From Dasania marina DSM 21967 (GTDB lineage: Bacteria > Pseudomonadota > Gammaproteobacteria > Pseudomonadales > Dasaniaceae), in contig NZ_KB891587.1 in the NCBI RefSeq assembly GCF_000373485.1, positions 1 through 64,000 on the forward strand: a stretch of 64,000 bases of DNA, read 5' to 3'. The first letter of the stretch is position 1. The number at the start of each line of letters is the position of its first letter. Shown one piece after another: positions 1-64,000 of this stretch. A program made the translations under genes and the position numbers. The notes beneath the pieces were generated by a model. That model did no database searches, was not told the DNA's origin, and worked only from the letters and a program-made list of their open reading frames with translations.

Positions 1-95
1 TAGTCGATAGTCGATAGTCGATAGTCGATAGTCGATAGTCGATAGTCGATAGTCGATAGTCGATAGTCGATAGTCGATAGTCGATAGTCGATAGT
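1..95. repeat. Perfect 7-bp tandem repeat array (unit TAGTCGA)
   Basis: The unit TAGTCGA repeats without error from base 1 to 95, about 13.6 copies, and is already in progress at the window edge, so its full length is unknown. On the + strand it carries a TAG stop in every frame; on the minus strand it is open in all frames and would read as a repeated STIDYRL, but no start or RBS supports translation. It lies beyond the sspB terminator. Read on the minus strand the unit is TATCGAC, which links it to other heptamers in this window. Confidence 0.97.
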
Positions 96-150
96 GAAAA
101 TCTTGCTGTATCCTGTGCCAGTGTCCAGCACTTTCTAATTTTTAAACAAT

Positions 151-187
151 AAAAAAGGCCAACTTCCTAAGAGAGCTGGCCTTTTTA
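151..187 (-). terminator. Rho-independent terminator of sspB
   Basis: AAAAAGGCCA at 152-161 pairs with TGGCCTTTTT at 177-186. On the minus strand this makes a GC-containing stem followed by a run of T, about 30 bases after the sspB stop. Confidence 0.85.
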
Positions 188-188
188 C

Positions 189-216
189 TAGCGACTATAA
201 ACTAGGAACTAGAGAC
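189..216. repeat. Four degenerate heptamers abutting the sspB stop
   Basis: Read in register on the + strand: TAGCGAC, TATAAAC, TAGGAAC, TAGAGAC, exactly 28 bases. The last base overlaps the sspB stop codon (complement of 216-218). The pattern TAnnnAC is shared with the arrays at 36631 and, on the other strand, at 1-95. Confidence 0.75.
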
Positions 217-659
217 TATTTTACAACCTTCAAACTAGGTCTTTCCGCCCTTTCAGTCTTAGCGGCCGGCTTTGAGCTTTCTACCGTTTTAAAGCGCTTG
301 TCTTTAGGGGGTTCTGGCTCAGGGTCTAGGTCTTCCATCTCGAAAATCATACCCTGGCCATTCTCTCTGGCATAAATACCTAGCACCGCCGACATGGGCG
401 CATAGATATCCATGGGCACACCACCAAAGCGGCCGTTAAACATCATCGCCTCATTGCTCAACTCTAAATCGCGTATCGCATTGGGGGAGACATTTAAAAC
501 GATTTGGCCATTTTTAATATGTTCGGTAGGTACCATCACATTATCAGCCAAGGCATTCACTAGGATATAGGGCGTGCAGTCGTTTTCTAATATCCAATCA
601 TACAAAGCCCTAACCATATAGGGGCGGCTACTGCTCATGGGGGTAGGTTGTTTGCTCAT
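216..659 (-). CDS. sspB: ClpXP protease specificity-enhancing factor SspB
   Basis: 147 residues. SspB is the adaptor that tethers ssrA-tagged and some other substrates to ClpX for degradation by ClpXP in the cytoplasm. The folded substrate-binding domain is residues ~10-110 (SSRPYMVRALYDWILEND near the start, the family-typical NVSPNAIRDLEL and MMFNGRFGGVP in the middle). It is followed by an acidic/proline linker (~111-120) and a short basic tail ending PSLKVVK, the ClpX-docking peptide of the family. It lies 161 bp downstream of sspA with a terminator between them, so it may have its own promoter. Start ATG at 659 fits family length; no strong RBS is visible. Confidence 0.95.
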   Translation of the reverse strand: MSKQPTPMSSSRPYMVRALYDWILENDCTPYILVNALADNVMVPTEHIKNGQIVLNVSPNAIRDLELSNEAMMFNGRFGGVPMDIYAPMSAVLGIYARENGQGMIFEMEDLDPEPEPPKDKRFKTVESSKPAAKTERAERPSLKVVK

Positions 660-775
660 AATGAAAGTCTAATCTTGTCGCTATAGTAAGAATTATTTCA
701 ACGCTGGCTCATCCTAAGCGCCGCCGCTCTTACGCAAAGCTGGCCTCGCGAACAACGCGAGCGTTTTGGGTATAT

Positions 776-805
776 AAAAAAAGGGATGAACTAGCATCCC
801 TTTTT
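776..805 (-). terminator. Terminator between sspA and sspB
   Basis: AAAAAGGGATG (776-786) and CATCCCTTTTT (795-805) form an 11-bp stem with loop AACTAG and a T run on the minus strand, 16 bases after the sspA stop. It should end or attenuate the sspA transcript before sspB. Confidence 0.85.
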
Positions 806-820
806 AATTGGCTATGGTGA

Positions 821-1468
821 TTACACCCTAGCCTTGGCACTGCGCATTTCCTGCTCAGATTCTGACAAACTCTCTTGAAAGGACTCGCGGGCAAACAAGG
901 TATCCATATAGGTTAGCAATGGCTTGGTTTGTTTAGTGCTGGGGATATCTATACCCAAGGCTTCCAAACGCCACAAAATAGGTGCCATGCAGCAATCAAC
1001 CAAAGTAAAATCATCACTCATAAAAAACGGCTTTTCCGCAAAAATCGGTGCGATAGCAATAAGGCTTTCACGCAATTCTTTACGGGCTTTCTCTACCGCT
1101 TTTTGGTTACTACCTTGGGTGATGGTATCAACCAACACACACCAGTCACGCTCTATACGATAGATATATTGACGGCTAGAGCCACGCGCTACCGGATACA
1201 CAGGTAGTAGTGGCGGATGCGGAAAACGCTCGTCCAAATACTCCATCATCACCTTGTTTTCATAAAGCACTAAGTCTCTATCCAACATGGTCGGCAGGCT
1301 GTTGTAAGGATTTAAATCAGCCAACTCGGCAGGTAAGTTATCACCGTCCGCATCGACGATATCTACTGTCACACCTTTCTCGGCCAGCACGATACGTACG
1401 CGATGGCTGTAATGGCATTCACCATCTGAGTAAAAGGTCATTGACGAACGTTTGGCAACAACACCCAT
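821..1468 (-). CDS. sspA: Stringent starvation protein A (GST-fold RNA polymerase-associated)
   Basis: 215 residues, the usual SspA length. SspA binds RNA polymerase and adjusts transcription under starvation and acid stress; it has a glutathione-transferase fold but is not a transferase. Residues ~9-85 are the thioredoxin-like N-domain ([20 protein letters not shown], then [34 protein letters not shown] split over two strands), residues ~95-210 the helical C-domain with [18 protein letters not shown] at 1468 is preceded by AAGGA on the minus strand. It sits directly after the bc1 genes, as in Pseudomonas, separated by a hairpin. Confidence 0.95.
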
Positions 1469-1485
1469 TTTAATTCCTTAAGTTC

Positions 1486-1499
1486 TATCGACTATCAAA
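1486..1499. repeat. Two heptamers of the TATCGAC family
   Basis: TATCGAC followed by TATCAAA. The first is the same heptamer as the unit of the array at 1-95, on the opposite strand. Only two units, so chance is possible. Confidence 0.4.
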
Positions 1500-1524
1500 G
1501 CAGCAGTCGCTAAGCGACTGCTGC
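1500..1524 (-). terminator. Perfect 11-bp hairpin after the cytochrome b/c1 gene
   Basis: GCAGCAGTCGC, loop TAA, GCGACTGCTGC. It lies 12 bases beyond the petB/C stop on the minus strand and before sspA. The T run after it is weak (CTTTGATAG), so it may be a partial terminator or an mRNA 3' end protector. Confidence 0.6.
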
Positions 1525-1536
1525 GTATCACTACAA

Positions 1537-3777
1537 TTAGTGAATATCTTTCCAGTATTCGCGACTCAACATATAGGTAAATATGAAGAACAAGGTAATA
1601 AAGGCCAGTACGAAAATACCTATGCGCTTACGGTCTTCAACCATAGGCTCTGCGGTATAGGATAAAAAGTTAACCAGGTCATACATCGCGGTATCAAACT
1701 CTTCCGGCGTCATACTACCTTCAGAAACCAATTTTAAGCGACCACAGGGGCTAAGGGCCTCACCGGTAGTTTCATCAAACAAAACTTCTTCACCGGTTAA
1801 AGAGTCGCGCTTTATGCCGCCATTGTCCGCTAATACCGGGCCGGGAGCGCAGGCTTGCATGCCTTGCAACTCTAGCAACACATGAGGCATACCCACATCT
1901 TTAAATACTTTGTTGTTGACGCCCCAAGGACGGCTAGGGTCGGCATAAAAGTTGCGCAAATAGGTGTATAACCAGTTGGGGTTACGCGTACGCGCTACCA
2001 AGGTTAGGTCCGGCGGAGCCGCACCAAACCACTTTTTTGCCGACTGCTCCGGTGCCGAGTTAAACATTAAGCCACCGATTTTAGCCTGGTTATCAAGCTT
2101 TAGATTTTCTTCAAATATATCTAAAGGCACACCTATATCTTCAGCAGTACGCTGATAACGCGCGTACTTCATCGAATGGCAGCTCATACAGTTATTCATA
2201 TAGTGCTTAGCACCACTTTGCAAAGACGCCTTGTTAGTAGGGTCAGTGGTGACTTCATCACACATCATCGTGCCGCAGTTAAACGCCGACTCTGAACCCG
2301 CTGCCTTTAATGGCAATAAGGTTAGCAAGGCCACGAGAATCACGCCACCTATAGTTCCCCAAGCCCCCATACCACCGTTCATGGTAACGCGCTCTGGTAC
2401 CGGCAACATTTTATCTCGGGTTAGTAAGATAGGCAGGATAAAGAAGAACAAGGCATTTAACGCTGCATAGGCACGTACCGCATAAACATGTGTTTCATGC
2501 CTGGCTGCCTCATAACCATAGAAGGTTAAGAACAGCATGATGCCAGCTATCACCCAAAACACGATGCTGCGTATCATGGCGTGCCATGCATCTTTATTGG
2601 TCCATATAGGCATGGTAATAAAGAAGGCAAAGTAAAATACGGTTGTTACCTGCGCTAATAGCGTTCTGCCAGCATTAGGCGCCTTAACACCCAACACACC
2701 CAAGATTAGGAAGGTAGCCACAAAGGTCACCAACATAATCTTGTTAACTAGGCCGCGATAACGTACCGACTTAACCGGACTGCGATCTACCCAAGGTAAG
2801 ATAAACAGGATAGCAACCGAAGCACCAAAGGCGATAAAACCTAGCAACTTATCAGGCACCGCACGCAACACCGAGTAAAACGGCGTGAAATACCATACTG
2901 GCGCGATATGCTCAGGGGTTTTTAAACCATTGGCAATTTCAAAGTTGGCATGCTCTAGGAAGTAACCACCCATTTCTGGCGCAAAGAAAATAACCAAAGC
3001 AAAGGCAAAACAGAACACGGCTACTGCCGGTAAATCGTGCACAGTATAGTAAGGGTGAAAAGGGATACCGTCTTTAGGTATGCCGTTCTCGTCCTTGTTC
3101 TTCTTGATATCAACACCATCGGGGTTGTTAGAACCCACTTCGTGTAATGCCAATAAGTGCAGAACCACCAAGCCCAACAATACGATAGGTAAAGCCACCA
3201 CGTGTAAAGCAAAGAAGCGGTTTAGGGTGATGCCTGAAATCAGAAAGTCGCCGCGTATCCACTGTACGATATCTTCACCCACAACAGGGATAGCACCGAA
3301 CAAGGAGATAATAACCTGCGCACCCCAGTAAGACATTTGACCCCAGGGCAATACATAACCCACGAAAGCCTCAGCCATTAATACTAGGAAGATGAACATG
3401 CCAAACACCCATACCAGCTCGCGGGGCTTTTGGTATGAACCATAAATCAGGGCGCGGAACATATGCAGGTACACAACCACAAAAAACGCAGAAGCGCCGG
3501 TGGAATGCATATAACGAATAATCCAGCCGAAATCGACATCACGCATGATGTACTCAACCGAGTTGAACGCATTTTCTGAACTGGGGGTATAGCTCATGGT
3601 GAGCCAAACACCGGTTAACAATTGGTTAACTAACACTAACAGTGACAAAACACCAAAGTAGTACCAAAAGTTAAAGTTTTTAGGGGCGTAGTAGCCGCCC
3701 ATGTGAGTATCCCACGCGCGCATAATCGGCAAACGTGCATCTACCCAATCTCTTAAACCCACTAACAGATTGATCAT
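1537..3777 (-). CDS. petBC: Cytochrome b / cytochrome c1 fusion of the bc1 complex
   Basis: 746 residues in one frame; cytochrome b and c1 are normally separate proteins of about 400 and 250. Residues 1-455 are cytochrome b: haem ligand pairs H91/H105 and H192/H207, Qo-site PVWY at 293-296 (PEWY in many species). Residues 500-746 are cytochrome c1: CMSCH haem site 530-534, probable axial Met630 in GMPHVL, C-terminal anchor ~717-736 ending REYWKDIH. Between them M466 is followed by a hydrophobic stretch (475-490) and LKAAGSES, which looks like a retained c1 signal peptide. It starts TAATG-overlapped with petA, with AGGAGG upstream. The product oxidises ubiquinol and passes electrons to a periplasmic c-type cytochrome. 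Processing into two chains, as in Bradyrhizobium FbcH, is inference; internal initiation at M466 (base 2382) is an alternative. Confidence 0.95.
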   Translation of the reverse strand: MINLLVGLRDWVDARLPIMRAWDTHMGGYYAPKNFNFWYYFGVLSLLVLVNQLLTGVWLTMSYTPSSENAFNSVEYIMRDVDFGWIIRYMHSTGASAFFVVVYLHMFRALIYGSYQKPRELVWVFGMFIFLVLMAEAFVGYVLPWGQMSYWGAQVIISLFGAIPVVGEDIVQWIRGDFLISGITLNRFFALHVVALPIVLLGLVVLHLLALHEVGSNNPDGVDIKKNKDENGIPKDGIPFHPYYTVHDLPAVAVFCFAFALVIFFAPEMGGYFLEHANFEIANGLKTPEHIAPVWYFTPFYSVLRAVPDKLLGFIAFGASVAILFILPWVDRSPVKSVRYRGLVNKIMLVTFVATFLILGVLGVKAPNAGRTLLAQVTTVFYFAFFITMPIWTNKDAWHAMIRSIVFWVIAGIMLFLTFYGYEAARHETHVYAVRAYAALNALFFFILPILLTRDKMLPVPERVTMNGGMGAWGTIGGVILVALLTLLPLKAAGSESAFNCGTMMCDEVTTDPTNKASLQSGAKHYMNNCMSCHSMKYARYQRTAEDIGVPLDIFEENLKLDNQAKIGGLMFNSAPEQSAKKWFGAAPPDLTLVARTRNPNWLYTYLRNFYADPSRPWGVNNKVFKDVGMPHVLLELQGMQACAPGPVLADNGGIKRDSLTGEEVLFDETTGEALSPCGRLKLVSEGSMTPEEFDTAMYDLVNFLSYTAEPMVEDRKRIGIFVLAFITLFFIFTYMLSREYWKDIH

Positions 3778-4376
3778 TACGCGGCCTCCTGGTCTACGCC
3801 AATAATAATGACGCTATCACTTTCATAGGTATAAGGTGGAACCAATAAGTTTGCAGAGGCCGGTACGCTTTGATATACACGGCCAGACAAATCAAACTTA
3901 GAACCGTGACAGGGACAGAAAAAACCGCCTATCCAGCTCTCGCCGCCCAAATCAGCCGCACCCACTTCAGGGCGGTACTTAGGCGCACAACCCAAATGGG
4001 TACACAGGCCTACCAGCACTAAGAACTCGTCTTTAATAGAGCGGGTAATAGTGCCTACATATTCAGGCTGCTGTGCGGTATTGGTTGAGTCAGGATCTTT
4101 TAGATTGTCCGCATTACCGACTAAGGCAGCTAGGGTCTCGGGGGTGCGTCGCACTACATAGACAGGCTTGCCGCGCCACTCAACCACTTTCATCTCACCA
4201 GGCTCTAAACGGCTAATATCAAATTTAACCGGAGCACCGGCAGCTTTAGCTTTGGCACTGGGGTTCCATGAACCCACAAAAGGTACAGCAACACCTACTG
4301 CTCCAGCCGCACCCACTACCGTAGTAGCCGCGGTCAAAAAACGTCGCCGCGTAGTGTTAACGCCGTCATTACTCAT
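3777..4376 (-). CDS. petA: Rieske iron-sulfur subunit of the bc1 complex
   Basis: 199 residues. The Rieske protein takes the first electron from ubiquinol at the Qo site and hands it to cytochrome c1. The N-terminus has TTRRRFLTAATTVVG, a twin-arginine signal/anchor, then a membrane helix to about residue 35. The 2Fe-2S site is CTHLGC and CPCHGS, supplying two Cys and two His plus the disulfide pair. First gene of a two-gene operon with the cytochrome b/c1 fusion (1-base overlap). ATG at 4376 has AGGGGGA upstream, and a promoter candidate lies ~75 bases before it. Confidence 0.97.
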   Translation of the reverse strand: MSNDGVNTTRRRFLTAATTVVGAAGAVGVAVPFVGSWNPSAKAKAAGAPVKFDISRLEPGEMKVVEWRGKPVYVVRRTPETLAALVGNADNLKDPDSTNTAQQPEYVGTITRSIKDEFLVLVGLCTHLGCAPKYRPEVGAADLGGESWIGGFFCPCHGSKFDLSGRVYQSVPASANLLVPPYTYESDSVIIIGVDQEAA

Positions 4377-4450
4377 GACGTAATCCCCCTAAAACTAGCG
4401 TATAAAGACCTATTAGCTAGGCAATGAATAATTAATTATTAGTACGGCGC

Positions 4451-4479
4451 ATACTAAAGATATTGACGCGCCATGACAA
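4451..4479 (-). promoter_or_regulatory. Candidate sigma-70 promoter for petA-petBC
   Basis: On the minus strand TTGTCA (4479-4474), a 17-base spacer, then TAGTAT (4456-4451). The first box matches the -35 consensus at 5 of 6, the second the -10 at 4 of 6. It points at petA. Confidence 0.5.
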
Positions 4480-4561
4480 CAATTAACCCTACAACATAGC
4501 AGGGTTTGAGGTATTTTTTTAAAATCAAATCAAATATTTACGGCGTTTTGCAAACAACCAT

Positions 4562-4602
4562 AAAAAAACGCCCAGATTACAATAATCACGGGCGTTTTCG
4601 CT
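4562..4602 (-). terminator. Terminator of rplM-rpsI
   Basis: AAAACGCCC and GGGCGTTTT flank a loop of about 14 bases (AGATTACAATAATCAC region). On the minus strand the stem runs into a T tract, ~35 bases after the rpsI stop, isolating the ribosomal genes from petA. Confidence 0.85.
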
Positions 4603-4635
4603 GGAGGGCCGCAACCCTCCAATAGACAGCAATAA

Positions 4636-5028
4636 TTAACGTTTAGAGAATTGTGGTTTCTTACGCGCTTTGCGTAGACCAACTTTCTTACGCTCAACTT
4701 CCCTAGCATCACGTGTTACATAACCGGCTGCACGCAGCTGGCCACGTAAACCTTCATCATACTCCATAAGAGCACGAGTAATGCCGTGACGTATAGCGCC
4801 GGCTTGACCGAAGCTACCACCACCGGCAACAGTGATGTTTAAGTCGAATTTATCGGTCATTTCAACCAATTCTAGCGGCTGACGCACGATCATGCGCGCA
4901 ACTTCGCGACCAAAGTATTCATCCAAAGAGCGCTTGTTGATGGTGATTTCACCGGCGCCTGATTTTATGAATACGCGAGCGCTAGAGGTTTTACGACGCC
5001 CAGTACCATAGTATTGAGTAGCTGACAT
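4636..5028 (-). CDS. rpsI: 30S ribosomal protein S9 (uS9)
   Basis: 130 residues, standard S9 length. It is a small-subunit head protein whose C-terminal tail reaches the P-site tRNA. Recognisable features are [16 protein letters not shown] near the start, the central [15 protein letters not shown], and the very basic tail RKKPQFSKR. Second gene of the rplM-rpsI operon, 13 bases after rplM. Confidence 0.98.
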
Positions 5029-5041
5029 AATATGCGTTCCG

Positions 5042-5470
5042 TTATATGTTCAGTGCTTGCGGCTGCTGTGAAGCATGGGGATGCTCAGCGCCTGCGTACA
5101 CTTTAAGTTTTCTGAACATATCACGTCCTAATGGGTTACGTGGCAACATGCCTTTAACCGCACTCTGGATAACACGTTCAGGAGCTTTATCAATTAGTTT
5201 CTCGAAGCTTATAGACTTCAAGTTACCGATATAACCAGTGTGGTGGTAATACATTTTATCGCTTGCTTTCTTGCCAGTAACTTGTACTTTTTCGGCATTA
5301 ACAACCACGATGTAATCGCCGGTATCGACATGCGGGGTATATTCCGCCTTGTGCTTACCACGTAAACGGTGAGCGATCTCGGTGGCTAAACGACCTAGGG
5401 TCTTGCCATCTGCATCTACCACGAACCAATCACGTGTTACGGCTTCAGATTTTGCGCTGAAAGTCTTCAT
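5042..5470 (-). CDS. rplM: 50S ribosomal protein L13 (uL13)
   Basis: 142 residues, standard L13 length. An early-assembling large-subunit protein that binds 23S rRNA. Family motifs: [57 protein letters not shown] at 5470 follows AGAGGC on the minus strand. A good promoter lies ~40 bases upstream, giving a short leader; in E. coli L13 represses its own mRNA, which could apply here. Confidence 0.98.
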
Positions 5471-5503
5471 CTATATATGCCTCTGGGGCCCGTTCCTACA
5501 AAG

Positions 5504-5539
5504 AGCGCGAATACTACAGAAACCACTGAGGGTTTTCAA
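5504..5539 (-). promoter_or_regulatory. Promoter of rplM-rpsI with GC-rich discriminator
   Basis: On the minus strand TTGAAA (5539-5534), exactly 17 bases, then TAGTAT (5516-5511), followed by TCGCGCT. The G/C discriminator after the -10 is typical of stringently controlled ribosomal promoters. AGCGCGAAT (5504-5512) and ATTCGCGCT (5545-5553) also form a 9-bp inverted repeat around the promoter. Confidence 0.65.
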
Positions 5540-5589
5540 GCCTAATTCGCGCTATTTTTACTGTTACATTAACTAGCCTGCGCAAGCCC

Positions 5590-6717
5590 CTAAGGACGGT
5601 GCTCCAGCGCTAGGTAATCATGGGATTGCATCTCTAACAAGCGGCTTTGGGTACGTTCAAATTCAAAACTTAAACGCCCTCCCGCATAGAGCTGCGCTAA
5701 TGACACCTGAGCTGCAATAACCAGCTTAACGTGCCTGTCGTAAAACTCATCTATCAAATTAATAAAGCGCCTAGTCTGGTCATCCTTACCACCACCCAGC
5801 TGCGGCACACCACTAATCAGCACCGCATGAAACTCCTTAGCCAGCTCTATATAGTCATTCTGACTGCGCGGACCATCACACAACGCACCAAAATCAAACC
5901 AAGCCACATCATCCGACACTCTACGCGCCTGAATTTGCCGGCCGTTGATCTCCAAGCCAAAATCACTACGTACATGGCCAGCATCAGGGTTAAGCTGATC
6001 AAAAGAGCGCTGTAAGCTGCTATCCGCCCCCGCATCCAACGGGTAATGATACAGCTCAGCCTGCTCCAAAGTACGCAAGCGGTAATCAACACCACTATCA
6101 ACATTCACCACCTGCGTATGCTTATTGAGCATAGCTATGGTGGGTAAAAAACGGCTACGCTGCAAACCGTCCTTATAGAGACCGTCGGGGATAATATTCG
6201 AAGTAGCCACTAGGCTTACGCCATAATCAAACAACAACTCAAATAAACCACCCAAAATCATGGCATCGGTAATATCTGAAACAAAAAACTCATCAAAACA
6301 GATGACCCTCGCTTCGTCGGCAATGCCTCTAGCTACCTGCTGCAACGGATTTTTATCCCCTTGCAAGACCTTTAAATCCGCGTGCACTCTACGCATAAAA
6401 CGATGAAAGTGCACCCGCATTTTGCGATCAAAAGGCAATGCATCATAAAAAGCATCCATTAAATAGGTTTTGCCGCGACCTACCCCGCCCCAAAAATACA
6501 ACCCCTTAACCGGCTCCAACGCGGGCTGGCGGCGGCCCAGCCCTGCCAGCAACTTAGCTTTTAAGCCCGTAGGCTGAGCAGCACTTTCAGCTGCTAACAG
6601 ACGCTCATACAACTGCTGCAATAACTCTACAGCCTGTTTCTGGCCAACATCATAGGAGAAGTCATCCCTCTGCAGGTCTAACTGGTAACGTTCTCTTGGG
6701 GACAGGGGTACGGCCAT
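5590..6717 (-). CDS. zapE: Cell division protein ZapE (AFG1-like P-loop ATPase)
   Basis: 375 residues, the usual length. ZapE is an ATPase that associates with the Z ring during constriction. Family start PLSPRERYQLDLQRDDFSYD, Walker A GGVGRGKTYLMD at about 78-89, HFHRFMRRVH next, Walker B VICFDEFFVSDITDA, and the sensor region VATSNIIPDGLYKDGLQR. The C-terminal half carries DYRLRTLE and RRFINLIDEFYDRHVKL. It lies upstream of rplM on the same strand, 119 bases away, and divergent from zapG. No strong RBS precedes ATG 6717. Confidence 0.95.
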   Translation of the reverse strand: MAVPLSPRERYQLDLQRDDFSYDVGQKQAVELLQQLYERLLAAESAAQPTGLKAKLLAGLGRRQPALEPVKGLYFWGGVGRGKTYLMDAFYDALPFDRKMRVHFHRFMRRVHADLKVLQGDKNPLQQVARGIADEARVICFDEFFVSDITDAMILGGLFELLFDYGVSLVATSNIIPDGLYKDGLQRSRFLPTIAMLNKHTQVVNVDSGVDYRLRTLEQAELYHYPLDAGADSSLQRSFDQLNPDAGHVRSDFGLEINGRQIQARRVSDDVAWFDFGALCDGPRSQNDYIELAKEFHAVLISGVPQLGGGKDDQTRRFINLIDEFYDRHVKLVIAAQVSLAQLYAGGRLSFEFERTQSRLLEMQSHDYLALEHRP

Positions 6718-6889
6718 AGTAAAAAGGGAGAGCTAACCATCATGATTTTTGAGGCGGCAACTCTACAGCTATCCCCTGCCAGTGGCAACCATGCATACCA
6801 GAAGTATAAGTTTGTTACCGCGAATCGCCAATCACGGTTATACTTAAAATGCAGTTTATAACCGTAGAACTAGAACCTAGGAGAGCAAA

Positions 6890-7363
6890 GTGTATTCACT
6901 CAGCGTCGTACTCACTATTACCCTCGCCGGCCTTATTGTCGGTACCTTTATTGGCATTTTCTTGTCGCAACGCAAGAGCGGCCAAAGCCAACGCCAGGTC
7001 GAGTTAGAAAAACAGGTGCTGGATCTGCAACAGCAGCAGCAAAGTTATCAGGCCGATGTCAGCAAGCACTTCAATCACACCGCCGAATTGCTTAACCAGC
7101 TCACCGAAAGCTATAAGGACGTACACAGCCACTTAGCATCAGGCGCGCAATTACTCGCTGGCGAACAATTACACACCACTATCAAAACTCTAGCTGCCGA
7201 CGGCAGCACCAGTAAGACAGAGCAACCAGAGCAGTCCTCTAGCCTGACTCCGCCACTAGACTATGCCACCACCGGTGGCACTTTAAGTGAAGACTGGGGC
7301 ATGAAAAAATCCCTAGTAAGCGATGAGCGCAACGAGTCAGGCTACCCTAAAAGCCCTGCCTAA
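6890..7363 (+). CDS. zapG: YhcB/ZapG family membrane protein (DUF1043)
   Basis: 157 residues. YhcB/ZapG is an inner-membrane protein linked in E. coli to cell division and envelope growth. One N-terminal membrane helix (residues ~5-26, with GLIVGTFIGIFL), then a Gln-rich coiled coil (~35-65) and the family segment YQADVSKHFNHTAELLNQLT. The C-terminal third is low complexity and polar. The start is GTG at 6890, supported by AGGAGAG seven bases upstream. Divergent from zapE, which supports a division-related role. Confidence 0.88.
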   Translation: MYSLSVVLTITLAGLIVGTFIGIFLSQRKSGQSQRQVELEKQVLDLQQQQQSYQADVSKHFNHTAELLNQLTESYKDVHSHLASGAQLLAGEQLHTTIKTLAADGSTSKTEQPEQSSSLTPPLDYATTGGTLSEDWGMKKSLVSDERNESGYPKSPA

Positions 7364-7390
7364 CACTGCGACCTAATACGGCACGGCGAA

Positions 7391-9925
7391 CTAGTCTTTT
7401 TTGCCCAGCCGCTTTCTCACATTAGCGATAACACTCTTCACCATGCTCTTAGCGGATTTCTTTTCCGCTTTGACTGGCGCTTTTGGAACGACTTTAGCTT
7501 TAGCTTCGATCTCAAACGGCTTCGGCTTTTTCCTAGCTTTTTTCGGCCTAGCTTTTTTGGCAGGCTTACGCGCGACAGGCTCATCCTTGGCAGCAGTCCG
7601 TTTATTACCCGCATTACTCGGCTTCTTGCCCTTGGCTCCCGCTTTACCCGCCGATGCCGAGCGCTTGCGCTTATTGGAACCCGTCGCCACATCCACCAAT
7701 TCTAAGTCGATTTTCTTATCATCTAAATTAACCCGCAAAACCTTCACCTGCAGCTCATTACCTAGCTGAAAAGTGGTACGGGTACGCTCGCCGACTAAAC
7801 GCTGCTTGGCCGGATCAAAATGGTAATAATCACTGGCTAGCGCACTCACATGCACCAAGCCCTCTACATACACATTTTTAAGCTCAACAAATAAACCAAA
7901 ACTGGTAACTGCCGTAACCACGCCTGTAAAAGTCTCACCCACCCGGTCTTGCAGGTATTCACATTTCAGCCAAGCCACCACATCGCGGCTAGCATCGTCA
8001 GCACGACGTTCAGCCATGGAGGTTTGCTCACCCAATGCCAATAGCGCCGCCATGTCATAGGGGTAGATGGTTTTACGATCTATAGCGGCCACGCCTGCAA
8101 CACTCTGCACCGTGGCAGCCTCAGGCCGTGAACGCACGATATAGCGTATCGCCCGGTGCACCAATAAGTCTGGGTAACGGCGTATCGGTGAGGTGAAATG
8201 GGCATAACCGGGGTAATTTAACCCAAAGTGGCCTTCGTTTTTCGGCTGGTACACCGCCTGACGCAGGGAACGCAGCAACATGGTTTGGATTAGCTGCTCA
8301 TCGGGGCGACCCGCTATCTGCGCCATTACGGTTTGATAATCACCAGGACGAGGGTCGTCACCACCAGGCAGATCTATGCCCTGCTCACCCAAGAACTCAC
8401 GCAAAGATTTTAGCCGCTCCTCGGTGGGCCCTTCATGAACACGAAATAGCGCATCTATCTTATGCTCTTCCAAGAACCTAGCCGCCGCCACATTGGCGCT
8501 GAGCATGCATTCCTCTATCAACTTATGGGCATCGTTGCGCACCACCGGTACGATATCGGCAATTTTTCTATCGGGGCCAAAAACGATACGCGTCTCTACC
8601 GTTTCAAAGTCGATGGCACCACGCACCTGCCGCTGTGCACGCAGGGCGTGATACAAGCCATGCAATTGTTGCACATGAGGCAATACCGCCGAGTAACGCT
8701 CACACAGCTCTTCATGCTTGCCGTGCCCTGGGTCCAACATGGCGCCCACTTTGGTATAGGTTAAACGCGCATGGGAGTGTATTACCCCCTCAAAGAATCT
8801 ATAGTCAGTCAGCTTACCTTTTTCGCTAATGGTCATTTCACAAACCATACACAGGCGATCAACCTCTGGCTTTAAGGAGCACAAGCCGTTGGATAAGGCC
8901 TCGGGGAGCATAGGCACTACGCGCTCGGGGAAATAGACCGAGGTGCTGCGTAAAGTCGCCTCTTTATCTAAGGCACTACCCACCTGCACATAGTGCGACA
9001 CATCGGCTATCGCCACCCATAAACGCCAACCGCCAGACTTGTTAGCCTCACAATAGACGGCGTCATCAAAGTCTCTGGCATCTTCGCCATCAATGGTCAC
9101 AAAGGGTAAGTCGCGTAAATCTATACGGCCCTGCTTATCTTGTTCGTTGGGCTCGTCCGCTAGCGTAGCCGCCTCAGCCAATACCGACTCAGGCCACACA
9201 TGGGGAATATCGTGGGAACGTATGGCAACATCTATCTCCATACCCGCCGCCATATGGTCGCCCATCACCTCTACCACCTTGCCGGTGGGGCGCGCACGCC
9301 ACTGGGGTTGAGTAACAATTTCAACCACCACGTACTGGCCAGGCTCGGGTTTTAACTCACTAGGCTGATCGGTAGCAATAAAAACATCATGCTGCATACG
9401 GGGATTATCAGGTATCACAAAAGCGGCACCGTTTTCATAGGCGTAACGGCCTACTAGCTGCGTGGTGTGACGATCTAACACTTCAACAATGGTACCTTCG
9501 CGACGGCCGCGCTGGTCTACGCCATTGGCTCGGCACAGCACTATATCGCCATCGAATACTTGGCTCATCTGGCGGCTATTCAGGTAAAAATCGTCACTGC
9601 CGTCTTCGGGTATCACAAAGCCAAAGCCGTCGCGGTGTGCCTGTATGCGGCCTTTTACTAAGTCCATTTTTGCCACTAGGCAATAAGCGCCCTTGCGGTT
9701 GCGCATTAACTGGCCATCGCGCTCCATGGCTTTTAGGCGCCGGCGCAGTGCTTCGGCGGCATCATAATCGTCTAAATTCAATTGCCGGCTAAGCTGATTG
9801 CGGTTGAGTGGCGCATCGGCCTGCTCTAGCAGCTCAATAATATATTCGCGACTGGGAATGGGATTATCGTATTTCTTGGCCTCGCGCTCAGCGTGAGGGT
9901 CGTTCTGTGGTGGGCGTTTCGCCAT
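7391..9925 (-). CDS. rnr: Ribonuclease R
   Basis: A 3'-5' processive exoribonuclease that degrades structured RNA. I take ATG at 9925 (844 residues, MAKRPPQND...) because family similarity begins there (AEREAKKYDNPIPSREYI); an in-frame GTG at 10006 would add 27 unrelated residues. Order: N-terminal winged-helix (~20-90), cold-shock domains with GRIQAHRDGFGFVIPEDGSD, RNB catalytic domain with DLPFVTIDGEDARDFDDAVY (metal-binding Asp cluster) and HFTSPIRRYPDLLVHRAI, S1 domain (~640-725), then a Lys/Ala-rich tail of about 110 residues that likely binds RNA. Convergent with zapG. Confidence 0.95.
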   Translation of the reverse strand: MAKRPPQNDPHAEREAKKYDNPIPSREYIIELLEQADAPLNRNQLSRQLNLDDYDAAEALRRRLKAMERDGQLMRNRKGAYCLVAKMDLVKGRIQAHRDGFGFVIPEDGSDDFYLNSRQMSQVFDGDIVLCRANGVDQRGRREGTIVEVLDRHTTQLVGRYAYENGAAFVIPDNPRMQHDVFIATDQPSELKPEPGQYVVVEIVTQPQWRARPTGKVVEVMGDHMAAGMEIDVAIRSHDIPHVWPESVLAEAATLADEPNEQDKQGRIDLRDLPFVTIDGEDARDFDDAVYCEANKSGGWRLWVAIADVSHYVQVGSALDKEATLRSTSVYFPERVVPMLPEALSNGLCSLKPEVDRLCMVCEMTISEKGKLTDYRFFEGVIHSHARLTYTKVGAMLDPGHGKHEELCERYSAVLPHVQQLHGLYHALRAQRQVRGAIDFETVETRIVFGPDRKIADIVPVVRNDAHKLIEECMLSANVAAARFLEEHKIDALFRVHEGPTEERLKSLREFLGEQGIDLPGGDDPRPGDYQTVMAQIAGRPDEQLIQTMLLRSLRQAVYQPKNEGHFGLNYPGYAHFTSPIRRYPDLLVHRAIRYIVRSRPEAATVQSVAGVAAIDRKTIYPYDMAALLALGEQTSMAERRADDASRDVVAWLKCEYLQDRVGETFTGVVTAVTSFGLFVELKNVYVEGLVHVSALASDYYHFDPAKQRLVGERTRTTFQLGNELQVKVLRVNLDDKKIDLELVDVATGSNKRKRSASAGKAGAKGKKPSNAGNKRTAAKDEPVARKPAKKARPKKARKKPKPFEIEAKAKVVPKAPVKAEKKSAKSMVKSVIANVRKRLGKKD

Positions 9926-10134
9926 GTTTAAATCACTTTTATTCTCAATATATGCCAGAATCGGCACTATATAGGTCTTATTATACGCAAGGTTTTGGCA
10001 AAGCACCTATTTATTCCCCCCAGAGCCAAACCCGCATCACTTTGTTAGCCGCAGCCATCGCCAGATAATACATGCTATGCTTCCTATACTAAGCATAACA
10101 ATGACCATCATTTAGATTAGCAGCCGCCGTATTA

Positions 10135-12039
10135 ATGACCTCACAACTTATTCGCATTTCCATGCCTGCGCGCATCAAGCAATTTTTCTTGGCCTCAGCG
10201 CTTATTGCGCTAGCCCCCCTCTGTCATGCAGAACTGGCAACAGAGCTCTATAGCATGAAGGCGCAAGCCTATATTAATTCCGAAGCCGCTATAGACCAGC
10301 TTAACACCCTCAAAAACACAGCCGTCCAGCAAGACCTTCGCGCTGAACAGTGGTATTGGTTACGCTTGGCAGAAGCACAGGGCATTATCGTACTGCTGGA
10401 CGATATGCAGATCTCGCTTAACGCCGCAGCTAATGTCATAAAACAAACAGAAAATGCCGAAGCTCAGGTGCAGTTATTATTGCTACAAGGTGTGCTGGCA
10501 CAAAACAATGGCGCGCTAGCAGAGTCCAAAACACATTTCACCAACGCTATAGCTCAAGCTATGGCGGCAGATCTAAAACATCTGGAGCTGCGCACCAGAG
10601 TTGAGCTCGCCTACACCTATACCTTAGAGGATAATTTTCAAGACGCCCTCGAAACCAATCACCTTGCCCATATGGAGGCGCGAGAACTAGGGGATATTTT
10701 TATTACCGCCCTAGCAGAAGATATCTATGGTGCAATCTATGGCTATATGGACCAATACGAGGAATCCATAGCCTACTACCAAAAAGCCTTAGCGGGCTAC
10801 CAACAACTGGGCTATCAGCAATACACCTCCTCCGCAATTTTTGGCATAGCCACTAGCCATCGCTACTGGGGCAAATACCAAGAAGCGCTCAAATACTTTC
10901 ACCAACACGAACAACTATTATCCCACACCACTCGCGAAGGTAGTAAGTTTTACGGCTACTACGGCATAGCCACCACCTTGGCCGCCATGAACAACTGCGA
11001 CGCAGCCCTGCCCGCTATAAACAAAGCAGTTAACACTGAAGGCCCAAAAGATTACAAAGCCGAGCTCTATAAATTACAGGCCAAGTGCTATATCAAACAA
11101 CAACAGCTCAGCGAAGCTGAAACCGCCCTCAATGCCGCCATTGACATTTTTGCACAGCTACCCGACTTAACCGACACCAACTGGCAAATTGAAACCTTAC
11201 TTATCGCCGCTAAACTGGCACAAGCTAATAATAACTACCCCCTAGCCTTTGCATTACTGAGTAATTACAGCGAGAAAAAATCACGTATAGACTCGGCCAC
11301 CTACTCAGAAAAAATGATTGCCTACAAGGCCACACTGGAAAACCAGCAGAAAGATTTAAAAATAAAACTGCTTACCGAAAACGCAAAAACACAGCAGCTT
11401 ACCGCCAATAATCAAATGCGCGTTAATAAACTGCAAAAAATGCTGTTAATAGGTTTGAGCCTCACAGTGCTTATTATTCTTGCCTTTGTCTATATATTGT
11501 ATAAAAACTTAAAGCGCATTTCTGAGCTATCTATACGCGATGAACTCACCGGCCTCTATAATCGCCGTTATATTTTTAATTATTTAAATAATATTCTCAG
11601 CAACGAAAAAGAAGGCAAGCAATTTTCTATTATTATTGCCGACATCGATAATTTTAAACAGATTAACGATAACTACGGCCACCCCGCTGGCGACAGCGTT
11701 ATTAAAGCCATAGCCAAGCTTAGCCTAGATACCCTACGAATGACCGATGTAGTAGGCCGCATAGGTGGTGAAGAGTTTTTATTTATACTACCGCGCATAC
11801 CGCCCAAACAGTGTGAAGAGATAGTCAGCCGCCTCTTGCAGGCGGTACGCGAGAAAGCCTTTACTCTGCCCAACGGCGAGGTTATTCATGTCACCATCAG
11901 TATGGGCATATGCCATAACAGCGCCGACATCACCGATGCCAAAACGATTTTTCATAAGGCCGATGAAGCCTTATATGTATCTAAAAATAATGGCAAAGAT
12001 CAAATTAACAGCGTAGAAAACGCCGCCCTCAGCACTTAG
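10135..12039 (+). CDS. Periplasmic TPR sensor diguanylate cyclase (GGDEF)
   Basis: 634 residues. Signal peptide 1-32 (cleaved after LCHA), a periplasmic TPR-like helical region ~35-400, a coiled coil ~400-436, one membrane helix ~437-456, then a cytoplasmic GGDEF domain ~465-625. The active-site motif is GGEEF at 544-548 and the inhibitory I-site RMTD lies five residues before it, so it should make c-di-GMP with product feedback. A second Met (residue 10, base 10162) is another possible start. The TPR part suggests it senses a protein or peptide in the envelope; the ligand is unknown. It overlaps the convergent acyP by four bases. Confidence 0.9.
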   Translation: MTSQLIRISMPARIKQFFLASALIALAPLCHAELATELYSMKAQAYINSEAAIDQLNTLKNTAVQQDLRAEQWYWLRLAEAQGIIVLLDDMQISLNAAANVIKQTENAEAQVQLLLLQGVLAQNNGALAESKTHFTNAIAQAMAADLKHLELRTRVELAYTYTLEDNFQDALETNHLAHMEARELGDIFITALAEDIYGAIYGYMDQYEESIAYYQKALAGYQQLGYQQYTSSAIFGIATSHRYWGKYQEALKYFHQHEQLLSHTTREGSKFYGYYGIATTLAAMNNCDAALPAINKAVNTEGPKDYKAELYKLQAKCYIKQQQLSEAETALNAAIDIFAQLPDLTDTNWQIETLLIAAKLAQANNNYPLAFALLSNYSEKKSRIDSATYSEKMIAYKATLENQQKDLKIKLLTENAKTQQLTANNQMRVNKLQKMLLIGLSLTVLIILAFVYILYKNLKRISELSIRDELTGLYNRRYIFNYLNNILSNEKEGKQFSIIIADIDNFKQINDNYGHPAGDSVIKAIAKLSLDTLRMTDVVGRIGGEEFLFILPRIPPKQCEEIVSRLLQAVREKAFTLPNGEVIHVTISMGICHNSADITDAKTIFHKADEALYVSKNNGKDQINSVENAALST

Positions 12040-12311
12040 AGAACTTGAAAACCCTGCAGTTCTTTATAGGTCAGGGTTTCTACATCCACCCTATCAACAC
12101 GCGCATGTTCAGGGCCTTGATGCAGCGCCTTACACACCACCAACAAATCTTCAGCGGCCCCCGACAACATAAACTCCACTCGGCCATCACTGATATTTTT
12201 AGCCCAGCCACTCACATTCGCCGCTAAGGCTTGTTGCTGGGTAAACGCCCTAAACCACACGCCCTGCACTCGGCCGGTTACAAAGCCATGCAATGTTGAT
12301 AACTCACTCAC
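12036..12311 (-). CDS. acyP: Acylphosphatase
   Basis: 91 residues, standard length. Hydrolyses carboxyl-phosphate bonds such as acetyl phosphate or 1,3-bisphosphoglycerate. Motifs: GFVTGRVQGVWFRAFTQQQA, containing the phosphate-binding loop and catalytic Arg, then GWAKNISDGRVEFMLSG with the catalytic Asn. Start is GTG at 12311 with AGGAGG eight bases upstream. Single gene, tail-to-tail overlap with the diguanylate cyclase. Confidence 0.95.
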   Translation of the reverse strand: MSELSTLHGFVTGRVQGVWFRAFTQQQALAANVSGWAKNISDGRVEFMLSGAAEDLLVVCKALHQGPEHARVDRVDVETLTYKELQGFQVL

Positions 12312-12360
12312 TTAAAAACCTCCTTACTATGTACACAAGGCCATACTTAAAAAGCCACAC

Positions 12361-13524
12361 TCACAAAATAAATACCCAAAATTTAAAAATAATCGTACCT
12401 ACAAAAGTCCCGAGAGCATAACCGAACACGCCCACCAAAATACCGGGGGTAATTAAATTATTCCAGCCCTTGGCTGCCGCCAGGGCCGGCGCGGTGGTCG
12501 CCCCCAAAATAGCCGCATTAGAGGCGATGATTAACTCCGGCATACTCAAACCCAGCCAGCGCCCAACCGTAAAGGTCACTAAAAAATGCACGCTAAGCAG
12601 TATCAGCACTAAGGCGATTAACAAAGGCGCCACCTGCACCATGGCCACCACATCGGCTCCCGCCGCTATGGCGGCAAAAAATACCAAAGACAGCCCCACC
12701 CCCAGCTCAAAACTGCCTATCATATGCTTTACCAAGCCCGGCGCGAGTGTGGCTACCGCCAAAGACAGCGCCGTAATCACCATATAGCGCCAACCACTGC
12801 CCCCTAAATAAGCAACTGCAGCATCGGCCACCACCACTATCACCATAGCGGCCGCAAGCGCCAGCACCAAGGACATCGCACTGATACCTTCACTATGCTC
12901 AACCTCAACACTGCCCGCCGAATAATCATGCGCGGGGTATTTTTGCGCTAACCAACGCCAGCCAGGCAACAATGCCAACAAACCCAAGTACACGGCACTA
13001 AATAAATTATCTGCTGCAGTGGCAGCCGAAAAAAACGAGGCATCTTGGCTTAAACCGGTCACCTCACCTAGGGCCGCATAGTTCACCGAGCCGCCTATGT
13101 AGGTAGAGGCAAACAGGCCAGCCACGGCGGCTTCGCGCTCAGCCATAGCCAGCGGCGCCTGCGAGGCCAAGCTGCCTAAGTCCAAGCACAGCGCCGCCAG
13201 AGTGACGCCGGCCACCGTGCCCACGCTGGCTAATAAAAACGCCATGGTGGTGCGCGTAGTCTCGAAAAACAAACGCTTTAAGTCGGCCTTAAATAAAAAT
13301 AGAGGGATTAACACTGGCACAAAGTAACTAAACACAAAATCATAAGCCGGCGAGCTGTGAGGAATAATATTCAGGTTAGCCGCCGCTATAGCCGTCACTA
13401 TCGCGATCACCGCGCCGGTTAAGTGTGCGCCCACGCGAGTTTTCTCACCGACAAAGCCCAACCCAGCAATTACAAATAAAGCCGCCATTACCGCCATAGC
13501 GTTTTCTGCACTGATTAAACTCAT
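12361..13524 (-). CDS. DUF819 family integral membrane protein
   Basis: 387 residues, nearly all hydrophobic with about 10-11 membrane helices. It resembles the DUF819 (YjcL-like) family: an N-terminal GEKTRVGAHLTGAVIAI, the loop FSYFVPVLIPLFLFKADLKR, FASTYIGGSVNYAALGE in the middle, and ASNAAILGATTAPALAAAKG near the end. The two-halves pattern with Gly-rich loops resembles transporters, but the substrate is not known. ATG at 13524 has GAGGAA upstream. Stands alone, divergent from nuoA. Confidence 0.8.
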   Translation of the reverse strand: MSLISAENAMAVMAALFVIAGLGFVGEKTRVGAHLTGAVIAIVTAIAAANLNIIPHSSPAYDFVFSYFVPVLIPLFLFKADLKRLFFETTRTTMAFLLASVGTVAGVTLAALCLDLGSLASQAPLAMAEREAAVAGLFASTYIGGSVNYAALGEVTGLSQDASFFSAATAADNLFSAVYLGLLALLPGWRWLAQKYPAHDYSAGSVEVEHSEGISAMSLVLALAAAMVIVVVADAAVAYLGGSGWRYMVITALSLAVATLAPGLVKHMIGSFELGVGLSLVFFAAIAAGADVVAMVQVAPLLIALVLILLSVHFLVTFTVGRWLGLSMPELIIASNAAILGATTAPALAAAKGWNNLITPGILVGVFGYALGTFVGTIIFKFWVFIL

Positions 13525-13839
13525 CTATTCCTCACTATGTTGCTACTATATTTTACTGCTCTGTCTTGCCCTTATCCCTAAAAGCCTAACCCAGCAACCC
13601 GTAAAACCAAAACACATATTAACCCTACACCCCCAAACTTAGGCCAAATCAACAACCTCACTGATCACTTTTCGTACAAACTAAATTATTATTTTTAGAA
13701 CCTTGCGTTTACTTTTTAACCTCGCTAAAGTTTATTCAGTTGTAAGTGGTAGCAGTATCAGGTCGATTTCTTACCCACGCGGTTAGTTTTTCGGGCAAGT
13801 GACCTCCATGTTTAACCCTTAGGGATAGCTGGAGCTCGT
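13525..13839. promoter_or_regulatory. Intergenic region before the nuo operon
   Basis: About 315 bases between the DUF819 gene and the first open frame before nuoA. A weak promoter candidate on + is TTGCGT (13703-13708), 17 bases, TAAAGT (13726-13731). No other structure was recognised. Confidence 0.35.
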
Positions 13840-14007
13840 ATGCAAGACTGTACAGCACAAGCACCATGTTACCGACAGTTAGCCCTAGGCAAACTGCCAC
13901 GTGCACTATCATCTGTCGCACACCTCCCCCCTTGCTTTGCCCTAGCCGAACCTCTCGCTATGTATACGCTCTCCTATCCCTTACTGTTTGGGGGGGCTGC
14001 ACCTTGA
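13840..14007 (+). CDS. Short upstream open frame overlapping the nuoA start
   Basis: A 55-codon frame (MQDCTAQAPCYRQLALG... ending LLFGGAAP) begins at ATG 13840 with GGAG five bases upstream. Its TGA (14005-14007) overlaps the TTG start of nuoA (14004-14006). I recognise no family. The arrangement would allow translational coupling to nuoA. It could equally be a chance frame, since the peptide is rich in Pro, Leu and Cys without clear structure. Confidence 0.35.
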   Translation: MQDCTAQAPCYRQLALGKLPRALSSVAHLPPCFALAEPLAMYTLSYPLLFGGAAP

Positions 14008-14453
14008 ACTTAGCCACGCAATCACTCTGGCCTTTATTGGTTTACGTCGCTGCCGTCTTGCTGCTGGTAGCCACCATGCTGGGGCTGTCATTTATTTTAG
14101 GGCAGCGGCGCGGCAATAAAGCCACCAATATGCCCTTTGAATCTGGCGTACTGTCGGTGGGCAGCCCACAAATTCATGTGTCAGCTGAGTTTTATCTAAT
14201 TGCCATCTTCTTTGTGATTTTCGATTTAGAAACCGTGTTTATTTTTGCCTGGGCCGTGGCTTTTTTTGAGCTGAGCTGGGCAGGCTTCATTGCCATTAGC
14301 GTGTTTATTTTTGTTTTAGCCGTGGCCCTAGTCTACGAGCTACGCTCCGGCGCCTTGGACTGGGGCATTAAATCGAGAACGGGCATACAGCAAACTAATT
14401 TATCGCAATCCCATGCACCCCAACCTCATTTACCGCAATCAGGGAAACACTAA
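14004..14453 (+). CDS. nuoA: NADH-quinone oxidoreductase subunit A
   Basis: 149 residues with a TTG start at 14004. The frame is open to an ATG at 13866, but that would add 46 residues unlike any NuoA; the TTG has a run of seven G four bases upstream as RBS, and [14 protein letters not shown] matches the family N-terminus. Three membrane helices; loop motif [13 protein letters not shown] and [19 protein letters not shown], whose acidic residues are conserved in the quinone/proton region of complex I. Its C-terminus has a polar extension. First nuo gene, overlapping nuoB as TAATG. Confidence 0.92.
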
Positions 14454-15121
14454 TGGAGTGGAATTTAAGCAAGCCCGACAATCTTATTGCCAGCTCACCC
14501 GGCGGCGCTTTCGAGGGCACTCATGAAAGCATCAATGAGAGCATAGAAGAGCAGGTCAAGCGCAATGTCGCCTTTGCCAAGCTGGAAGATCTGGTCGCCT
14601 GGGGCCGCGCCCACTCACTGTGGCCTTTTAATTTCGGCCTCTCTTGCTGCTATGTAGAAATGGCTACCTCTTTCACCAGCCGCCATGATATCGCCCGCTT
14701 TGGCTCCGAGGTGATACGCGCCACCCCTAGGCAGGCCGATTTGATGGTCATTTCCGGCACCGTATTTAGAAAAATGGCACCGGTAGTGCAACACCTTTAC
14801 GACCAACTATTAGAACCGCGCTGGATTATTTCCATGGGCTCCTGCGCCAACTCCGGCGGCATGTACGACATCTACAGCGTGGTGCAAGGTGTGGATAAAT
14901 TTATCCCCGTGGATGTGTACGTACCCGGCTGCCCCCCGCGCCCCGAGGCGCTAATGCAGGGCCTCACCATGTTGCAAGAATCCATAGGTAAAGAGCGCCG
15001 CCCCTTAAGTTGGGTGGCGGGCGACCAAACCGTAGTTAAACCCAAGATGCCATCGCAAAGAGATACCTTACAAGAAGAGAGAAACCGGGCCACCCTACTG
15101 CGCAGCCCGGATGACGTTTAG
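14453..15121 (+). CDS. nuoB: NADH-quinone oxidoreductase subunit B
   Basis: 222 residues. NuoB carries the last iron-sulfur cluster (N2, 4Fe-4S), which reduces quinone at the arm-membrane junction. Cluster ligands: the Cys-Cys pair in [12 protein letters not shown], Cys in [16 protein letters not shown], and Cys in [16 protein letters not shown]. Starts inside the nuoA stop. Followed by 191 bases holding a REP-like element before nuoCD. Confidence 0.97.
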
Positions 15122-15130
15122 AAGAGATTA

Positions 15131-15216
15131 TTGTGCGTCACTCCCATGCAAGTGAGAGTGAGAGTCCGTGACACTAACAAAAATAGATTCTCGCCTACGC
15201 GAGAATGACCGTCACT
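15131..15216. repeat. REP/BIME-like palindromic element between nuoB and nuoCD
   Basis: The core is ATTCTCGC (15187-15194), CTAC, GCGAGAAT (15199-15206). Left of it lies a weaker imperfect stem bounded by GTCAC and GTGAC, and the right end has GACCGTCAC. The layout resembles the widespread intergenic repeat with ATTCCCGC/GCGGGAAT arms. It sits inside the operon, so it would be transcribed and could form a stable mRNA hairpin. Confidence 0.65.
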
Positions 15217-15312
15217 AGGGCAGAGTAGCAAGCAAAGTAGAGAATTTTATAAAGTAAGCCGTACCCGTAAAACAGCAACGCTAGCAACACATTAATAATG
15301 ATCGGGAGCACT

Positions 15313-17061
15313 ATGCTTAACGCTGAAGCACTGAATAACAACGATACCGTTGGCGAGCTCTATGCCCGCTTTGGCGCAGATTCGTTTATGCCTCAAGCTA
15401 CCGCAGACAATATGCCCACGCTATGGGTAGAGCGTGCAAAACTCCTAGACGTATTAATACACCTGAAAAAACAATTCCCCATGTTGCTGGATTTATTCGG
15501 CATCGATGAACGCCTGCGCGAGCATAAACCGGAAGCAGCCAAAGATTTCACTGTGGTGTATCACCTAATGGCCTTTAGGCCGGTAGCAGAAATCCGCATC
15601 AAAACCGCCGTTAGCCTAGACGACATTGCCGTGCCCTCGGCGGTCAACATTTACCCCAATGCCAATTGGTATGAGCGCGAAGCTTGGGATATGTATGGCA
15701 TAGAGTTTAGCGGCCACCCCAATTTACGGCGCATTTTATTACCTCCTACTTGGCAGGGCCACGCCCTCAGAAAAGACCACCCAGCCCGCGCCACCGAAAT
15801 GGAACCCTTTAGCCTAGACGACGAAAAACAACAGCAAGAACAAGAAGCCTTACTGTTTAAACCCGAAGACTGGGGCATGCAAAGAGCTACCGACGACACC
15901 GAGTTTATGTTTCTCAACCTAGGCCCCAATCACCCCTCGGTGCACGGTGTTTTTCGCATCGCTCTACAGCTAGATGGCGAAGTGGTCGTCGACTCGGTAC
16001 CCGACATAGGCTATCACCACCGCGGCGCCGAAAAAATGGCCGAGCGCCAAACCTGGCACTCGTTTATCCCCTATACCGATCGCATCGATTACTTGGGTGG
16101 GGTGATGAATAACTTGGCCTATGTGATGGCCGTAGAGCAGCTGGCGGATATTGAAGTACCCGACCGCGCCAAGGTGATACGCATAATGATGTCGGAGTTG
16201 TTTCGCATCTCCAGTCACTTAGTGTTTTACGGCACCTTTGCCCAAGACGTGGGCCAGATGTCGCCAGTGTTTTATATGTTTGCCGACCGCGAACGCCTAC
16301 TAGGCATAGTCGAAGCGGTCACCGGTGGTCGCATGCATCCCGCCTGGTTTCGCATAGGCGGCGTCGCCCAAGACCTACCCAAGGGCTGGGAAAAAATGGT
16401 GCGCGAGTTTATCGACGCCATGCCTGCACGGCTAGATCACTACCAAAAAATGGCCATGGACAATAGCATCCTAAAACAGCGCACCCAGGGCGTGGGGGCT
16501 TACAATACCCAAGAGGCCATGGACTGGGGCATTACCGGCGCCAGTTTACGGGCAACAGGATTTGATTTTGACCTGCGCCGCGACCGCCCCTACGGCGGCT
16601 ACGATCAATTCGACTTTGAAGTGCCCATCGCCCACAACGGCGACTGCTACGACCGCGCCGTAGTACGCATAGAAGAGATACGGCAAAGCCTGCACATTAT
16701 CCGCCAGTGTATGGACAACATGCCCGAAGGCCCCTACAAAAGCGAACACAAGCTCACCACTCCGCCACCAAAAGAACGCACACTGCAAGATATAGAAACG
16801 CTTATCCATCACTTTTTAAATGTCAGCTGGGGGCCGGTGATGCCAGCAGGTGAAGCCTCCTTTCCTATAGAGGCCACCAAGGGTATTAACAACTACCACC
16901 TGGTGAGCGATGGCGGAACGCAATCTTATCGCACCCGCATACGCACGCCCTCGTTCCCGGCGCTGCAACAAATTCCTTTGATCAGCAACGGCTTAATGAT
17001 TGCCGACATGATAGCCATTATCGCCAGCATCGATTTTGTGATGGCTGACGTAGATAGATGA
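15313..17061 (+). CDS. nuoCD: NADH-quinone oxidoreductase fused subunits C and D
   Basis: I choose ATG 15313 (582 residues), which has GGGAG six to ten bases upstream; the ATG at 15298 has no RBS. Residues ~1-175 are NuoC (30-kDa subunit: [19 protein letters not shown], then [10 protein letters not shown]); ~200-582 are NuoD (49-kDa: [33 protein letters not shown]-like region, ending [14 protein letters not shown]). NuoD helps form the quinone site next to NuoB. The C-D fusion is known in E. coli and many gammaproteobacteria. Confidence 0.97.
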
Positions 17062-17112
17062 CTAAGTAGATAAGCGAGCGAGTAAAAAGCTAGGTAAACG
17101 GATATATAGCAA

Positions 17113-17613
17113 ATGATGAGTAGCCAGATGATAAGCAGCTTAAGCGATGCCGAATTGGCCGACATAGACAAAGAAATCGCGCACGCCCCTTACAAAGCGG
17201 CGGTAGCTATAGACGCCCTAAAAATTGTGCAGGGTTACCGTGGCTGGGTATCTGACGAAAGCCTACAAACCATCGCCAAACACCTAGATATGTCCGCCGC
17301 AGAGCTAGACGGCATAGCCACTTTTTATAATTTAATTTTTCGTAAGCCAGTCGGCGAACAAGTAATACTGCTATGCAATAGCGTCACCTGCTGGATTAAA
17401 GGTTACGAAAAAATACGCCAACAAATTAGCCAACACTTAGGCGTAGGCTTGGGCGAAACCACCGCCGACAATGCCTACACCTTTTTGCCCGTCACCTGCT
17501 TAGGGGCCTGCGATAAGGCACCAGTAATGATGGTAGGCGACGATTTATACGAAAATATAGATCGCAGCGAACTTAGCGAAATTTTTAGAACCCGGGAGCA
17601 GGCGCAACTATGA
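17113..17613 (+). CDS. nuoE: NADH-quinone oxidoreductase subunit E
   Basis: 166 residues. Carries the 2Fe-2S cluster N1a in the NADH-dehydrogenase module. Ligands: CNSVTC (Cys-x4-Cys) and CLGAC (Cys-x3-Cys) in the thioredoxin-like C-domain; the N-terminal helical part has ALKIVQGYRGWVSDESL and IATFYNLIF. Two adjacent ATGs (17113, 17116), neither with a good RBS. Overlaps nuoF by four bases. Confidence 0.96.
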   Translation: MMSSQMISSLSDAELADIDKEIAHAPYKAAVAIDALKIVQGYRGWVSDESLQTIAKHLDMSAAELDGIATFYNLIFRKPVGEQVILLCNSVTCWIKGYEKIRQQISQHLGVGLGETTADNAYTFLPVTCLGACDKAPVMMVGDDLYENIDRSELSEIFRTREQAQL

Positions 17614-18980
17614 GTAATACCCCCAGCCAAGCACCCACTCGGCCGCTCACACAAAACATACGCGACGATAAAACCCCAACCACTATGGCCGACTACGAGG
17701 CCAATAGCGGCTACCAAAGCTTGCACAGCACCTTAGCCAAACGCAGCCCCGCTGACTGCCTAAAAAGTATTAAAGACTCCAACCTGCGCGGCCGTGGCGG
17801 CGCGGGCTTTCCCACCGGCATGAAGTGGAGCTTTGTGCCCATGGACGACGCCGACACCGGCCACAAATATTTAGTCTGCAATGCCGATGAAATGGAACCG
17901 GGCGCTTTTAAAGACCGCTGGCTATTAGAGTGCGACCCTCATCAATTAATCGAGGGCATGATTATCTCCGCCTACACCTTACAAGCCGACATAGGTTACA
18001 TTTTTATACGCTCCGAATATGTATTAGCAGCACGACTACTGCGTGCAGCCATAGCCGACTGCCATGCCAAGGGCTATCTAGGCGATAACATTCTAGGCAG
18101 TGGTTTTAATTTTCAACTGCAGGTACACGCCAGCGCTGGCCGTTATATTTGCGGCGAAGAAACTGCACTCATTAATTCCCTAGAAGGTAAACGCGCCAAC
18201 CCCAGAGCCAAACCGCCCTTTCCGCAAGTCAGTGGTTTATGGGGCCGACCCACCATCGTCAACAATGTCGAAACCCTGTGCAACATACACCACATTGTGC
18301 AGCACGGTGCCGAGTGGTTTCAAAACTTGGGCATAGGCAGCGATGCCGGCACTAAGCTCTACGGTATTAGCGGTCGCGTCAAAAACCCCGGTTGCTGGGA
18401 GCTGCCTATAGGCACCCCCATACGCGATATTTTCGCGCTGGCTGGCGGCATGGAAGAGGGTTATGAATTACGCGGGTTTTTACCCGGCGGCGGCTCCACC
18501 GACTTTCTCACCCCTGAGCATTTAGACCTAGCCATGGACTACGACACCATAGGCAAGGCCGGCAGCCGCATGGGCACAGGCACCATGATAGTGCTGGACG
18601 ATAAAACCTGCGCTGTGGGCTTTGTTAAAAACTTGGTGGAATTTTTTGCGCAGGAATCCTGCGGATTTTGCACTCCCTGCCGCGATGGCCTGCCTTGGTC
18701 GGCGCAGGTGCTAGACGACATTCAACAGGGGCGCGGCACAGACGAGGACATGAATACCCTGGCTAGGCAAATCGGTTTTATCGGTGCCATGGGCAATACC
18801 CACTGCGCCCTAGCCCCCGGTGCCATGGAACCACTGGCCAGCGGCATTAAATATTTTCGCGAAGACTTTGAACGCCATCTCAACAACGGCCACTGCCCGA
18901 ATTGTCATAAGGGCAAGCATGGAAATACTGACAGCCACCACGAGGGCCACAACGAACTGGGCCAGGGAGTTGCAAGCTAA
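17610..18980 (+). CDS. nuoF: NADH-quinone oxidoreductase subunit F
   Basis: 456 residues. The NADH-oxidising flavoprotein: binds NADH and FMN and carries 4Fe-4S cluster N3. Visible: GRGGAGFPTGMKW (nucleotide loop), CNADEMEPGAFKDR (FMN site), ICGEETALINSLEG, and ESCGFCTPCRDG plus a downstream Cys in GNTHCALAPGA as cluster ligands. The last ~25 residues are His- and Gly-rich with CPNCHKGKHG, an unusual but short tail. ATG overlaps the end of nuoE; its stop shares one base with nuoG. Confidence 0.97.
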   Translation: MSNTPSQAPTRPLTQNIRDDKTPTTMADYEANSGYQSLHSTLAKRSPADCLKSIKDSNLRGRGGAGFPTGMKWSFVPMDDADTGHKYLVCNADEMEPGAFKDRWLLECDPHQLIEGMIISAYTLQADIGYIFIRSEYVLAARLLRAAIADCHAKGYLGDNILGSGFNFQLQVHASAGRYICGEETALINSLEGKRANPRAKPPFPQVSGLWGRPTIVNNVETLCNIHHIVQHGAEWFQNLGIGSDAGTKLYGISGRVKNPGCWELPIGTPIRDIFALAGGMEEGYELRGFLPGGGSTDFLTPEHLDLAMDYDTIGKAGSRMGTGTMIVLDDKTCAVGFVKNLVEFFAQESCGFCTPCRDGLPWSAQVLDDIQQGRGTDEDMNTLARQIGFIGAMGNTHCALAPGAMEPLASGIKYFREDFERHLNNGHCPNCHKGKHGNTDSHHEGHNELGQGVAS

Positions 18981-21754
18981 TGCCTGTCATCACCATAGAC
19001 CAGCAGCAATACACCGTTAAAGAAGGCGATAACTTATTGCAAGCCTGCCTCAGCCTAGGCTTGGATTTACCCTATTTTTGCTGGCACCCTGATATGGGTT
19101 CTATAGGTGCCTGCCGCCAGTGCGCAGTAGTGCAATATCAAAATGCCGAGGACTATCTAGAAGGTTCTCGCGGCCGTATCGTGATGGGCTGCATGACCCA
19201 GGTTAGCGACGGCGCGATTTTTTCACTTAATGGCGACAAGGCATCCGAGTTTAGAAAAACTATCGTGGAATCCTTAATGCTCAACCACCCCCACGATTGC
19301 CCGGTATGCGCCGAAGGCGGCGAATGCCATCTGCAAGATATGACGGTCATGACAGGCCACCGCGACAGACACTACCGCGGCAAAAAGAATACCCATCGCA
19401 ATCAATATTTAGGGCCGCTAATACACCACGAAATGAACCGCTGTATTACCTGCTACCGCTGCACCCGCTATTACAATAATTACGCCGGCGGTACAGATTT
19501 AGCCGCCATGGCCGCCCACGATCATGTCTACTTTGGCCGCCATCAAGAGGGCATATTAGAAAGCGAATTCGCTGGCAACTTGGTGGAAGTCTGCCCCACC
19601 GGCGTATTCACCGATAAAAGCCTAGTTAACGATTACACCCGCAAATGGGATTTACAATCGGCCCCCTCGGTGTGCACCAGCTGCGCGGTAGGTTGTAACA
19701 CTTTGCCCGGCGAGCGCTATGGCAAGCTCAAGCGAGTACACAATCGCTACAACGACGAAGTGAATGGTTACTTTCTCTGCGACCGCGGCCGCTTCGGAGC
19801 TAAGTTTGTAAATAGCGATAAACGCATCAACAATCCTGGGCTGCGGGACGAGCGCGGCCGCTACAATATCATCGACCCCCACCACGCCCTACATCAGCTA
19901 ATTGAAGCCTGCCAAGAGGATAATAAGGTCGTCGCCATAGGCTCACCCCGCGCCTCACTAGAAGCCAATTTCTTATTAAAAACCTTGGTAGGCGAGCAGC
20001 AATTCAGCCCCGGCTTTAATGCCCAAGAGCAAGCCCTAGCGCAGCTGGCCCTAAGTCTGCAACAAGGCACCGCCGCCCATATAGCCAGCATTAAAGATAT
20101 GGAGGCAGCAGACGCTATTTTTATCTTGGGCGAAGACCTCACCCACAGCGCCCCGCGCATAGCCTTGGCGCTGCGCCAAAGTGTGCGCAACAAAGCCTAT
20201 GCCTTAGCCGCCGAGTTAAAACTACAACCCTGGCAAGATGCCGCCGTGCGCAACCTCGCCCAAGATCAACTCAGCCCCCTGTTTATTGCCGCCGTCGCCG
20301 ACACCCGCTTAGATGACGTGGCCGAACAAACCTATCGCCTAGCACCTGACGACATTGCCCGTTTGGGCTATGCGGTAGCCGCACAGATTAATGGTGAGGA
20401 CTACGAGCAAAACCCACAACATGCCGAAGCCAGTGCTATTGCCGAGGCCTTAATGGCCGCGCAGCGTCCCTTGGTGATAGCCGGTAGCAGCTGTGGCAAT
20501 GCCGCTATTATGCAATCCGCCGCTGCCATCGCTGATGCGCTGGCTATGCGTAAAAACGAAAACGCTGGCAACAGCATGCTATGTCTCACCCTGCCCGAAG
20601 CCAACAGCTTGGGGCAGGCCATGCTCAGCCATAGCGCAGCCCCCAGCATAGAGGCGCTGGCCGAGGGTGCCTATAAAATTGATACCCTTATCATCTTAGA
20701 AAACGACCTGTTTCGCCGTGCGCCTGCCGCCGTAGTCAACAAACTACTACAAAGCGTCACCACACTGGTCGTACTCGACAGCTTGGATAACCCCACCCTC
20801 TCTGCCAGCCAGCTGGCGCTGCCAGCCGCCAGTTTTAGCGAAAGCGAAGGAACCATAGTCAGCTTGGAAGGCCGCGCCCAGCGCTACTTCCCGGTATCTG
20901 AATGCCAAGGCGAACGCCGCGCCAGCTGGGCTTGGTTATTAGCCTGTTTAAAAGAAATGGGCCACGCTGCAGTAGCCGACATTCACCACTTTGACGATAT
21001 TACCTTGGCCTGCTCGCTGGCCAACCCCAGCTTACAGGGCATTACACTGGCCGCCCCCGATCACTTTTACCGCAACGCGGGGGTAAAAGTACCTAGGCAA
21101 ACCCAGCGCAGCAGCGGCCGCACCGCCATGCGCGCCAATATATCGGTGCACGAACCCAAACAAACTGAAGATGACGAGTCAGCACTGGCCTATACCATGG
21201 AAGGCCTCAACCGCAATCAACCCGGCTCGCTACTGCCTTTTGTATGGGCACCGGGCTGGAACTCCAATCAATCGCTACACAAATTTCAAACCGAAGTGGG
21301 CGGGCCGTTAAAAGGCGGCACCGCCGGTAAGCGTTTACTGAAAGGCGGTAACCCAGCCCAACAACAAACAGCAGATATACCCGCGCCCTTCCAAGCCCAA
21401 GCTGGGCAGTGGCTGTTAGTGCCGCGTCTGCGTATTTTTGGCAGCGACGAACTCAGTAGCTATAGCGAAAATCTCAGCGAGTTACTCAGCGATGCCAGCC
21501 TAGAAGTTCATCCCGCTGACGCTCAGCTACTACAGGTACAAAACGGCGACGGCTTAACGGTAGGGGATGATTTGGCGACCCTACGGGTGGTGATTAACCA
21601 AGCCATAGTGCAAGGCTGCGCCGCTTACAGCGTAGGTATTAACGGCAGCTTTAACTTAACTCTGGGCAGCAGCGTGCGCTTACAAAAAGCCAGCGACTGG
21701 CAAAGGCCGAAACAAGCCGATGTGATTGCCTCCGATGGAGGTGCCCATGTCTGA
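18980..21754 (+). CDS. nuoG: NADH-quinone oxidoreductase subunit G
   Basis: 924 residues. The large iron-sulfur subunit of the peripheral arm, molybdopterin-oxidoreductase-like without cofactor. N-terminal 2Fe-2S domain (YFCWHPDMGSIGACRQC), His-ligated cluster region (HPHDCPVCAEGGECHLQD), then MNRCITCYRCTRY, and the extra cluster N7 motif CTSCAVGC with a later Cys in YFLCDRGRFG. The N7 ligands are kept, as in E. coli and Thermus. The C-terminal ~650 residues are poorly conserved. Its stop lies after the nuoH start. Confidence 0.96.
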   Translation: MPVITIDQQQYTVKEGDNLLQACLSLGLDLPYFCWHPDMGSIGACRQCAVVQYQNAEDYLEGSRGRIVMGCMTQVSDGAIFSLNGDKASEFRKTIVESLMLNHPHDCPVCAEGGECHLQDMTVMTGHRDRHYRGKKNTHRNQYLGPLIHHEMNRCITCYRCTRYYNNYAGGTDLAAMAAHDHVYFGRHQEGILESEFAGNLVEVCPTGVFTDKSLVNDYTRKWDLQSAPSVCTSCAVGCNTLPGERYGKLKRVHNRYNDEVNGYFLCDRGRFGAKFVNSDKRINNPGLRDERGRYNIIDPHHALHQLIEACQEDNKVVAIGSPRASLEANFLLKTLVGEQQFSPGFNAQEQALAQLALSLQQGTAAHIASIKDMEAADAIFILGEDLTHSAPRIALALRQSVRNKAYALAAELKLQPWQDAAVRNLAQDQLSPLFIAAVADTRLDDVAEQTYRLAPDDIARLGYAVAAQINGEDYEQNPQHAEASAIAEALMAAQRPLVIAGSSCGNAAIMQSAAAIADALAMRKNENAGNSMLCLTLPEANSLGQAMLSHSAAPSIEALAEGAYKIDTLIILENDLFRRAPAAVVNKLLQSVTTLVVLDSLDNPTLSASQLALPAASFSESEGTIVSLEGRAQRYFPVSECQGERRASWAWLLACLKEMGHAAVADIHHFDDITLACSLANPSLQGITLAAPDHFYRNAGVKVPRQTQRSSGRTAMRANISVHEPKQTEDDESALAYTMEGLNRNQPGSLLPFVWAPGWNSNQSLHKFQTEVGGPLKGGTAGKRLLKGGNPAQQQTADIPAPFQAQAGQWLLVPRLRIFGSDELSSYSENLSELLSDASLEVHPADAQLLQVQNGDGLTVGDDLATLRVVINQAIVQGCAAYSVGINGSFNLTLGSSVRLQKASDWQRPKQADVIASDGGAHV

Positions 21755-22700
21755 ATTAGGAACTATAGTCTTCGGCCTTATACTTATAGGCGGTGCCGTA
21801 GGCGGCGCGGCTTTTCTCACCTGGTTTGAACGGCGCTTGCTGGGCATATGGCAAGACCGGCTAGGCCCCAACCGCTTAGGCCCCTTCGGCGTGCTGCAGG
21901 TCTTGGCCGATATGCTTAAGCTGCTCACCAAAGATGATTGGGTGCCACCCTTTGCCGATAAAGTCGTGTTTGTATTTGCCCCTACCGCCATCGTCGTCGC
22001 CATGTTATTGGGTTTTGCGGTAGTACCCTTTAGTCCCGACTTATACATCATCGATCTTAATATCGGCTTATTGTTTTTCTTAGCCATGACTTCACTGGCG
22101 GTATACAGCGTGCTGCTGGGCGGGCTGGCCTCCAATAATAAATATGCGCTGTTAGGCGGCTTAAGAAGCGCCGCGCAAATGGTGAGCTACGAAGTGTTTA
22201 TGGGGTTGTCACTGATGGGCGTGGTGATGCTCAGCGGTAGCTTTAGCTTGCTCGATATCGTCAACGCCCAAAAAGACCTGTGGTTTTTCATCCCCCAGTT
22301 TTTAGGCCTGTATGTGTTTTTAATTGCCGGCATAGCCGAAAGCCACAGGCTGCCCTTTGACTTACCCGAAGCCGAGCACGAACTCACCGCCGGTTTTCAC
22401 ACCGAATACGGCGGTATGAAATTCGCCATGTTTATGCTGGGTGAATACCTAGGCTTAATGTTGATTAGCTGCATGATAGTCACCCTGTTTTTTGGTGGCT
22501 GGTTGGGGCCTTGGCTGCCACCGGTAGTGTGGTTTTTTCTAAAAGTTTTTGCCGTTATTTGTTTTTTTATTTTACTGCGCTGCGCCATACCTCGCCCCCG
22601 CTACGACCAACTGATGTCACTGGGCTGGAAGTACATGCTGCCACTGGCCTTACTCAACCTATTAGTCACTGGCGCTGTTGTGCTAATGATGGAGGGCTAG
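21747..22700 (+). CDS. nuoH: NADH-quinone oxidoreductase subunit H
   Basis: 317 residues from ATG 21747, which has GGAGG five bases upstream; an in-frame TTG at 21726 would add seven residues inside nuoG. Eight membrane helices. NuoH forms the quinone tunnel at the base of the arm: WFERRLLGIWQDRLGPNR near the start, ESHRLPFDLPEAEHELTAG and TEYGGMKFAMFMLGEY in the charged loops, RCAIPRPRYDQLMSLGWK at the end. Overlaps the end of nuoG by eight bases. Confidence 0.97.
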   Translation: MSELGTIVFGLILIGGAVGGAAFLTWFERRLLGIWQDRLGPNRLGPFGVLQVLADMLKLLTKDDWVPPFADKVVFVFAPTAIVVAMLLGFAVVPFSPDLYIIDLNIGLLFFLAMTSLAVYSVLLGGLASNNKYALLGGLRSAAQMVSYEVFMGLSLMGVVMLSGSFSLLDIVNAQKDLWFFIPQFLGLYVFLIAGIAESHRLPFDLPEAEHELTAGFHTEYGGMKFAMFMLGEYLGLMLISCMIVTLFFGGWLGPWLPPVVWFFLKVFAVICFFILLRCAIPRPRYDQLMSLGWKYMLPLALLNLLVTGAVVLMMEG

Positions 22701-22703
22701 ACC

Positions 22704-23231
22704 ATGTTGAAATCTTTGCGCAGCCAACTCACCACCATCTGGACCATCTTGCAGCACAGCTTTACCCCGGCTGAAACCGTGCAATACCCCGAACAAAAAC
22801 CGTATTTAGCGCCGCGCTACCGCGGCCGCATAGTACTCACCAACGACCCCGATGGCGACGAGCGCTGCGTAGCCTGCAACCTCTGCGCGGTAGCCTGCCC
22901 CGTCGACTGCATAGCCTTACAACAGGGCACCCGTGAAGATGGCCGCTGGTATCCAGAGTTTTTCCGCATCAATTTTTCGCGCTGCATTATGTGTGGTATG
23001 TGTGAAGAGGCCTGCCCCACTAATGCCATACAACTCACCCCTGATTTTGAAATGTGTGAATACGACAGGCAAAACATGGTGTACGAAAAAGAGCATTTAC
23101 AAATAGACGGCCCCGGTAAATATCACGATTACAATTTTTACCGGGTATCCGGCCTAGCCATTACCGGTAAAGACAAAGGCCAGGCGCAAAACGAAGCCCA
23201 GCCCATAGACGTAAAGAGTTTACTGCCATGA
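22704..23231 (+). CDS. nuoI: NADH-quinone oxidoreductase subunit I
   Basis: 175 residues. Carries 4Fe-4S clusters N6a and N6b. The two ferredoxin motifs are [15 protein letters not shown] and [15 protein letters not shown]. The N-terminus has a short amphipathic/hydrophobic stretch that holds it to the membrane arm. Four bases after nuoH, four-base overlap with nuoJ. Confidence 0.97.
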
Positions 23232-23767
23232 TGGAAAGCTTATTTTATCTCGCCTCTTTTATTGCACTGATAGCCACCGTGCTGGCACTAAGCCGCGCCA
23301 ATGCCACCCACGCTTTAATTTATTTAATTGTGTCGCTGTTGGCCGTGGCGGTGATTTTCTTTTTATTGGGCGCGCCCTTTGCCGCCGCCTTAGAAGTGCT
23401 GGTGTATGCCGGTGCCATTATGGTGCTATTTATTTTTGTCATCATGATGCTCAACTTGGGTGCCAGTGGTGTCGCCAATGAACGGCAATGGTTACAACCC
23501 CGCTACTGGATAGTACCCGGTATCTTAGCCGCCTTATTATTTGGTGAAATGCTAGTCGCGCTACAACATCACAGCGCCGCACTCAGTGGCACTATGGTGA
23601 GCCCAAAAGCGGTAGCGCTAAAACTGTTTGGCCCCTATGTGTTGGCGGTAGAACTTGCGTCGATGCTGCTACTGGCCGGTTTAGTGGGCGCTTATCATTT
23701 GGGCCGCCGCTTTTTAGCGCGCACCGAGATTGAAGAAGAGTTACATGAAAAAGAGGCGCAGCCATGA
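23228..23767 (+). CDS. nuoJ: NADH-quinone oxidoreductase subunit J
   Basis: 179 residues, five membrane helices. NuoJ belongs to the proton-translocating E-channel. Family motifs: [40 protein letters not shown] (with the pi-bulge Gly), and [20 protein letters not shown]. Acidic tail after residue 160. ATGA overlaps with both nuoI and nuoK. Confidence 0.96.
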
Positions 23768-24078
23768 ACGGCTTACAAATCCCCCTAGAGCATGTGCTCA
23801 TTGTTGCCTCGTTTATGTTTAGCTTTGGCCTGCTGGGTTTAATGCTGCGCCGCAATATTATATTTATGCTGATGTCCTTAGAGGTCATGCTTAACGCTGC
23901 CGCCTTAGCCTTTGTCGCCGCCGGCGCCAAGTGGGCGCAGGCCGATGGCCAAATTATTTTCTTATTAATACTCAGTGTCGCCGCTGCCGAAGTGGCAGTA
24001 GGGCTGGGTTTGGTGTTACAGATTCAGCGTCGTTTTAAAACGCTGGATATGGACGCCGCTAACCGGATGCGAGGATAA
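23764..24078 (+). CDS. nuoK: NADH-quinone oxidoreductase subunit K
   Basis: 104 residues, three membrane helices, standard length. The buried glutamates of the proton path lie in [16 protein letters not shown] and [17 protein letters not shown]. Overlaps nuoJ by four bases and is two bases from nuoL. Confidence 0.97.
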
Positions 24079-24080
24079 CC

Positions 24081-25925
24081 ATGGTCACCACCCATTACTT
24101 ATGGTTGATTCCCTTCTGGCCTTTATTAAGCGCCATACTCTTAATGGTGACTGCAGGGCAGCTGCCTAAAAAAATAATCTGCACATTAGGCGCAGGCTCC
24201 ATCGCCCTATCGGCGGTGACTGTGGCCATGGTGGCGCAGCAGTTTTTAGCTAGCGGCGAGGTGATGCAAACCACCCTATGGACATGGATGAGCGTAGGCA
24301 CGTTCGCACCCGGCATCGCTTTTTATATAGACGGATTAACTATAGTGATGATGTCGGTGATTACCGGCGTAGGGTTTTTAATCCATTTATACTCGCTGGA
24401 GTTTATGGACGATGACAGCTCCTTCTCACGCTACTTCGCCTATATGAATTTATTTGTCGCCGCCATGCTGCTCTTAGTCATGGCCGACAATTTATTATTG
24501 TTGTACTTGGGCTGGGAAGGGGTGGGGGTATGCTCTTATTTATTAGTGGGCTTTTGGTACCGCGACCCCAACAATGGTAAAGCTGCTCGTAAGGCCTTTG
24601 TGGTCACTAGAGTTGGTGATGCCGCCATGGCGCTAGGTTTATTTTTATTATTTACCGAACTGGGCACACTGGATATACAGGCGCTGTTGCTAGCCGCCGA
24701 TATCAAATGGCAAGCCGGCGACCTTATTCCCACCATAGCCGCCGCCTTATTACTGGGCGGTGCGGTGGGTAAATCGGCACAGCTGCCGCTGCACACCTGG
24801 CTGCCCGATGCCATGGCCGGCCCCACACCGGTTAGTGCCTTAATTCACGCCGCCACCATGGTAACCGCCGGGGTGTACTTAATTGCCCGCCACTACAGTT
24901 TATTTTTATTAGCCCCTGGTACATTAGAGGTGGTTGCTTGGATAGGTTTGGCCACCTTATTAATTGCCGCCTTTACCGCTTTGGCGCAAAACGACATCAA
25001 ACGTATCTTGGCCTACTCCACCATTAGCCAAATCGGTTATATGTTTTTAGCCTTAGGTGTCAGCGCCTTTAGCGCCGGTATTTTTCACTTAATGACCCAC
25101 GCCTTTTTTAAAGCCTTATTATTTTTAGCCGCTGGTGCGGTAATACATTGCCTGCATCACGAGCATAATATTTTTAAAATGGGTGGCCTGCGTACTCGCC
25201 TGCCGATTGTTTTTTGGAGCTTCTTGATAGGCTCGTCGGCATTGGCGGCATTGCCTTTCACCTCCGGCTTTTACAGTAAAGACGCTATTTTGCTATCAGC
25301 CTGGGCGGTACCTAGCATAGGCCCTTGGTTATGGGCTGGCGGCGTACTGGGCGCACTGCTCACCGCTATCTACAGTTTTCGCTTAGTGTTTGTGGTGTTT
25401 TTTGGTGAGGCACACAGCAAACCCAATAAACAGCCGGGTTGGAAAATGGCCTTGCCTTTGGGGCTGTTGTGCTTGCTGTCATTAATCGGAGGCTGGTTTG
25501 TACTGCCCTTGGGTCAGGTGTTTCCGGCTCACAGCCACGGCGAGATTAATCACAGTGTAGAAATTATTTCTATAGCCACGCCCTTAGTCGGCTTATTCAT
25601 AGCCTATGTTTTGTTTTTAGGAAAACAGGTTTCTATCGCCGGCTTTACGCAATCTAGCTTAGGCAAAGCCTTACAAAACTTTTTCTTTAGCGGCTGGCGC
25701 ATTGACTCCCTCTATCAGATGTTATGGGTATGCCCTTATCAAGTGGTAAGCAAACTGTGGCGCAATGAACCCATAGACTATTTCTACCGCGCCATAGTCA
25801 CCGTCATGCAATGGTGTAATACCCAATGCAGTAAATCACAAAGTGGTGAGCTGCGCTGGTATGCCACCTCCATGGTGTTTGGCTTGGTTATTTTGGTGTT
25901 AATTATGTTGAGGAGCTTGTCATGA
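24081..25925 (+). CDS. nuoL: NADH-quinone oxidoreductase subunit L
   Basis: 614 residues, the distal antiporter-like subunit with about 16 membrane helices including the long lateral helix. Core motifs: LGWEGVGVCSYLLVGFW (essential Glu), SAQLPLHTWLPDAMAGPTPV, ALIHAATMVTAGVYLIAR (channel Lys/His), ALAQNDIKRILAYSTISQIG and MTHAFFKALLFLAAG. Start ATG has GAGGA six bases upstream. Four-base overlap with nuoM. Confidence 0.97.
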   Translation: MVTTHYLWLIPFWPLLSAILLMVTAGQLPKKIICTLGAGSIALSAVTVAMVAQQFLASGEVMQTTLWTWMSVGTFAPGIAFYIDGLTIVMMSVITGVGFLIHLYSLEFMDDDSSFSRYFAYMNLFVAAMLLLVMADNLLLLYLGWEGVGVCSYLLVGFWYRDPNNGKAARKAFVVTRVGDAAMALGLFLLFTELGTLDIQALLLAADIKWQAGDLIPTIAAALLLGGAVGKSAQLPLHTWLPDAMAGPTPVSALIHAATMVTAGVYLIARHYSLFLLAPGTLEVVAWIGLATLLIAAFTALAQNDIKRILAYSTISQIGYMFLALGVSAFSAGIFHLMTHAFFKALLFLAAGAVIHCLHHEHNIFKMGGLRTRLPIVFWSFLIGSSALAALPFTSGFYSKDAILLSAWAVPSIGPWLWAGGVLGALLTAIYSFRLVFVVFFGEAHSKPNKQPGWKMALPLGLLCLLSLIGGWFVLPLGQVFPAHSHGEINHSVEIISIATPLVGLFIAYVLFLGKQVSIAGFTQSSLGKALQNFFFSGWRIDSLYQMLWVCPYQVVSKLWRNEPIDYFYRAIVTVMQWCNTQCSKSQSGELRWYATSMVFGLVILVLIMLRSLS

Positions 25926-27457
25926 GTTTAGCCCTGCTATTGGGGATTTTGCTCGCAGGTGGTGTTGTCGCCTGGCAGTCCGAACGCTGGCATGCCGACC
26001 TGCCACGCAGCATTTCTTTAATCACCATTGTCCTCGCATTACTGCAACTCATTAACAGCTTACATGCTCTACCTGCCGATAGCTTTAGCGTGGTACCTGA
26101 CGCGACTGATGCCAGCAGTTGGCTAATCCATTTTCAGCTGAGCTGGATACCCCGCTTTGGTATTAGCTTTGATCTAGCGATGGATGGCCTCAGCCTATTG
26201 CTAGTGGTGCTTACCTTATTATTGGGCTTGGTAGCGGTGGCCGCCTCGTGGACAGAAATTGATTTTAAACCCGGCCTATTTCAAGCCAACATACTGTGGA
26301 CCCTAGCCGGTGTATGCGGCGTGTTTTTAGCTATGGATATGCTGCTGTTCTTTTTGTTTTGGGAGGTGATGCTCATCCCCATGTATTTACTGATTGCCAT
26401 TTGGGGCCATGAAAACAAAGCCTATGCGGCAATGAAGTTTTTTATCTTTACTCAAGTGTCTGGCCTACTCATGCTGTTGTCGATTATCACCTTGGCGTGG
26501 CAGGGCTATGTACACAACGGCCACTATAGCTTCAGTTACTTTGATTTGCTGGCACTGCCATTGGATAGCACCCTGGCTTACTGTTTGATGTTAGGGTTTT
26601 TTATTGCCTTTGTGGTGAAGCTTCCCGCCTTTCCGGTGCACACTTGGCTACCCGATGCTCACACCCAAGCACCCACTGCCGGCAGCGTATTACTGGCGGG
26701 TATTTTATTAAAAACCGGTGCCTACGGTTTGATGCGTTTTTGTATTCCGCTATTCCCTGAAGCCTCTATGCAATTTGCCCCCATCGCCATGAGCCTAGGT
26801 GCGGCGGGCGTGATCTACGGGGCGATACTAGCCTTTGCCCAAAGCGACTTTAAGCGTCTAGTGGCCTATAGCAGCGTCAGCCATATGGGTTTTGTATTGC
26901 TGGGTTTATACGCTTGGAATAGCTTGGCTATACAAGGGGCGGTTATGCAAATGCTGGCCCACGGCGTCAGCACCGCCGCCTTGTTTATGATGGCCGGAGC
27001 CTTGCAACAACGCTTGCACACCCGCGATATGTTTAGGATGGGCGGCCTGTGGTACTTCATGCCACGCATGGGGGCCTGCGCCTTATTTTTTGCGGTGGCG
27101 TCTTTGGGTTTGCCCGGGCTAGGTAACTTTGTTGCCGAGTTTTTAATTTTAGTAGGCTTGTTTGCCGTCAGCCCAATGATGACAGCCATCGCCACCTTAG
27201 GCCTAATTACCGCCGCGGTTTATTCACTGTGGATGATGCAGCAAACCTTTCAAGGTAAAACCCAAGTCGCCACAAAAGTCAGCAAGGATTTACAGGATTT
27301 TGGCGGCCGCGAAATGTTTACCATGGCAGCGATGATGCTAGCGCTATTATGGCTGGGTCTATATCCACAACCGGTATTGGATTTAGCCCAGCCGGTTATC
27401 GACAGCCTACAACAGCTGGTTCCGCTCAGCCCTGTCATCGCCGAGGTTAGCCTATGA
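25922..27457 (+). CDS. nuoM: NADH-quinone oxidoreductase subunit M
   Basis: 511 residues, about 14 membrane helices; the middle antiporter-like proton channel. Motifs: FFLFWEVMLIPMYLLIAIWG (key Glu), KLPAFPVHTWLPDAHTQAPT, GSVLLAGILLKTGAYGLMRF (key Lys), FAQSDFKRLVAYSSVSHMG and MLAHGVSTAALFMMAGAL. ATGA overlaps at both ends. Confidence 0.97.
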   Translation: MSLALLLGILLAGGVVAWQSERWHADLPRSISLITIVLALLQLINSLHALPADSFSVVPDATDASSWLIHFQLSWIPRFGISFDLAMDGLSLLLVVLTLLLGLVAVAASWTEIDFKPGLFQANILWTLAGVCGVFLAMDMLLFFLFWEVMLIPMYLLIAIWGHENKAYAAMKFFIFTQVSGLLMLLSIITLAWQGYVHNGHYSFSYFDLLALPLDSTLAYCLMLGFFIAFVVKLPAFPVHTWLPDAHTQAPTAGSVLLAGILLKTGAYGLMRFCIPLFPEASMQFAPIAMSLGAAGVIYGAILAFAQSDFKRLVAYSSVSHMGFVLLGLYAWNSLAIQGAVMQMLAHGVSTAALFMMAGALQQRLHTRDMFRMGGLWYFMPRMGACALFFAVASLGLPGLGNFVAEFLILVGLFAVSPMMTAIATLGLITAAVYSLWMMQQTFQGKTQVATKVSKDLQDFGGREMFTMAAMMLALLWLGLYPQPVLDLAQPVIDSLQQLVPLSPVIAEVSL

Positions 27458-28899
27458 GCACTGCCGATTTTCAAGCCCTACTGCCACTGTTGGTATTAAG
27501 CAGCGGCGCTATCCTATTGATGCTGCAAATTGCCTTTATCCGCAATGTGCGATTGAGCAGTACCCTCACCCTATTGGTATTTGCCTTGGCCGCGCTATCC
27601 TGTATATCCGCTGCCGAGTTTAGCCCTAGGTTAGTTACCCCTTTGTTAGTGGCTGATAAACTATCGTTGCTGTTTAGCGCGGTGTTTTGCTTGGCGGGCT
27701 TGGTCACCACCGTATTATCCATAGATTATATGAAGCAGCGCGGCGACCAACCCGAGGAGTATTATTTACTGCTTATGTTAAGCACGCTAGGTGCCTGTGT
27801 GTTGGCCTATGCCGAACATCTAGCCTCCTTATTATTAGGCATGGAGCTACTTTCCGTAGCGTTGTATGCCTTAATCGCCTACCCCGATAAAAGCATATTG
27901 CCACTGGAAGCCGCCAGTAAATATTTAGTGCTGTCGGGTGCCGCCTCAGCCACCCTGTTATTTGGCTTTGCCTTACTCTATGCCATCACCGGCAGCCTAG
28001 GCTTTAATGACTTGGGCGTACAGCTAGCCTACCAACCCTCGGGCAATATTATGCTCTTAGTCGCCATGGCATTAATTTTGGCGGGGCTGGGCTTTAAATT
28101 ATCACTGGTGCCTTTTCATATGTGGACCCCCGATGTTTATCAGGGTGCACCCTCACCGATCACTGGATTTTTAGCCTCGGTGGCCAAGGCGGCTATCTTT
28201 ATCCTACTGCTGCGTTTGTTTATAGAGGCCAAACTGTATCGCTATAATATGCTGCTCAACTGCCTAGCCTTAGTGGCCGTATTGAGCATGCTGGTGGGCA
28301 ATGTGCTGGCCTTACAACAAGACAATATCAAGCGCATGCTGGCTTACTCCTCTATTGCCCATATGGGCTATCTGCTTATTATTCTGGTGGTTTGTGGCAG
28401 CAGCGCTAATCGTGCGCTGGCCATAGAGGCCGCCAGCTATTATTTGATCGCCTATACCGCCACCACCTTGGCTGCCTTTGGCTTGCTGGCGCTAATCTCG
28501 GCACAGCAACATAAGCGCGAAAACGTGTTATTGGATGATGTTAGCGGCCTGTTTTGGCAGCAGCCTCTGCTAGCGGGGCTGATGTTAGTGGCCTTATTGT
28601 CACTGGCCGGTATACCTTTAACCGCGGGCTTTGTCGCCAAGTTTTATATTTTTAGCGCCGCGATTAGCGGCTACCACTGGGTCTTAATCGCCGCGTTAAT
28701 CTTGGGCAGCGCCATAGGCATTTATTATTATTTGCGGGTTATTTTTTATATGACTAAACGCAGCAGCCCAACTTACACTCTGGCAGCAACGGCTAAAGGT
28801 TGGCATATAAACAGTTTAAGCACAGGCCTAATAATCATTATTTTATTATTAGGCACCGTACCACAGCCCCTAATGGCTTATTTAAGGTCTATACTGTAG
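27454..28899 (+). CDS. nuoN: NADH-quinone oxidoreductase subunit N
   Basis: 481 residues, about 14 membrane helices; the antiporter-like subunit nearest NuoK. Motifs: LLLGMELLSVALYALIAY (key Glu), GFKLSLVPFHMWTPDVYQGA, PSPITGFLASVAKAAIFILL (key Lys), ALQQDNIKRMLAYSSIAHMG, and PLTAGFVAKFYIFSAAI. Last gene of the nuo operon, giving all 13 polypeptides (14 subunits). Confidence 0.97.
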   Translation: MSTADFQALLPLLVLSSGAILLMLQIAFIRNVRLSSTLTLLVFALAALSCISAAEFSPRLVTPLLVADKLSLLFSAVFCLAGLVTTVLSIDYMKQRGDQPEEYYLLLMLSTLGACVLAYAEHLASLLLGMELLSVALYALIAYPDKSILPLEAASKYLVLSGAASATLLFGFALLYAITGSLGFNDLGVQLAYQPSGNIMLLVAMALILAGLGFKLSLVPFHMWTPDVYQGAPSPITGFLASVAKAAIFILLLRLFIEAKLYRYNMLLNCLALVAVLSMLVGNVLALQQDNIKRMLAYSSIAHMGYLLIILVVCGSSANRALAIEAASYYLIAYTATTLAAFGLLALISAQQHKRENVLLDDVSGLFWQQPLLAGLMLVALLSLAGIPLTAGFVAKFYIFSAAISGYHWVLIAALILGSAIGIYYYLRVIFYMTKRSSPTYTLAATAKGWHINSLSTGLIIIILLLGTVPQPLMAYLRSIL

Positions 28900-28943
28900 C
28901 TAACTAACCACCAGGCTTAGACCAATAACAAGAGGCAGCCCTT

Positions 28944-29345
28944 ATGCTGAAATCGATAGACTTACGGGATTATATGAATCCTAACCCCATGACAGTTAAA
29001 CCTGATGCTAATCTATTAGATGCGATGGAATTAATTATTGAGCACAAAGTCTCCGGCCTGTGTGTAGTAGACGAGCACAATCACCTACTCGGCGTGCTCT
29101 CAGAAATGGATTGTTTAAGAGGTGTACTTAGCGCCACCTATAATGAAAGTGGCGTAGGTGCTGTGAGCAACTATATGTATAGCGACAAGATTATCACCGC
29201 CAGCCCCCATGATGATATCGTCGATGTAGCCCAAGACATGCTATTAAAAAGCCACCGTCGTCGCCCCGTCGTCGAAAACGGCAAACTGGTAGGCCAAGTC
29301 ACTTGCCGACGCTTACTGGCTGCGGTTAAAACCTTCCCCCGTTAA
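28944..29345 (+). CDS. Tandem CBS-domain protein
   Basis: 133 residues made almost wholly of two CBS motifs (~8-62 and ~75-130). CBS pairs bind adenine nucleotides or SAM and act as regulatory switches. First motif: MNPNPMTVKPDANLLDAMEL with GLCVVDEHNHLLGVLSEMDC; second: SDKIITASPHDDIVDVAQDM with RRRPVVENGKLVGQVTCRRL. It lies 44 bases after nuoN on the same strand with AGAGG upstream, so it may be read from the nuo transcript. Its target is not apparent. Confidence 0.88.
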   Translation: MLKSIDLRDYMNPNPMTVKPDANLLDAMELIIEHKVSGLCVVDEHNHLLGVLSEMDCLRGVLSATYNESGVGAVSNYMYSDKIITASPHDDIVDVAQDMLLKSHRRRPVVENGKLVGQVTCRRLLAAVKTFPR

Positions 29346-29439
29346 CGTTGCCAGCTAACTTTTCCAGCTAAATAATGTCGCACCCATTAGCAAGCAGAAG
29401 CTGTTACTTCAATAGCTAGTACTTTGATAACAGTTTCCG

Positions 29440-30105
29440 CTAGTCATCGGCCTCACCACTGCGCTGCTCTAACCAGGCTAGCAAGGGCTGCCAGCTGGCC
29501 AAATCTTTTGCCACCGCCGAGGCCGGCATATCAAATATACCCTTACCCTCTTCATTGGCTTTAATATACTGCTGGGTATCACGCAGCGTGGCGATAAAAG
29601 GGATACCCAAAGAATTTAAAAAAATCTCTAAGCGCTGATACACCAAGGTGTTTTTTCTGGCGCGGTTAGCCACTACAGCTATACGGCCATCTTCCCGCTT
29701 AAACTTGCCCTGCAATAACAACTCGGCAATAAAGCGCGCCACCGCATGTATGTCAATGGCAGAGGGCAATACGGGAATTAACAACGCATCACACTCTATT
29801 AAAATATTTCTAAACTGAATCACATCCATGCCCGAAGGGGTATCAACAATCACCCGCTGGGTATCACGCTCGGGGCGTATAAACCAATTAGCGGTAACAT
29901 GTTTGGGCTGCTTGTAGGCGGGGATAATTTGTATAGGATGGGATTTTTCCGGGCGGCGGCTAACCCAAAAGGTGCTAGAGCCTTGGCTATCGTAGTCCAC
30001 AATTGCCGTTTTTAACTGCTGCGAGCAATAATAACTCGCCAAATTTGTCGCTACTGTGGTTTTACCTGCACCACCTTTAGCATTGACTACCGCAACTCGA
30101 AACAT
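29440..30105 (-). CDS. ParA-family ATPase (orphan)
   Basis: 221 residues. Deviant Walker A KGGAGKTTVATN at ~10-21 with the signature lysine, switch region VDYDSQGSSTFWVSRRPE, and VIVDTPSGMD. ParA/MinD-type ATPases position DNA or protein complexes. No ParB or DNA-binding partner gene is adjacent; the neighbours are a CBS protein and topB. It lacks the N-terminal DNA-binding part of plasmid ParA. Which cargo it positions cannot be told from the sequence. Confidence 0.88.
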   Translation of the reverse strand: MFRVAVVNAKGGAGKTTVATNLASYYCSQQLKTAIVDYDSQGSSTFWVSRRPEKSHPIQIIPAYKQPKHVTANWFIRPERDTQRVIVDTPSGMDVIQFRNILIECDALLIPVLPSAIDIHAVARFIAELLLQGKFKREDGRIAVVANRARKNTLVYQRLEIFLNSLGIPFIATLRDTQQYIKANEEGKGIFDMPASAVAKDLASWQPLLAWLEQRSGEADD

Positions 30106-30280
30106 GCTTCCTGCTTTTTTAATTAGAATTTCGTCTTAGTGTAGTCGCAATAAACCCCGCGTGGAATAGCTGCTAGGCCGTATCTTATACAGCAAGTAAT
30201 AGAACAAGAGATACTGCAAAGAATAAAGCAACAAACACAGCACATAGACAACTGGTTAAACATACAGTAATCTGCCTTTT

Positions 30281-32251
30281 ATGATTCTGTATATAGCCGA
30301 AAAGCCTAGCCTAGGCCGCGCCATAGCCGACGCCCTGCCCAAGCCCCATAAAAAGGCCGAGGGCTGTATCTATGTGGGCAACGGTGACTGCGTAAGCTGG
30401 TGCATAGGCCATTTACTAGAGCAAAGCCCACCCGAAGCCTATGACCCCGCCTACAAGCAATGGCGCGTGGAGCACCTACCCATCAACCCCAGCCAGTGGC
30501 AGTTACAGGCCAAGGCCAGCACCAAAAAGCAGCTGGCAGTACTAGGCAAACTGATTAAACAGGCCAAGCAGTTAGTCCACGCCGGCGACCCCGACCGCGA
30601 AGGGCAGCTATTAGTGGATCAAGTCATCCATCACTTTAAAGTATCGGGTAGCAAACGCGACAGCATACAACGTTGCCTGATTAGCGATTTGAATACCCCC
30701 GCAGTAAAACAAGCACTAAGCCAACTGCGCCCCAATACTGAGTTTCGCTCGCTATCGGCGTCGGCCTTGGCCCGCAGCCGCGCCGATTGGTTATACGGCA
30801 TTAATATGACCCGCGCCTACACCCTGCAAGGGCGCAAAGTGGGCTATGACGGCCTGCTCTCGGTGGGGCGCGTGCAAACCCCGCTATTAGGCTTAGTGGT
30901 ACAACGCGATCAAGACATTGCCCATTTCACCAGTAAGGCGTTTTACCAAGTGCTGGCCACTATAGAAACACCTAAGGGCGAAACCTTTATCGCCAAATGG
31001 CAGCCCAGCGAGGCCTGCCAGAGCTATCAAGATGAAGAAGGCCGGGTGCTGTCAAAAAAATTAGCCGAGCATGTGGTGGATAGTATTAGCGGCCAGCCCG
31101 CCGAGGTCACCGCCAGCCGTAACAGCCGTAAAAAACAGTCCGCGCCGCTGCCCTATAATTTATCCGCCTTACAAATTGATGCCGCCCAACGCTATGGCTT
31201 AAGCGCGAAACAGGTGTTGGATAGCTGCCAGAGCTTGTATGAGCGCCACAAATTACTCACCTACCCTAGATCCGACAATCGCTACCTACCCGCCCAGCAC
31301 TTTCAACAAGGGCCGGCAGTATTAGCCGCTATCGCCAGCAATAGCGAGAACTTGAAAACAGCGGTTGATCAGGCCCAGCCACAACTCAAAAGCAAAGCTT
31401 GGAACGACAGCAAAGTGCAAGCCCACCACGCCATTATCCCCACCGAAAAGCGCGCCCAGCTTAGCTCGCTAAACCCACAAGAGCGCAAACTTTATGAGTT
31501 GGTAGCCACACAATACATCGCCCAGTTTTACCCGCCCCATGAATACAGCGATAGCGAAATACAGCTGCAAATCGCCGGTGGTAGTTTTATTGCCAAAGCC
31601 AAGCAAAGCTTGGTGGCAGGTTGGAAGGCTTTATTTGCAACAGAGCAAAGCAAGGAGAAAGAAAAAAGCACTGCTCTTAACCGCTCACTACCCAAGGTTA
31701 GCAAGGGCGAACAACTGCTGTGCCTACAAGGCCTGTGCGTAGAAAAACAAACCACGCCGCCCAAACCCTTTGACGACGCCAGCCTGTTAGCCGCCATGAC
31801 CGGCATAGCCCGCCATGTGCAAGACCCAGCGTTAAAGAAAATATTAAAAGAAACCGACGGCCTAGGCACCGAAGCCACCCGCGCCGGCATAATCGAATTA
31901 TTATTTAAACGGGAATTTTTATTGCGCCAAGGTAAAACCATACGCGCCAGCGATGCCGGCACCGCCTTAATCAACAGCCTGCCCGATACCGCCAGGCTAG
32001 CCGACATGACTGCCCGCTGGGAAATGCAGCTCAACGCGATCAGCTTACAAGAGCAAAGCTACCAAAGTTTTATGGAGCCGCTCAGCCAAACCTTAGTGCA
32101 ACTGATAGCCCACAGCCAAAGCTGCACACTCAGTTCCTTGCGCGGGGTTAAAAGCCAGCGCAAACCTTTTAGCAAAAAAACCACTAAGCATAGTACTAAA
32201 GCTCGTAGTACTAAAACTCGCAGCGCCTCTAGTAAACGGCGCGCGAGTTAA
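30281..32251 (+). CDS. topB: DNA topoisomerase III
   Basis: 656 residues. A type IA topoisomerase that decatenates single-stranded DNA. TOPRIM domain at the start (YIAEKPSLGRAIADALP, then HAGDPDREGQLLVD with the metal acidic residues); SALARSRADWLYGINMTRAY and LSVGRVQTPLLGLVVQRD in the core; active-site Tyr in LLTYPRSDNRYLP; GLGTEATRAGIIELL near the end. The C-terminal ~45 residues are Lys/Arg/Ser/Thr-rich and take the place of a zinc domain. ATG 30281 has no clear RBS. Tail-to-tail four-base overlap with the aminopeptidase gene. Confidence 0.96.
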   Translation: MILYIAEKPSLGRAIADALPKPHKKAEGCIYVGNGDCVSWCIGHLLEQSPPEAYDPAYKQWRVEHLPINPSQWQLQAKASTKKQLAVLGKLIKQAKQLVHAGDPDREGQLLVDQVIHHFKVSGSKRDSIQRCLISDLNTPAVKQALSQLRPNTEFRSLSASALARSRADWLYGINMTRAYTLQGRKVGYDGLLSVGRVQTPLLGLVVQRDQDIAHFTSKAFYQVLATIETPKGETFIAKWQPSEACQSYQDEEGRVLSKKLAEHVVDSISGQPAEVTASRNSRKKQSAPLPYNLSALQIDAAQRYGLSAKQVLDSCQSLYERHKLLTYPRSDNRYLPAQHFQQGPAVLAAIASNSENLKTAVDQAQPQLKSKAWNDSKVQAHHAIIPTEKRAQLSSLNPQERKLYELVATQYIAQFYPPHEYSDSEIQLQIAGGSFIAKAKQSLVAGWKALFATEQSKEKEKSTALNRSLPKVSKGEQLLCLQGLCVEKQTTPPKPFDDASLLAAMTGIARHVQDPALKKILKETDGLGTEATRAGIIELLFKREFLLRQGKTIRASDAGTALINSLPDTARLADMTARWEMQLNAISLQEQSYQSFMEPLSQTLVQLIAHSQSCTLSSLRGVKSQRKPFSKKTTKHSTKARSTKTRSASSKRRAS

Positions 32252-34950
32252 TCTAGGGTTGTAGCAATAGCCACACAACGCTGGTCTTCTTGCAGGCCTA
32301 TCTTAAACGCCTTGCTCACCACCGGTTGATAATCCTTAAAATCCTGCACCGCTTGTTGTAACAACTTTACACTTTGCGGGTTGCAGGCCGCGGGCATTAA
32401 GTTACCCACAAAGCTGCTTAGCGCTTGCGGGCTGGCCCGCTCGTTAAGGTCGCTAACCATAGACAAAATAGTGGCATTATAAGATTGCATAAACGCATTT
32501 TGCTCGGCAGGGAATAAACCCTGCATGGCATAACGTAAATCCGATAGCTTGTATTTTTTACTAGCGCTATCATCTAACAAGCTGGCCGTAATATGCTGAA
32601 ACCATTTTGCCTTAGCCTCTGGCAAGGGCCGCACGGCCTCAGCATAGATAGCCATTTTTGCGCCTAAGTCTGAGCTGTCGCGATGTACCTCGGCATTAAG
32701 CAGCTGTTGATAATCCGCATACAGATATTGGTTTAACAGCCCCACTAACTGCCAACGCCTATCTTGGTCTATATATATGCCCTCAATAACACTATGGCCT
32801 AATAATAAAGCCCGCGCTTTTTTCAAAACTGCAGGGCTGTGGCTGGTGTTAAGGGCGATAGTAAACCACTGTTTTTGCAAGTCGCTGCCCGGTTCTACAT
32901 GGCTTAATTGCTGCCAAGCCATGTTTTCTATTGCCGCTGCCCGATGGCTTAGCGCTAGCTGTAAATCTTTAGTGATAGTGGCTTGATGTGACAGGCGCTG
33001 CAGATAATCGTAGGCCTGCAATAAAGAGTCACCCACCAACCTAGTGGTATTAAGATCGCGCTCGCCAGCAATATTCGCCAGCGCAAAATCTATATAATCC
33101 GTTAGCGCTAACTCAGCCTCACGCACACTCTGCCACATATTCTGCCACAACATCATGCGCATACCGGCAGACTCAAAATCATTGATATGCTGCTTTAGGG
33201 TTTGCAAAGAGCGTGCATCCAAACGCACCGCCACATAACCCCAGTCACCCACATTGGGATAGGCCAGCATGGGGCAGGCTTGCCCTAGTGCCTGTGGTAG
33301 CTCAGTTCTGCTACCACTATAGGTCACCGCCATAAGATCTTGTAACTGCATGGCCTCGCCCTGTAACTGATACAGGCCTACTTGTACGCGCTGCTGGCGC
33401 AGGGTGGGCCAGTCGCTGGGCGCGGTTTGTAATAGCGCCATAGTAGTGACCTTGCCCTGCTCACAACTAAAGGCCAGCTCTACGGTATTTAAGCCGGTTT
33501 GATACAGCCATTGCTGCTGCCAATCATCCAAGTTTTTATCGGCCGCCTGCGCTAAGGCGCTCATGAAATCCGCTAGCGTGGTGTTTTGGTAGGCATGTGC
33601 TTTTAAATACTGCCTCACACCTGCGCGAAATTGCTCTGCCCCCAAATAATGGGATAACTGCTTTAATACCGAGGCCCCTTTGCCGTAGGTAATGCCGTCG
33701 AAGTTAGTAAAAGCATCGTCAGTGGTGGCCACAGGCAATTCTATAGCATGAGTAGTCACCTGCTGGTCGGTATCGTATGCCCACAACTTGGTGGTGAAAT
33801 AAAAACTATCCCAGGTGTTTTCAAAATCGCTGGCCTGCTCTAATTGCAGGTTAGCCATATAGGTGGCAAAGCTTTCGTTTAGCCATAGCCCATTCCACCA
33901 ATCCATAGTCACTAAGTTGCCAAACCACATATGGGCCATTTCATGGGCAATAACATTAGCCAAGCTTAAGCGCTGGGCGCTGGATTTTTCACCGCGGCTA
34001 ACATAGGCCTCGCTAAAGGTTACCGCGCCTACGTTTTCCATAGCGCCGGAATTAAAGTCCGGCACAATAATCTGATCGTATTTATAAAAGGGATAGGGGA
34101 ATTCAAAGTAGTCGTTAAAAAAGGCAAAGCTTTGCTGGCTAAAGTGAAACCAATCTTCGGTTTTAACATAGGGAGCCAGCGAATTTCTGGCAAATAAGCG
34201 CAGGGGTATATCACCGGCCTTAGCTTCCCAAACGTAGTACGGCCCCGCATGCAAGGCAAATACATAGGAGGATATTTTAGCGCTGGCAGGGAAGTGCCAG
34301 TGACGGGTGTTAGCCGTCGCATCTTCGGTAATGCTGTTCTCGCGCATTACCGACACTACCTGCCAGTGGCTGGGCGCTACCACATCTAACACATAGCTGG
34401 CTTTAAGATTGGGCTGGTCAAAATGGGGGAATAATTTATTGGCCTCATAGGGCTCAAAGTCGGTATATAAATACACCTCATTATTTTCTGGGTCTTGAAA
34501 GCGATGCAGGCCCAGCCCTTCGCTGCCGTAGGCGTGTTGATACTCTATCGCCAAGGTATTTTTACCCGCGGTAAATAACTCGGGGGCCAGGCTAATAAAG
34601 TAATTATTATATTGCCACTGCGCGGCGTGGCCATTAACGCTTATAGCCAGTACTTGGCCCTGATTAAAGTCCACAGTGATGGGCTCATTATTATTTTCGG
34701 CCAACTCAAAATCTATCAACACACCGCCAGAGAAATCTGGACTTTGTTTGCCTAAAACCACCGACAGCTGATAATCCACAGCTAGTATTTGCTGCTTGCG
34801 CAATGCCGCATAGTCGCCGCTTAACGCAGCCTCATTACTTCGCAGTAACTTAGTTTGATCGGGCTGTTCAGATTTTTTATCGCCACAAGCTGCCAAGACA
34901 ACAGCGAGCAACAACACCGTTAAATGACGACTGACTTTATTGCTATTCAT
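32248..34950 (-). CDS. Lipoprotein M1-family aminopeptidase (PepN-like)
   Basis: 900 residues. A zinc aminopeptidase that removes N-terminal residues from peptides. Lipoprotein signal with lipobox LAAC, lipidated Cys22, so it acts outside the cytoplasmic membrane, unlike cytosolic PepN. GAMEN exopeptidase motif at 302-306, zinc site HEMAH 336-340 with third ligand Glu359 in NESFA. The ~500-900 region is the helical C-domain of the family. It is the last gene after an oligopeptide ABC importer on the same strand (26 bases), which suggests peptide trimming coupled to uptake. Exact specificity is not known. Confidence 0.9.
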   Translation of the reverse strand: MNSNKVSRHLTVLLLAVVLAACGDKKSEQPDQTKLLRSNEAALSGDYAALRKQQILAVDYQLSVVLGKQSPDFSGGVLIDFELAENNNEPITVDFNQGQVLAISVNGHAAQWQYNNYFISLAPELFTAGKNTLAIEYQHAYGSEGLGLHRFQDPENNEVYLYTDFEPYEANKLFPHFDQPNLKASYVLDVVAPSHWQVVSVMRENSITEDATANTRHWHFPASAKISSYVFALHAGPYYVWEAKAGDIPLRLFARNSLAPYVKTEDWFHFSQQSFAFFNDYFEFPYPFYKYDQIIVPDFNSGAMENVGAVTFSEAYVSRGEKSSAQRLSLANVIAHEMAHMWFGNLVTMDWWNGLWLNESFATYMANLQLEQASDFENTWDSFYFTTKLWAYDTDQQVTTHAIELPVATTDDAFTNFDGITYGKGASVLKQLSHYLGAEQFRAGVRQYLKAHAYQNTTLADFMSALAQAADKNLDDWQQQWLYQTGLNTVELAFSCEQGKVTTMALLQTAPSDWPTLRQQRVQVGLYQLQGEAMQLQDLMAVTYSGSRTELPQALGQACPMLAYPNVGDWGYVAVRLDARSLQTLKQHINDFESAGMRMMLWQNMWQSVREAELALTDYIDFALANIAGERDLNTTRLVGDSLLQAYDYLQRLSHQATITKDLQLALSHRAAAIENMAWQQLSHVEPGSDLQKQWFTIALNTSHSPAVLKKARALLLGHSVIEGIYIDQDRRWQLVGLLNQYLYADYQQLLNAEVHRDSSDLGAKMAIYAEAVRPLPEAKAKWFQHITASLLDDSASKKYKLSDLRYAMQGLFPAEQNAFMQSYNATILSMVSDLNERASPQALSSFVGNLMPAACNPQSVKLLQQAVQDFKDYQPVVSKAFKIGLQEDQRCVAIATTLD

Positions 34951-34976
34951 AATTATTCGCTTATTACAGTGTAAGT

Positions 34977-36578
34977 TTATTGAAGTAAGGGTATGGCTGA
35001 CAGCAAACGCTGGGTATAGGGATGCTGTGGCTGCCCATAAAGGCTCTCAGTATCACCTTGCTCGACGACTAGCCCCCGATTCATCACCAACACGCGGTCA
35101 CACAGGCTGCGCACTACTGATAAATCGTGGGAAATAAACAACATAGTTAAATTATGTTTTTTGACTAGTTCTAATATCAGCTCTAGTATTTGCGCCTGTA
35201 TGGTTACATCCAAAGCCGACACAGGCTCATCGGCGACAATCAATTCAGGCTTGGTGGCAATGGCACGGCCTATGGCTATACGCTGACGCTGGCCGCCGGA
35301 AAATTCATGGGGATATTTACGCAGGCTGTTTCTAGCCAAGCCCACATCATCTAATAACTGCAACACCTGCTCGTGCACATTACGGCTATGGGCCAAGCCA
35401 TGTAACAGCAGGGGCTCGGCCAGGGTATCAAACACCGTCATGCGCGGGTTGAGCGAGGCATAGGGGTCTTGAAAAATCATTTGCATACGCCGGCGCATAC
35501 TTTTTAAAGCTTTGGCCGGCAAGCCTACTAATTCAGTGCCATCAAAATTAATAGACCCTGCGGTGACCGGCAATAATTGCAGCAGCGATCGACCTACGGT
35601 AGATTTACCTGAACCCGACTCCCCCACCAAGCCGATAATTTCACCACGATTAACCGTGAAGCTAACATCATCAACCGCTTTGTTAATATGTTGCTTGCGT
35701 TTAAACAGCGAGCCAGACTGGCTGAAAAAATAGGTTTTCAAACCGCTAACCTTGAGCAACGGACTATCGCCTTTAGACTCTACAGCGGTTTTTGCACCGG
35801 ATGGTATGGCGGCCAATAGTTTTCGTGTGTAGGCCTGTTGGCTGTGTTTAAAAACGGCATCGCGGCTACCCTGCTCTACCTCATCACCCTGGTACATCAC
35901 CAACACTTTATCGGCAATATCAGACACCACCGCCAAATCATGGCTAATAAATAACAGCGCAATATTGTGGCGCTGCTGTAACTCCGCAATCAGTTTTAAA
36001 ATTTGCGCCTGTATGGTGACATCCAAGGCGGTAGTAGGCTCATCGGCTATTAGTAATTTCGGTTCGGTAATCAACGCCATGGCTATCATCACCCGCTGGC
36101 GCATGCCACCGGAAAACTGATGGGGATATTGCTGGTAGGCCATACCGGGGTCGTTAATACCCACCTCATCTAATACCGCCAAGGCGCGCTGGCTAGCTTC
36201 TTTACGGCTGTAGGCACGGTGATAAACCAAGGGTTCTATTAATTGCTCGCCTACGGTTAAAAACGGATTGAGGCTGGTCATAGGGTCTTGAAAAATCATG
36301 GCGATATCGCTGCCGCGAATTTTTCGCAACTGCGCCTCGCTCATACTTAATAAATCCATCCCCTCAAATAACGCACTGCCACTTTCTATACGCCCCGGCG
36401 GCTGAGGAATTAAATTTAACAAACTATAACAACACACCGACTTACCCGAACCCGACTCCCCCACTATGGCCAAGGTTTCGCCTTTAGCTATAGTAAAGCT
36501 AATATTATTAACCGCGTTCACCACACCATTGCGGGTGTGAAACTTAACCGTTAAATTGTCAACCTCTAGCAACGCCAT
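34977..36578 (-). CDS. Oligopeptide ABC transporter double ATPase (DppD-DppF/YejF type)
   Basis: 533 residues with two complete nucleotide-binding domains. First: Walker [12 protein letters not shown], signature [13 protein letters not shown], Walker [14 protein letters not shown]-loop SHD. Second: [41 protein letters not shown]. Both sites look intact. It would drive the OppB/OppC-type channel encoded just upstream in transcription order. A 102-base gap with heptamer repeats separates it from the oppC-like gene, longer than the other gaps here. Confidence 0.93.
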
Positions 36579-36630
36579 AACACTTCCAATTATTTATCCA
36601 CCATCATTTTTCTTCTTTTACTTCTTTTAC

Positions 36631-36672
36631 TAGAGACTAGCGACTACAAACCAGAGACTGCCCCCTAGCGAC
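36631..36672. repeat. Six degenerate heptamers between the permease and ATPase genes
   Basis: In strict 7-base register: TAGAGAC, TAGCGAC, TACAAAC, CAGAGAC, TGCCCCC, TAGCGAC. TAGCGAC and TAGAGAC also occur in the array at 189-216, 36 kb away. The array is inside the transporter operon, just after the permease stop on the minus strand. Confidence 0.75.
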
Positions 36673-36680
36673 TGTTCCTA

Positions 36681-37565
36681 TCAATCTTTGCTGGCTCTAG
36701 GATCCAAAGCATCACGCAAACCATCACCCAAGAAATTTAACGCAAATAAAGTAATGGATAGGGTCAGCCCCGGGTAAATTAATAACCAGGGGAATTCCTC
36801 CATGGTTTCTACGCCGTAAGAAATTAATAAACCCCAGGAACTTTGCGGCGGCTGTATGCCCAAACCCAAGAAGCTTAAAAAGGCTTCCAGCAGCATTACA
36901 CTAGGAATGGTTAGCGTGGTGTACACAATTACCGGCCCCAAGGTATTGGGAATAATATGGCGACGTATGATGGTCCACGGGGCCAGCCCTATAGAGATGG
37001 CCGCCTCTATGTATTCTTGCTGGCGCAAAGACTGCACCTGGCCGCGCACTATCCGCGCCATGGTAAGCCACTCCACCGCACCTATAGCTAAAAACAACAG
37101 CAATATGTTTTGGCCAAAAATCACCATCAGCAAAATAATAAAAATCATAAAGGGCAGCGCATATAAAATGTCGACTACGCGCATCATCACCGCATCAACT
37201 CGGCCACCTAAATAACCCGCCACGGCGCCATAAACCACGCCTATCAGCAAAGCCACAGCGGTGGCGATAAAACCTACCGTTAAAGAAACTCGGCCGCCGT
37301 ACATAATACGGGTCAGCAAATCACGGCCCAAGGTATCGGTACCCAGCCAGTGCTCTAGAGAGGGCGGCACCGCGCCCAAAGCCAAATTTTGTTGCTCATA
37401 GCCATAAGGCGCCAGCCAAGGGGTGAGCAAGGCGATAATAATTTCAAGTAGTAAAATAATTAATCCTGATAGCGCCAATTTATTTTGACGCAACCTATGC
37501 CATGCATCTTGCCAAAGAGAAGTACCTTGCTCGGCACGACTATAAACCTCAACAGCCTCGCTCAT
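36681..37565 (-). CDS. Oligopeptide ABC transporter permease, OppC type
   Basis: 294 residues. Inner-membrane permease with about six helices. N-terminal OppC_N segment LRQNKLALSGLIILLLEII, periplasmic HWLGTDTLGRDLLTRIMYGG, and the ATPase-contacting EAA loop YIEAAISIGLAPWTIIRRHI. Overlaps the OppB-type gene by four bases, so the two are probably translated together. The C-terminus ends GDGLRDALDPRASKD, typical of the family. Confidence 0.94.
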   Translation of the reverse strand: MSEAVEVYSRAEQGTSLWQDAWHRLRQNKLALSGLIILLLEIIIALLTPWLAPYGYEQQNLALGAVPPSLEHWLGTDTLGRDLLTRIMYGGRVSLTVGFIATAVALLIGVVYGAVAGYLGGRVDAVMMRVVDILYALPFMIFIILLMVIFGQNILLLFLAIGAVEWLTMARIVRGQVQSLRQQEYIEAAISIGLAPWTIIRRHIIPNTLGPVIVYTTLTIPSVMLLEAFLSFLGLGIQPPQSSWGLLISYGVETMEEFPWLLIYPGLTLSITLFALNFLGDGLRDALDPRASKD

Positions 37566-38500
37566 GGTTTATCTCCCTGCCCCTGATGACGCAGCTTGGG
37601 GTTTAACCAGGTGGCTAAAACATCCGACAGTAAATTAAACAGCACAATGCTCACCGAAAAGAAAATAGTTGTTCCCAAAATCATGGTGTAGTCACGATTG
37701 AAAGCAGCTTGCACATAGAAGCGGCCCAAGCCCGGTATTTGAAAAATAGTTTCCACCACAAAGGAACCGCCTAACAAGCCGGCAAAGGCCGGCCCTAAAA
37801 ATGCCACTACTGGCATTAGGCCACCGCGCAGGGCATGCTTAAGCACCACGATATGTTCCGGCAAACCTTTTGCGCGGGCGGTACGTATATAATCCTGCGT
37901 CATCACCTCTAACATACCGGCACGGCTAAGCCTGGCGATATAGGCGGCGTAGCTAGAGCCTAAGGTAATCGCGGGTAAAATTTTATCGCCGGGCATATCA
38001 CCCCAACCCGAAATAGGCAACCACTCCAAATAAATACCAAACACTAAGACTAATAGCGGGCCTAATAAAAAAGAGGGCATACAAATACCGGCCATGGCTA
38101 TGCTCATAGGTACATAATCTTGTGGGCTATTGGGTTTTAAGGCGGCCAACACCCCCGCCAACACGCCTATAAGCACCGCGACTAATAAAGCGTATAACCC
38201 TAACTCGGCGGTAGTCGACAGGCTGCCAAAAATCATTTCATTAACTGAGCGGCCGGGATACTTGTAAGACGGGCCAAAATCCCCCTGCGCTAAATCACCC
38301 AAGTAACCCACGTACTGCTGCCATATTGGCTGGTCTAAGTTGTAACGTGCGTTTAAGGCTTTAAGCACCTGCGGCGGCACTGCCCTGTCATTACTAAAAG
38401 GGCCGCCGGGGGCGGAGTGTATTAGAAAAAAAGTGGCGGTAATCACAACAAACAAAACCGGTATGGCTTGTAATAATCGACCACTAATAAATTTCAGCAT
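37562..38500 (-). CDS. Oligopeptide ABC transporter permease, OppB type
   Basis: 312 residues, about six membrane helices. Family start GRLLQAIPVLFVVITATFFL, then APGGPFSNDR, and the EAA loop DYIRTARAKGLPEHIVVLKH. Seven bases after the binding-protein gene, four-base overlap with the OppC-type gene. Forms the channel with it. Confidence 0.95.
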   Translation of the reverse strand: MLKFISGRLLQAIPVLFVVITATFFLIHSAPGGPFSNDRAVPPQVLKALNARYNLDQPIWQQYVGYLGDLAQGDFGPSYKYPGRSVNEMIFGSLSTTAELGLYALLVAVLIGVLAGVLAALKPNSPQDYVPMSIAMAGICMPSFLLGPLLVLVFGIYLEWLPISGWGDMPGDKILPAITLGSSYAAYIARLSRAGMLEVMTQDYIRTARAKGLPEHIVVLKHALRGGLMPVVAFLGPAFAGLLGGSFVVETIFQIPGLGRFYVQAAFNRDYTMILGTTIFFSVSIVLFNLLSDVLATWLNPKLRHQGQGDKP

Positions 38501-38507
38501 GATGAAC

Positions 38508-40151
38508 CTATGGCGTCACAGATAATTGCGTTTCTGGCTGTAAATAAATGTATTTATAATAGGGAGTGTCTAATAAGTTACTGCTTATCCCTTTCACACT
38601 GGGATGTATTAAATGCTTACTCACATAGGTATAGATGGGAATTATAGGCATAGCATCCAATAATAAGCTTTCAGCTTGCTGTAAGGCGGCATAACGCTGC
38701 TGGCGCGTTTCAGCACTGGGCGCTATCGTTTGCACCAGCTCATCATAGCTTTTACTAGACCAACGGGTGCGGTTATTACCGCCATCAGTTAGCCACATAT
38801 CCAAAAAACTATTGGGGTCTACATAGTCACCTATCCATGAAGCTCTGGCTATTTGATAGTTGCCACTGCTAACGCTATCTAAATACACTTTCCAATCTTG
38901 GTTATGTAGACGTATATCTATATTTAATACTTGCTTCCACATTTGCTGTATCGCTACTGCCACCTGACGGTGCTGTTCGCTGGTATTGTAAATAATTTCA
39001 GTTACCGGAAAGCCCACACCATTGCCGTAACCGGCCGCGGCTAGCAAGGCACGGGCGGCCTCGGGATCGTAACGTAAATCGCTGGCGGCGGTATAACCCA
39101 AGGTATTAGGCGGGGTGATACTATAAGCAGGTAATTGCCCAGCCTTTAAGATGCTGTTAACAATGGCATCCCTATCAATACTCATAGCTAGAGCCTTGCG
39201 CACCCGCACATCACTTAAATGTGGCAAGCCTGTATTCAGCCTATAAAAGTACGTACCTAAATAAGGCGACACTCTAATTTTCTGGGGTTTATCTCGCTGG
39301 TAAATAGCAATTTTTTCGGTGGGCACATCGTTGGTATAGTGCAGTTGGCTTACTCTAAACATACGTTCTTCGGTGGTGATATTTTCGGTGGGATAAAAAT
39401 AAATACCGTTTAACTTAACCGTATTGGCGTCCCAGTAAAGTGGATTCTTTGTTACCTTTAGCACTTTGTTTAAATCCCATTGCTGCAACACAAAGGGACC
39501 ATTACCGACAAAATTTCCGGCGCGGGTCCACAGCGTGCCCGCCTCACCTGGCTGGCCAAACTTTTCTATGGTGGCTCTATGCACGGGATACATGGCGTAA
39601 TGATCGAGTAGTTGCAGGAAGAACGGGGTGGGGTTATTTAAGGTCACTTGCAACGTTAGTGGTGCTATAGCCTTAACCCCTACCTGCGAAAAGTCACTAA
39701 GCTCGCCATTGGCAAAGGCCTCGGCATTGACTATAGGAAAATACATATAAGCATATTGATTACCCAGCTCGGGCAACAAAGCCCGCTGCCAAGACCAAAC
39801 GAAGTCCTCGGCAGTCATCGTGTCACCATTAGACCAGCGCGCCGTAGCGCGTAGCTGAAAGGTATAGACCTTCGCATCGTCACTAACTGTCCAGCTCTCG
39901 GCTACCGCAGGCTCAGGCTCTAAGGTTTCGGGGTTTTTACTAATCAGCCCCTCTAATAAGGCCGTTATTATATGATGCTCCGGTACTCCGGTTACCACGT
40001 GGGGGTCTAACTCTTGCGGCTCGGTGCCATTACCAAAATGTAAAATGCCCTCTCTATTACCCTTACTAACATTGCTTTCACCGCCACCGCAGGCCGACAA
40101 CCCCAAGAACATTACCCATATGCACAGTAACCTAGGCCAAGTTTTAAACAT
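38508..40151 (-). CDS. Oligopeptide-binding lipoprotein (SBP family 5, OppA-like)
   Basis: 547 residues. Lipoprotein signal with lipobox LSAC (Cys at about 21) followed by GGGESN. Family 5 signature region: EPQELDPHVVTGVPEHHI, LEPEPAVAESWTVSDDAKVY, then ARWSNGDTMTAEDFVWSWQR; later VRKALAMSIDRDAIV. It captures peptides for the OppB/OppC/ATPase system. First gene of the transporter operon; the upstream 220 bases should hold its promoter. The resemblance is to OppA/MppA rather than to nickel or sugar binders, but the exact ligand is inferred. Confidence 0.93.
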   Translation of the reverse strand: MFKTWPRLLCIWVMFLGLSACGGGESNVSKGNREGILHFGNGTEPQELDPHVVTGVPEHHIITALLEGLISKNPETLEPEPAVAESWTVSDDAKVYTFQLRATARWSNGDTMTAEDFVWSWQRALLPELGNQYAYMYFPIVNAEAFANGELSDFSQVGVKAIAPLTLQVTLNNPTPFFLQLLDHYAMYPVHRATIEKFGQPGEAGTLWTRAGNFVGNGPFVLQQWDLNKVLKVTKNPLYWDANTVKLNGIYFYPTENITTEERMFRVSQLHYTNDVPTEKIAIYQRDKPQKIRVSPYLGTYFYRLNTGLPHLSDVRVRKALAMSIDRDAIVNSILKAGQLPAYSITPPNTLGYTAASDLRYDPEAARALLAAAGYGNGVGFPVTEIIYNTSEQHRQVAVAIQQMWKQVLNIDIRLHNQDWKVYLDSVSSGNYQIARASWIGDYVDPNSFLDMWLTDGGNNRTRWSSKSYDELVQTIAPSAETRQQRYAALQQAESLLLDAMPIIPIYTYVSKHLIHPSVKGISSNLLDTPYYKYIYLQPETQLSVTP

Positions 40152-40305
40152 GATTAACGCCTTTAACCTTTGCTATGCACTAAGTGCATTATTGTTTTTA
40201 TACCTAAGAGAGACGCATGAGGGTGCTATACCCTCAAGCAACTCAGCACTGCTGTTAAAAAAGCTGGCTCGTAACTATTGTCAACAACAGTGAATCGGCT
40301 AGACT

Positions 40306-40350
40306 TATAAACTACAACTAAGGTCTGCAACTAGCAGCCCCACTAACAAC
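40306..40350. repeat. Possible diverged heptamer-like repeat
   Basis: TATAAAC at 40306-40312 is the same heptamer as one in the 189-216 array. It is followed by TACAAC, TAAGGTC, TGCAAC, TAGCAGC, spaced 6 or 7 bases. The register slips, so membership is uncertain. It lies between the binding-protein gene and the next lipoprotein gene. Confidence 0.3.
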
Positions 40351-40371
40351 CCTAAGTTAACGTCTATTATT

Positions 40372-40965
40372 ATGAAGAGTATACGCAAGCGCCAATCTTT
40401 AGCCTCAGTATTTATCCTAGCCCTGCCACTGCTAGCACTACTAAGTGCCTGCCAAAGCACGACCACCACAACGGCCCCCGCTTTTAAGCGCCACACCATT
40501 ACTACCGTTAGCAAAGCCAGCAGCAATTTTAAACCCCGCAGCGGTGATATATTCACCTGGCAAGGGGATCTCAAGGTGATGGATGCCGGCCAAGATACAC
40601 CGCCCACGCAGCAAACCGAGTTGATACAACAAGAGCTTAACCAGCAATTAAGTAGTAAAGGCTATCATATACAAAACGATAATGATGATGGCGATTACTA
40701 TTTACAAGGCATAGTCACTTATAGTCACCGAGCCCAAAATAATAATTTGCAGCAACATTACGGCATAGATGCCGGCCTGGGTAGTGACAATAATGCCGAA
40801 CAAAGGGGCAGCTTATTATTAATTATTAACAAACCCAACGGCAAAACCGCCTGGCGCGGCGAGGTAGAAATATACATAGAGCCCACGCTAAGCGCAGAGT
40901 TACGCAAACAGCGCTTAAAAGCCGCACTACAGTCCATGCTGGCCAGTTTGCCGGATGCACTCTAA
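40372..40965 (+). CDS. DUF4136-like outer-envelope lipoprotein
   Basis: 197 residues. Lipobox LSAC with lipidated Cys27, then a Thr-rich linker. The body has the layout of DUF4136 lipoproteins: an early FTWQGDL-type strand, a helix IQQELNQQLSSKGYHI, DYYLQGIVTY, RGSLLLIINKPNGKTAWRGE and a final helix KAALQSMLASLP. Function of the family is unknown. Single gene, convergent with the GGDEF/EAL gene (28 bases). The residue 118-140 region is rich in Asn/Gln. Confidence 0.7.
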   Translation: MKSIRKRQSLASVFILALPLLALLSACQSTTTTTAPAFKRHTITTVSKASSNFKPRSGDIFTWQGDLKVMDAGQDTPPTQQTELIQQELNQQLSSKGYHIQNDNDDGDYYLQGIVTYSHRAQNNNLQQHYGIDAGLGSDNNAEQRGSLLLIINKPNGKTAWRGEVEIYIEPTLSAELRKQRLKAALQSMLASLPDAL

Positions 40966-40993
40966 GTTTTACATACAGGGTTATGCGCAGCCT

Positions 40994-43615
40994 TTAACTC
41001 AGCACATAATCATTAAAATAAGAGGCTAGTTGCTCAGGCTCTACTGGCCGGCCATAAAAATAGCCCTGGCCGCGCTCACAGCCCTCCGCCGCTAAAAAGT
41101 CTTGTTGCTCCTGAGTCTCCACACCTTCAGCTACTACTGTTAAATTCAGGCTATGGGCCATAGCTATCATGGCCTTAACCAACATAGCGCTTTCTGTTTC
41201 TTCTAGCACTAAGTCCATAAAGCTTTTATCAATCTTCAACACATCCACAGACATTTTTTGTAAATAACTTAACGATGAATAACCAGTGCCAAAATCATCT
41301 ATTGCCAGATGCACGCCTAAATCAGAAAGAGTATCTAAGGTATGTATTATTTGCTCAGTACTTTCTATAAAAATCTTCTCGGTCAACTCCAACTGTATTT
41401 TTTTCGGGTCTAAAGCGTAGCGCTGCAAACAAGCACTTAAATGCGTCAAAAAATCCTCTTCACGCAGTTGTGCCGGAGAGACATTAATAGACATCGATAA
41501 GTCCAAGCCCTGCTGATGCCATTGCTGCAATTGCTGACAGGCCCCTTCTAATACATAGCCACCCAAGGGAACGATTAAACCAGTTTGCTCGGCCAAGGGG
41601 ATAAAGTCGTCAGGAAAAACCAGTGAGCCATCGGCTCTGCGCCAGCGCACCAAGGCCTCCACCCCCACCATAGCTTGATGCTTTACATTAAATATAGGTT
41701 GATACACCAAAAACAATTCCCGCTCATTAATGGCTTTGCGCAAGTCCACTTCCATTTGCAGTGCAGCCTTTAACTTGGCGTTCATAACTGGCGCGTAATA
41801 ACTGAGCTGGTTGCGACCTGCACGCTTAGCATGATACATCGCGGTATCAGCATTCATCATTAAGGTTTCGTCGCTATCGCCGTCCTCTGGGTACATAGCT
41901 ATGCCTATGCTACCCGACAAATAGACCTCGCCATGTTCCAGCGCAAAAGGCTTAGCTAATTCTTTTAATACCCGATTAGCGACTTGATCAAATAAAGGGC
42001 TGCCGGTTTCGGCTAGTAGCAGCAATACAAACTCATCGCCCCCCAAACGTGCGGCGGTATCTGTTTCTCTTATGCTATCGCGTATCCGTTTAGCCGCTTC
42101 TTGCAACACGTGGTCGCCAGCACTATGACCCAGAGAGTCATTAATATTTTTAAAGTTATCTAAGTCGATAAACATCAACGCGCAACTGCTTTGATTGCGG
42201 GCGCTGGTTTTCAAACCTTGGGCTAGGCGGTTTTGAAATAAACTGCGGTTGGGCAACTGGGTTAACTCATCATAATTAGCCCGGTACCAAGACTCTTGCT
42301 CCACCGCTTTACGTTCAGTAACATCGTTGGCACTAAAAATATAACGCGGTTCGCTATCTGTGCTGCGATGCTGCCTGGCGCAGACTACAAACAACCAGTT
42401 GATATCACCTTTATAGTCCAGCACTCTAAACTCATGGCCTTTAGGGTCGTTATCAACTTTGCTATTTTCAAAAAAGGCCCGCATTACTTCACGATCACGC
42501 TCGGCCACTAAATCATATAAGCTCAGCACCTTGTCCTTATTAAGCGTTCGCCCCAATAGGCTTTTAAAACGTTTATTAGCATAAACAATGTGAGCCTTGT
42601 GATTGGTTTCCCACATTAATACCGGCGCATCATCAGCCATGGACTGAAAATATTGCTGGCTGTTTTTTAGCAACGCAGCCTCAATCGTCATATTTTCTAC
42701 TTTCATAGAAGTAGCACGAAAACGCCGCAGCATAAAGCCAGCCAGTATCACAGCACATAAAAATAATGGCGAAGCCCATTTAAGGGATTGCAACAGCAGA
42801 CCCCTGCCGGGAAGATCCAAGGTCCAGGAAATATAACCGAGAGTATTACCGTGGTTATCCTCTATAGGCAACGACACATAATTCGACTTATCGTTAGCGC
42901 TTGTTGACCACTGCATATCTAACAGGCCAATTTCCTCGGCGATTTCACTGCGAGAATCATTAAAACTACGTATAAATAGTAAACTGGGGCGCAGGCTACC
43001 CGGAGGTAAAACCTGTTGAGGGTCTTCATTGCTCATAGCGCATGCGGCCACCCAATACAGCTCAGCACCGCGGATAATAAAACCACTATAGGGTATAGGC
43101 TCTATCAGTGGTGAGGCCTGCGTTTGATTGATTAGCAGCTGTAAGGCCTGAGCATCAAAACCCAGATAATCATCAGCGGGCACTTCTTTGCCATAGCGCT
43201 CTGCATATGCAGGCTGATAATTTTCCTCTAGCACTAACACTCCAGCCAAACCGTAGCTATCAGCTAGGTAGTCTCGAAAGTTAATCGCCAGCCATTCCTC
43301 GCTTTTATTCACCAGTATATTTTCTATGCTATGCGACCACCAGGCAGAATCCTTAGTTTGCACAGCCAAGGTTTTACCCACACGCCGCAACTGGCTTTCG
43401 GTGGAGGTGATGGAGTGCTGAACTTTTTCTTTATCAACCGTATCGGCAAAGTGCCACAATAAAGCGGTAATAATGACAATAAAGCCAATGGATACCCACA
43501 GAAAAGACAGAGCCAGCTGCCTAAACAGGTTGGCGAGTTTACTATCGGTTTGCTTGCGCTGCAGCTTAGTACGGTGAGGCGCGCGCGGCTCATTCTCAGC
43601 ATCACTGTCAGCCAC
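40994..43615 (-). CDS. CHASE4-PAS-GGDEF-EAL membrane c-di-GMP protein
   Basis: 873 residues. Membrane helix ~33-53, periplasmic CHASE4-like sensor ~60-275, second helix ~281-297, PAS ~320-440, GGDEF ~445-605, EAL ~622-865. GGDEF motif intact at 525-529 with I-site RETD five residues before; EAL motif at 653-655 and DDFGTGYSSLSYL intact, so both making and breaking c-di-GMP are possible. The net activity cannot be read from sequence. Ligand unknown. Single gene, divergent from the aminotransferase. Its first ~28 residues are charged and precede the first helix. Confidence 0.9.
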   Translation of the reverse strand: MADSDAENEPRAPHRTKLQRKQTDSKLANLFRQLALSFLWVSIGFIVIITALLWHFADTVDKEKVQHSITSTESQLRRVGKTLAVQTKDSAWWSHSIENILVNKSEEWLAINFRDYLADSYGLAGVLVLEENYQPAYAERYGKEVPADDYLGFDAQALQLLINQTQASPLIEPIPYSGFIIRGAELYWVAACAMSNEDPQQVLPPGSLRPSLLFIRSFNDSRSEIAEEIGLLDMQWSTSANDKSNYVSLPIEDNHGNTLGYISWTLDLPGRGLLLQSLKWASPLFLCAVILAGFMLRRFRATSMKVENMTIEAALLKNSQQYFQSMADDAPVLMWETNHKAHIVYANKRFKSLLGRTLNKDKVLSLYDLVAERDREVMRAFFENSKVDNDPKGHEFRVLDYKGDINWLFVVCARQHRSTDSEPRYIFSANDVTERKAVEQESWYRANYDELTQLPNRSLFQNRLAQGLKTSARNQSSCALMFIDLDNFKNINDSLGHSAGDHVLQEAAKRIRDSIRETDTAARLGGDEFVLLLLAETGSPLFDQVANRVLKELAKPFALEHGEVYLSGSIGIAMYPEDGDSDETLMMNADTAMYHAKRAGRNQLSYYAPVMNAKLKAALQMEVDLRKAINERELFLVYQPIFNVKHQAMVGVEALVRWRRADGSLVFPDDFIPLAEQTGLIVPLGGYVLEGACQQLQQWHQQGLDLSMSINVSPAQLREEDFLTHLSACLQRYALDPKKIQLELTEKIFIESTEQIIHTLDTLSDLGVHLAIDDFGTGYSSLSYLQKMSVDVLKIDKSFMDLVLEETESAMLVKAMIAMAHSLNLTVVAEGVETQEQQDFLAAEGCERGQGYFYGRPVEPEQLASYFNDYVLS

Positions 43616-43986
43616 AGTGAGACCAAGCCCTCAACGGGCTAAAATAGTCACTAAACAAAGTCAATACACCTACTATTATAAAAAAGTACAACGGCCAGTC
43701 CGGCCACTATATTATTGATAAATAACATGTTTACTGTAGCAGTTACGACCCTTTTTGCGAATATAAAGACATTTAACTACAGTAAGAGCCTGTACTCAGG
43801 CTCGTGAAAGTCTAGGGATAAATCGCCATTTAAGAACGGCCTCACCAGCAGTGCCGCCCAAACACCTAAAGGCTATTGTCACAACAGTGTTTCCCGCGCT
43901 AAGGTGTGGCTAGCATTGCTGAATGCTACTATGGCTAAGTATATAACCCCCTACTAATTCACCTCATTAATAACAAGAGTTAGCTT
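43616..43986. promoter_or_regulatory. Divergent intergenic region
   Basis: 371 bases between the c-di-GMP gene (minus) and the aminotransferase (plus). On + a weak promoter candidate is TTGCTG (43916-43921), 18 bases, TATATA (43940-43945), which would give a leader of about 35 bases. GGCCAGTCCGGCC at ~43693-43705 is partly self-complementary. Nothing else recognised. Confidence 0.3.
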
Positions 43987-45114
43987 ATGACCCATTCAAC
44001 ACCGGCCGTCGACCCAGGCGGTATGCAAGAGTTTTCAGTCGTATTTACCGACCGTTCGCTCAATCATATGTCACAAAAATTCCAAGCGGTAATGCGCGAC
44101 ATTTCAACCACTTTAAAAAAGGTTTATAAGGCCCAAGGCGTAGCACTAATACCCGGTGGTGGCACCTATGGCATGGAAGCTGTCGCCAGACAGTTCGCTA
44201 ATAATGAAAAATGCCTAGTCGTGCGCAATGGCTGGTTTAGCTTCCGCTGGAGCCAAATTTTAGAGATGGGCAACATTCCTTCAGCCACCACGGTAATGAA
44301 GGCGCGCACTATAGAAGACGGCCCACAAGCGGCCTTCGCGCCCTGCCCCATAGCAGAAGTAGTCGCCGCCATTAAAGCCGACAAACCAGCGGTGGTGTTT
44401 GCCCCCCACGTGGAAACCTCCTCAGGCATCATTTTACCCGATGACTATATACAGCAAATGGCCGCCGCCACCCATGAAGTGGGCGGTTTAATGGTCTTAG
44501 ACTGCATAGCCTCGGGCTGCGCCTGGGTAGATATGCAAGCCACCGGTGTTGACCTATTGATTAGCGCGCCGCAAAAAGGCTGGAGCGCCTCACCTTGCAG
44601 CGGTCTAGTGATGATGAGCGACCGCGCCCTAGAAAAAATCGAAAACACCACCAGTAGCAGCTTTGCCTGTGACCTGAAAAAGTGGAAAGAGATTATGAAC
44701 GCCTATGAAAATGGCGGCCATGCCTATCACGCCACCCTACCTACCGACTCGCTGGTGCGCTTTCATGAGATCATGCAAGAAACCGAACAGCTGGGCTTTG
44801 ATAAGGTACGCCAGCAACAATTTGCCTTGGCAGATAGTGTCTGTGGTTTACTGCACAGCAAAGGCTTTAAAAGCGTCGCCGCGCCGGGCTTTCAAGCCCC
44901 TGGTGTTATTGTCTGCTACACCGATGACAGTCTGATTCAAAACGGTAAAAAGTTTGCCGACATAGGCGTGCAAATTGCCGCCGGGGTACCGCTGCAATGC
45001 GATGAACCTGCCGATTACTCAACCTTTCGCATAGGTTTATTTGGCTTGGATAAACTTAACGACATAACCGGCACCACCGCTAGACTAGAGCAGGCGTTAA
45101 ACCAAATCGTTTAA
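43987..45114 (+). CDS. Class V aminotransferase (serine-pyruvate/alanine-glyoxylate type)
   Basis: 375 residues. A PLP enzyme of the class V fold: IPGGGTYGMEAVARQF near residue 60 contacts the cofactor phosphate, VLDCIASGCAW (Asp172 region) binds the PLP ring, and Lys197 in SAPQKGWSAS is the probable Schiff-base lysine. C-terminal FRIGLFGLDKLNDI is typical. Likely moves an amino group between alanine or serine and glyoxylate or pyruvate, but the true substrate is open (2-aminoethylphosphonate-type enzymes have a similar fold). Ends with its own terminator. Confidence 0.85.
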   Translation: MTHSTPAVDPGGMQEFSVVFTDRSLNHMSQKFQAVMRDISTTLKKVYKAQGVALIPGGGTYGMEAVARQFANNEKCLVVRNGWFSFRWSQILEMGNIPSATTVMKARTIEDGPQAAFAPCPIAEVVAAIKADKPAVVFAPHVETSSGIILPDDYIQQMAAATHEVGGLMVLDCIASGCAWVDMQATGVDLLISAPQKGWSASPCSGLVMMSDRALEKIENTTSSSFACDLKKWKEIMNAYENGGHAYHATLPTDSLVRFHEIMQETEQLGFDKVRQQQFALADSVCGLLHSKGFKSVAAPGFQAPGVIVCYTDDSLIQNGKKFADIGVQIAAGVPLQCDEPADYSTFRIGLFGLDKLNDITGTTARLEQALNQIV

Positions 45115-45152
45115 GCACGAGTTGCAACACTAACGCGCTGACACAAAACAGC

Positions 45153-45178
45153 AACCGAGCTTAACGCTCGGTTTTTTT
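45153..45178 (+). terminator. Terminator after the class V aminotransferase
   Basis: AACCGAGC (45153-45160), loop TTAAC, GCTCGGTT (45166-45173) and a T run to 45178. Strong intrinsic terminator on the + strand. Confidence 0.92.
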
Positions 45179-45248
45179 ATGGCCGCAAACTAGGATAGAA
45201 TGCGGCACAGTTTTCGCCCTCCATTATAAGCCCTGCTTGAGAACCCCT

Positions 45249-46379
45249 ATGACTGACAGCACCCTACACGCCCTGTTTTCACCGGTTAGCTTTGGCACTG
45301 GCGAACTGCCCAACCGCATAGTCATGTCACCCATGTCGCGGGAGCACTGTGAGGGCGGCGTACCCGGCCCGCAGGTGGCCGATTACTACCGCCGCCGCGT
45401 AGAAGGCGGGGTGGGTTTAATTATTACTGAAGGCACTTTTATAGATCACCAAGGAGCCAGTGCCTACCCCGACAATATGCCGCGCTTTTATGGCGACGAC
45501 GCCTTAGCGGGCTGGGCTGAAGTGCTCAGTGCTGTGCATCGTGCGGGTGGTAAAATTATCCCCCAGCTATGGCATGTGGGTGCGGTGAGACGCCCCGGCG
45601 CTGCCGGACCCAACCCCAGCGCCCCAGGTTACGGCCCCATGGAGCTACGCGGTAAAGATGACCAACTCAAAGTAAAAGCCATGAGCCAGCAAGACATAGA
45701 CGATGTTACCTCTGCTTATGTAAAGGCCGCTCTACAGGCCGAGAGCATGGGCTTTGACGGTATAGAAATACACGCTGCGCACGGCTATTTAATTGATCAA
45801 TTCTTTTGGGCCGAGATGAATCAACGCAACGACCAATATGGCGGCTCTTTAGAAAACCGGCTGCGCCTTGGCTGCGACGTTGTTAGCGCGATACGGGCAG
45901 TGGTCAGTAAAGACTTCCCCATCGTATTTCGCTTTTCACAGTGGAAGCAGCAAGACTATAAGGCGACTATCGCCAGCAACCCCGATGAGCTGTCGATTAT
46001 TGTGAATCACTTGGCCAAGGCCGGGGTGGATATCTTCCACGTCAGTACCCGTCGCTTTTGGCAACCGGCTTTTGCCGACTCACCGTTAACCATGGCGGCT
46101 TGGGTGAAGAAACTCAGCGGCAAGCCGGTAATAGCGGTAGGTAGCGTGGGTTTAGATACCGAGTTTGGCTGGGAGCTATGGAGCCAGCCCGAGGAGCGTC
46201 ATTTATCGAAGGTGTCGAACGTACAGCAGTTGGGGGATGGCCTACACAATCAAGATTTTGATTTTATTGCGGTGGGCCGCGCGCTGATTGCCGATGCGGA
46301 ATGGGCTAATAAAGTTCGTGAGCAGCGCATCAATGAAATTACGCCCTTTGAGCGCAGCTGCTTAGATACGCTTGTATAA
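45249..46379 (+). CDS. Old Yellow Enzyme-family NAD(P)H:flavin oxidoreductase
   Basis: 376 residues from ATG 45249; an in-frame TTG at 45237 is less likely. TIM-barrel FMN enzyme that reduces activated C=C bonds. Visible: FSPVSFGTGELPNRIVMSPM (FMN strand 1), PQLWHVGAVRR, GFDGIEIHAAHGYLIDQFF with the His pair for substrate, and DFIAVGRALIADAEW (phosphate loop). It is a short OYE without the C-terminal FeS and flavodoxin-like parts of the DgcA/2,4-dienoyl reductase group. Convergent, 18-base overlap with the receiver gene. Confidence 0.9.
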   Translation: MTDSTLHALFSPVSFGTGELPNRIVMSPMSREHCEGGVPGPQVADYYRRRVEGGVGLIITEGTFIDHQGASAYPDNMPRFYGDDALAGWAEVLSAVHRAGGKIIPQLWHVGAVRRPGAAGPNPSAPGYGPMELRGKDDQLKVKAMSQQDIDDVTSAYVKAALQAESMGFDGIEIHAAHGYLIDQFFWAEMNQRNDQYGGSLENRLRLGCDVVSAIRAVVSKDFPIVFRFSQWKQQDYKATIASNPDELSIIVNHLAKAGVDIFHVSTRRFWQPAFADSPLTMAAWVKKLSGKPVIAVGSVGLDTEFGWELWSQPEERHLSKVSNVQQLGDGLHNQDFDFIAVGRALIADAEWANKVREQRINEITPFERSCLDTLV

Positions 46380-46754
46380 GCTTGCGCCGGCTACCAGATC
46401 GTTGACCGTTTGTAATAAGTCAGCAAAGTCAAAAGGCTTTCTTATCACCGAATGTGACCCTAAAATAGTGGCAATTTTAAGACAGTCTTTGCCCATTTCC
46501 GTTGTTTCCGGCATGCCGCTAATCGCAATAATTTTAGTTGCCAGGCCGGAATTAGTTAAAGCCTGAATAACTTCATAGCCATCCCTATTCGGCATGAAGA
46601 TATCGGTTAGCACGCAGTCAAAGTATTGCTTAGCTATTTGCCGTATCGCATCCTCACCATCCACAGCCGTAACAACCTCATAGCCCTCATGCATTAGCTT
46701 TTCAGCCATCATCTGGCGCAACACATCATCATCCTCTACTACCAGTAAACGCAT
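46362..46754 (-). CDS. Single-domain response regulator receiver
   Basis: 130 residues, one CheY-like receiver with no output domain. Acidic Asp8/Asp9, phospho-acceptor Asp51 in LTDIFMPNRDG, Ser79 and Lys106 in IRKPFDF all present, so it should be phosphorylatable. It starts directly after the PAS-like gene stop; AGGAGG overlaps the end of that gene, so the two form an operon. No histidine kinase is nearby. Confidence 0.92.
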   Translation of the reverse strand: MRLLVVEDDDVLRQMMAEKLMHEGYEVVTAVDGEDAIRQIAKQYFDCVLTDIFMPNRDGYEVIQALTNSGLATKIIAISGMPETTEMGKDCLKIATILGSHSVIRKPFDFADLLQTVNDLVAGASLYKRI

Positions 46755-47321
46755 TTATTCCCCTCCTGCAGACTTCAACATCACATCCTTGCACTCTGGG
46801 CAAAGACCATGGCTAATACGCTGGCCTTTATAACGATCTGAAAACAAATAGAGCCTATCAATCGCCTCTTCAACTTCGACCCACAACTTACTAGACACCT
46901 TAAACTGATTACACCAACTGCACATACAGATCATTTCAGGGTGGCCAGCATCAAGCCGATGGTCTTTCAAAAAATCAATGCGCCCCCTAGGCTCTTCCTT
47001 GGTCAAACAACTATTAAAGCTGAGTAAACCGTGAGTAACAGGCGTTATCGTCATCGTTAAATACCGGCGTTTATCAGCGGAGTCACACCTAAACGGCAAG
47101 CTTACCCCCAAACCACTCGCGCGCACGCGACTAATTAATAACTCGGTTAATAGCTTGGTTTCTTCACCGTCAATATATTGCGACAAAGGGCTATTAATAA
47201 GCACCTTGCTATCAAAATCCCAGTCATTATCACGGGCAAAATTAATAAAAGACTGATTAACCGCAACAATGTGATTGTTATTATTTAAGGTATATTGAAC
47301 GTCACCCATAGCATTACTCAC
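46755..47321 (-). CDS. PAS-like protein with C-terminal CxxC/CxxC motif
   Basis: 188 residues. The N-terminal ~100 residues resemble a PAS sensor (TLNNNNHIVAVNQSF, later TMTITPV). The C-terminal part has MCSWCNQFK and SHGLCPECKD, with Cys134, 137, 174 and 177 placed as a likely metal or Fe-S site; the CSWC...SHGLCPEC pattern occurs in other PAS signalling proteins. There is no kinase domain. Cotranscribed with the receiver, so it may be a sensor or partner for it. Start could also be Met5. Confidence 0.65.
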   Translation of the reverse strand: MSNAMGDVQYTLNNNNHIVAVNQSFINFARDNDWDFDSKVLINSPLSQYIDGEETKLLTELLISRVRASGLGVSLPFRCDSADKRRYLTMTITPVTHGLLSFNSCLTKEEPRGRIDFLKDHRLDAGHPEMICMCSWCNQFKVSSKLWVEVEEAIDRLYLFSDRYKGQRISHGLCPECKDVMLKSAGGE

Positions 47322-47687
47322 ACCTATAGCGCTCTCTTTTTAATGTAGATAACAGATTTAAAAAACAGGATTAAGCAACAGGCTACAATCACAGCCCCAG
47401 AGATACCGTCATATCCTTATTTTTGTACCACAGCATCCTGAGCAAATACGGTTTAGCAACACGGCCTTAATGGCCGATGTAGGTGTAAGCTAACATACTC
47501 TACCTAGCGTGGATTCAATGATTTAACAATTATAAAAGCATCCAATATAGCTAGCCGTTATATCCTTTGCCGCAACACCTCTAACACAATAGCTCAGCCA
47601 AGCAATAAGCGCCAACAGAACGGTCAGCCCTGTTTTATTTTTCAGTTAAGCCTAGCGCTAGCTGCGGCCATCATAGGGAATAAAAGC
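47322..47687. other. 366-base intergenic region with an inverted repeat
   Basis: Between speB (ending at 47688, minus) and the PAS-like gene start. TGCGGCCA (47663-47670) and TGGCCGCA (47696-47703) are inverted around the speB stop, a possible terminator stem with a 25-base loop and no T run. The rest should hold the promoter of the PAS/receiver operon; no clear boxes were found. Confidence 0.35.
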
Positions 47688-48614
47688 TTAGCGCTTGGCC
47701 GCATGCATATATAGAAACTGTAATGCCAGCGAGGCGCCGGCTAGGGAGGTGATTTCTGCATGATCGTAAGCTGGGGCCACTTCTACCAAATCGTAACCGA
47801 CGATATTTAAGTCGGCTATGCCGCGTAAAATCTGTAAAACCTTGTTACTACTCAGGCCACCCACCACGGGCGTGCCCGTGCCGGGCGCGTAGGCCGGGTC
47901 TAGGGCATCGATATCAAAACTTAAGTAAGCAGGGCGATCACCCACTCGCGCTTTAATCGCTGCCACTGTTGCCGCTACTGACTGCTCATTGACGGTGTCG
48001 GCATCCAACACTTGGTAGCCGTGGCCCTCGGGGTTGTATTCTGTGCGTATGCCAATTTGCACGGAGCGTTCGGGGTCTACCAAGCCCTCTTTAGGGGCGT
48101 GATAAAACATGGTGCCGTGGGAGTATTTCACCTCTTCTTTATAGGTGTCGGTGTGGGCATCAAAATGAATCAGCGATAACTTGCCATGGATTTTGGCGTG
48201 AGCGCGTAGCAACGGTAAGGTAACAAAGTGATCGCCCCCTAAACTTAGCAGGGTTTTGCCCGCAGCGAGTATTTTACTGGCCTCAGCTTCGACCAATTCC
48301 AGCATAGCCTCGCTATTGCCGCATTCAAATTGCACATCGCCGTAGTCTATAACCGTGATTTTATCGTCTATAGAAAATGACCAAGGCCAACGCTTTTCTT
48401 CCCAGCGCAGGTTGCCGCTAGCTTGGCGTATACCATTGGGGCCGCCACGGGTACCCGCTCGGCCACTGGTGGCCAAGTCGTAAGGTATACCCATAACCAC
48501 CACATCAACGTCATCATCCGCTAGGTCACGGGAAAGGGGAAAACCCATATAGCTGAAGATATTGCCGTAAATGCCGTATTCTTCGGCTAAAAACTCTGGC
48601 TGCTTGTTGCTCAT
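47688..48614 (-). CDS. speB: Agmatinase
   Basis: 308 residues from ATG 48614, supported by AGGAGG nine bases upstream; a longer frame starts at 48650. Splits agmatine into putrescine and urea with two Mn ions. Ureohydrolase motifs: SLGGDHFVTLPLLRAH, LIHFDAHTDTY, LSFDIDALDPAYAPGTGTP. The sequence follows E. coli SpeB closely, including ATSGRAGTRGGPNGIRQ and GTMFYHAPKEGL. Separated from frmA by a terminator, so probably separately controlled. Confidence 0.95.
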   Translation of the reverse strand: MSNKQPEFLAEEYGIYGNIFSYMGFPLSRDLADDDVDVVVMGIPYDLATSGRAGTRGGPNGIRQASGNLRWEEKRWPWSFSIDDKITVIDYGDVQFECGNSEAMLELVEAEASKILAAGKTLLSLGGDHFVTLPLLRAHAKIHGKLSLIHFDAHTDTYKEEVKYSHGTMFYHAPKEGLVDPERSVQIGIRTEYNPEGHGYQVLDADTVNEQSVAATVAAIKARVGDRPAYLSFDIDALDPAYAPGTGTPVVGGLSSNKVLQILRGIADLNIVGYDLVEVAPAYDHAEITSLAGASLALQFLYMHAAKR

Positions 48615-48647
48615 TGGTGGGGCCTCCTGCTGTAATCTAGTTACCAA

Positions 48648-48674
48648 CAAAAACGGGCAACCTAAGTTACCCGT
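48648..48674 (-). terminator. Terminator after frmA
   Basis: ACGGG...CCCGT (48653-48674) with an inner AAC/GTT pairing and one mismatch. On the minus strand it ends in a T-rich run (GTTTTTGTT). It lies between frmA and speB. Confidence 0.7.
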
Positions 48675-48741
48675 CTGTTTTAACTGCTACTAGTGTAGTG
48701 CAGTATTGAGCTTGGCTTTAAAGCTCGGCCAAAAACTCAGC

Positions 48742-49848
48742 CTAAAATTCAACGACTGAGCGTATGCTTTCGCCGGAGTGCATTAAATCAAAGGCTTTGT
48801 TAATGTCCTGCAAAGGCATTTTATGAGTGATTAAATCTTTAATATTGATTTTTCCATCCATAAACCAGTCCACTACCTTAGGCACGTCAGTTCGACCACG
48901 GGCACCACCAAAAGCCGTACCACGCCAGACTCGGCCGGTCACTAACTGGAAGGGCCTGGTGCTAATTTCTTGGCCGGCACCCGCCACACCGATGATGTAA
49001 GACTCCCCCCAACCTTTGTGGCAGCACTCTAAGGCCTGACGCATGGTATTAACATTACCTATGCACTCAAAGCTGTAGTCAGCACCGCCGTCGGTAGCCT
49101 GCACTATGGCATCAACTACATTGTCGACTTCCTTGGGGTTGATAAAGTCGGTCATGCCAAACTGCTTGGCAATGGCAACCTTAGAAGGGTTGATGTCGAC
49201 ACCAATAATCTTATTGGCCCCCACCATCTTGGCGCCCTGAATCACATTCAAGCCTATGCCACCCAAACCAAACACCACCACATTGGAGCCGGGCTCAACC
49301 TTGGCATCAAAGGCCACCACACCCACGCCGGTAGTAACACCACAGCCTATATAACAGGCTAAATCGAAGGGCGCGTCTTTACGGATTTTGGCTAGGGAAA
49401 TTTCTGGCAATACCGTGAAGTTAGAGAAAGTAGAGCACCCCATATAGTGCAAAATTGGCTCGCCATCTAAAGAAAAGCGGCTGGTACCGTCGGGCATTAG
49501 ACCCTGGCCCTGAGTGGCGCGTACCGCTTGGCATAAATTGGTTTTGGGGTTTAAACAAAATTTACAGTTGCGACACTCGGCCGTGTATAGCGGGATAACA
49601 TGATCGCCAGGCTTTAGCGAGGTAACACCTTTACCCACTTCACGTACTATGCCCGCACCTTCGTGTCCTAAAATCGCCGGGAAGGCCCCTTCGGGGTCAT
49701 CACCTGACAGGGTAAATGCATCGGTATGGCACACACCGGTGGCCATAATTTCTACTAATACTTCGCCCGCCTGTGGGCCCTGTAAATCAACTTCAACTAT
49801 CTCTAAGGGTTTACCCGCTTGAAAGGCAACTGCCGCACGCGTTTTCAT
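48742..49848 (-). CDS. frmA: S-(hydroxymethyl)glutathione dehydrogenase / class III alcohol dehydrogenase
   Basis: 368 residues. Oxidises the glutathione adduct of formaldehyde to S-formylglutathione with NAD. Catalytic zinc: Cys in [11 protein letters not shown] and HEGAG; structural zinc: [18 protein letters not shown] fold: [23 protein letters not shown] 49848 has GAGGA upstream. Forms an operon with purU (43-base gap), giving formaldehyde to formate plus formyl-THF disposal. No S-formylglutathione hydrolase gene is next to it. Confidence 0.96.
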
Positions 49849-49891
49849 TTTTTATCCTCTAGATGTCTGTAGCTCTGTAGCTTAAGTGTGC

Positions 49892-50761
49892 TTATTGGAA
49901 AACAACACACTTATTGCCACGCACAATAACTCGGTCATCTAAATGATAGCGCAAGGCTCTGGATAGCACCGAACTTTCTACGTCCTTACCCAGACGCACC
50001 AAGTCTTCTTTAGAGCAGCTGTGATTTACCCGTATCACATCTTGCTCAATGATAGGGCCTTCATCCAAATCTTCGGTGACGTAGTGGCTAGTCGCGCCTA
50101 TTAACTTAACACCGCGCTCATAGGCTTTTTGGTAAGGGTTGGCGCCTATAAATGAAGGCAGGAAGCTGTGATGGATATTAATCAAGCGGCCGGCAAATTT
50201 TCTACATAGCTCTGGCGGGATAATTTGCATATATCTGGCCAGCACCACAGTATCGGCATTGTGACGCCCGATGATTTCATTCATCTGTTTAAACGCTTCG
50301 GCCTTGTTGTCTTTGTTAACCGGCAAGTAATGAAACGGTATACCGTGCCACTCAACCATACTGCGCAGGTTTTCGTGATTAGACACCACACAGGGAATCT
50401 CACAGTTCAGCTCATTACTATGCCAGCGGTATAAAAGATCAGCCAAACAGTGTGAGGCGTGGCTAGCCAAAAGCACCACTTTTTGTTTCTCGTTAGAGCC
50501 ACGCACAGTCCATATCATGTCGAACTTATCGGCAACCGCCTGAAACTGCTTGCGAAACTCTGCAATACTAATCGATAGTGAGTCAGCGTTAATGACATTA
50601 CGCATGTAAAACCAAGCACCCGGCACATCGGTATAGTGGTTAGACTCAACAAAAGAGCCATCGTGCTCGGCAACAAATTTACTGACTTCGGCAACGATAC
50701 CCACCGCATCGGGGCAAGATATAACCAGGCAATAGGTTTGGGCCTGTTCGGTATCACTCAT
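49892..50761 (-). CDS. purU: Formyltetrahydrofolate deformylase
   Basis: 289 residues. Hydrolyses 10-formyl-THF to THF and formate, balancing one-carbon units. N-terminal ACT domain ~9-85 (LVISCPDAVGIVAEVSKFV), then formyltransferase-fold catalytic domain: RYMQIIPPELCRKFAGRLINIHHSFLPSFIGANPY region with His and the Asp in TEDLDEGPIIEQD. In pseudomonads purU genes often accompany demethylation pathways that release formaldehyde. Divergent from the TetR-GNAT gene. Confidence 0.95.
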   Translation of the reverse strand: MSDTEQAQTYCLVISCPDAVGIVAEVSKFVAEHDGSFVESNHYTDVPGAWFYMRNVINADSLSISIAEFRKQFQAVADKFDMIWTVRGSNEKQKVVLLASHASHCLADLLYRWHSNELNCEIPCVVSNHENLRSMVEWHGIPFHYLPVNKDNKAEAFKQMNEIIGRHNADTVVLARYMQIIPPELCRKFAGRLINIHHSFLPSFIGANPYQKAYERGVKLIGATSHYVTEDLDEGPIIEQDVIRVNHSCSKEDLVRLGKDVESSVLSRALRYHLDDRVIVRGNKCVVFQ

Positions 50762-51130
50762 AACTACGACTCTCTTTCTCAGGTTTCGATTGGGTAAATC
50801 ATCACATCTATCTTTAGCAGCCCACTCTCTTTTAAAAAGCGCACAGCCAAGACGATAACTAATGTCACAAACACGTATAGCTCTATACCTTAGGGCAAGC
50901 TGACTCTGATAGGTTTAACGCTTACAGCATAGCTTATTAACTGCGGCCCAGCGGCTGACGGTGGGCGCCGCAGGTAACGGTATACCAAGCACTGCAAGCA
51001 TAGCGAGAAAATAACTAGCATTGCGTTATCAGAGCTGCTTTACTTTGGCTGATTATACGGATATTTAATTGACTAAACAGGCGTATAAAATACTTATTCC
51101 TCAAGGAAACAATCACAGCGAGCCCCCACT
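50762..51130. promoter_or_regulatory. Divergent region between purU and the TetR-GNAT gene
   Basis: 369 bases. CTGCGGC (50941-50947) and GCCGCAG (50967-50973) form a possible hairpin. CTCTGATA (~50904) and TATCAGAG (~51025) are inverted halves far apart. The region likely holds both promoters and any operator for the TetR-type regulator, but no site is certain. Confidence 0.4.
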
Positions 51131-52252
51131 ATGTCCAGCAGCAAAACCCATGTCGGTGCAGCCATACAAAGCGAACGCAAACGCCTGCTTATTGAAGCCA
51201 CCCTCAGCGCCATCTCTGAGTTTGGGCTATCGCAACTAACCCTAGCCAAAATTGCCGCCGGTGCCGGCTTAACCGCAGGCTCAGTCAATTTTCATTTTGC
51301 CAGCAAAGAAGCCCTATTATTGGAAACGCTGCAATCTGTAGCCGAAGAATTAGATCAAAATATTAGCACTGCCCTCCATAAAGCCGGCACCGACCCCGGC
51401 AAACGCCTGCTGGCCATTATCAACGCTCAACTAGACCCCGAAATTACCGAGCACCGCAAAGTGGCGGTATGGAATGCTTTTTCAGCTGAACGCTGGGCTA
51501 GGGAGGATTACAAACGTATCTGCGGTAGTCGCGACAGTAATAACTTTGAGCTAGTACTCAACCTCTGTACTGAAATTATTCAGCGTGCCGACAAACAACA
51601 AGTGATGAACGCCCGCGCTATAGCCAGCGGCATACAAGGCATTATCGATGACACTTGGCACGACATACTCTACGCCGGTGAAGATTTTGACCGCGAGCAA
51701 GCCATGACCTTATGCCACGCATTTTTAGCCAGTGTATTCCCTTGGCGCTTTACCATGCCCGCCCAACCCAGTGCTAAAAACCCACAACTCTCTACCGCCG
51801 ACAACAGCCTAACAGTGCTTAAAGCAGGGCCTAAACAGCTAGCCGACGCCGCCCATCTCTTTGACCTATACCGACAGTTTTACCGCGAACGCAGTAATAT
51901 CAAATTGGCTACCGACTATCTTAAAAGTCATATAGACAATAACAGCTCCACTATTTTTATTGCCTATACCAGCGACGGCACTGCAGTGGGGTTTACCCAG
52001 CTCTATCGCAGTTATTGCTCACTAGAGGCCGCATCTATTTTTGTTTTATACGATTTATATGTGGACAGCAGCGCCAGAAAATTAGGGGTAGCCAGAACCT
52101 TAATGAACCACGCCAAAGCCTACGCCAAAGAATGCAAAGCCCAGCGTATAGATTTAGAAACAGCGGTAGATAATTACCCTGCCCAAGCCCTATATGCAGA
52201 TCTGGGTTATCAAAAAGAAGAACAATATTTTAAATATTCATTAGAATTATAA
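51131..52252 (+). CDS. TetR/BetI-like regulator fused to a GNAT acetyltransferase
   Basis: 373 residues. Residues ~13-205 are a TetR repressor like BetI: HTH at ~33-58 (LTLAKIAAGAGLTAGSVNFH) and a ligand core with KVAVWNAFSAERWA. Residues ~226-373 are a GNAT domain: acetyl-CoA loop RKLGVARTL at ~316-324, beta strands FVLYDLYVDSS, and Tyr-rich end YADLGYQKEEQYFKY. A ~20-residue Ser/Ala-rich linker joins them. It is divergent from purU-frmA, so it may control formaldehyde or one-carbon genes. The GNAT substrate is unknown. No good RBS is visible before ATG 51131. Confidence 0.85.
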   Translation: MSSSKTHVGAAIQSERKRLLIEATLSAISEFGLSQLTLAKIAAGAGLTAGSVNFHFASKEALLLETLQSVAEELDQNISTALHKAGTDPGKRLLAIINAQLDPEITEHRKVAVWNAFSAERWAREDYKRICGSRDSNNFELVLNLCTEIIQRADKQQVMNARAIASGIQGIIDDTWHDILYAGEDFDREQAMTLCHAFLASVFPWRFTMPAQPSAKNPQLSTADNSLTVLKAGPKQLADAAHLFDLYRQFYRERSNIKLATDYLKSHIDNNSSTIFIAYTSDGTAVGFTQLYRSYCSLEAASIFVLYDLYVDSSARKLGVARTLMNHAKAYAKECKAQRIDLETAVDNYPAQALYADLGYQKEEQYFKYSLEL

Positions 52253-52271
52253 GTTCAAAAACTACTGATAT

Positions 52272-52309
52272 AAAAAAGCTGACACACATAGGTGTGTCAG
52301 CTTTTTTTC
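52272..52309. terminator. Bidirectional terminator
   Basis: AAAAAAGCTGACACA, loop CATAGG-like, TGTGTCAGCTTTTTTT. A 15-bp stem with A run on one side and T run on the other, between the convergent TetR-GNAT and lipoprotein genes; serves both. Confidence 0.93.
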
Positions 52310-52320
52310 GTGCCATTTAC

Positions 52321-53085
52321 TTAAGTATCCAACAAGCCATAAACACCCAGTGAGTATGAGCGACGCTGCTGCTCACCTAATAGCGAAGACTGACGTATAG
52401 CCTTACCAAAACTCACATCCTCTGTTAAATAACGGCTATTACCGGTACCGGTATCAAAACCCACCATACCGGGGTCAGATAAATAATAGGCAATCACATC
52501 GCCTTGCTGCACCCCCACGCTTACGGAAAAGCTTACTTTTTGCAGGCCGGCGTCTTTAATCACTAGGGTTTGACTTTCCCATACCACCACTAAACTATCT
52601 TCAACTCTACGCATGACTTTCACCCGTAAATTGCCCGAGCGTATAAAATGTCCGCCTACACTAGTCAGCGAACCATCTTTGGGTACGGCATTGGCTAAGT
52701 CCACGACTAATAAAGGTTGCTCATCTATAGCGGTGCGCTCAACCAACTCACCGCCTATATAGTCCAGCAAATTACCCTCTAGCAAAAAGCTTTTTAAGGC
52801 ATCAACTTGCTGCTGCACAAACTGGCGCACCTGACCGCGCAATTGGGTAGAGGTCACTACCCGCGAGTTTTTCTCACCGCTTAACACGCCTATCACCCTG
52901 TCGCGCTCGGCCATCTCACGCTGTAAATTTGCCTCATCGGATTTCAGCTGGGTGATATAGGAATTAGCTTCCTCTAATTGATTTTGCAAACCAGTTTTTT
53001 CATTTTGTAACTGCTGTATATCCGGCGGGGTTTGACAGGCCGCCAGCAATGAGGCCATAGCCACCATTATCACTTTTTTATTCAT
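52321..53085 (-). CDS. Coiled-coil lipoprotein, unknown family
   Basis: 254 residues; no family recognised. Lipobox LAAC with lipidated Cys17 (MNKKVIMVAMASLLAAC). A coiled coil follows at ~25-75 (QLQNEKTGLQNQLEEANSY). The C-terminal ~150 residues look beta-rich (RSGNLRVKVMRRVEDSLVVV, later VSFSVSVGVQQGDVIAYYL). It directly follows the kinase gene (10-base gap), ATG 53085 has AAGGG upstream, so the pair is an operon. The lipoprotein may be an outer partner of the membrane kinase; that is inference from order only. Confidence 0.7.
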   Translation of the reverse strand: MNKKVIMVAMASLLAACQTPPDIQQLQNEKTGLQNQLEEANSYITQLKSDEANLQREMAERDRVIGVLSGEKNSRVVTSTQLRGQVRQFVQQQVDALKSFLLEGNLLDYIGGELVERTAIDEQPLLVVDLANAVPKDGSLTSVGGHFIRSGNLRVKVMRRVEDSLVVVWESQTLVIKDAGLQKVSFSVSVGVQQGDVIAYYLSDPGMVGFDTGTGNSRYLTEDVSFGKAIRQSSLLGEQQRRSYSLGVYGLLDT

Positions 53086-53095
53086 CTCTATACCC

Positions 53096-55651
53096 TTATG
53101 GCTTAATCACAAATGATTGACTGTAAATATTTTTATTAGCTAATAAAATTTCTAAGCGATAACCGCCAGCTTTAAACCCTTCTACCGGCCGCTTAATTTT
53201 AAAAAAGTTGTTGCCTGCCTGGCCACTAACAATAACCGGCACCGCGGCAATTTGTACGGTTTGCTCACCGTCGTATAGGGTAGCCTGTAACACCGTGGTG
53301 CTGTCAGCAAAATTATTGTAACTAAAGCCTATATGTAACACCCTACTAGCTTTAAATTGTTCGGGCAGATTTTGCGCTAAATCAGTAATAGGCTCGCCAC
53401 TTAACTTTAGCCGCTCTATTACCGGTTGCAGGGCATCAATTTCGGCCTGACTGGCTTGTAACAACGTATTAGCCGGCAACAAATCCAAAGCGGGGGAGAG
53501 AACCTGCTGCGCCAAGTCTAACTCGCGCCGCCTAATATGCCCCTGCACCTGCTGATTTAATTGCTCAGTAAACCCCTGCAGTTGTGCCCGAGCCTGGCTA
53601 TTGCCGGGCGCTATAGCCAACACCTCTTGCAAGGTTTGCACGGCGGTGATGTGGCCGCCAAAAATCGCCCCCTGTTGCGCCAATTGCTCAGCCTCCACCA
53701 ACAAGGTTGTTATTTTTTGCTGCTTAGCTTGCGCTGCTTGCACTTGGCTTTGTAGTTGTTTTAGCTCACTGTGCGCGGCATTAACACTCAAACCTTTGGC
53801 GATAAAACTTAAAGCACTTTGATAACGGCCCTGCTGGTTGGCGGCTAGGGCTTTTTGATAATAGGCCTGAGTAATACGCTGCAAACCGTCACGGGCTTTA
53901 GCATTGTCGGCATCCACCGCCAACACGGCATCATAATACACCTTGGCATTCTGCTCTGGCGGGCTTAACCACTGCTCTTGCGCAAATAATTGTTCAGCCT
54001 GCGCTAATTGCTGCTGCAGTGTCTGCTGATCACTGAGCTTACTGCGCAGGCGCTGATAGCGCTTGTTGTTTTCTAAATCGGGGAAATAAGCCAACGCCCC
54101 CACCAGTGTAGCCTCCGTCACCGCCAGTTGCTCATCAGTACTGTTTTGCTGATCTAAGGCGGCAGCGACATTTTCCAACAACTCACTTTCTAGCGTCGCC
54201 AAGCCTTGGCTGGCGCCGGCATGCCCTGGCTGTTCGGCCAATAGGTTTTGATAAGCGGCGATTAAGGCCGGCAGCTGCTCAAGGTCTACCGCATAGGCCT
54301 GTTCTAATTCAGCCACCTGCTGCGCTAATGTCGGCTGGATAGGTTCGGCCGCCGATGCTATCTCTGTTTCTGACCCTGTCGCTTGTGATGCAGTTTGGGT
54401 GTCAGGCGCAAGGGCTTGCTGAGTCTCGTCCGCACCCACTGCGAGTGGATCACTGCCAGTAATCGGCTCAACAACAACTTGCTCTGCCACTGGCTCAATC
54501 GCGGGCGTTAATAATTGCTCTAAAGTCAGCTTAGGTTTTTCTACCAAGCCCAATCGTTCTAGGGCCACTTGCTGAGCCGCCGCACTGGGGGGAAGCTGTA
54601 GGCCAAACAGAAAATAATAAGCGCCAGCCAAGGCCGCCACTAACAGCACCGGCAATAACCATAGCACTGAGGGCCCGGTAGCGGCGGCGGGAATTTGCTG
54701 GCTGGCTTGGGCGCGCAACACGGTGTCATTATGGTTGCCGCTAAAGGCCATAGAGGCTGCTTTTTTGGTCGCAGCGTTATTAAAATATTGTTTGCGGGAT
54801 TTATCGATCACCGCACCCGACATGCGCGCTAAGTCTGCCACTAATTCCGCGCCGCGCTGGTAGCGCTGCTCCCTATTCTTAGCTAGAAGCTTGTTGAGTA
54901 TAGGCTGGAACACGGCCAGCCGTATGGGCAGCTCGGGCACGGGCTCTGAAATATGTTTTATGCCTATGGTCACCGCTGAGTCGCCGTCGTAGGGCACGGT
55001 GCCCAGCAGCATTTTATAAAACACTATGCCTAGGCTATATAAATCAGCGCGGCCATCCACCTTTTGCCCACGCGCCTGCTCGGGGCTCATATAATAGGGC
55101 GTACCTAAAGCCATACCAGTTTGGGTGAGGCCGCTGGCTACATCGTCGGCCTTGGCTATACCAAAGTCCATCAGCACGGCGCGGCCGCTCTCTGCGTGCA
55201 GCATGATATTTTCGGGTTTGACATCGCGGTGTACATAGCCTTTTTGACCGGCAAAATCTAACGCCGAACCTATCTCACGTAGCACCCGTAAAATGTCATC
55301 GCCACTGAGCTCAGCCAAGCAATTCTTTAATTCGCGCCCCGGCACATACTCCATAGATAAATAGTGATGGCCCTTGTGTATACCGACATCGTGCACCGTG
55401 ACTATATGCGGGTGGATTAAACGGCTCACCACTTTCGCCTCGTGAATAAAGCGCTCGCTAAAGTCGGCATCTTCCGACAGCGAGGCAGCCATCACCTTTA
55501 GCGCCACTTCGCGATCAAAGCTTTGCTGTATGGCTAGGTATACCGTCGCCATCCCCCCCTTACCTAAAGGGCGTATCAACTTATAGCCGGGTATTTCTAT
55601 ATCTATGGGATTAGCGGTTGATGTAGTGATGGTGGTGCCCCTGCACAGCAA
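53096..55651 (-). CDS. Membrane Ser/Thr protein kinase with helical-repeat C-terminus
   Basis: 851 residues from TTG 55651. Kinase domain ~23-280: Gly loop GKGGMATV (30-37), Lys52 in ALKVM, catalytic HRDVKPEN (141-148), DFG (162-164), SPE (189-191); all catalytic residues are present, as in PknB/PpkA-type enzymes. Membrane helix ~328-350. The extracytoplasmic part has a Gln/Glu/Ala-rich, TPR-like helical region (~440-730) and a final beta domain (~765-851). Start is uncertain: TTG has no RBS; AGGGG precedes an ATC, a rare start, at residue 8. It is cotranscribed with the lipoprotein gene. No phosphatase gene nearby. Confidence 0.85.
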   Translation of the reverse strand: MLCRGTTITTSTANPIDIEIPGYKLIRPLGKGGMATVYLAIQQSFDREVALKVMAASLSEDADFSERFIHEAKVVSRLIHPHIVTVHDVGIHKGHHYLSMEYVPGRELKNCLAELSGDDILRVLREIGSALDFAGQKGYVHRDVKPENIMLHAESGRAVLMDFGIAKADDVASGLTQTGMALGTPYYMSPEQARGQKVDGRADLYSLGIVFYKMLLGTVPYDGDSAVTIGIKHISEPVPELPIRLAVFQPILNKLLAKNREQRYQRGAELVADLARMSGAVIDKSRKQYFNNAATKKAASMAFSGNHNDTVLRAQASQQIPAAATGPSVLWLLPVLLVAALAGAYYFLFGLQLPPSAAAQQVALERLGLVEKPKLTLEQLLTPAIEPVAEQVVVEPITGSDPLAVGADETQQALAPDTQTASQATGSETEIASAAEPIQPTLAQQVAELEQAYAVDLEQLPALIAAYQNLLAEQPGHAGASQGLATLESELLENVAAALDQQNSTDEQLAVTEATLVGALAYFPDLENNKRYQRLRSKLSDQQTLQQQLAQAEQLFAQEQWLSPPEQNAKVYYDAVLAVDADNAKARDGLQRITQAYYQKALAANQQGRYQSALSFIAKGLSVNAAHSELKQLQSQVQAAQAKQQKITTLLVEAEQLAQQGAIFGGHITAVQTLQEVLAIAPGNSQARAQLQGFTEQLNQQVQGHIRRRELDLAQQVLSPALDLLPANTLLQASQAEIDALQPVIERLKLSGEPITDLAQNLPEQFKASRVLHIGFSYNNFADSTTVLQATLYDGEQTVQIAAVPVIVSGQAGNNFFKIKRPVEGFKAGGYRLEILLANKNIYSQSFVIKP

Positions 55652-55712
55652 ACTTAAGTAGTTTAAGAATACGCTTAATAGAATAGCCTAAGTATTTATT
55701 TTATCGGCTTAT

Positions 55713-55737
55713 TTATCCACAAATAGGTTTATCCACA
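55713..55737 (+). promoter_or_regulatory. Two perfect DnaA boxes upstream of the kinase gene
   Basis: TTATCCACA at 55713-55721 and again at 55729-55737, same strand, 16 bases apart. They lie between the kinase 5' end and the grxD terminator, where the kinase promoter should be. Perfect matches to the E. coli DnaA consensus. Confidence 0.7.
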
Positions 55738-55776
55738 AACTGGCCAGCTTGCCAAGCAGGGGCAGATCGTAGACAT

Positions 55777-55804
55777 AAAAAAACCCGCCTTAGCGGGCTT
55801 TTTA
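55777..55804 (-). terminator. Terminator of grxD
   Basis: CCCGC, loop CTTA, GCGGG, flanked by A and T runs; on the minus strand it ends GCGGGTTTTTTT. It lies 13 bases after the grxD stop. Confidence 0.88.
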
Positions 55805-55816
55805 ACAATAGCGTAC

Positions 55817-56149
55817 TTATTCGGTAACACCGTGCTTAGTGGCCGATTCGTCGACTAGGGTTTTTAGCTCGCCCTTATCAAACATATCACAAACAATATC
55901 GCAGCCACCGATTAGCTCGCCATCTACCCATAATTGTGGGAAGGTCGGCCAGTTAGCGTAGGCGGGTAAATGCGCACGCACATCGGGGTTGCTTAATATA
56001 TCCACAAAAGCAAAACGCTGGCCGCAAGACATTAACGCCTGCACGGTACGCGCCGAAAAACCACACTGTGGCTGATTGGGCGAGCCCTTCATGTATAAAA
56101 GAATAGGGTTGCTTTCGATTTGTTCTTTCAGAGTTTCTGTGATGTCCAT
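55817..56149 (-). CDS. grxD: Monothiol glutaredoxin Grx4
   Basis: 110 residues from ATG 56149, with AAGG nine bases upstream; the frame runs back to 56194 but MDITETLKEQ matches the family start. Monothiol CGFS at Cys29, GSH-binding WPTFPQLWVDGELIGGCDIV. It carries or transfers 2Fe-2S clusters and supports iron homeostasis. Single gene, divergent from argD. Confidence 0.96.
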   Translation of the reverse strand: MDITETLKEQIESNPILLYMKGSPNQPQCGFSARTVQALMSCGQRFAFVDILSNPDVRAHLPAYANWPTFPQLWVDGELIGGCDIVCDMFDKGELKTLVDESATKHGVTE

Positions 56150-56433
56150 TACTATACCTTTACCTAAAACTGACAATACCACGGCCACCCCCAACGGAAT
56201 GACTACGCGTAAAGATAGGCATTATACCCTGTATTTAGCCGCGATGCGCTCCCCCTTATCACCTCCTGTTGAGGCCATTGCCAAGCCGATGCAATGGCTA
56301 TATGATGCTTGCTTATCTAGGCAGCTTTCGCTGCCTTTTTGCGTTTTTACGGGCCTACCATTAGTTAGTGACTAACAGTCAGTCGTTAATACAGTACAGT
56401 AGCTAAATAGCCCGGTTATTTTTAGGATTTCGC

Positions 56434-57609
56434 ATGACCGCCATCATGAACACCTATGGCCGCCTGCCAGTGACTTTCAGCCACGGCAAAGGCGTGTTTT
56501 TATATGATACCGACAATAAGGCCTACCTCGATGCCATTAGCGGCATAGGGGTTAATGCCCTAGGCCACTGCCACCCGGCGGTTAGCGAGGCCATCAAGCA
56601 GCAGGCCGACACACTCATACACACCTCCAACTTATACGGCATCGCCAAGCAGCAAGCCTTGGCCGAATTACTCTGTGACGTATCTGGCATGGACAATGTG
56701 TTTTTTGCCAACTCCGGTGCCGAAGCCAATGAAGCGGCAATTAAAATTGCCCGCCTACACGGCCACCAGCAAGGTATAAACTCGCCACAGATTATCGTGA
56801 TGGACAACGCCTTTCACGGCCGCACTATGGCCACCCTCACCGCCACCGGTAATGCCAAGGTGCAAGAGGGCTTTGCCCCGCTGCTAGCGGGCTTTATCCG
56901 GGTGCCCTTTGGCGACTTAACCGCCATACAGGCCCACAGCAATAATAGTGACGTGGTCGCCGTGCTAATGGAGCCCATACAGGGCGAAGGCGGCTTGCAT
57001 GTGTTAGCTGATGGCTACTTGGCCGAGCTGCGCACAGTGTGCGATAACAACAACTGGCTGATGATGCTAGACGAAGTGCAAACCGGCAACGGCCGCACCG
57101 GCCGCTATTTTGCCTACCAGCACGACGGCATTTTACCCGACGTGGTCACCACCGCTAAAGGCCTGGGTAACGGCGCCCCTATAGGTGCCTGCTTGGCACA
57201 GGGTAAAGCGGCGCAGGTATTGGCCCCCGGCAACCACGGCTCCACCTACGGCGGCAACCCGCTGAGCTGTGCTGCAGCCTTGGCCGTAATCAACACCATA
57301 CAAAGCCAGCAACTGTGCGCCAACGCCACCACCATAGGCCAGTACATACGTGAGGGTATTAGCCAACAGCTAGCCGACTCACCCCATCTCAAAGAGGTGC
57401 GCGGCAAAGGCTTAATGATAGGCATAGAACTGCACAGCCCCTGTACCGAGCTGGTACACCGTGCCCGCGAACGCGGCGTGTTAATTAATGTCACCGCTGG
57501 CAGCGTCATACGGCTGCTGCCACCCCTGATTACCAGCCAACAAGACGCCGACACCATCATCAACACAGTTGCTGATATTGTTAATGATTTTCAGCCCCAA
57601 AACAGTTAA
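56434..57609 (+). CDS. argD: Acetylornithine/succinyldiaminopimelate aminotransferase
   Basis: 391 residues. Class III PLP aminotransferase of arginine synthesis (N-acetylglutamate semialdehyde to N-acetylornithine), also able to serve lysine synthesis. Motifs: FFANSGAEANEAAIKIAR, MDNAFHGRTMATLTAT, EPIQGEGG, MLDEVQTGNGRTG, and Lys in TTAKGLGNGAPIG for PLP. A second Met (residue 5) follows the first. 18 bases before argF, likely one operon. Confidence 0.95.
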   Translation: MTAIMNTYGRLPVTFSHGKGVFLYDTDNKAYLDAISGIGVNALGHCHPAVSEAIKQQADTLIHTSNLYGIAKQQALAELLCDVSGMDNVFFANSGAEANEAAIKIARLHGHQQGINSPQIIVMDNAFHGRTMATLTATGNAKVQEGFAPLLAGFIRVPFGDLTAIQAHSNNSDVVAVLMEPIQGEGGLHVLADGYLAELRTVCDNNNWLMMLDEVQTGNGRTGRYFAYQHDGILPDVVTTAKGLGNGAPIGACLAQGKAAQVLAPGNHGSTYGGNPLSCAAALAVINTIQSQQLCANATTIGQYIREGISQQLADSPHLKEVRGKGLMIGIELHSPCTELVHRARERGVLINVTAGSVIRLLPPLITSQQDADTIINTVADIVNDFQPQNS

Positions 57610-57627
57610 CGGGAAGCTAACGTCACC

Positions 57628-58533
57628 ATGACTACCAGACACTTTCTCACCCTACTCGATTTAAGCCCCAGTGAGCTTAACGCCCTGATTGCCCGCGCCA
57701 TAGAAATGAAAGCGCAACTGCGCGGTGACGGCCACGGCCGCCCCTTTATAGGCAAGGTACTGGGGATGGTTTTTGAAAAATCCTCTACCCGCACCCGGGT
57801 ATCTTTTGAGGCCGGCATGTCACAACTGGGCGGCCATGCCATGTTTTTATCGCCCCGCGATACCCAACTAGGTCGCGGCGAGCCTATAGAAGACAGCGCT
57901 AGAGTACTGTCCTCTATGGTAGACATTATTATGATACGCACCTTTGCCCATGAAACCGTGCAGACCTTTGCCCAGCACTCTTCGGTGCCTGTTATCAATG
58001 CCCTCACCGATGACTACCATCCCTGCCAACTGCTGGCCGATGTGCAAACCTTTGTCGAAAAACGCGGCAGCATACAGGGCAAAACCGTGACTTGGGTGGG
58101 CGATGGCAACAATATGTGCCACTCCTATATCAACGCCGCCCGTCAGTTTGATTTTGAACTGCGCATAGCCTGCCCCAAAGGCTTCGACCCCCATAGCGAA
58201 TTAATGGCCGCCAATAAAGATCGCGTCAGCCTATTCCGCAGCCCGACAGAGGCCGCTAAAGGCTCTGACCTAATCGTCACCGACGTATGGGCCTCTATGG
58301 GCCAGGAAGCCGAACAAAAAGAACGCGAAAAGCAATTTGCTGGCTTTCAAGTCAACGGCGAGCTCATGAGCCACGCCCACAGCGACGCCCTCTATATGCA
58401 CTGCCTACCCGCCCACCGCGGCGAGGAAATTAGCGCCGAGCTGATGGACAGCCCCGACACGGTGATTTGGCAAGAGGCAGAAAACCGCCTGCACGCCCAA
58501 AAAGCCTTAATGGAATTGCTGCTCAACAGCTAA
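57628..58533 (+). CDS. argF: Ornithine carbamoyltransferase
   Basis: 301 residues. Makes citrulline from ornithine and carbamoyl phosphate. Carbamoyl-phosphate site [26 protein letters not shown], ornithine loop [13 protein letters not shown], catalytic [11 protein letters not shown]. Second gene of the argD-argF pair; a 15-bp hairpin follows. Confidence 0.97.
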
Positions 58534-58552
58534 AACCCACCGTTTTAACACC

Positions 58553-58590
58553 GGCAGCTATAGCGGCAACACAGCGCCGCTATAGCTGCC
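58553..58590 (+). terminator. 15-bp perfect hairpin after argF
   Basis: GGCAGCTATAGCGGC (58553-58567), an eight-base loop, and GCCGCTATAGCTGCC (58576-58590). No clear T run follows, so it may be a Rho-independent-like or processing hairpin. Confidence 0.65.
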
Positions 58591-58847
58591 AGCTGCTTAA
58601 TTAAACACACTATTAAACAGCGCCTGCCATCAACCCCAGCCACGGCAATTACGGTCAAAATACACACAAAAATCAAAAGGCATACATAGGTATTTTTATA
58701 TGCCGAAAAAGTTTATCTTAATAAAACATTCATCAAATCTGCTTGCAAAAACGCTACTGTTCTCAGCCACTAGCTTTGCAGGTTAGCAACTGCCGACCTG
58801 CCCACTTACCCACATTTTATCCACAGCTTGCTAGCCACTTATACAAC

Positions 58848-58876
58848 TTGCAAAACACCTCAAACCGCATTATCTT
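58848..58876 (+). promoter_or_regulatory. Candidate nrdA promoter
   Basis: TTGCAA (58848-58853), exactly 17 bases, TATCTT (58871-58876); each box matches consensus at 4 of 6. The -10 lies within the upstream NrdR-like box. Confidence 0.5.
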
Positions 58877-58911
58877 GTGTGCAGTTTCTTAAACACCCCT
58901 ATATATGGGGA
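58865..58911 (+). promoter_or_regulatory. Tandem NrdR-like boxes
   Basis: Box 1 at 58865-58880 (CATTATCTTGTGT core) and box 2 at 58896-58911 (CCCCTATATATGGGG) match the NrdR consensus acaCwAtATaTwGtgt (recalled from literature) at 12 and 11 of 16 positions. Their starts are 31 bases apart, about three helical turns, the spacing known for NrdR. Box 1 covers the -10, as expected for repression. Confidence 0.6.
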
Positions 58912-58955
58912 ATAAAAAAAGAATCGCTGTAGGGCATTAAGTCGCCAACCCCTTA

Positions 58956-58973
58956 TTAGTAAGCACTTACTAA
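58956..58973. promoter_or_regulatory. 18-bp palindrome in the nrdA leader
   Basis: TTAGTAAG, CA, CTTACTAA: perfect 8-bp arms. It is a typical dimer-operator shape but fits none I know (LexA, Fur, Fnr, NrdR). It lies about 220 bases before nrdA. Confidence 0.55.
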
Positions 58974-59192
58974 GCGATCTAGATGGAGAACAAAAGGGGG
59001 TATACAGCAAAACCTAAATAGACCTTGCGCATTTGTCGCCAGCAGCAACATAAACCCTGTTGCTGTGGCAGCATCCGCTGTGAGACTGGCCACTAGCGAT
59101 AGGCTTAGGCAGCAGCAATACCAACAACCTATAAAACAGCATCCTTATTTGACCGATCGCCCGTGATCACACAGCTACGTTCCGGAGAACAC

Positions 59193-62063
59193 ATGCACAC
59201 AGACGTTGAAACCAGCTCTACGAGCTCCACCTCACAACAACCCACAGCCACCAGCCAAGCAGAGCTTAATGCTACTGCCCCAGGCCAATTACGCGTTATC
59301 AAGCGTAATGGCACTGTTGTTGTGTATGACGAGTCAAAAATCAGCGTCGCTATCACCAAGGCCTTTTTAGCGGTAGAGGGCGGCACCGCCGCCGCGTCTA
59401 GCCGTATACACGAAACCGTGGCTAAACTGTCGCAACAAATTAGCGTTATCTTTAAACGTCGCATGCCCTCGGGCGGCACCATCCACATAGAAGATATACA
59501 AGATCAGGTTGAGCTAGCGCTAATGCGCAGCGGCGAGCAAAAAGTGGCCCGCGACTACGTACTCTACCGCGAAGAGCACGCCCGTCAACGCGCCGAGCAA
59601 CAAAGCGACGATGAGCCCACCAAGGCCCACCCCAGCATACGCATTAAGCAAGCCGACGGTTCTTTAGCCCCTTTAGATTTAGGGCGCTTAGAAATTATTG
59701 TGACTGAAGCCTGTGCCGACTTAGCCGACGTCAGCGCCAGCGCCATTTTGAGCGAAGCCTTAAAAAACCTCTATGACGGTGTAGCCGCAGCCGAAGTGAA
59801 TACCTCACTGGTAATGACGGCCCGCACCATGGTAGAAAAAGAGCCTAACTACACTTACGTAACCGCTCGCCTATTACTGGATAATTTGCGTTCCGAAGCC
59901 CTTAGCTTTTACGGCATAGCCGAGTCAGCTACGCAGGCCGAGATGGCCCAACTGTATGCACAAGTACTGCCCGCCTATATAGAAAAGGGCGTAGACCTAG
60001 AGCTACTCTCCCCCGGCCTAAAAGAGTATGACTTGGACGTGATAGGTGCCGCTCTAGACGCCAGCCGCGATCTACAGTTTAACTACCTTAGCTTGCAAAC
60101 TTTATACGACCGCTACTTCATCCACAGCAACGAAGTGCGCATAGAGCTGCCACAAATCTTCTTTATGCGTGTAGCCATGGGCCTAGCGGCAGAAGAAGAA
60201 AACAAAAACGAACGCGCCATTGAGTTTTATAAACTCCTCAGCTCTTTCGATTATATGAGCTCTACCCCCACCCTATTTAACGCCGGCACCCTGCGCCCAC
60301 AATTATCGTCTTGCTACTTAACAACGGTACCCGACGACTTGCACGGCATATACGGCGCCATACAAGATAACGCCATGCTCTCTAAATGGGCCGGCGGTTT
60401 AGGTAATGACTGGACCCCAGTACGCGCACTAGGTGCCTACATCAAGGGCACCAACGGTCGCTCACAGGGCGTAGTACCGTTCCTCAAAGTGGTTAACGAC
60501 ACCGCTGTAGCCGTAAACCAAGGCGGCAAGCGCAAAGGCGCGGTATGTGCTTATTTAGAAACCTGGCACATGGATATAGAAGAGTTTGTCGAGCTGCGTA
60601 AAAACACCGGTGACGACAGACGCCGCACCCATGACATGAACACCGCTAACTGGGTACCCGACTTATTTATGAAGCGCGTCTTCGACGACGGTAAGTGGAC
60701 CCTGTTCTCACCTAATGACGTACCTGATTTGCATGATCTCTACGGCAAGGCCTTTGAAGATCGCTACACACAATACGAAACCATGTGCGATAACGGCGAG
60801 ATCAAGTACTACAAAACCGTACGCGCCCAAGACTTATGGCGCAAGATGATAGGCATGCTGTTTGAAACTGGCCACCCTTGGATTACCTTTAAAGATCCTT
60901 GCAACCTGCGTTCACCGCAGCAGCACGTTGGTGTCGTTCACTCCTCTAACCTGTGTACTGAAATCACCCTTAACACCAGTGCCGATGAAATCGCGGTATG
61001 TAACCTGGGCTCAATTAACCTAGCGCAACACATAGGCCCCGACGGTTTAGACTTGGTCAAGTTAGAGCAAACCGTTAAAACGGCCGTACGCATGCTCGAT
61101 AACGTGATAGATATTAACTACTACTCGGTACCGCAGGCGCGCACCTCTAACTTGCGTCACCGCCCAGTAGGTTTAGGTTTGATGGGTTTCCAAGATGCAC
61201 TATACCTACAGCATATCCCCTACTCTTCAGAGCAGGCGGTAGACTTTGCCGACAGCTCTATGGAAGCCATTAGCTACTACGCCATTCAAGCCTCAGCTGA
61301 TTTAGCGGAAGAGCGCGGCGCCTACCCTAGCTTTGAGGGTTCATTGTGGAGCCAGGGCAAGGTGCCTTACGACTCTATAGACCTGCTTTGTGATAACCGC
61401 GGCCACGACTATATAGAAGTCGACCGCTCTATCACCTTAGACTGGGACCACCTGCGCGAGCGCGTTAAAAAAGGCATACGCAACTCTAATATCATGGCCA
61501 TAGCCCCTACCGCGACTATTGCCAATATTACCGGCGTTTCACAATCTATCGAACCGACTTACCAAAACCTTTATGTTAAGTCGAACTTGTCCGGTGAATT
61601 CACCGTGGTAAACCCACACCTAGTGCGCGATCTTAAAGCGCGTGACCTGTGGGATATGGTCATGGTTAACGACCTTAAATATTACGAGGGCTCGGTACAA
61701 GGCATTGATCGCGTCCCCGACGATATTAAAGCCCTATACGCCACCGCCTTTGAAGTAGAGCCACGCTGGTTAGTCGACGCCGCCAGCCGCAGACAAAAGT
61801 GGATAGATCAAGCGCAATCGCTCAACCTCTACATCGCTGGCGCCTCCGGTAAAAAGCTAGACGTCACCTATCGCATGGCATGGTACCGCGGTTTAAAAAC
61901 CACTTACTATTTGCGCGCCTTAGCGGCAACCGGCACCGAGAAGTCAACCATAGAGACAGGTTCACTCAACAAAGTATCGTCACAAGCCGCTGCACCCGCA
62001 GGCCCCGCGCCGGTACCGCAAGCTTGCGCAATAGATGAGCCCGATTGCGAAGCCTGCCAGTAA
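59193..62063 (+). CDS. nrdA: Ribonucleoside-diphosphate reductase class Ia, alpha subunit
   Basis: 956 residues from ATG 59193 (GGAG five bases upstream); a GTG at 59163 is in frame. Reduces NDPs to dNDPs. Two ATP-cone domains stand at the N-terminus: ~38-130 ([20 protein letters not shown]) and ~150-240 ([20 protein letters not shown]), as in Pseudomonas NrdA, where the first cone senses dATP. Core: [45 protein letters not shown]-terminal redox pair CEAC. Operon with nrdB, 88-base gap. Confidence 0.97.
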
Positions 62064-62151
62064 ACCGGCAAGCCATAACACACCACAAAGGCCTCAACGC
62101 GTAAACGCTGCGAGGCCACAACTAACACAGAGAGACAAAGAGAGAGACGTA

Positions 62152-63375
62152 ATGCTGAATTGGGATGAATACGACGCTGACGAAGATCAAGCCAGCCCAG
62201 CGCCACAAGTTGTCGCCGCTGCCGCCGAACAGGCTGCGCCTATAGCCAGTGCCACTACTGCCAGCCCGGTACACGCTAACGATAGAGTTCAAAAAGCCAG
62301 AGACAATCTGCGGTCACTAGACGTAGCCGCAGGCTTAGAAGAATTAGAAATGGGCGCTGCCCGCTTGACCGTGGACGACAAAGCCATGATCAACTGCCGC
62401 GCCGATTTAAACCAATTAGTGCCTTTTAAATACGACTGGGCTTGGCAGAAATACTTGGATGGCTGTGCCAACCACTGGATGCCACAAGAAGTTAACATGA
62501 CCGCCGACGTTGCCCTATGGCGCAACCCCAACGGCTTAACCGAAGATGAGCGTCGCATCGTCATGCGCTCACTAGGTTACTTCTCTACTGCCGACTCATT
62601 AGTCGCTAACAACTTGGTATTAGCGGTATACCGCCTAATCACCAACCCCGAGTGTCGCCAATACTTGTTGCGCCAAGCTTTTGAAGAAGCCATACACACC
62701 CACGCCTACCAATACTGCGTAGAGTCTTTAGCCATGGATGAAGGCGAGGTATTTAACATGTACCGCGAGCTGCCCTCTATCGCCAAAAAAGCCGCGTGGA
62801 GCTTGCGCCACACCCACTCACTCTCTGACCCCACATTTAATACTGGCACCCCAGAGAATGACCAAGAATTACTGCGCAACTTGGTTGGCTTTTATGCCGT
62901 CACCGAAGGCATCTTTTTCTACTGTGGTTTTACCCAAATACTCTCTATGGGTAGACGCAATAAAATGACCGGTATTGCCGAGCAATTCCAATACATATTG
63001 CGCGACGAGTCCATGCACCTGAACTTTGGCATAGACGTTATCAACCAAATCAAACTAGAAAACCCCCATTTATGGACCGCCGAATTCCAGGAAGAAATGA
63101 CCCAAATGATCGTCGAGGGTGCCGAGTTGGAAATTGAATACGCCAAAGACTCTATGCCCAGAGGCGTATTAGGCATGAACGCCCCCATGATGGAAGAATA
63201 CCTGCAATTTATTGCCAACCGCCGCCTCAACCAACTGGGCTTAGCCGAGCAATACCCTGGCGCAGCTAACCCCTTCCCTTGGATGAGTGAAATTATGGAT
63301 TTGCGCAAAGAGAAAAACTTTTTTGAAACGCGCGTAATAGAATATCAAACCGGTGGTGCTTTAAGCTGGGAGTAA
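62152..63375 (+). CDS. nrdB: Ribonucleoside-diphosphate reductase class Ia, beta subunit
   Basis: 407 residues from ATG 62152 ([12 protein letters not shown]); the longer frame from 62035 overlaps nrdA. Houses the di-iron tyrosyl-radical cofactor. Ligand motifs: [35 protein letters not shown]. The C-terminal end is the part that docks on NrdA ([18 protein letters not shown]). An Ala-rich N-terminal ~40 residues resembles Pseudomonas NrdB. Confidence 0.96.
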
Positions 63376-63473
63376 TACCCCGGCTTAACCGCAATAGCAG
63401 GCAGTAAGAGGATAACAATAGCGCGCCGACAGGATTCGGCGCTGGCTTACACTCAAATAATTAAGGCCTAACT

Positions 63474-63698
63474 ATGAACGAGCAAAAAAAAGTTCCCGTT
63501 GATACGGAAACCATTTTGATGACACTGGACCAGCTCAGCCAAACCATAGAGATCATGACCACCGTAGTCGGACGACTGCGACACTATGTCTGCGAACAGC
63601 AACAAGCCGCCCCCCACAACCTCCCCTCCAACTCAAAAAATACCAATCTCAAAGATATAGAAGAGAGCCTTAAACCCATATCGACAACCCTACATTAA
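63474..63698 (+). CDS. Small hypothetical protein downstream of nrdB
   Basis: 74 residues, no family recognised. Helical N-terminal half with ETILMTLDQLSQTIEIMTTV and VVGRLRHYVCEQQ, which could form a coiled coil; polar tail after residue 45. AAGG lies about nine bases before the ATG. Same strand as nrdAB with a 98-base gap, so cotranscription is possible. One Cys; no signal or membrane segment. Confidence 0.55.
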   Translation: MNEQKKVPVDTETILMTLDQLSQTIEIMTTVVGRLRHYVCEQQQAAPHNLPSNSKNTNLKDIEESLKPISTTLH

Positions 63699-63758
63699 AG
63701 ACTTACGACTGTTATCAATAACGGTGACTACTCTAAAAAAACAGTGCTTGTTCGAATC

Positions 63759-64000
63759 TCAACCACAAACCTCTCTAAACCCTGCGGCCACAAAAGGAAT
63801 CATTCGCTCGTAAGCCGAATCAAAGTCTGTTGATAAACATTTGCCCTGTGAAAGACGATCAATACGCCCTGTTTGCGCTAAGGTTAACGCCAAAGCACCC
63901 GACACATAGTTATAGCACCAGTGTATATCTTCTTCACTGGCTGTAGGAAACACCGCTTTAAGTGCATCTATAAATTCACCCACCCGCTTGTCAAAATCCT
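63759..64000 (-). CDS. TetR-family regulator, C-terminal part (cut by window edge)
   Basis: The frame stays open to base 64000, so the start and DNA-binding domain lie outside. The ~80 residues seen (VGEFIDALKAVFPTASEEDI ... IPFVAAGFREVCG) look like a TetR-type ligand-binding C-domain with IHWCYNYVSGALALTLAQTG. The tail-end position and its convergence with the small ORF give no hint of target. Confidence 0.6.
   Translation of the reverse strand, partial: DFDKRVGEFIDALKAVFPTASEEDIHWCYNYVSGALALTLAQTGRIDRLSQGKCLSTDFDSAYERMIPFVAAGFREVCG

Follow-up and report, generated by a model that had tools for sequence, protein, structure and literature searches.

A single gene of Dasania marina joins a TetR repressor-type half and a GNAT acetyltransferase half in one chain, and this fusion is real. 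Conserved palindromes ahead of the gene and its relatives appear, judged by sequence, to mark the regulon of the TetR half. The reading that we favor, and to which we give about an even chance, is a TetR-type repressor that governs its own gene and an amine-catabolic regulon and that brings along a small-amine acetyltransferase. The fusion, its preserved active site, the gene synteny and the candidate regulon-marking sites can all be read from the genomes compared here. The gene lies in the window, by which we mean the whole 64-kb stretch of DNA analyzed (64,000 nucleotides), among the following features:

47688–48650, minus strand: agmatinase (ureohydrolase; 438 bits against a cut-off of 302), in the same direction as frmA and purU
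48742–49848, minus strand: frmA, S-(hydroxymethyl)glutathione dehydrogenase, above its NCBIfam equivalog cut-off
49892–50761, minus strand: purU, formyltetrahydrofolate deformylase, above its NCBIfam equivalog cut-off; the divergent neighbor
50762–51130: divergent intergenic region from purU to the fusion gene
51052–51069: operator-like palindrome 1 (22.6 bits, matrix built without Dasania sites)
51072–51089: operator-like palindrome 2 (20.1 bits, matrix without Dasania sites), 20 bp from the first
51131–52252, plus strand: TetR-GNAT fusion gene, an uninterrupted reading frame from ATG to TAA, 373 amino acids
51188–51325, plus strand: TetR DNA-binding domain, residues 20–65 (PF00440 TetR_N, E 1e-10)
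51401–51739, plus strand: BetI-type ligand/dimerization domain, residues 91–203 (PF13977 TetR_C_6, E 2.5e-8; the fold matches)
51746–51808, plus strand: interdomain linker, residues ~206–226, model confidence low around 211–220
51809–52249, plus strand: GNAT domain of the Dpa polyamine acetyltransferase type, by sequence and structure matches
52272–52308: A/T-flanked perfect hairpin, terminator-like by eye, 3' of the fusion gene between convergent genes

The first-pass annotation had placed a TetR protein and an acetyltransferase in one chain, divergent from frmA and purU, and both observations were confirmed. The TetR_N, TetR_C_6 and Acetyltransf_1 matches all exceed the Pfam gathering cut-offs, and the GNAT half occupies residues about 227–372 (Acetyltransf_1 at 243–360, E 3.1e-18). 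In the AlphaFold2 model both domains fold well and the connection between them is loose (mean pLDDT 87.5, below 50 at residues 1–5 and 213–217), and its pTM of 0.53 leaves the mutual placing of the TetR and GNAT domains unsure. The one same-genus genome searched, that of a sister species (G001), encodes a fusion of equal length, 373 amino acids, with 87% identity. The survey of fused homologues that had been suggested returned 35 other records with full-length TetR-GNAT relatives. Because 35 of 68 loci match over essentially the whole length, a frameshift or sequencing artifact was ruled out. A sigma-70 promoter scan around the fusion gene gave a sole site on the opposite strand, within chance, and the hairpin at 52272–52308 was seen by eye only and is absent from the terminator-scan listing. 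A gene pair at 52321–55651 runs toward the fusion gene and recurs in the sister species; the first gene is Ser/Thr-kinase-like by eye, and the second, lipoprotein-like, has no NCBIfam match. At 46362–47321 of the window, a receiver-only response regulator stands beside a 188-aa protein with no NCBIfam match at 1e-5.

To place the GNAT half, we compared it with solved proteins, and Dpa and 2eui head the GNAT rows in each list (PDB sequence, Foldseek and VIA-align). The best PDB sequence matches were 2eui and the Dpa entries 8a9o and 8a9n (E 6.5e-21 to 6.2e-20), the best Foldseek match was 8a9o (34% identity, TMt 0.89), and the first VIA-align row was 8a9n (Z 21.3, rmsd 1.4 over 142 residues). 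In the available portion of its description (PMC10267138), Dpa of Acinetobacter baumannii acetylates 1,3-diaminopropane and other polyamines too, forms a strand-swapped dimer and has an active site composed of Y21, Y25, Y65, Y128, D80, D81 and E116. In the PDB-match alignment these residues correspond to Y247, Y251, Y292, Y355, Y307, D308 and E343 of the fusion, respectively (own count, with a chain numbering offset of 7). The fusion keeps six of the seven (Y247, Y251, Y292, D308, E343 and Y355), and the position of Dpa D80 is Tyr in 35/35 intact fusion proteins (Tyr307 in the Dasania fusion).

Among 37 aligned proteins (alignment A4), the equivalents of Y21, Y25, D81, E116 and Y128 are all kept in 35 and that of Y65 in 34, with X in one more. 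The exceptions are two diverged paralogue rows, each keeping two of the seven residues and losing five. The GNAT-type acetyl-CoA loop region is also kept. Because this pattern of six residues plus a Tyr for D80 is so uniform, small-amine catalysis has likely been under selection, with a shifted pocket, and specificity may differ from that of Dpa. The two proteins are alike in GNAT fold, in being about a third identical and in six of seven active-site residues; they differ in that Dpa is a stand-alone dimer whereas the Dasania GNAT domain sits behind a TetR half and has Tyr for D80. Dpa-like dimerization would suit the TetR dimer in the fusion.

The N-terminal half belongs to the TetR family, with a TetR_N helix-turn-helix and a helical C-domain found by Pfam, in the model and by fold search. 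It resembles BetI in combining TetR_N with a BetI-type C-domain, but it misses both curated BetI cut-offs (99.1 against 201.3 and 97.9 against 118 bits, NCBIfam equivalog), has other gene neighbors and carries an additional enzyme domain. A BetI/choline identity was rejected on those cut-offs. By VIA-align many TetR proteins match with close Z values, including 4kwa, crystallized with choline, and 4nel, which contains N,N-dimethylmethanamine; at 18% identity, these matches say little about the ligand of the TetR half.

A pattern scan with one genome per species yielded 68 loci: 35 TetR-GNAT, 3 of a diverged TetR-GNAT paralogue, 7 TetR-Rieske and 23 that we treated as TetR without a fused enzyme (stand-alone TetR). 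Locus counts use contig loci only and the Dasania window is not counted among the 35; the whole-genome loci L033–L041, all but L037, duplicate the records of contig loci L048, L049, L069, L071–L074 and L079. The 35 relatives are 47–57% identical to the Dasania fusion, with the sister species at 87%, and the hosts that bear a name include SAR92/Porticoccaceae, Haliea/Halioglobus, HTCC2148, Pseudohongiella, OM182 and Dasania, while many records are labeled no further than Gammaproteobacteria. Within the host order, 11 of 390 genomes match the fusion at 1e-40, host included; ten of these, the host again among them, match over both domains and one (G018) over the TetR part only. A phylum-wide sample of 398 genomes held a single match, the host itself, and no full-length relative was found on plasmids, where 0 of 12 records cover 80%. 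The diverged paralogues (L086, L087 and L090) lie outside the gene cluster described below and lack its operator, and in L086 and L087, the two that were aligned, the active site is mostly lost, by five of seven residues in each. The L074 and L086 records are titled Klebsiella pneumoniae (MAG MH-08apr19-278); their genes are closest to the uncultured gammaproteobacterial MAG L073 and their contigs (G017) are placed in Dasania's order, so the species label looks wrong.

Most TetR-GNAT relatives lie in an amine-catabolism-like cluster with genes for a Rieske N-demethylase-like oxygenase, an FAD oxidoreductase, aminotransferases, agmatinase and sometimes purU. In many, a Rieske-led operon lies downstream of and convergent with the fusion gene. 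This operon is present in 23/35 loci, and 13 of the 23 have the order Rieske, FAD oxidoreductase, amidotransferase-like, class III aminotransferase (AT1) and agmatinase. The remaining operons lack the amidotransferase (1/23), pair Rieske with AT1 (5/23) or with FAD oxidoreductase (1/23), or consist of Rieske alone (3/23). On its upstream side the fusion gene is next to a second aminotransferase gene (AT2) in 16 of the 35 loci, purU in 7 and another FAD oxidoreductase in 6. A CoA ligase-like gene occurs in 12/35 clusters, and in L050 and L061 AT2 is the sole cluster gene nearby.

We compared these loci (n = 35) with the stand-alone-TetR loci (n = 23), a soft control in that the latter are mostly from Alphaproteobacteria and the reference proteins come from gammaproteobacterial clusters, and one in which all loci are related by descent. 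The respective counts were 18 and 0 for agmatinase (in the fetched flanks, which are incomplete in 12/35 TetR-GNAT loci), 28 and 1 for AT2, 23 and 4 for AT1, 23 and 2 for Rieske, 20 and 0 for a glutamine-synthetase-like gene, 9 and 0 for purU, and 1 and 0 for frmA. The single other locus with frmA near the fusion gene is that of the sister species. In the host genome the cluster pieces are dispersed: agmatinase, frmA and purU are in the window, Rieske, amidotransferase-like and AT1 genes are on another contig (C1) together with FAD oxidoreductases and GcvT-like genes, and an AT2 homologue (54%) lies elsewhere on C1.

The nearest solved relative of the cluster Rieske protein is the demethylase 4qup/3vca, which we take to be the stachydrine demethylase Stc2. 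Agmatinases (7lol/7lba) are nearest to the cluster agmatinase, and AT1 is nearest to aminotransferase 3i5t, with putrescine aminotransferase and polyamine:pyruvate transaminase lower in the list. AT2 is nearest to a hypothetical 4-aminobutyrate aminotransferase. The FAD oxidoreductase has weak matches to glycine oxidases and the glutamine-synthetase-like protein is nearest to glutamine synthetases, in neither case to polyamine enzymes. For the cluster, the best names from family models are gamma-glutamylputrescine synthetase and gamma-glutamyl-GABA hydrolase, both below their cut-offs. This gene content fits the breakdown of an amine with N-demethylation and would point to di/polyamine or agmatine-type amines. 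As for a pathway name, the homarine and polyamine/Rieske literature gave no evident match to the cluster among the matches listed.

An unsupervised search for palindromic motifs in 35 non-redundant fusion promoters, among them that of the window, returned an 18-bp palindrome, aTTAAAca-nn-tgTTTAAt, with an LL of 224.8 versus 27–35 for three mononucleotide-shuffled sets. A scanning matrix of 27 fusion-promoter sites was applied to all loci, covering 250 bp upstream of gene starts from a simple ORF caller at a 12-bit threshold. Sites in shared divergent promoters were credited to the fusion gene, and the divergent AT2, purU and FAD genes remain possible targets. Sites of at least 12 bits precede 30/35 fusion genes, 26 of them in tandem at 19–21 bp; most are the matrix training sites themselves. 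In the other five loci (L070–L074) no site of at least 12 bits lies upstream of the fusion gene, and L070 has a tandem pair elsewhere in the locus. Elsewhere in these loci, which come from related genomes, sites outside the fusion promoter precede 20 of 23 Rieske genes and none of 346 other gene starts. Where an intact TetR-GNAT gene is lacking (33 loci), sites precede 3/4 AT1, 1/4 CRT1 and only 1/5 Rieske genes, along with 12 of 322 gene starts that are unassigned. Of the 34 listed TetR-GNAT loci, 26 have a divergent gap of 50–220 bp, so that the tandem, where present, lies between the two genes. In the two Dasania species the gap measures 369 and 390 bp, with the sites at the fusion-gene end.

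A strong and conserved tandem palindrome, a putative operator of the kind that a TetR-family regulator may bind near its own gene, precedes the Dasania fusion gene. Within 50762–51130 the sole sites of at least 10 bits lie 42–79 bp before the fusion gene and at least 290 bp from purU. Across the 64-kb window, 51052 and 51072 are the only hits of at least 12 bits with the Dasania-free matrix (1.5 single hits expected), and 0/40 dinucleotide shuffles of the window had such a tandem pair. The sister species keeps both sites with three changes in 36 positions (two in palindrome 1, one in palindrome 2), within a block of high identity. For the host, the operator scan took in the window plus five stretches of 20 kb. 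One of these, L138 on contig C1, has a tandem pair at 10026/10046, 20 bp apart and 69–106 bp before the Rieske gene (17.1 and 14.7 bits, Dasania-free matrix); it holds no other hit, and 0/40 dinucleotide shuffles gave such a pair. The four other stretches comprise two with one isolated hit each and two without, and no site was found in L140, with a second Rieske homologue, or L139, with AT2. The L138 pair lies in the interval 9958–10105 between the Rieske gene and a same-direction gene at 10106–11158 that is AraC-type-like by eye. A BetI-like paralogue of the host (C1:33046), considered as regulator of the Rieske operon, was rejected, having no site of at least 12 bits before its own gene.

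The same TetR type is also fused to a different enzyme. Eight proteins are TetR fusions to a complete Rieske oxygenase, here called TetR-Rieske fusions (L080, L083, L084, L088, L089, L091, L092 and L143), three of which lie at:

L080, 1874–3733: TetR-Rieske fusion
L083, 9001–10854: TetR-Rieske fusion
L084, 9001–10806: TetR-Rieske fusion

TetR_N, TetR_C_6, Rieske and Ring_hydroxyl_A each exceed the Pfam cut-off in these proteins, and the Cys/His residues that are presumably cluster ligands, together with two His presumably of the iron site and one Asp, are invariant. The fused Rieske domain of L092 is nearest to carnitine monooxygenase, and the structure model made for one TetR-Rieske fusion is of low quality in its Rieske half (mean pLDDT 68.5). 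In a class sample, 3/369 genomes have such a fusion, two being the L083 and L092 records and the third L143. A site occurs at the TetR-Rieske promoter in all seven contig loci, three of them tandem, and these promoters are outside the matrix; in L143 a pair 20 bp apart lies directly before the TetR start. The order in L080 is TetR-Rieske, second Rieske and separate Dpa-like GNAT, and at this one locus a Dpa-like GNAT accompanies this TetR type even unfused. The TetR of G018 (L045) has a C-terminal extension unrecognized by Pfam, Rieske remnant-like by eye, and frmA in this genome has a 19.8-bit site 70 bp upstream (L045, 87–166), where 0.8 hits of 12 bits are expected in the 20-kb stretch.

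Stand-alone-TetR loci on Shinella/Rhizobium plasmids have three sites of at least 10 bits each (0.1–0.2 expected, not in the matrix), all at AT1, Rieske and FAD-oxidoreductase/TetR promoters, although only 8/23 stand-alone-TetR loci have any site of at least 12 bits. Because these stand-alone TetRs have the operator at similar targets, the regulon appears to be older than the fusions. In the TetR tree all enzyme-fused TetRs form one clade (100/99), separate from the stand-alone TetRs. Rieske-fused TetRs do not form one group within it, which would fit a Rieske-first fusion history, but neither do GNAT-fused TetRs (2 changes, with L071/L073 apart from the main 25). L080 is sister to the main GNAT clade at only 88/68, and several rows are long-branched. 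The GNAT domain tree, considered as a means of dating the fusion, is poorly resolved and was set aside; the separate GNAT of L080 groups in it among the fused ones without support.

We propose that the TetR half, as a dimer, would bind the paired 18-bp palindromes upstream of both its own gene and the Rieske operon, which in the host would comprise the Rieske, amidotransferase-like and aminotransferase genes on C1. A di/polyamine or N-methylated amine of the pathway, or its acetylated form, would alter DNA binding. Induction would then raise the amount of fusion protein, whose Dpa-like GNAT half would acetylate the free amine, and the resulting drop in inducer, or detoxification, would reset repression. 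From the sequences we infer binding and repression, an amine as substrate and the identity of substrate and inducer: repression because TetR proteins are mostly repressors, and an amine as inducer because AguR offers a precedent. AguR of Pseudomonas aeruginosa, as far as its available description goes (PMC4287709), is a TetR repressor released by agmatine. The idea that the acetyltransferase acts on the regulator's own ligand has gained in plausibility, the nearest solved GNATs including a diamine/polyamine acetyltransferase and most of the active site being kept; the ligand itself is our conjecture.

A broader and more tentative reading is that the clade consists of repressors that reset themselves, each TetR sensor being joined to an enzyme that uses up the sensor's inducer. 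The operator would have stayed constant while the enzyme was exchanged in evolution, with a carnitine-monooxygenase-like Rieske oxygenase in one branch and a Dpa-like acetyltransferase in another. On this reading the inducer may be a di/polyamine that carries N-methyl groups and comes from marine algae, methylated long-chain polyamines being a guess at an example. That one sensor type carries two different enzymes favors an enzyme that works on the ligand of the sensor or in its pathway, but co-expression alone accounts for much of this as well. Regulation does not need the enzyme, since stand-alone TetRs share the operator and have similar targets. The GNAT half could be a pathway or detoxification enzyme that is induced by riding on an autoregulated repressor, in a PutA-like logic, its substrate not being the inducer and its catalysis having no feedback on DNA binding. 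The operator-like sites before most fusion genes, the fusion of the same TetR clade to a Rieske oxygenase and the separate GNAT gene behind the TetR-Rieske gene of L080 all speak for co-regulation, which we hold to be possible, if doubtful, as the whole account. It leaves unexplained why at least four families have a fusion rather than an operon, which is weak evidence against it.

The kept acetyl-CoA loop would also serve a sensor of acetyl-CoA, as the first-pass annotation had suggested, or of acyl-CoA, in which the GNAT half tunes repression to acetyl-CoA supply with little turnover. Such a sensor would have no use for the substrate-side residues Y247, Y251, Y292 and E343, which are kept in nearly all intact fusions, and we consider it improbable. 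GNATs include protein acetyltransferases, and the CoA ligase-like gene of some clusters would accord with a GNAT half that acetylates the regulator itself or pathway enzymes. However, the available portion of the Dpa study (PMC10267138) reports no signal on proteins for this relative, and of all the alternatives this one seems to us the least probable. A BetI-like choline or glycine-betaine regulator of frmA-purU, the original proposal, is also quite improbable: the BetI-type C-domain, the divergent purU-frmA genes and the site before frmA in G018 favor it, but both BetI cut-offs are missed, the Dasania sites are far from purU, and frmA is near the fusion in the sister species alone of the 35 other loci. 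The expected response to choline finds no more support in the cluster, with its indications of di/polyamine or agmatine-type amines. The proposed link to one-carbon metabolism stands in part. Rieske N-demethylase-like enzymes release formaldehyde, and it is because the operator-marked target in relatives is such a gene that the link is partly supported; purU in 9/35 loci and the frmA site in one relative add to it. Control of frmA/purU by the fusion in Dasania is possible, G018 being one case in its favor and purU being divergent from the fusion gene in several relatives.

The fusion that we favor as a repressor with its own acetyltransferase has partial counterparts. PutA, a DNA-binding domain fused to proline-catabolic enzymes, is a catabolic enzyme that represses its own operon; the Dasania protein has the domains and operator-like sites, with putative repression and catalysis. 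The DNA-binding domain and enzymes of PutA are unrelated to those of the fusion, and we claim no homology. MarR-GNAT fusions also join an HTH regulator to a GNAT domain, but from another HTH family than TetR-GNAT, and the likeness is one of description. Similarly, AguR exerts TetR control of agmatine/polyamine genes and the fusion resembles it by description; the available part of the AguR paper (PMC4287709) mentions no enzyme domain. No paper on a TetR-GNAT or TetR-Rieske fusion was found among the matches listed in the open-licence literature, and TetR fusions are not mentioned in the portion of a GNAT review at hand (PMC4964394).

What began as one odd gene proves to belong to a family in which a single TetR clade is fused to either of two enzymes, and for which an operator and a regulon can be predicted. 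The cluster may mark an amine-demethylation-like route in the SAR92/Porticoccaceae and Halieaceae clades, which are common in the sea. Were the enzyme to consume the inducer, one molecule would both detect the signal and remove it, acting as a simple timer of expression.
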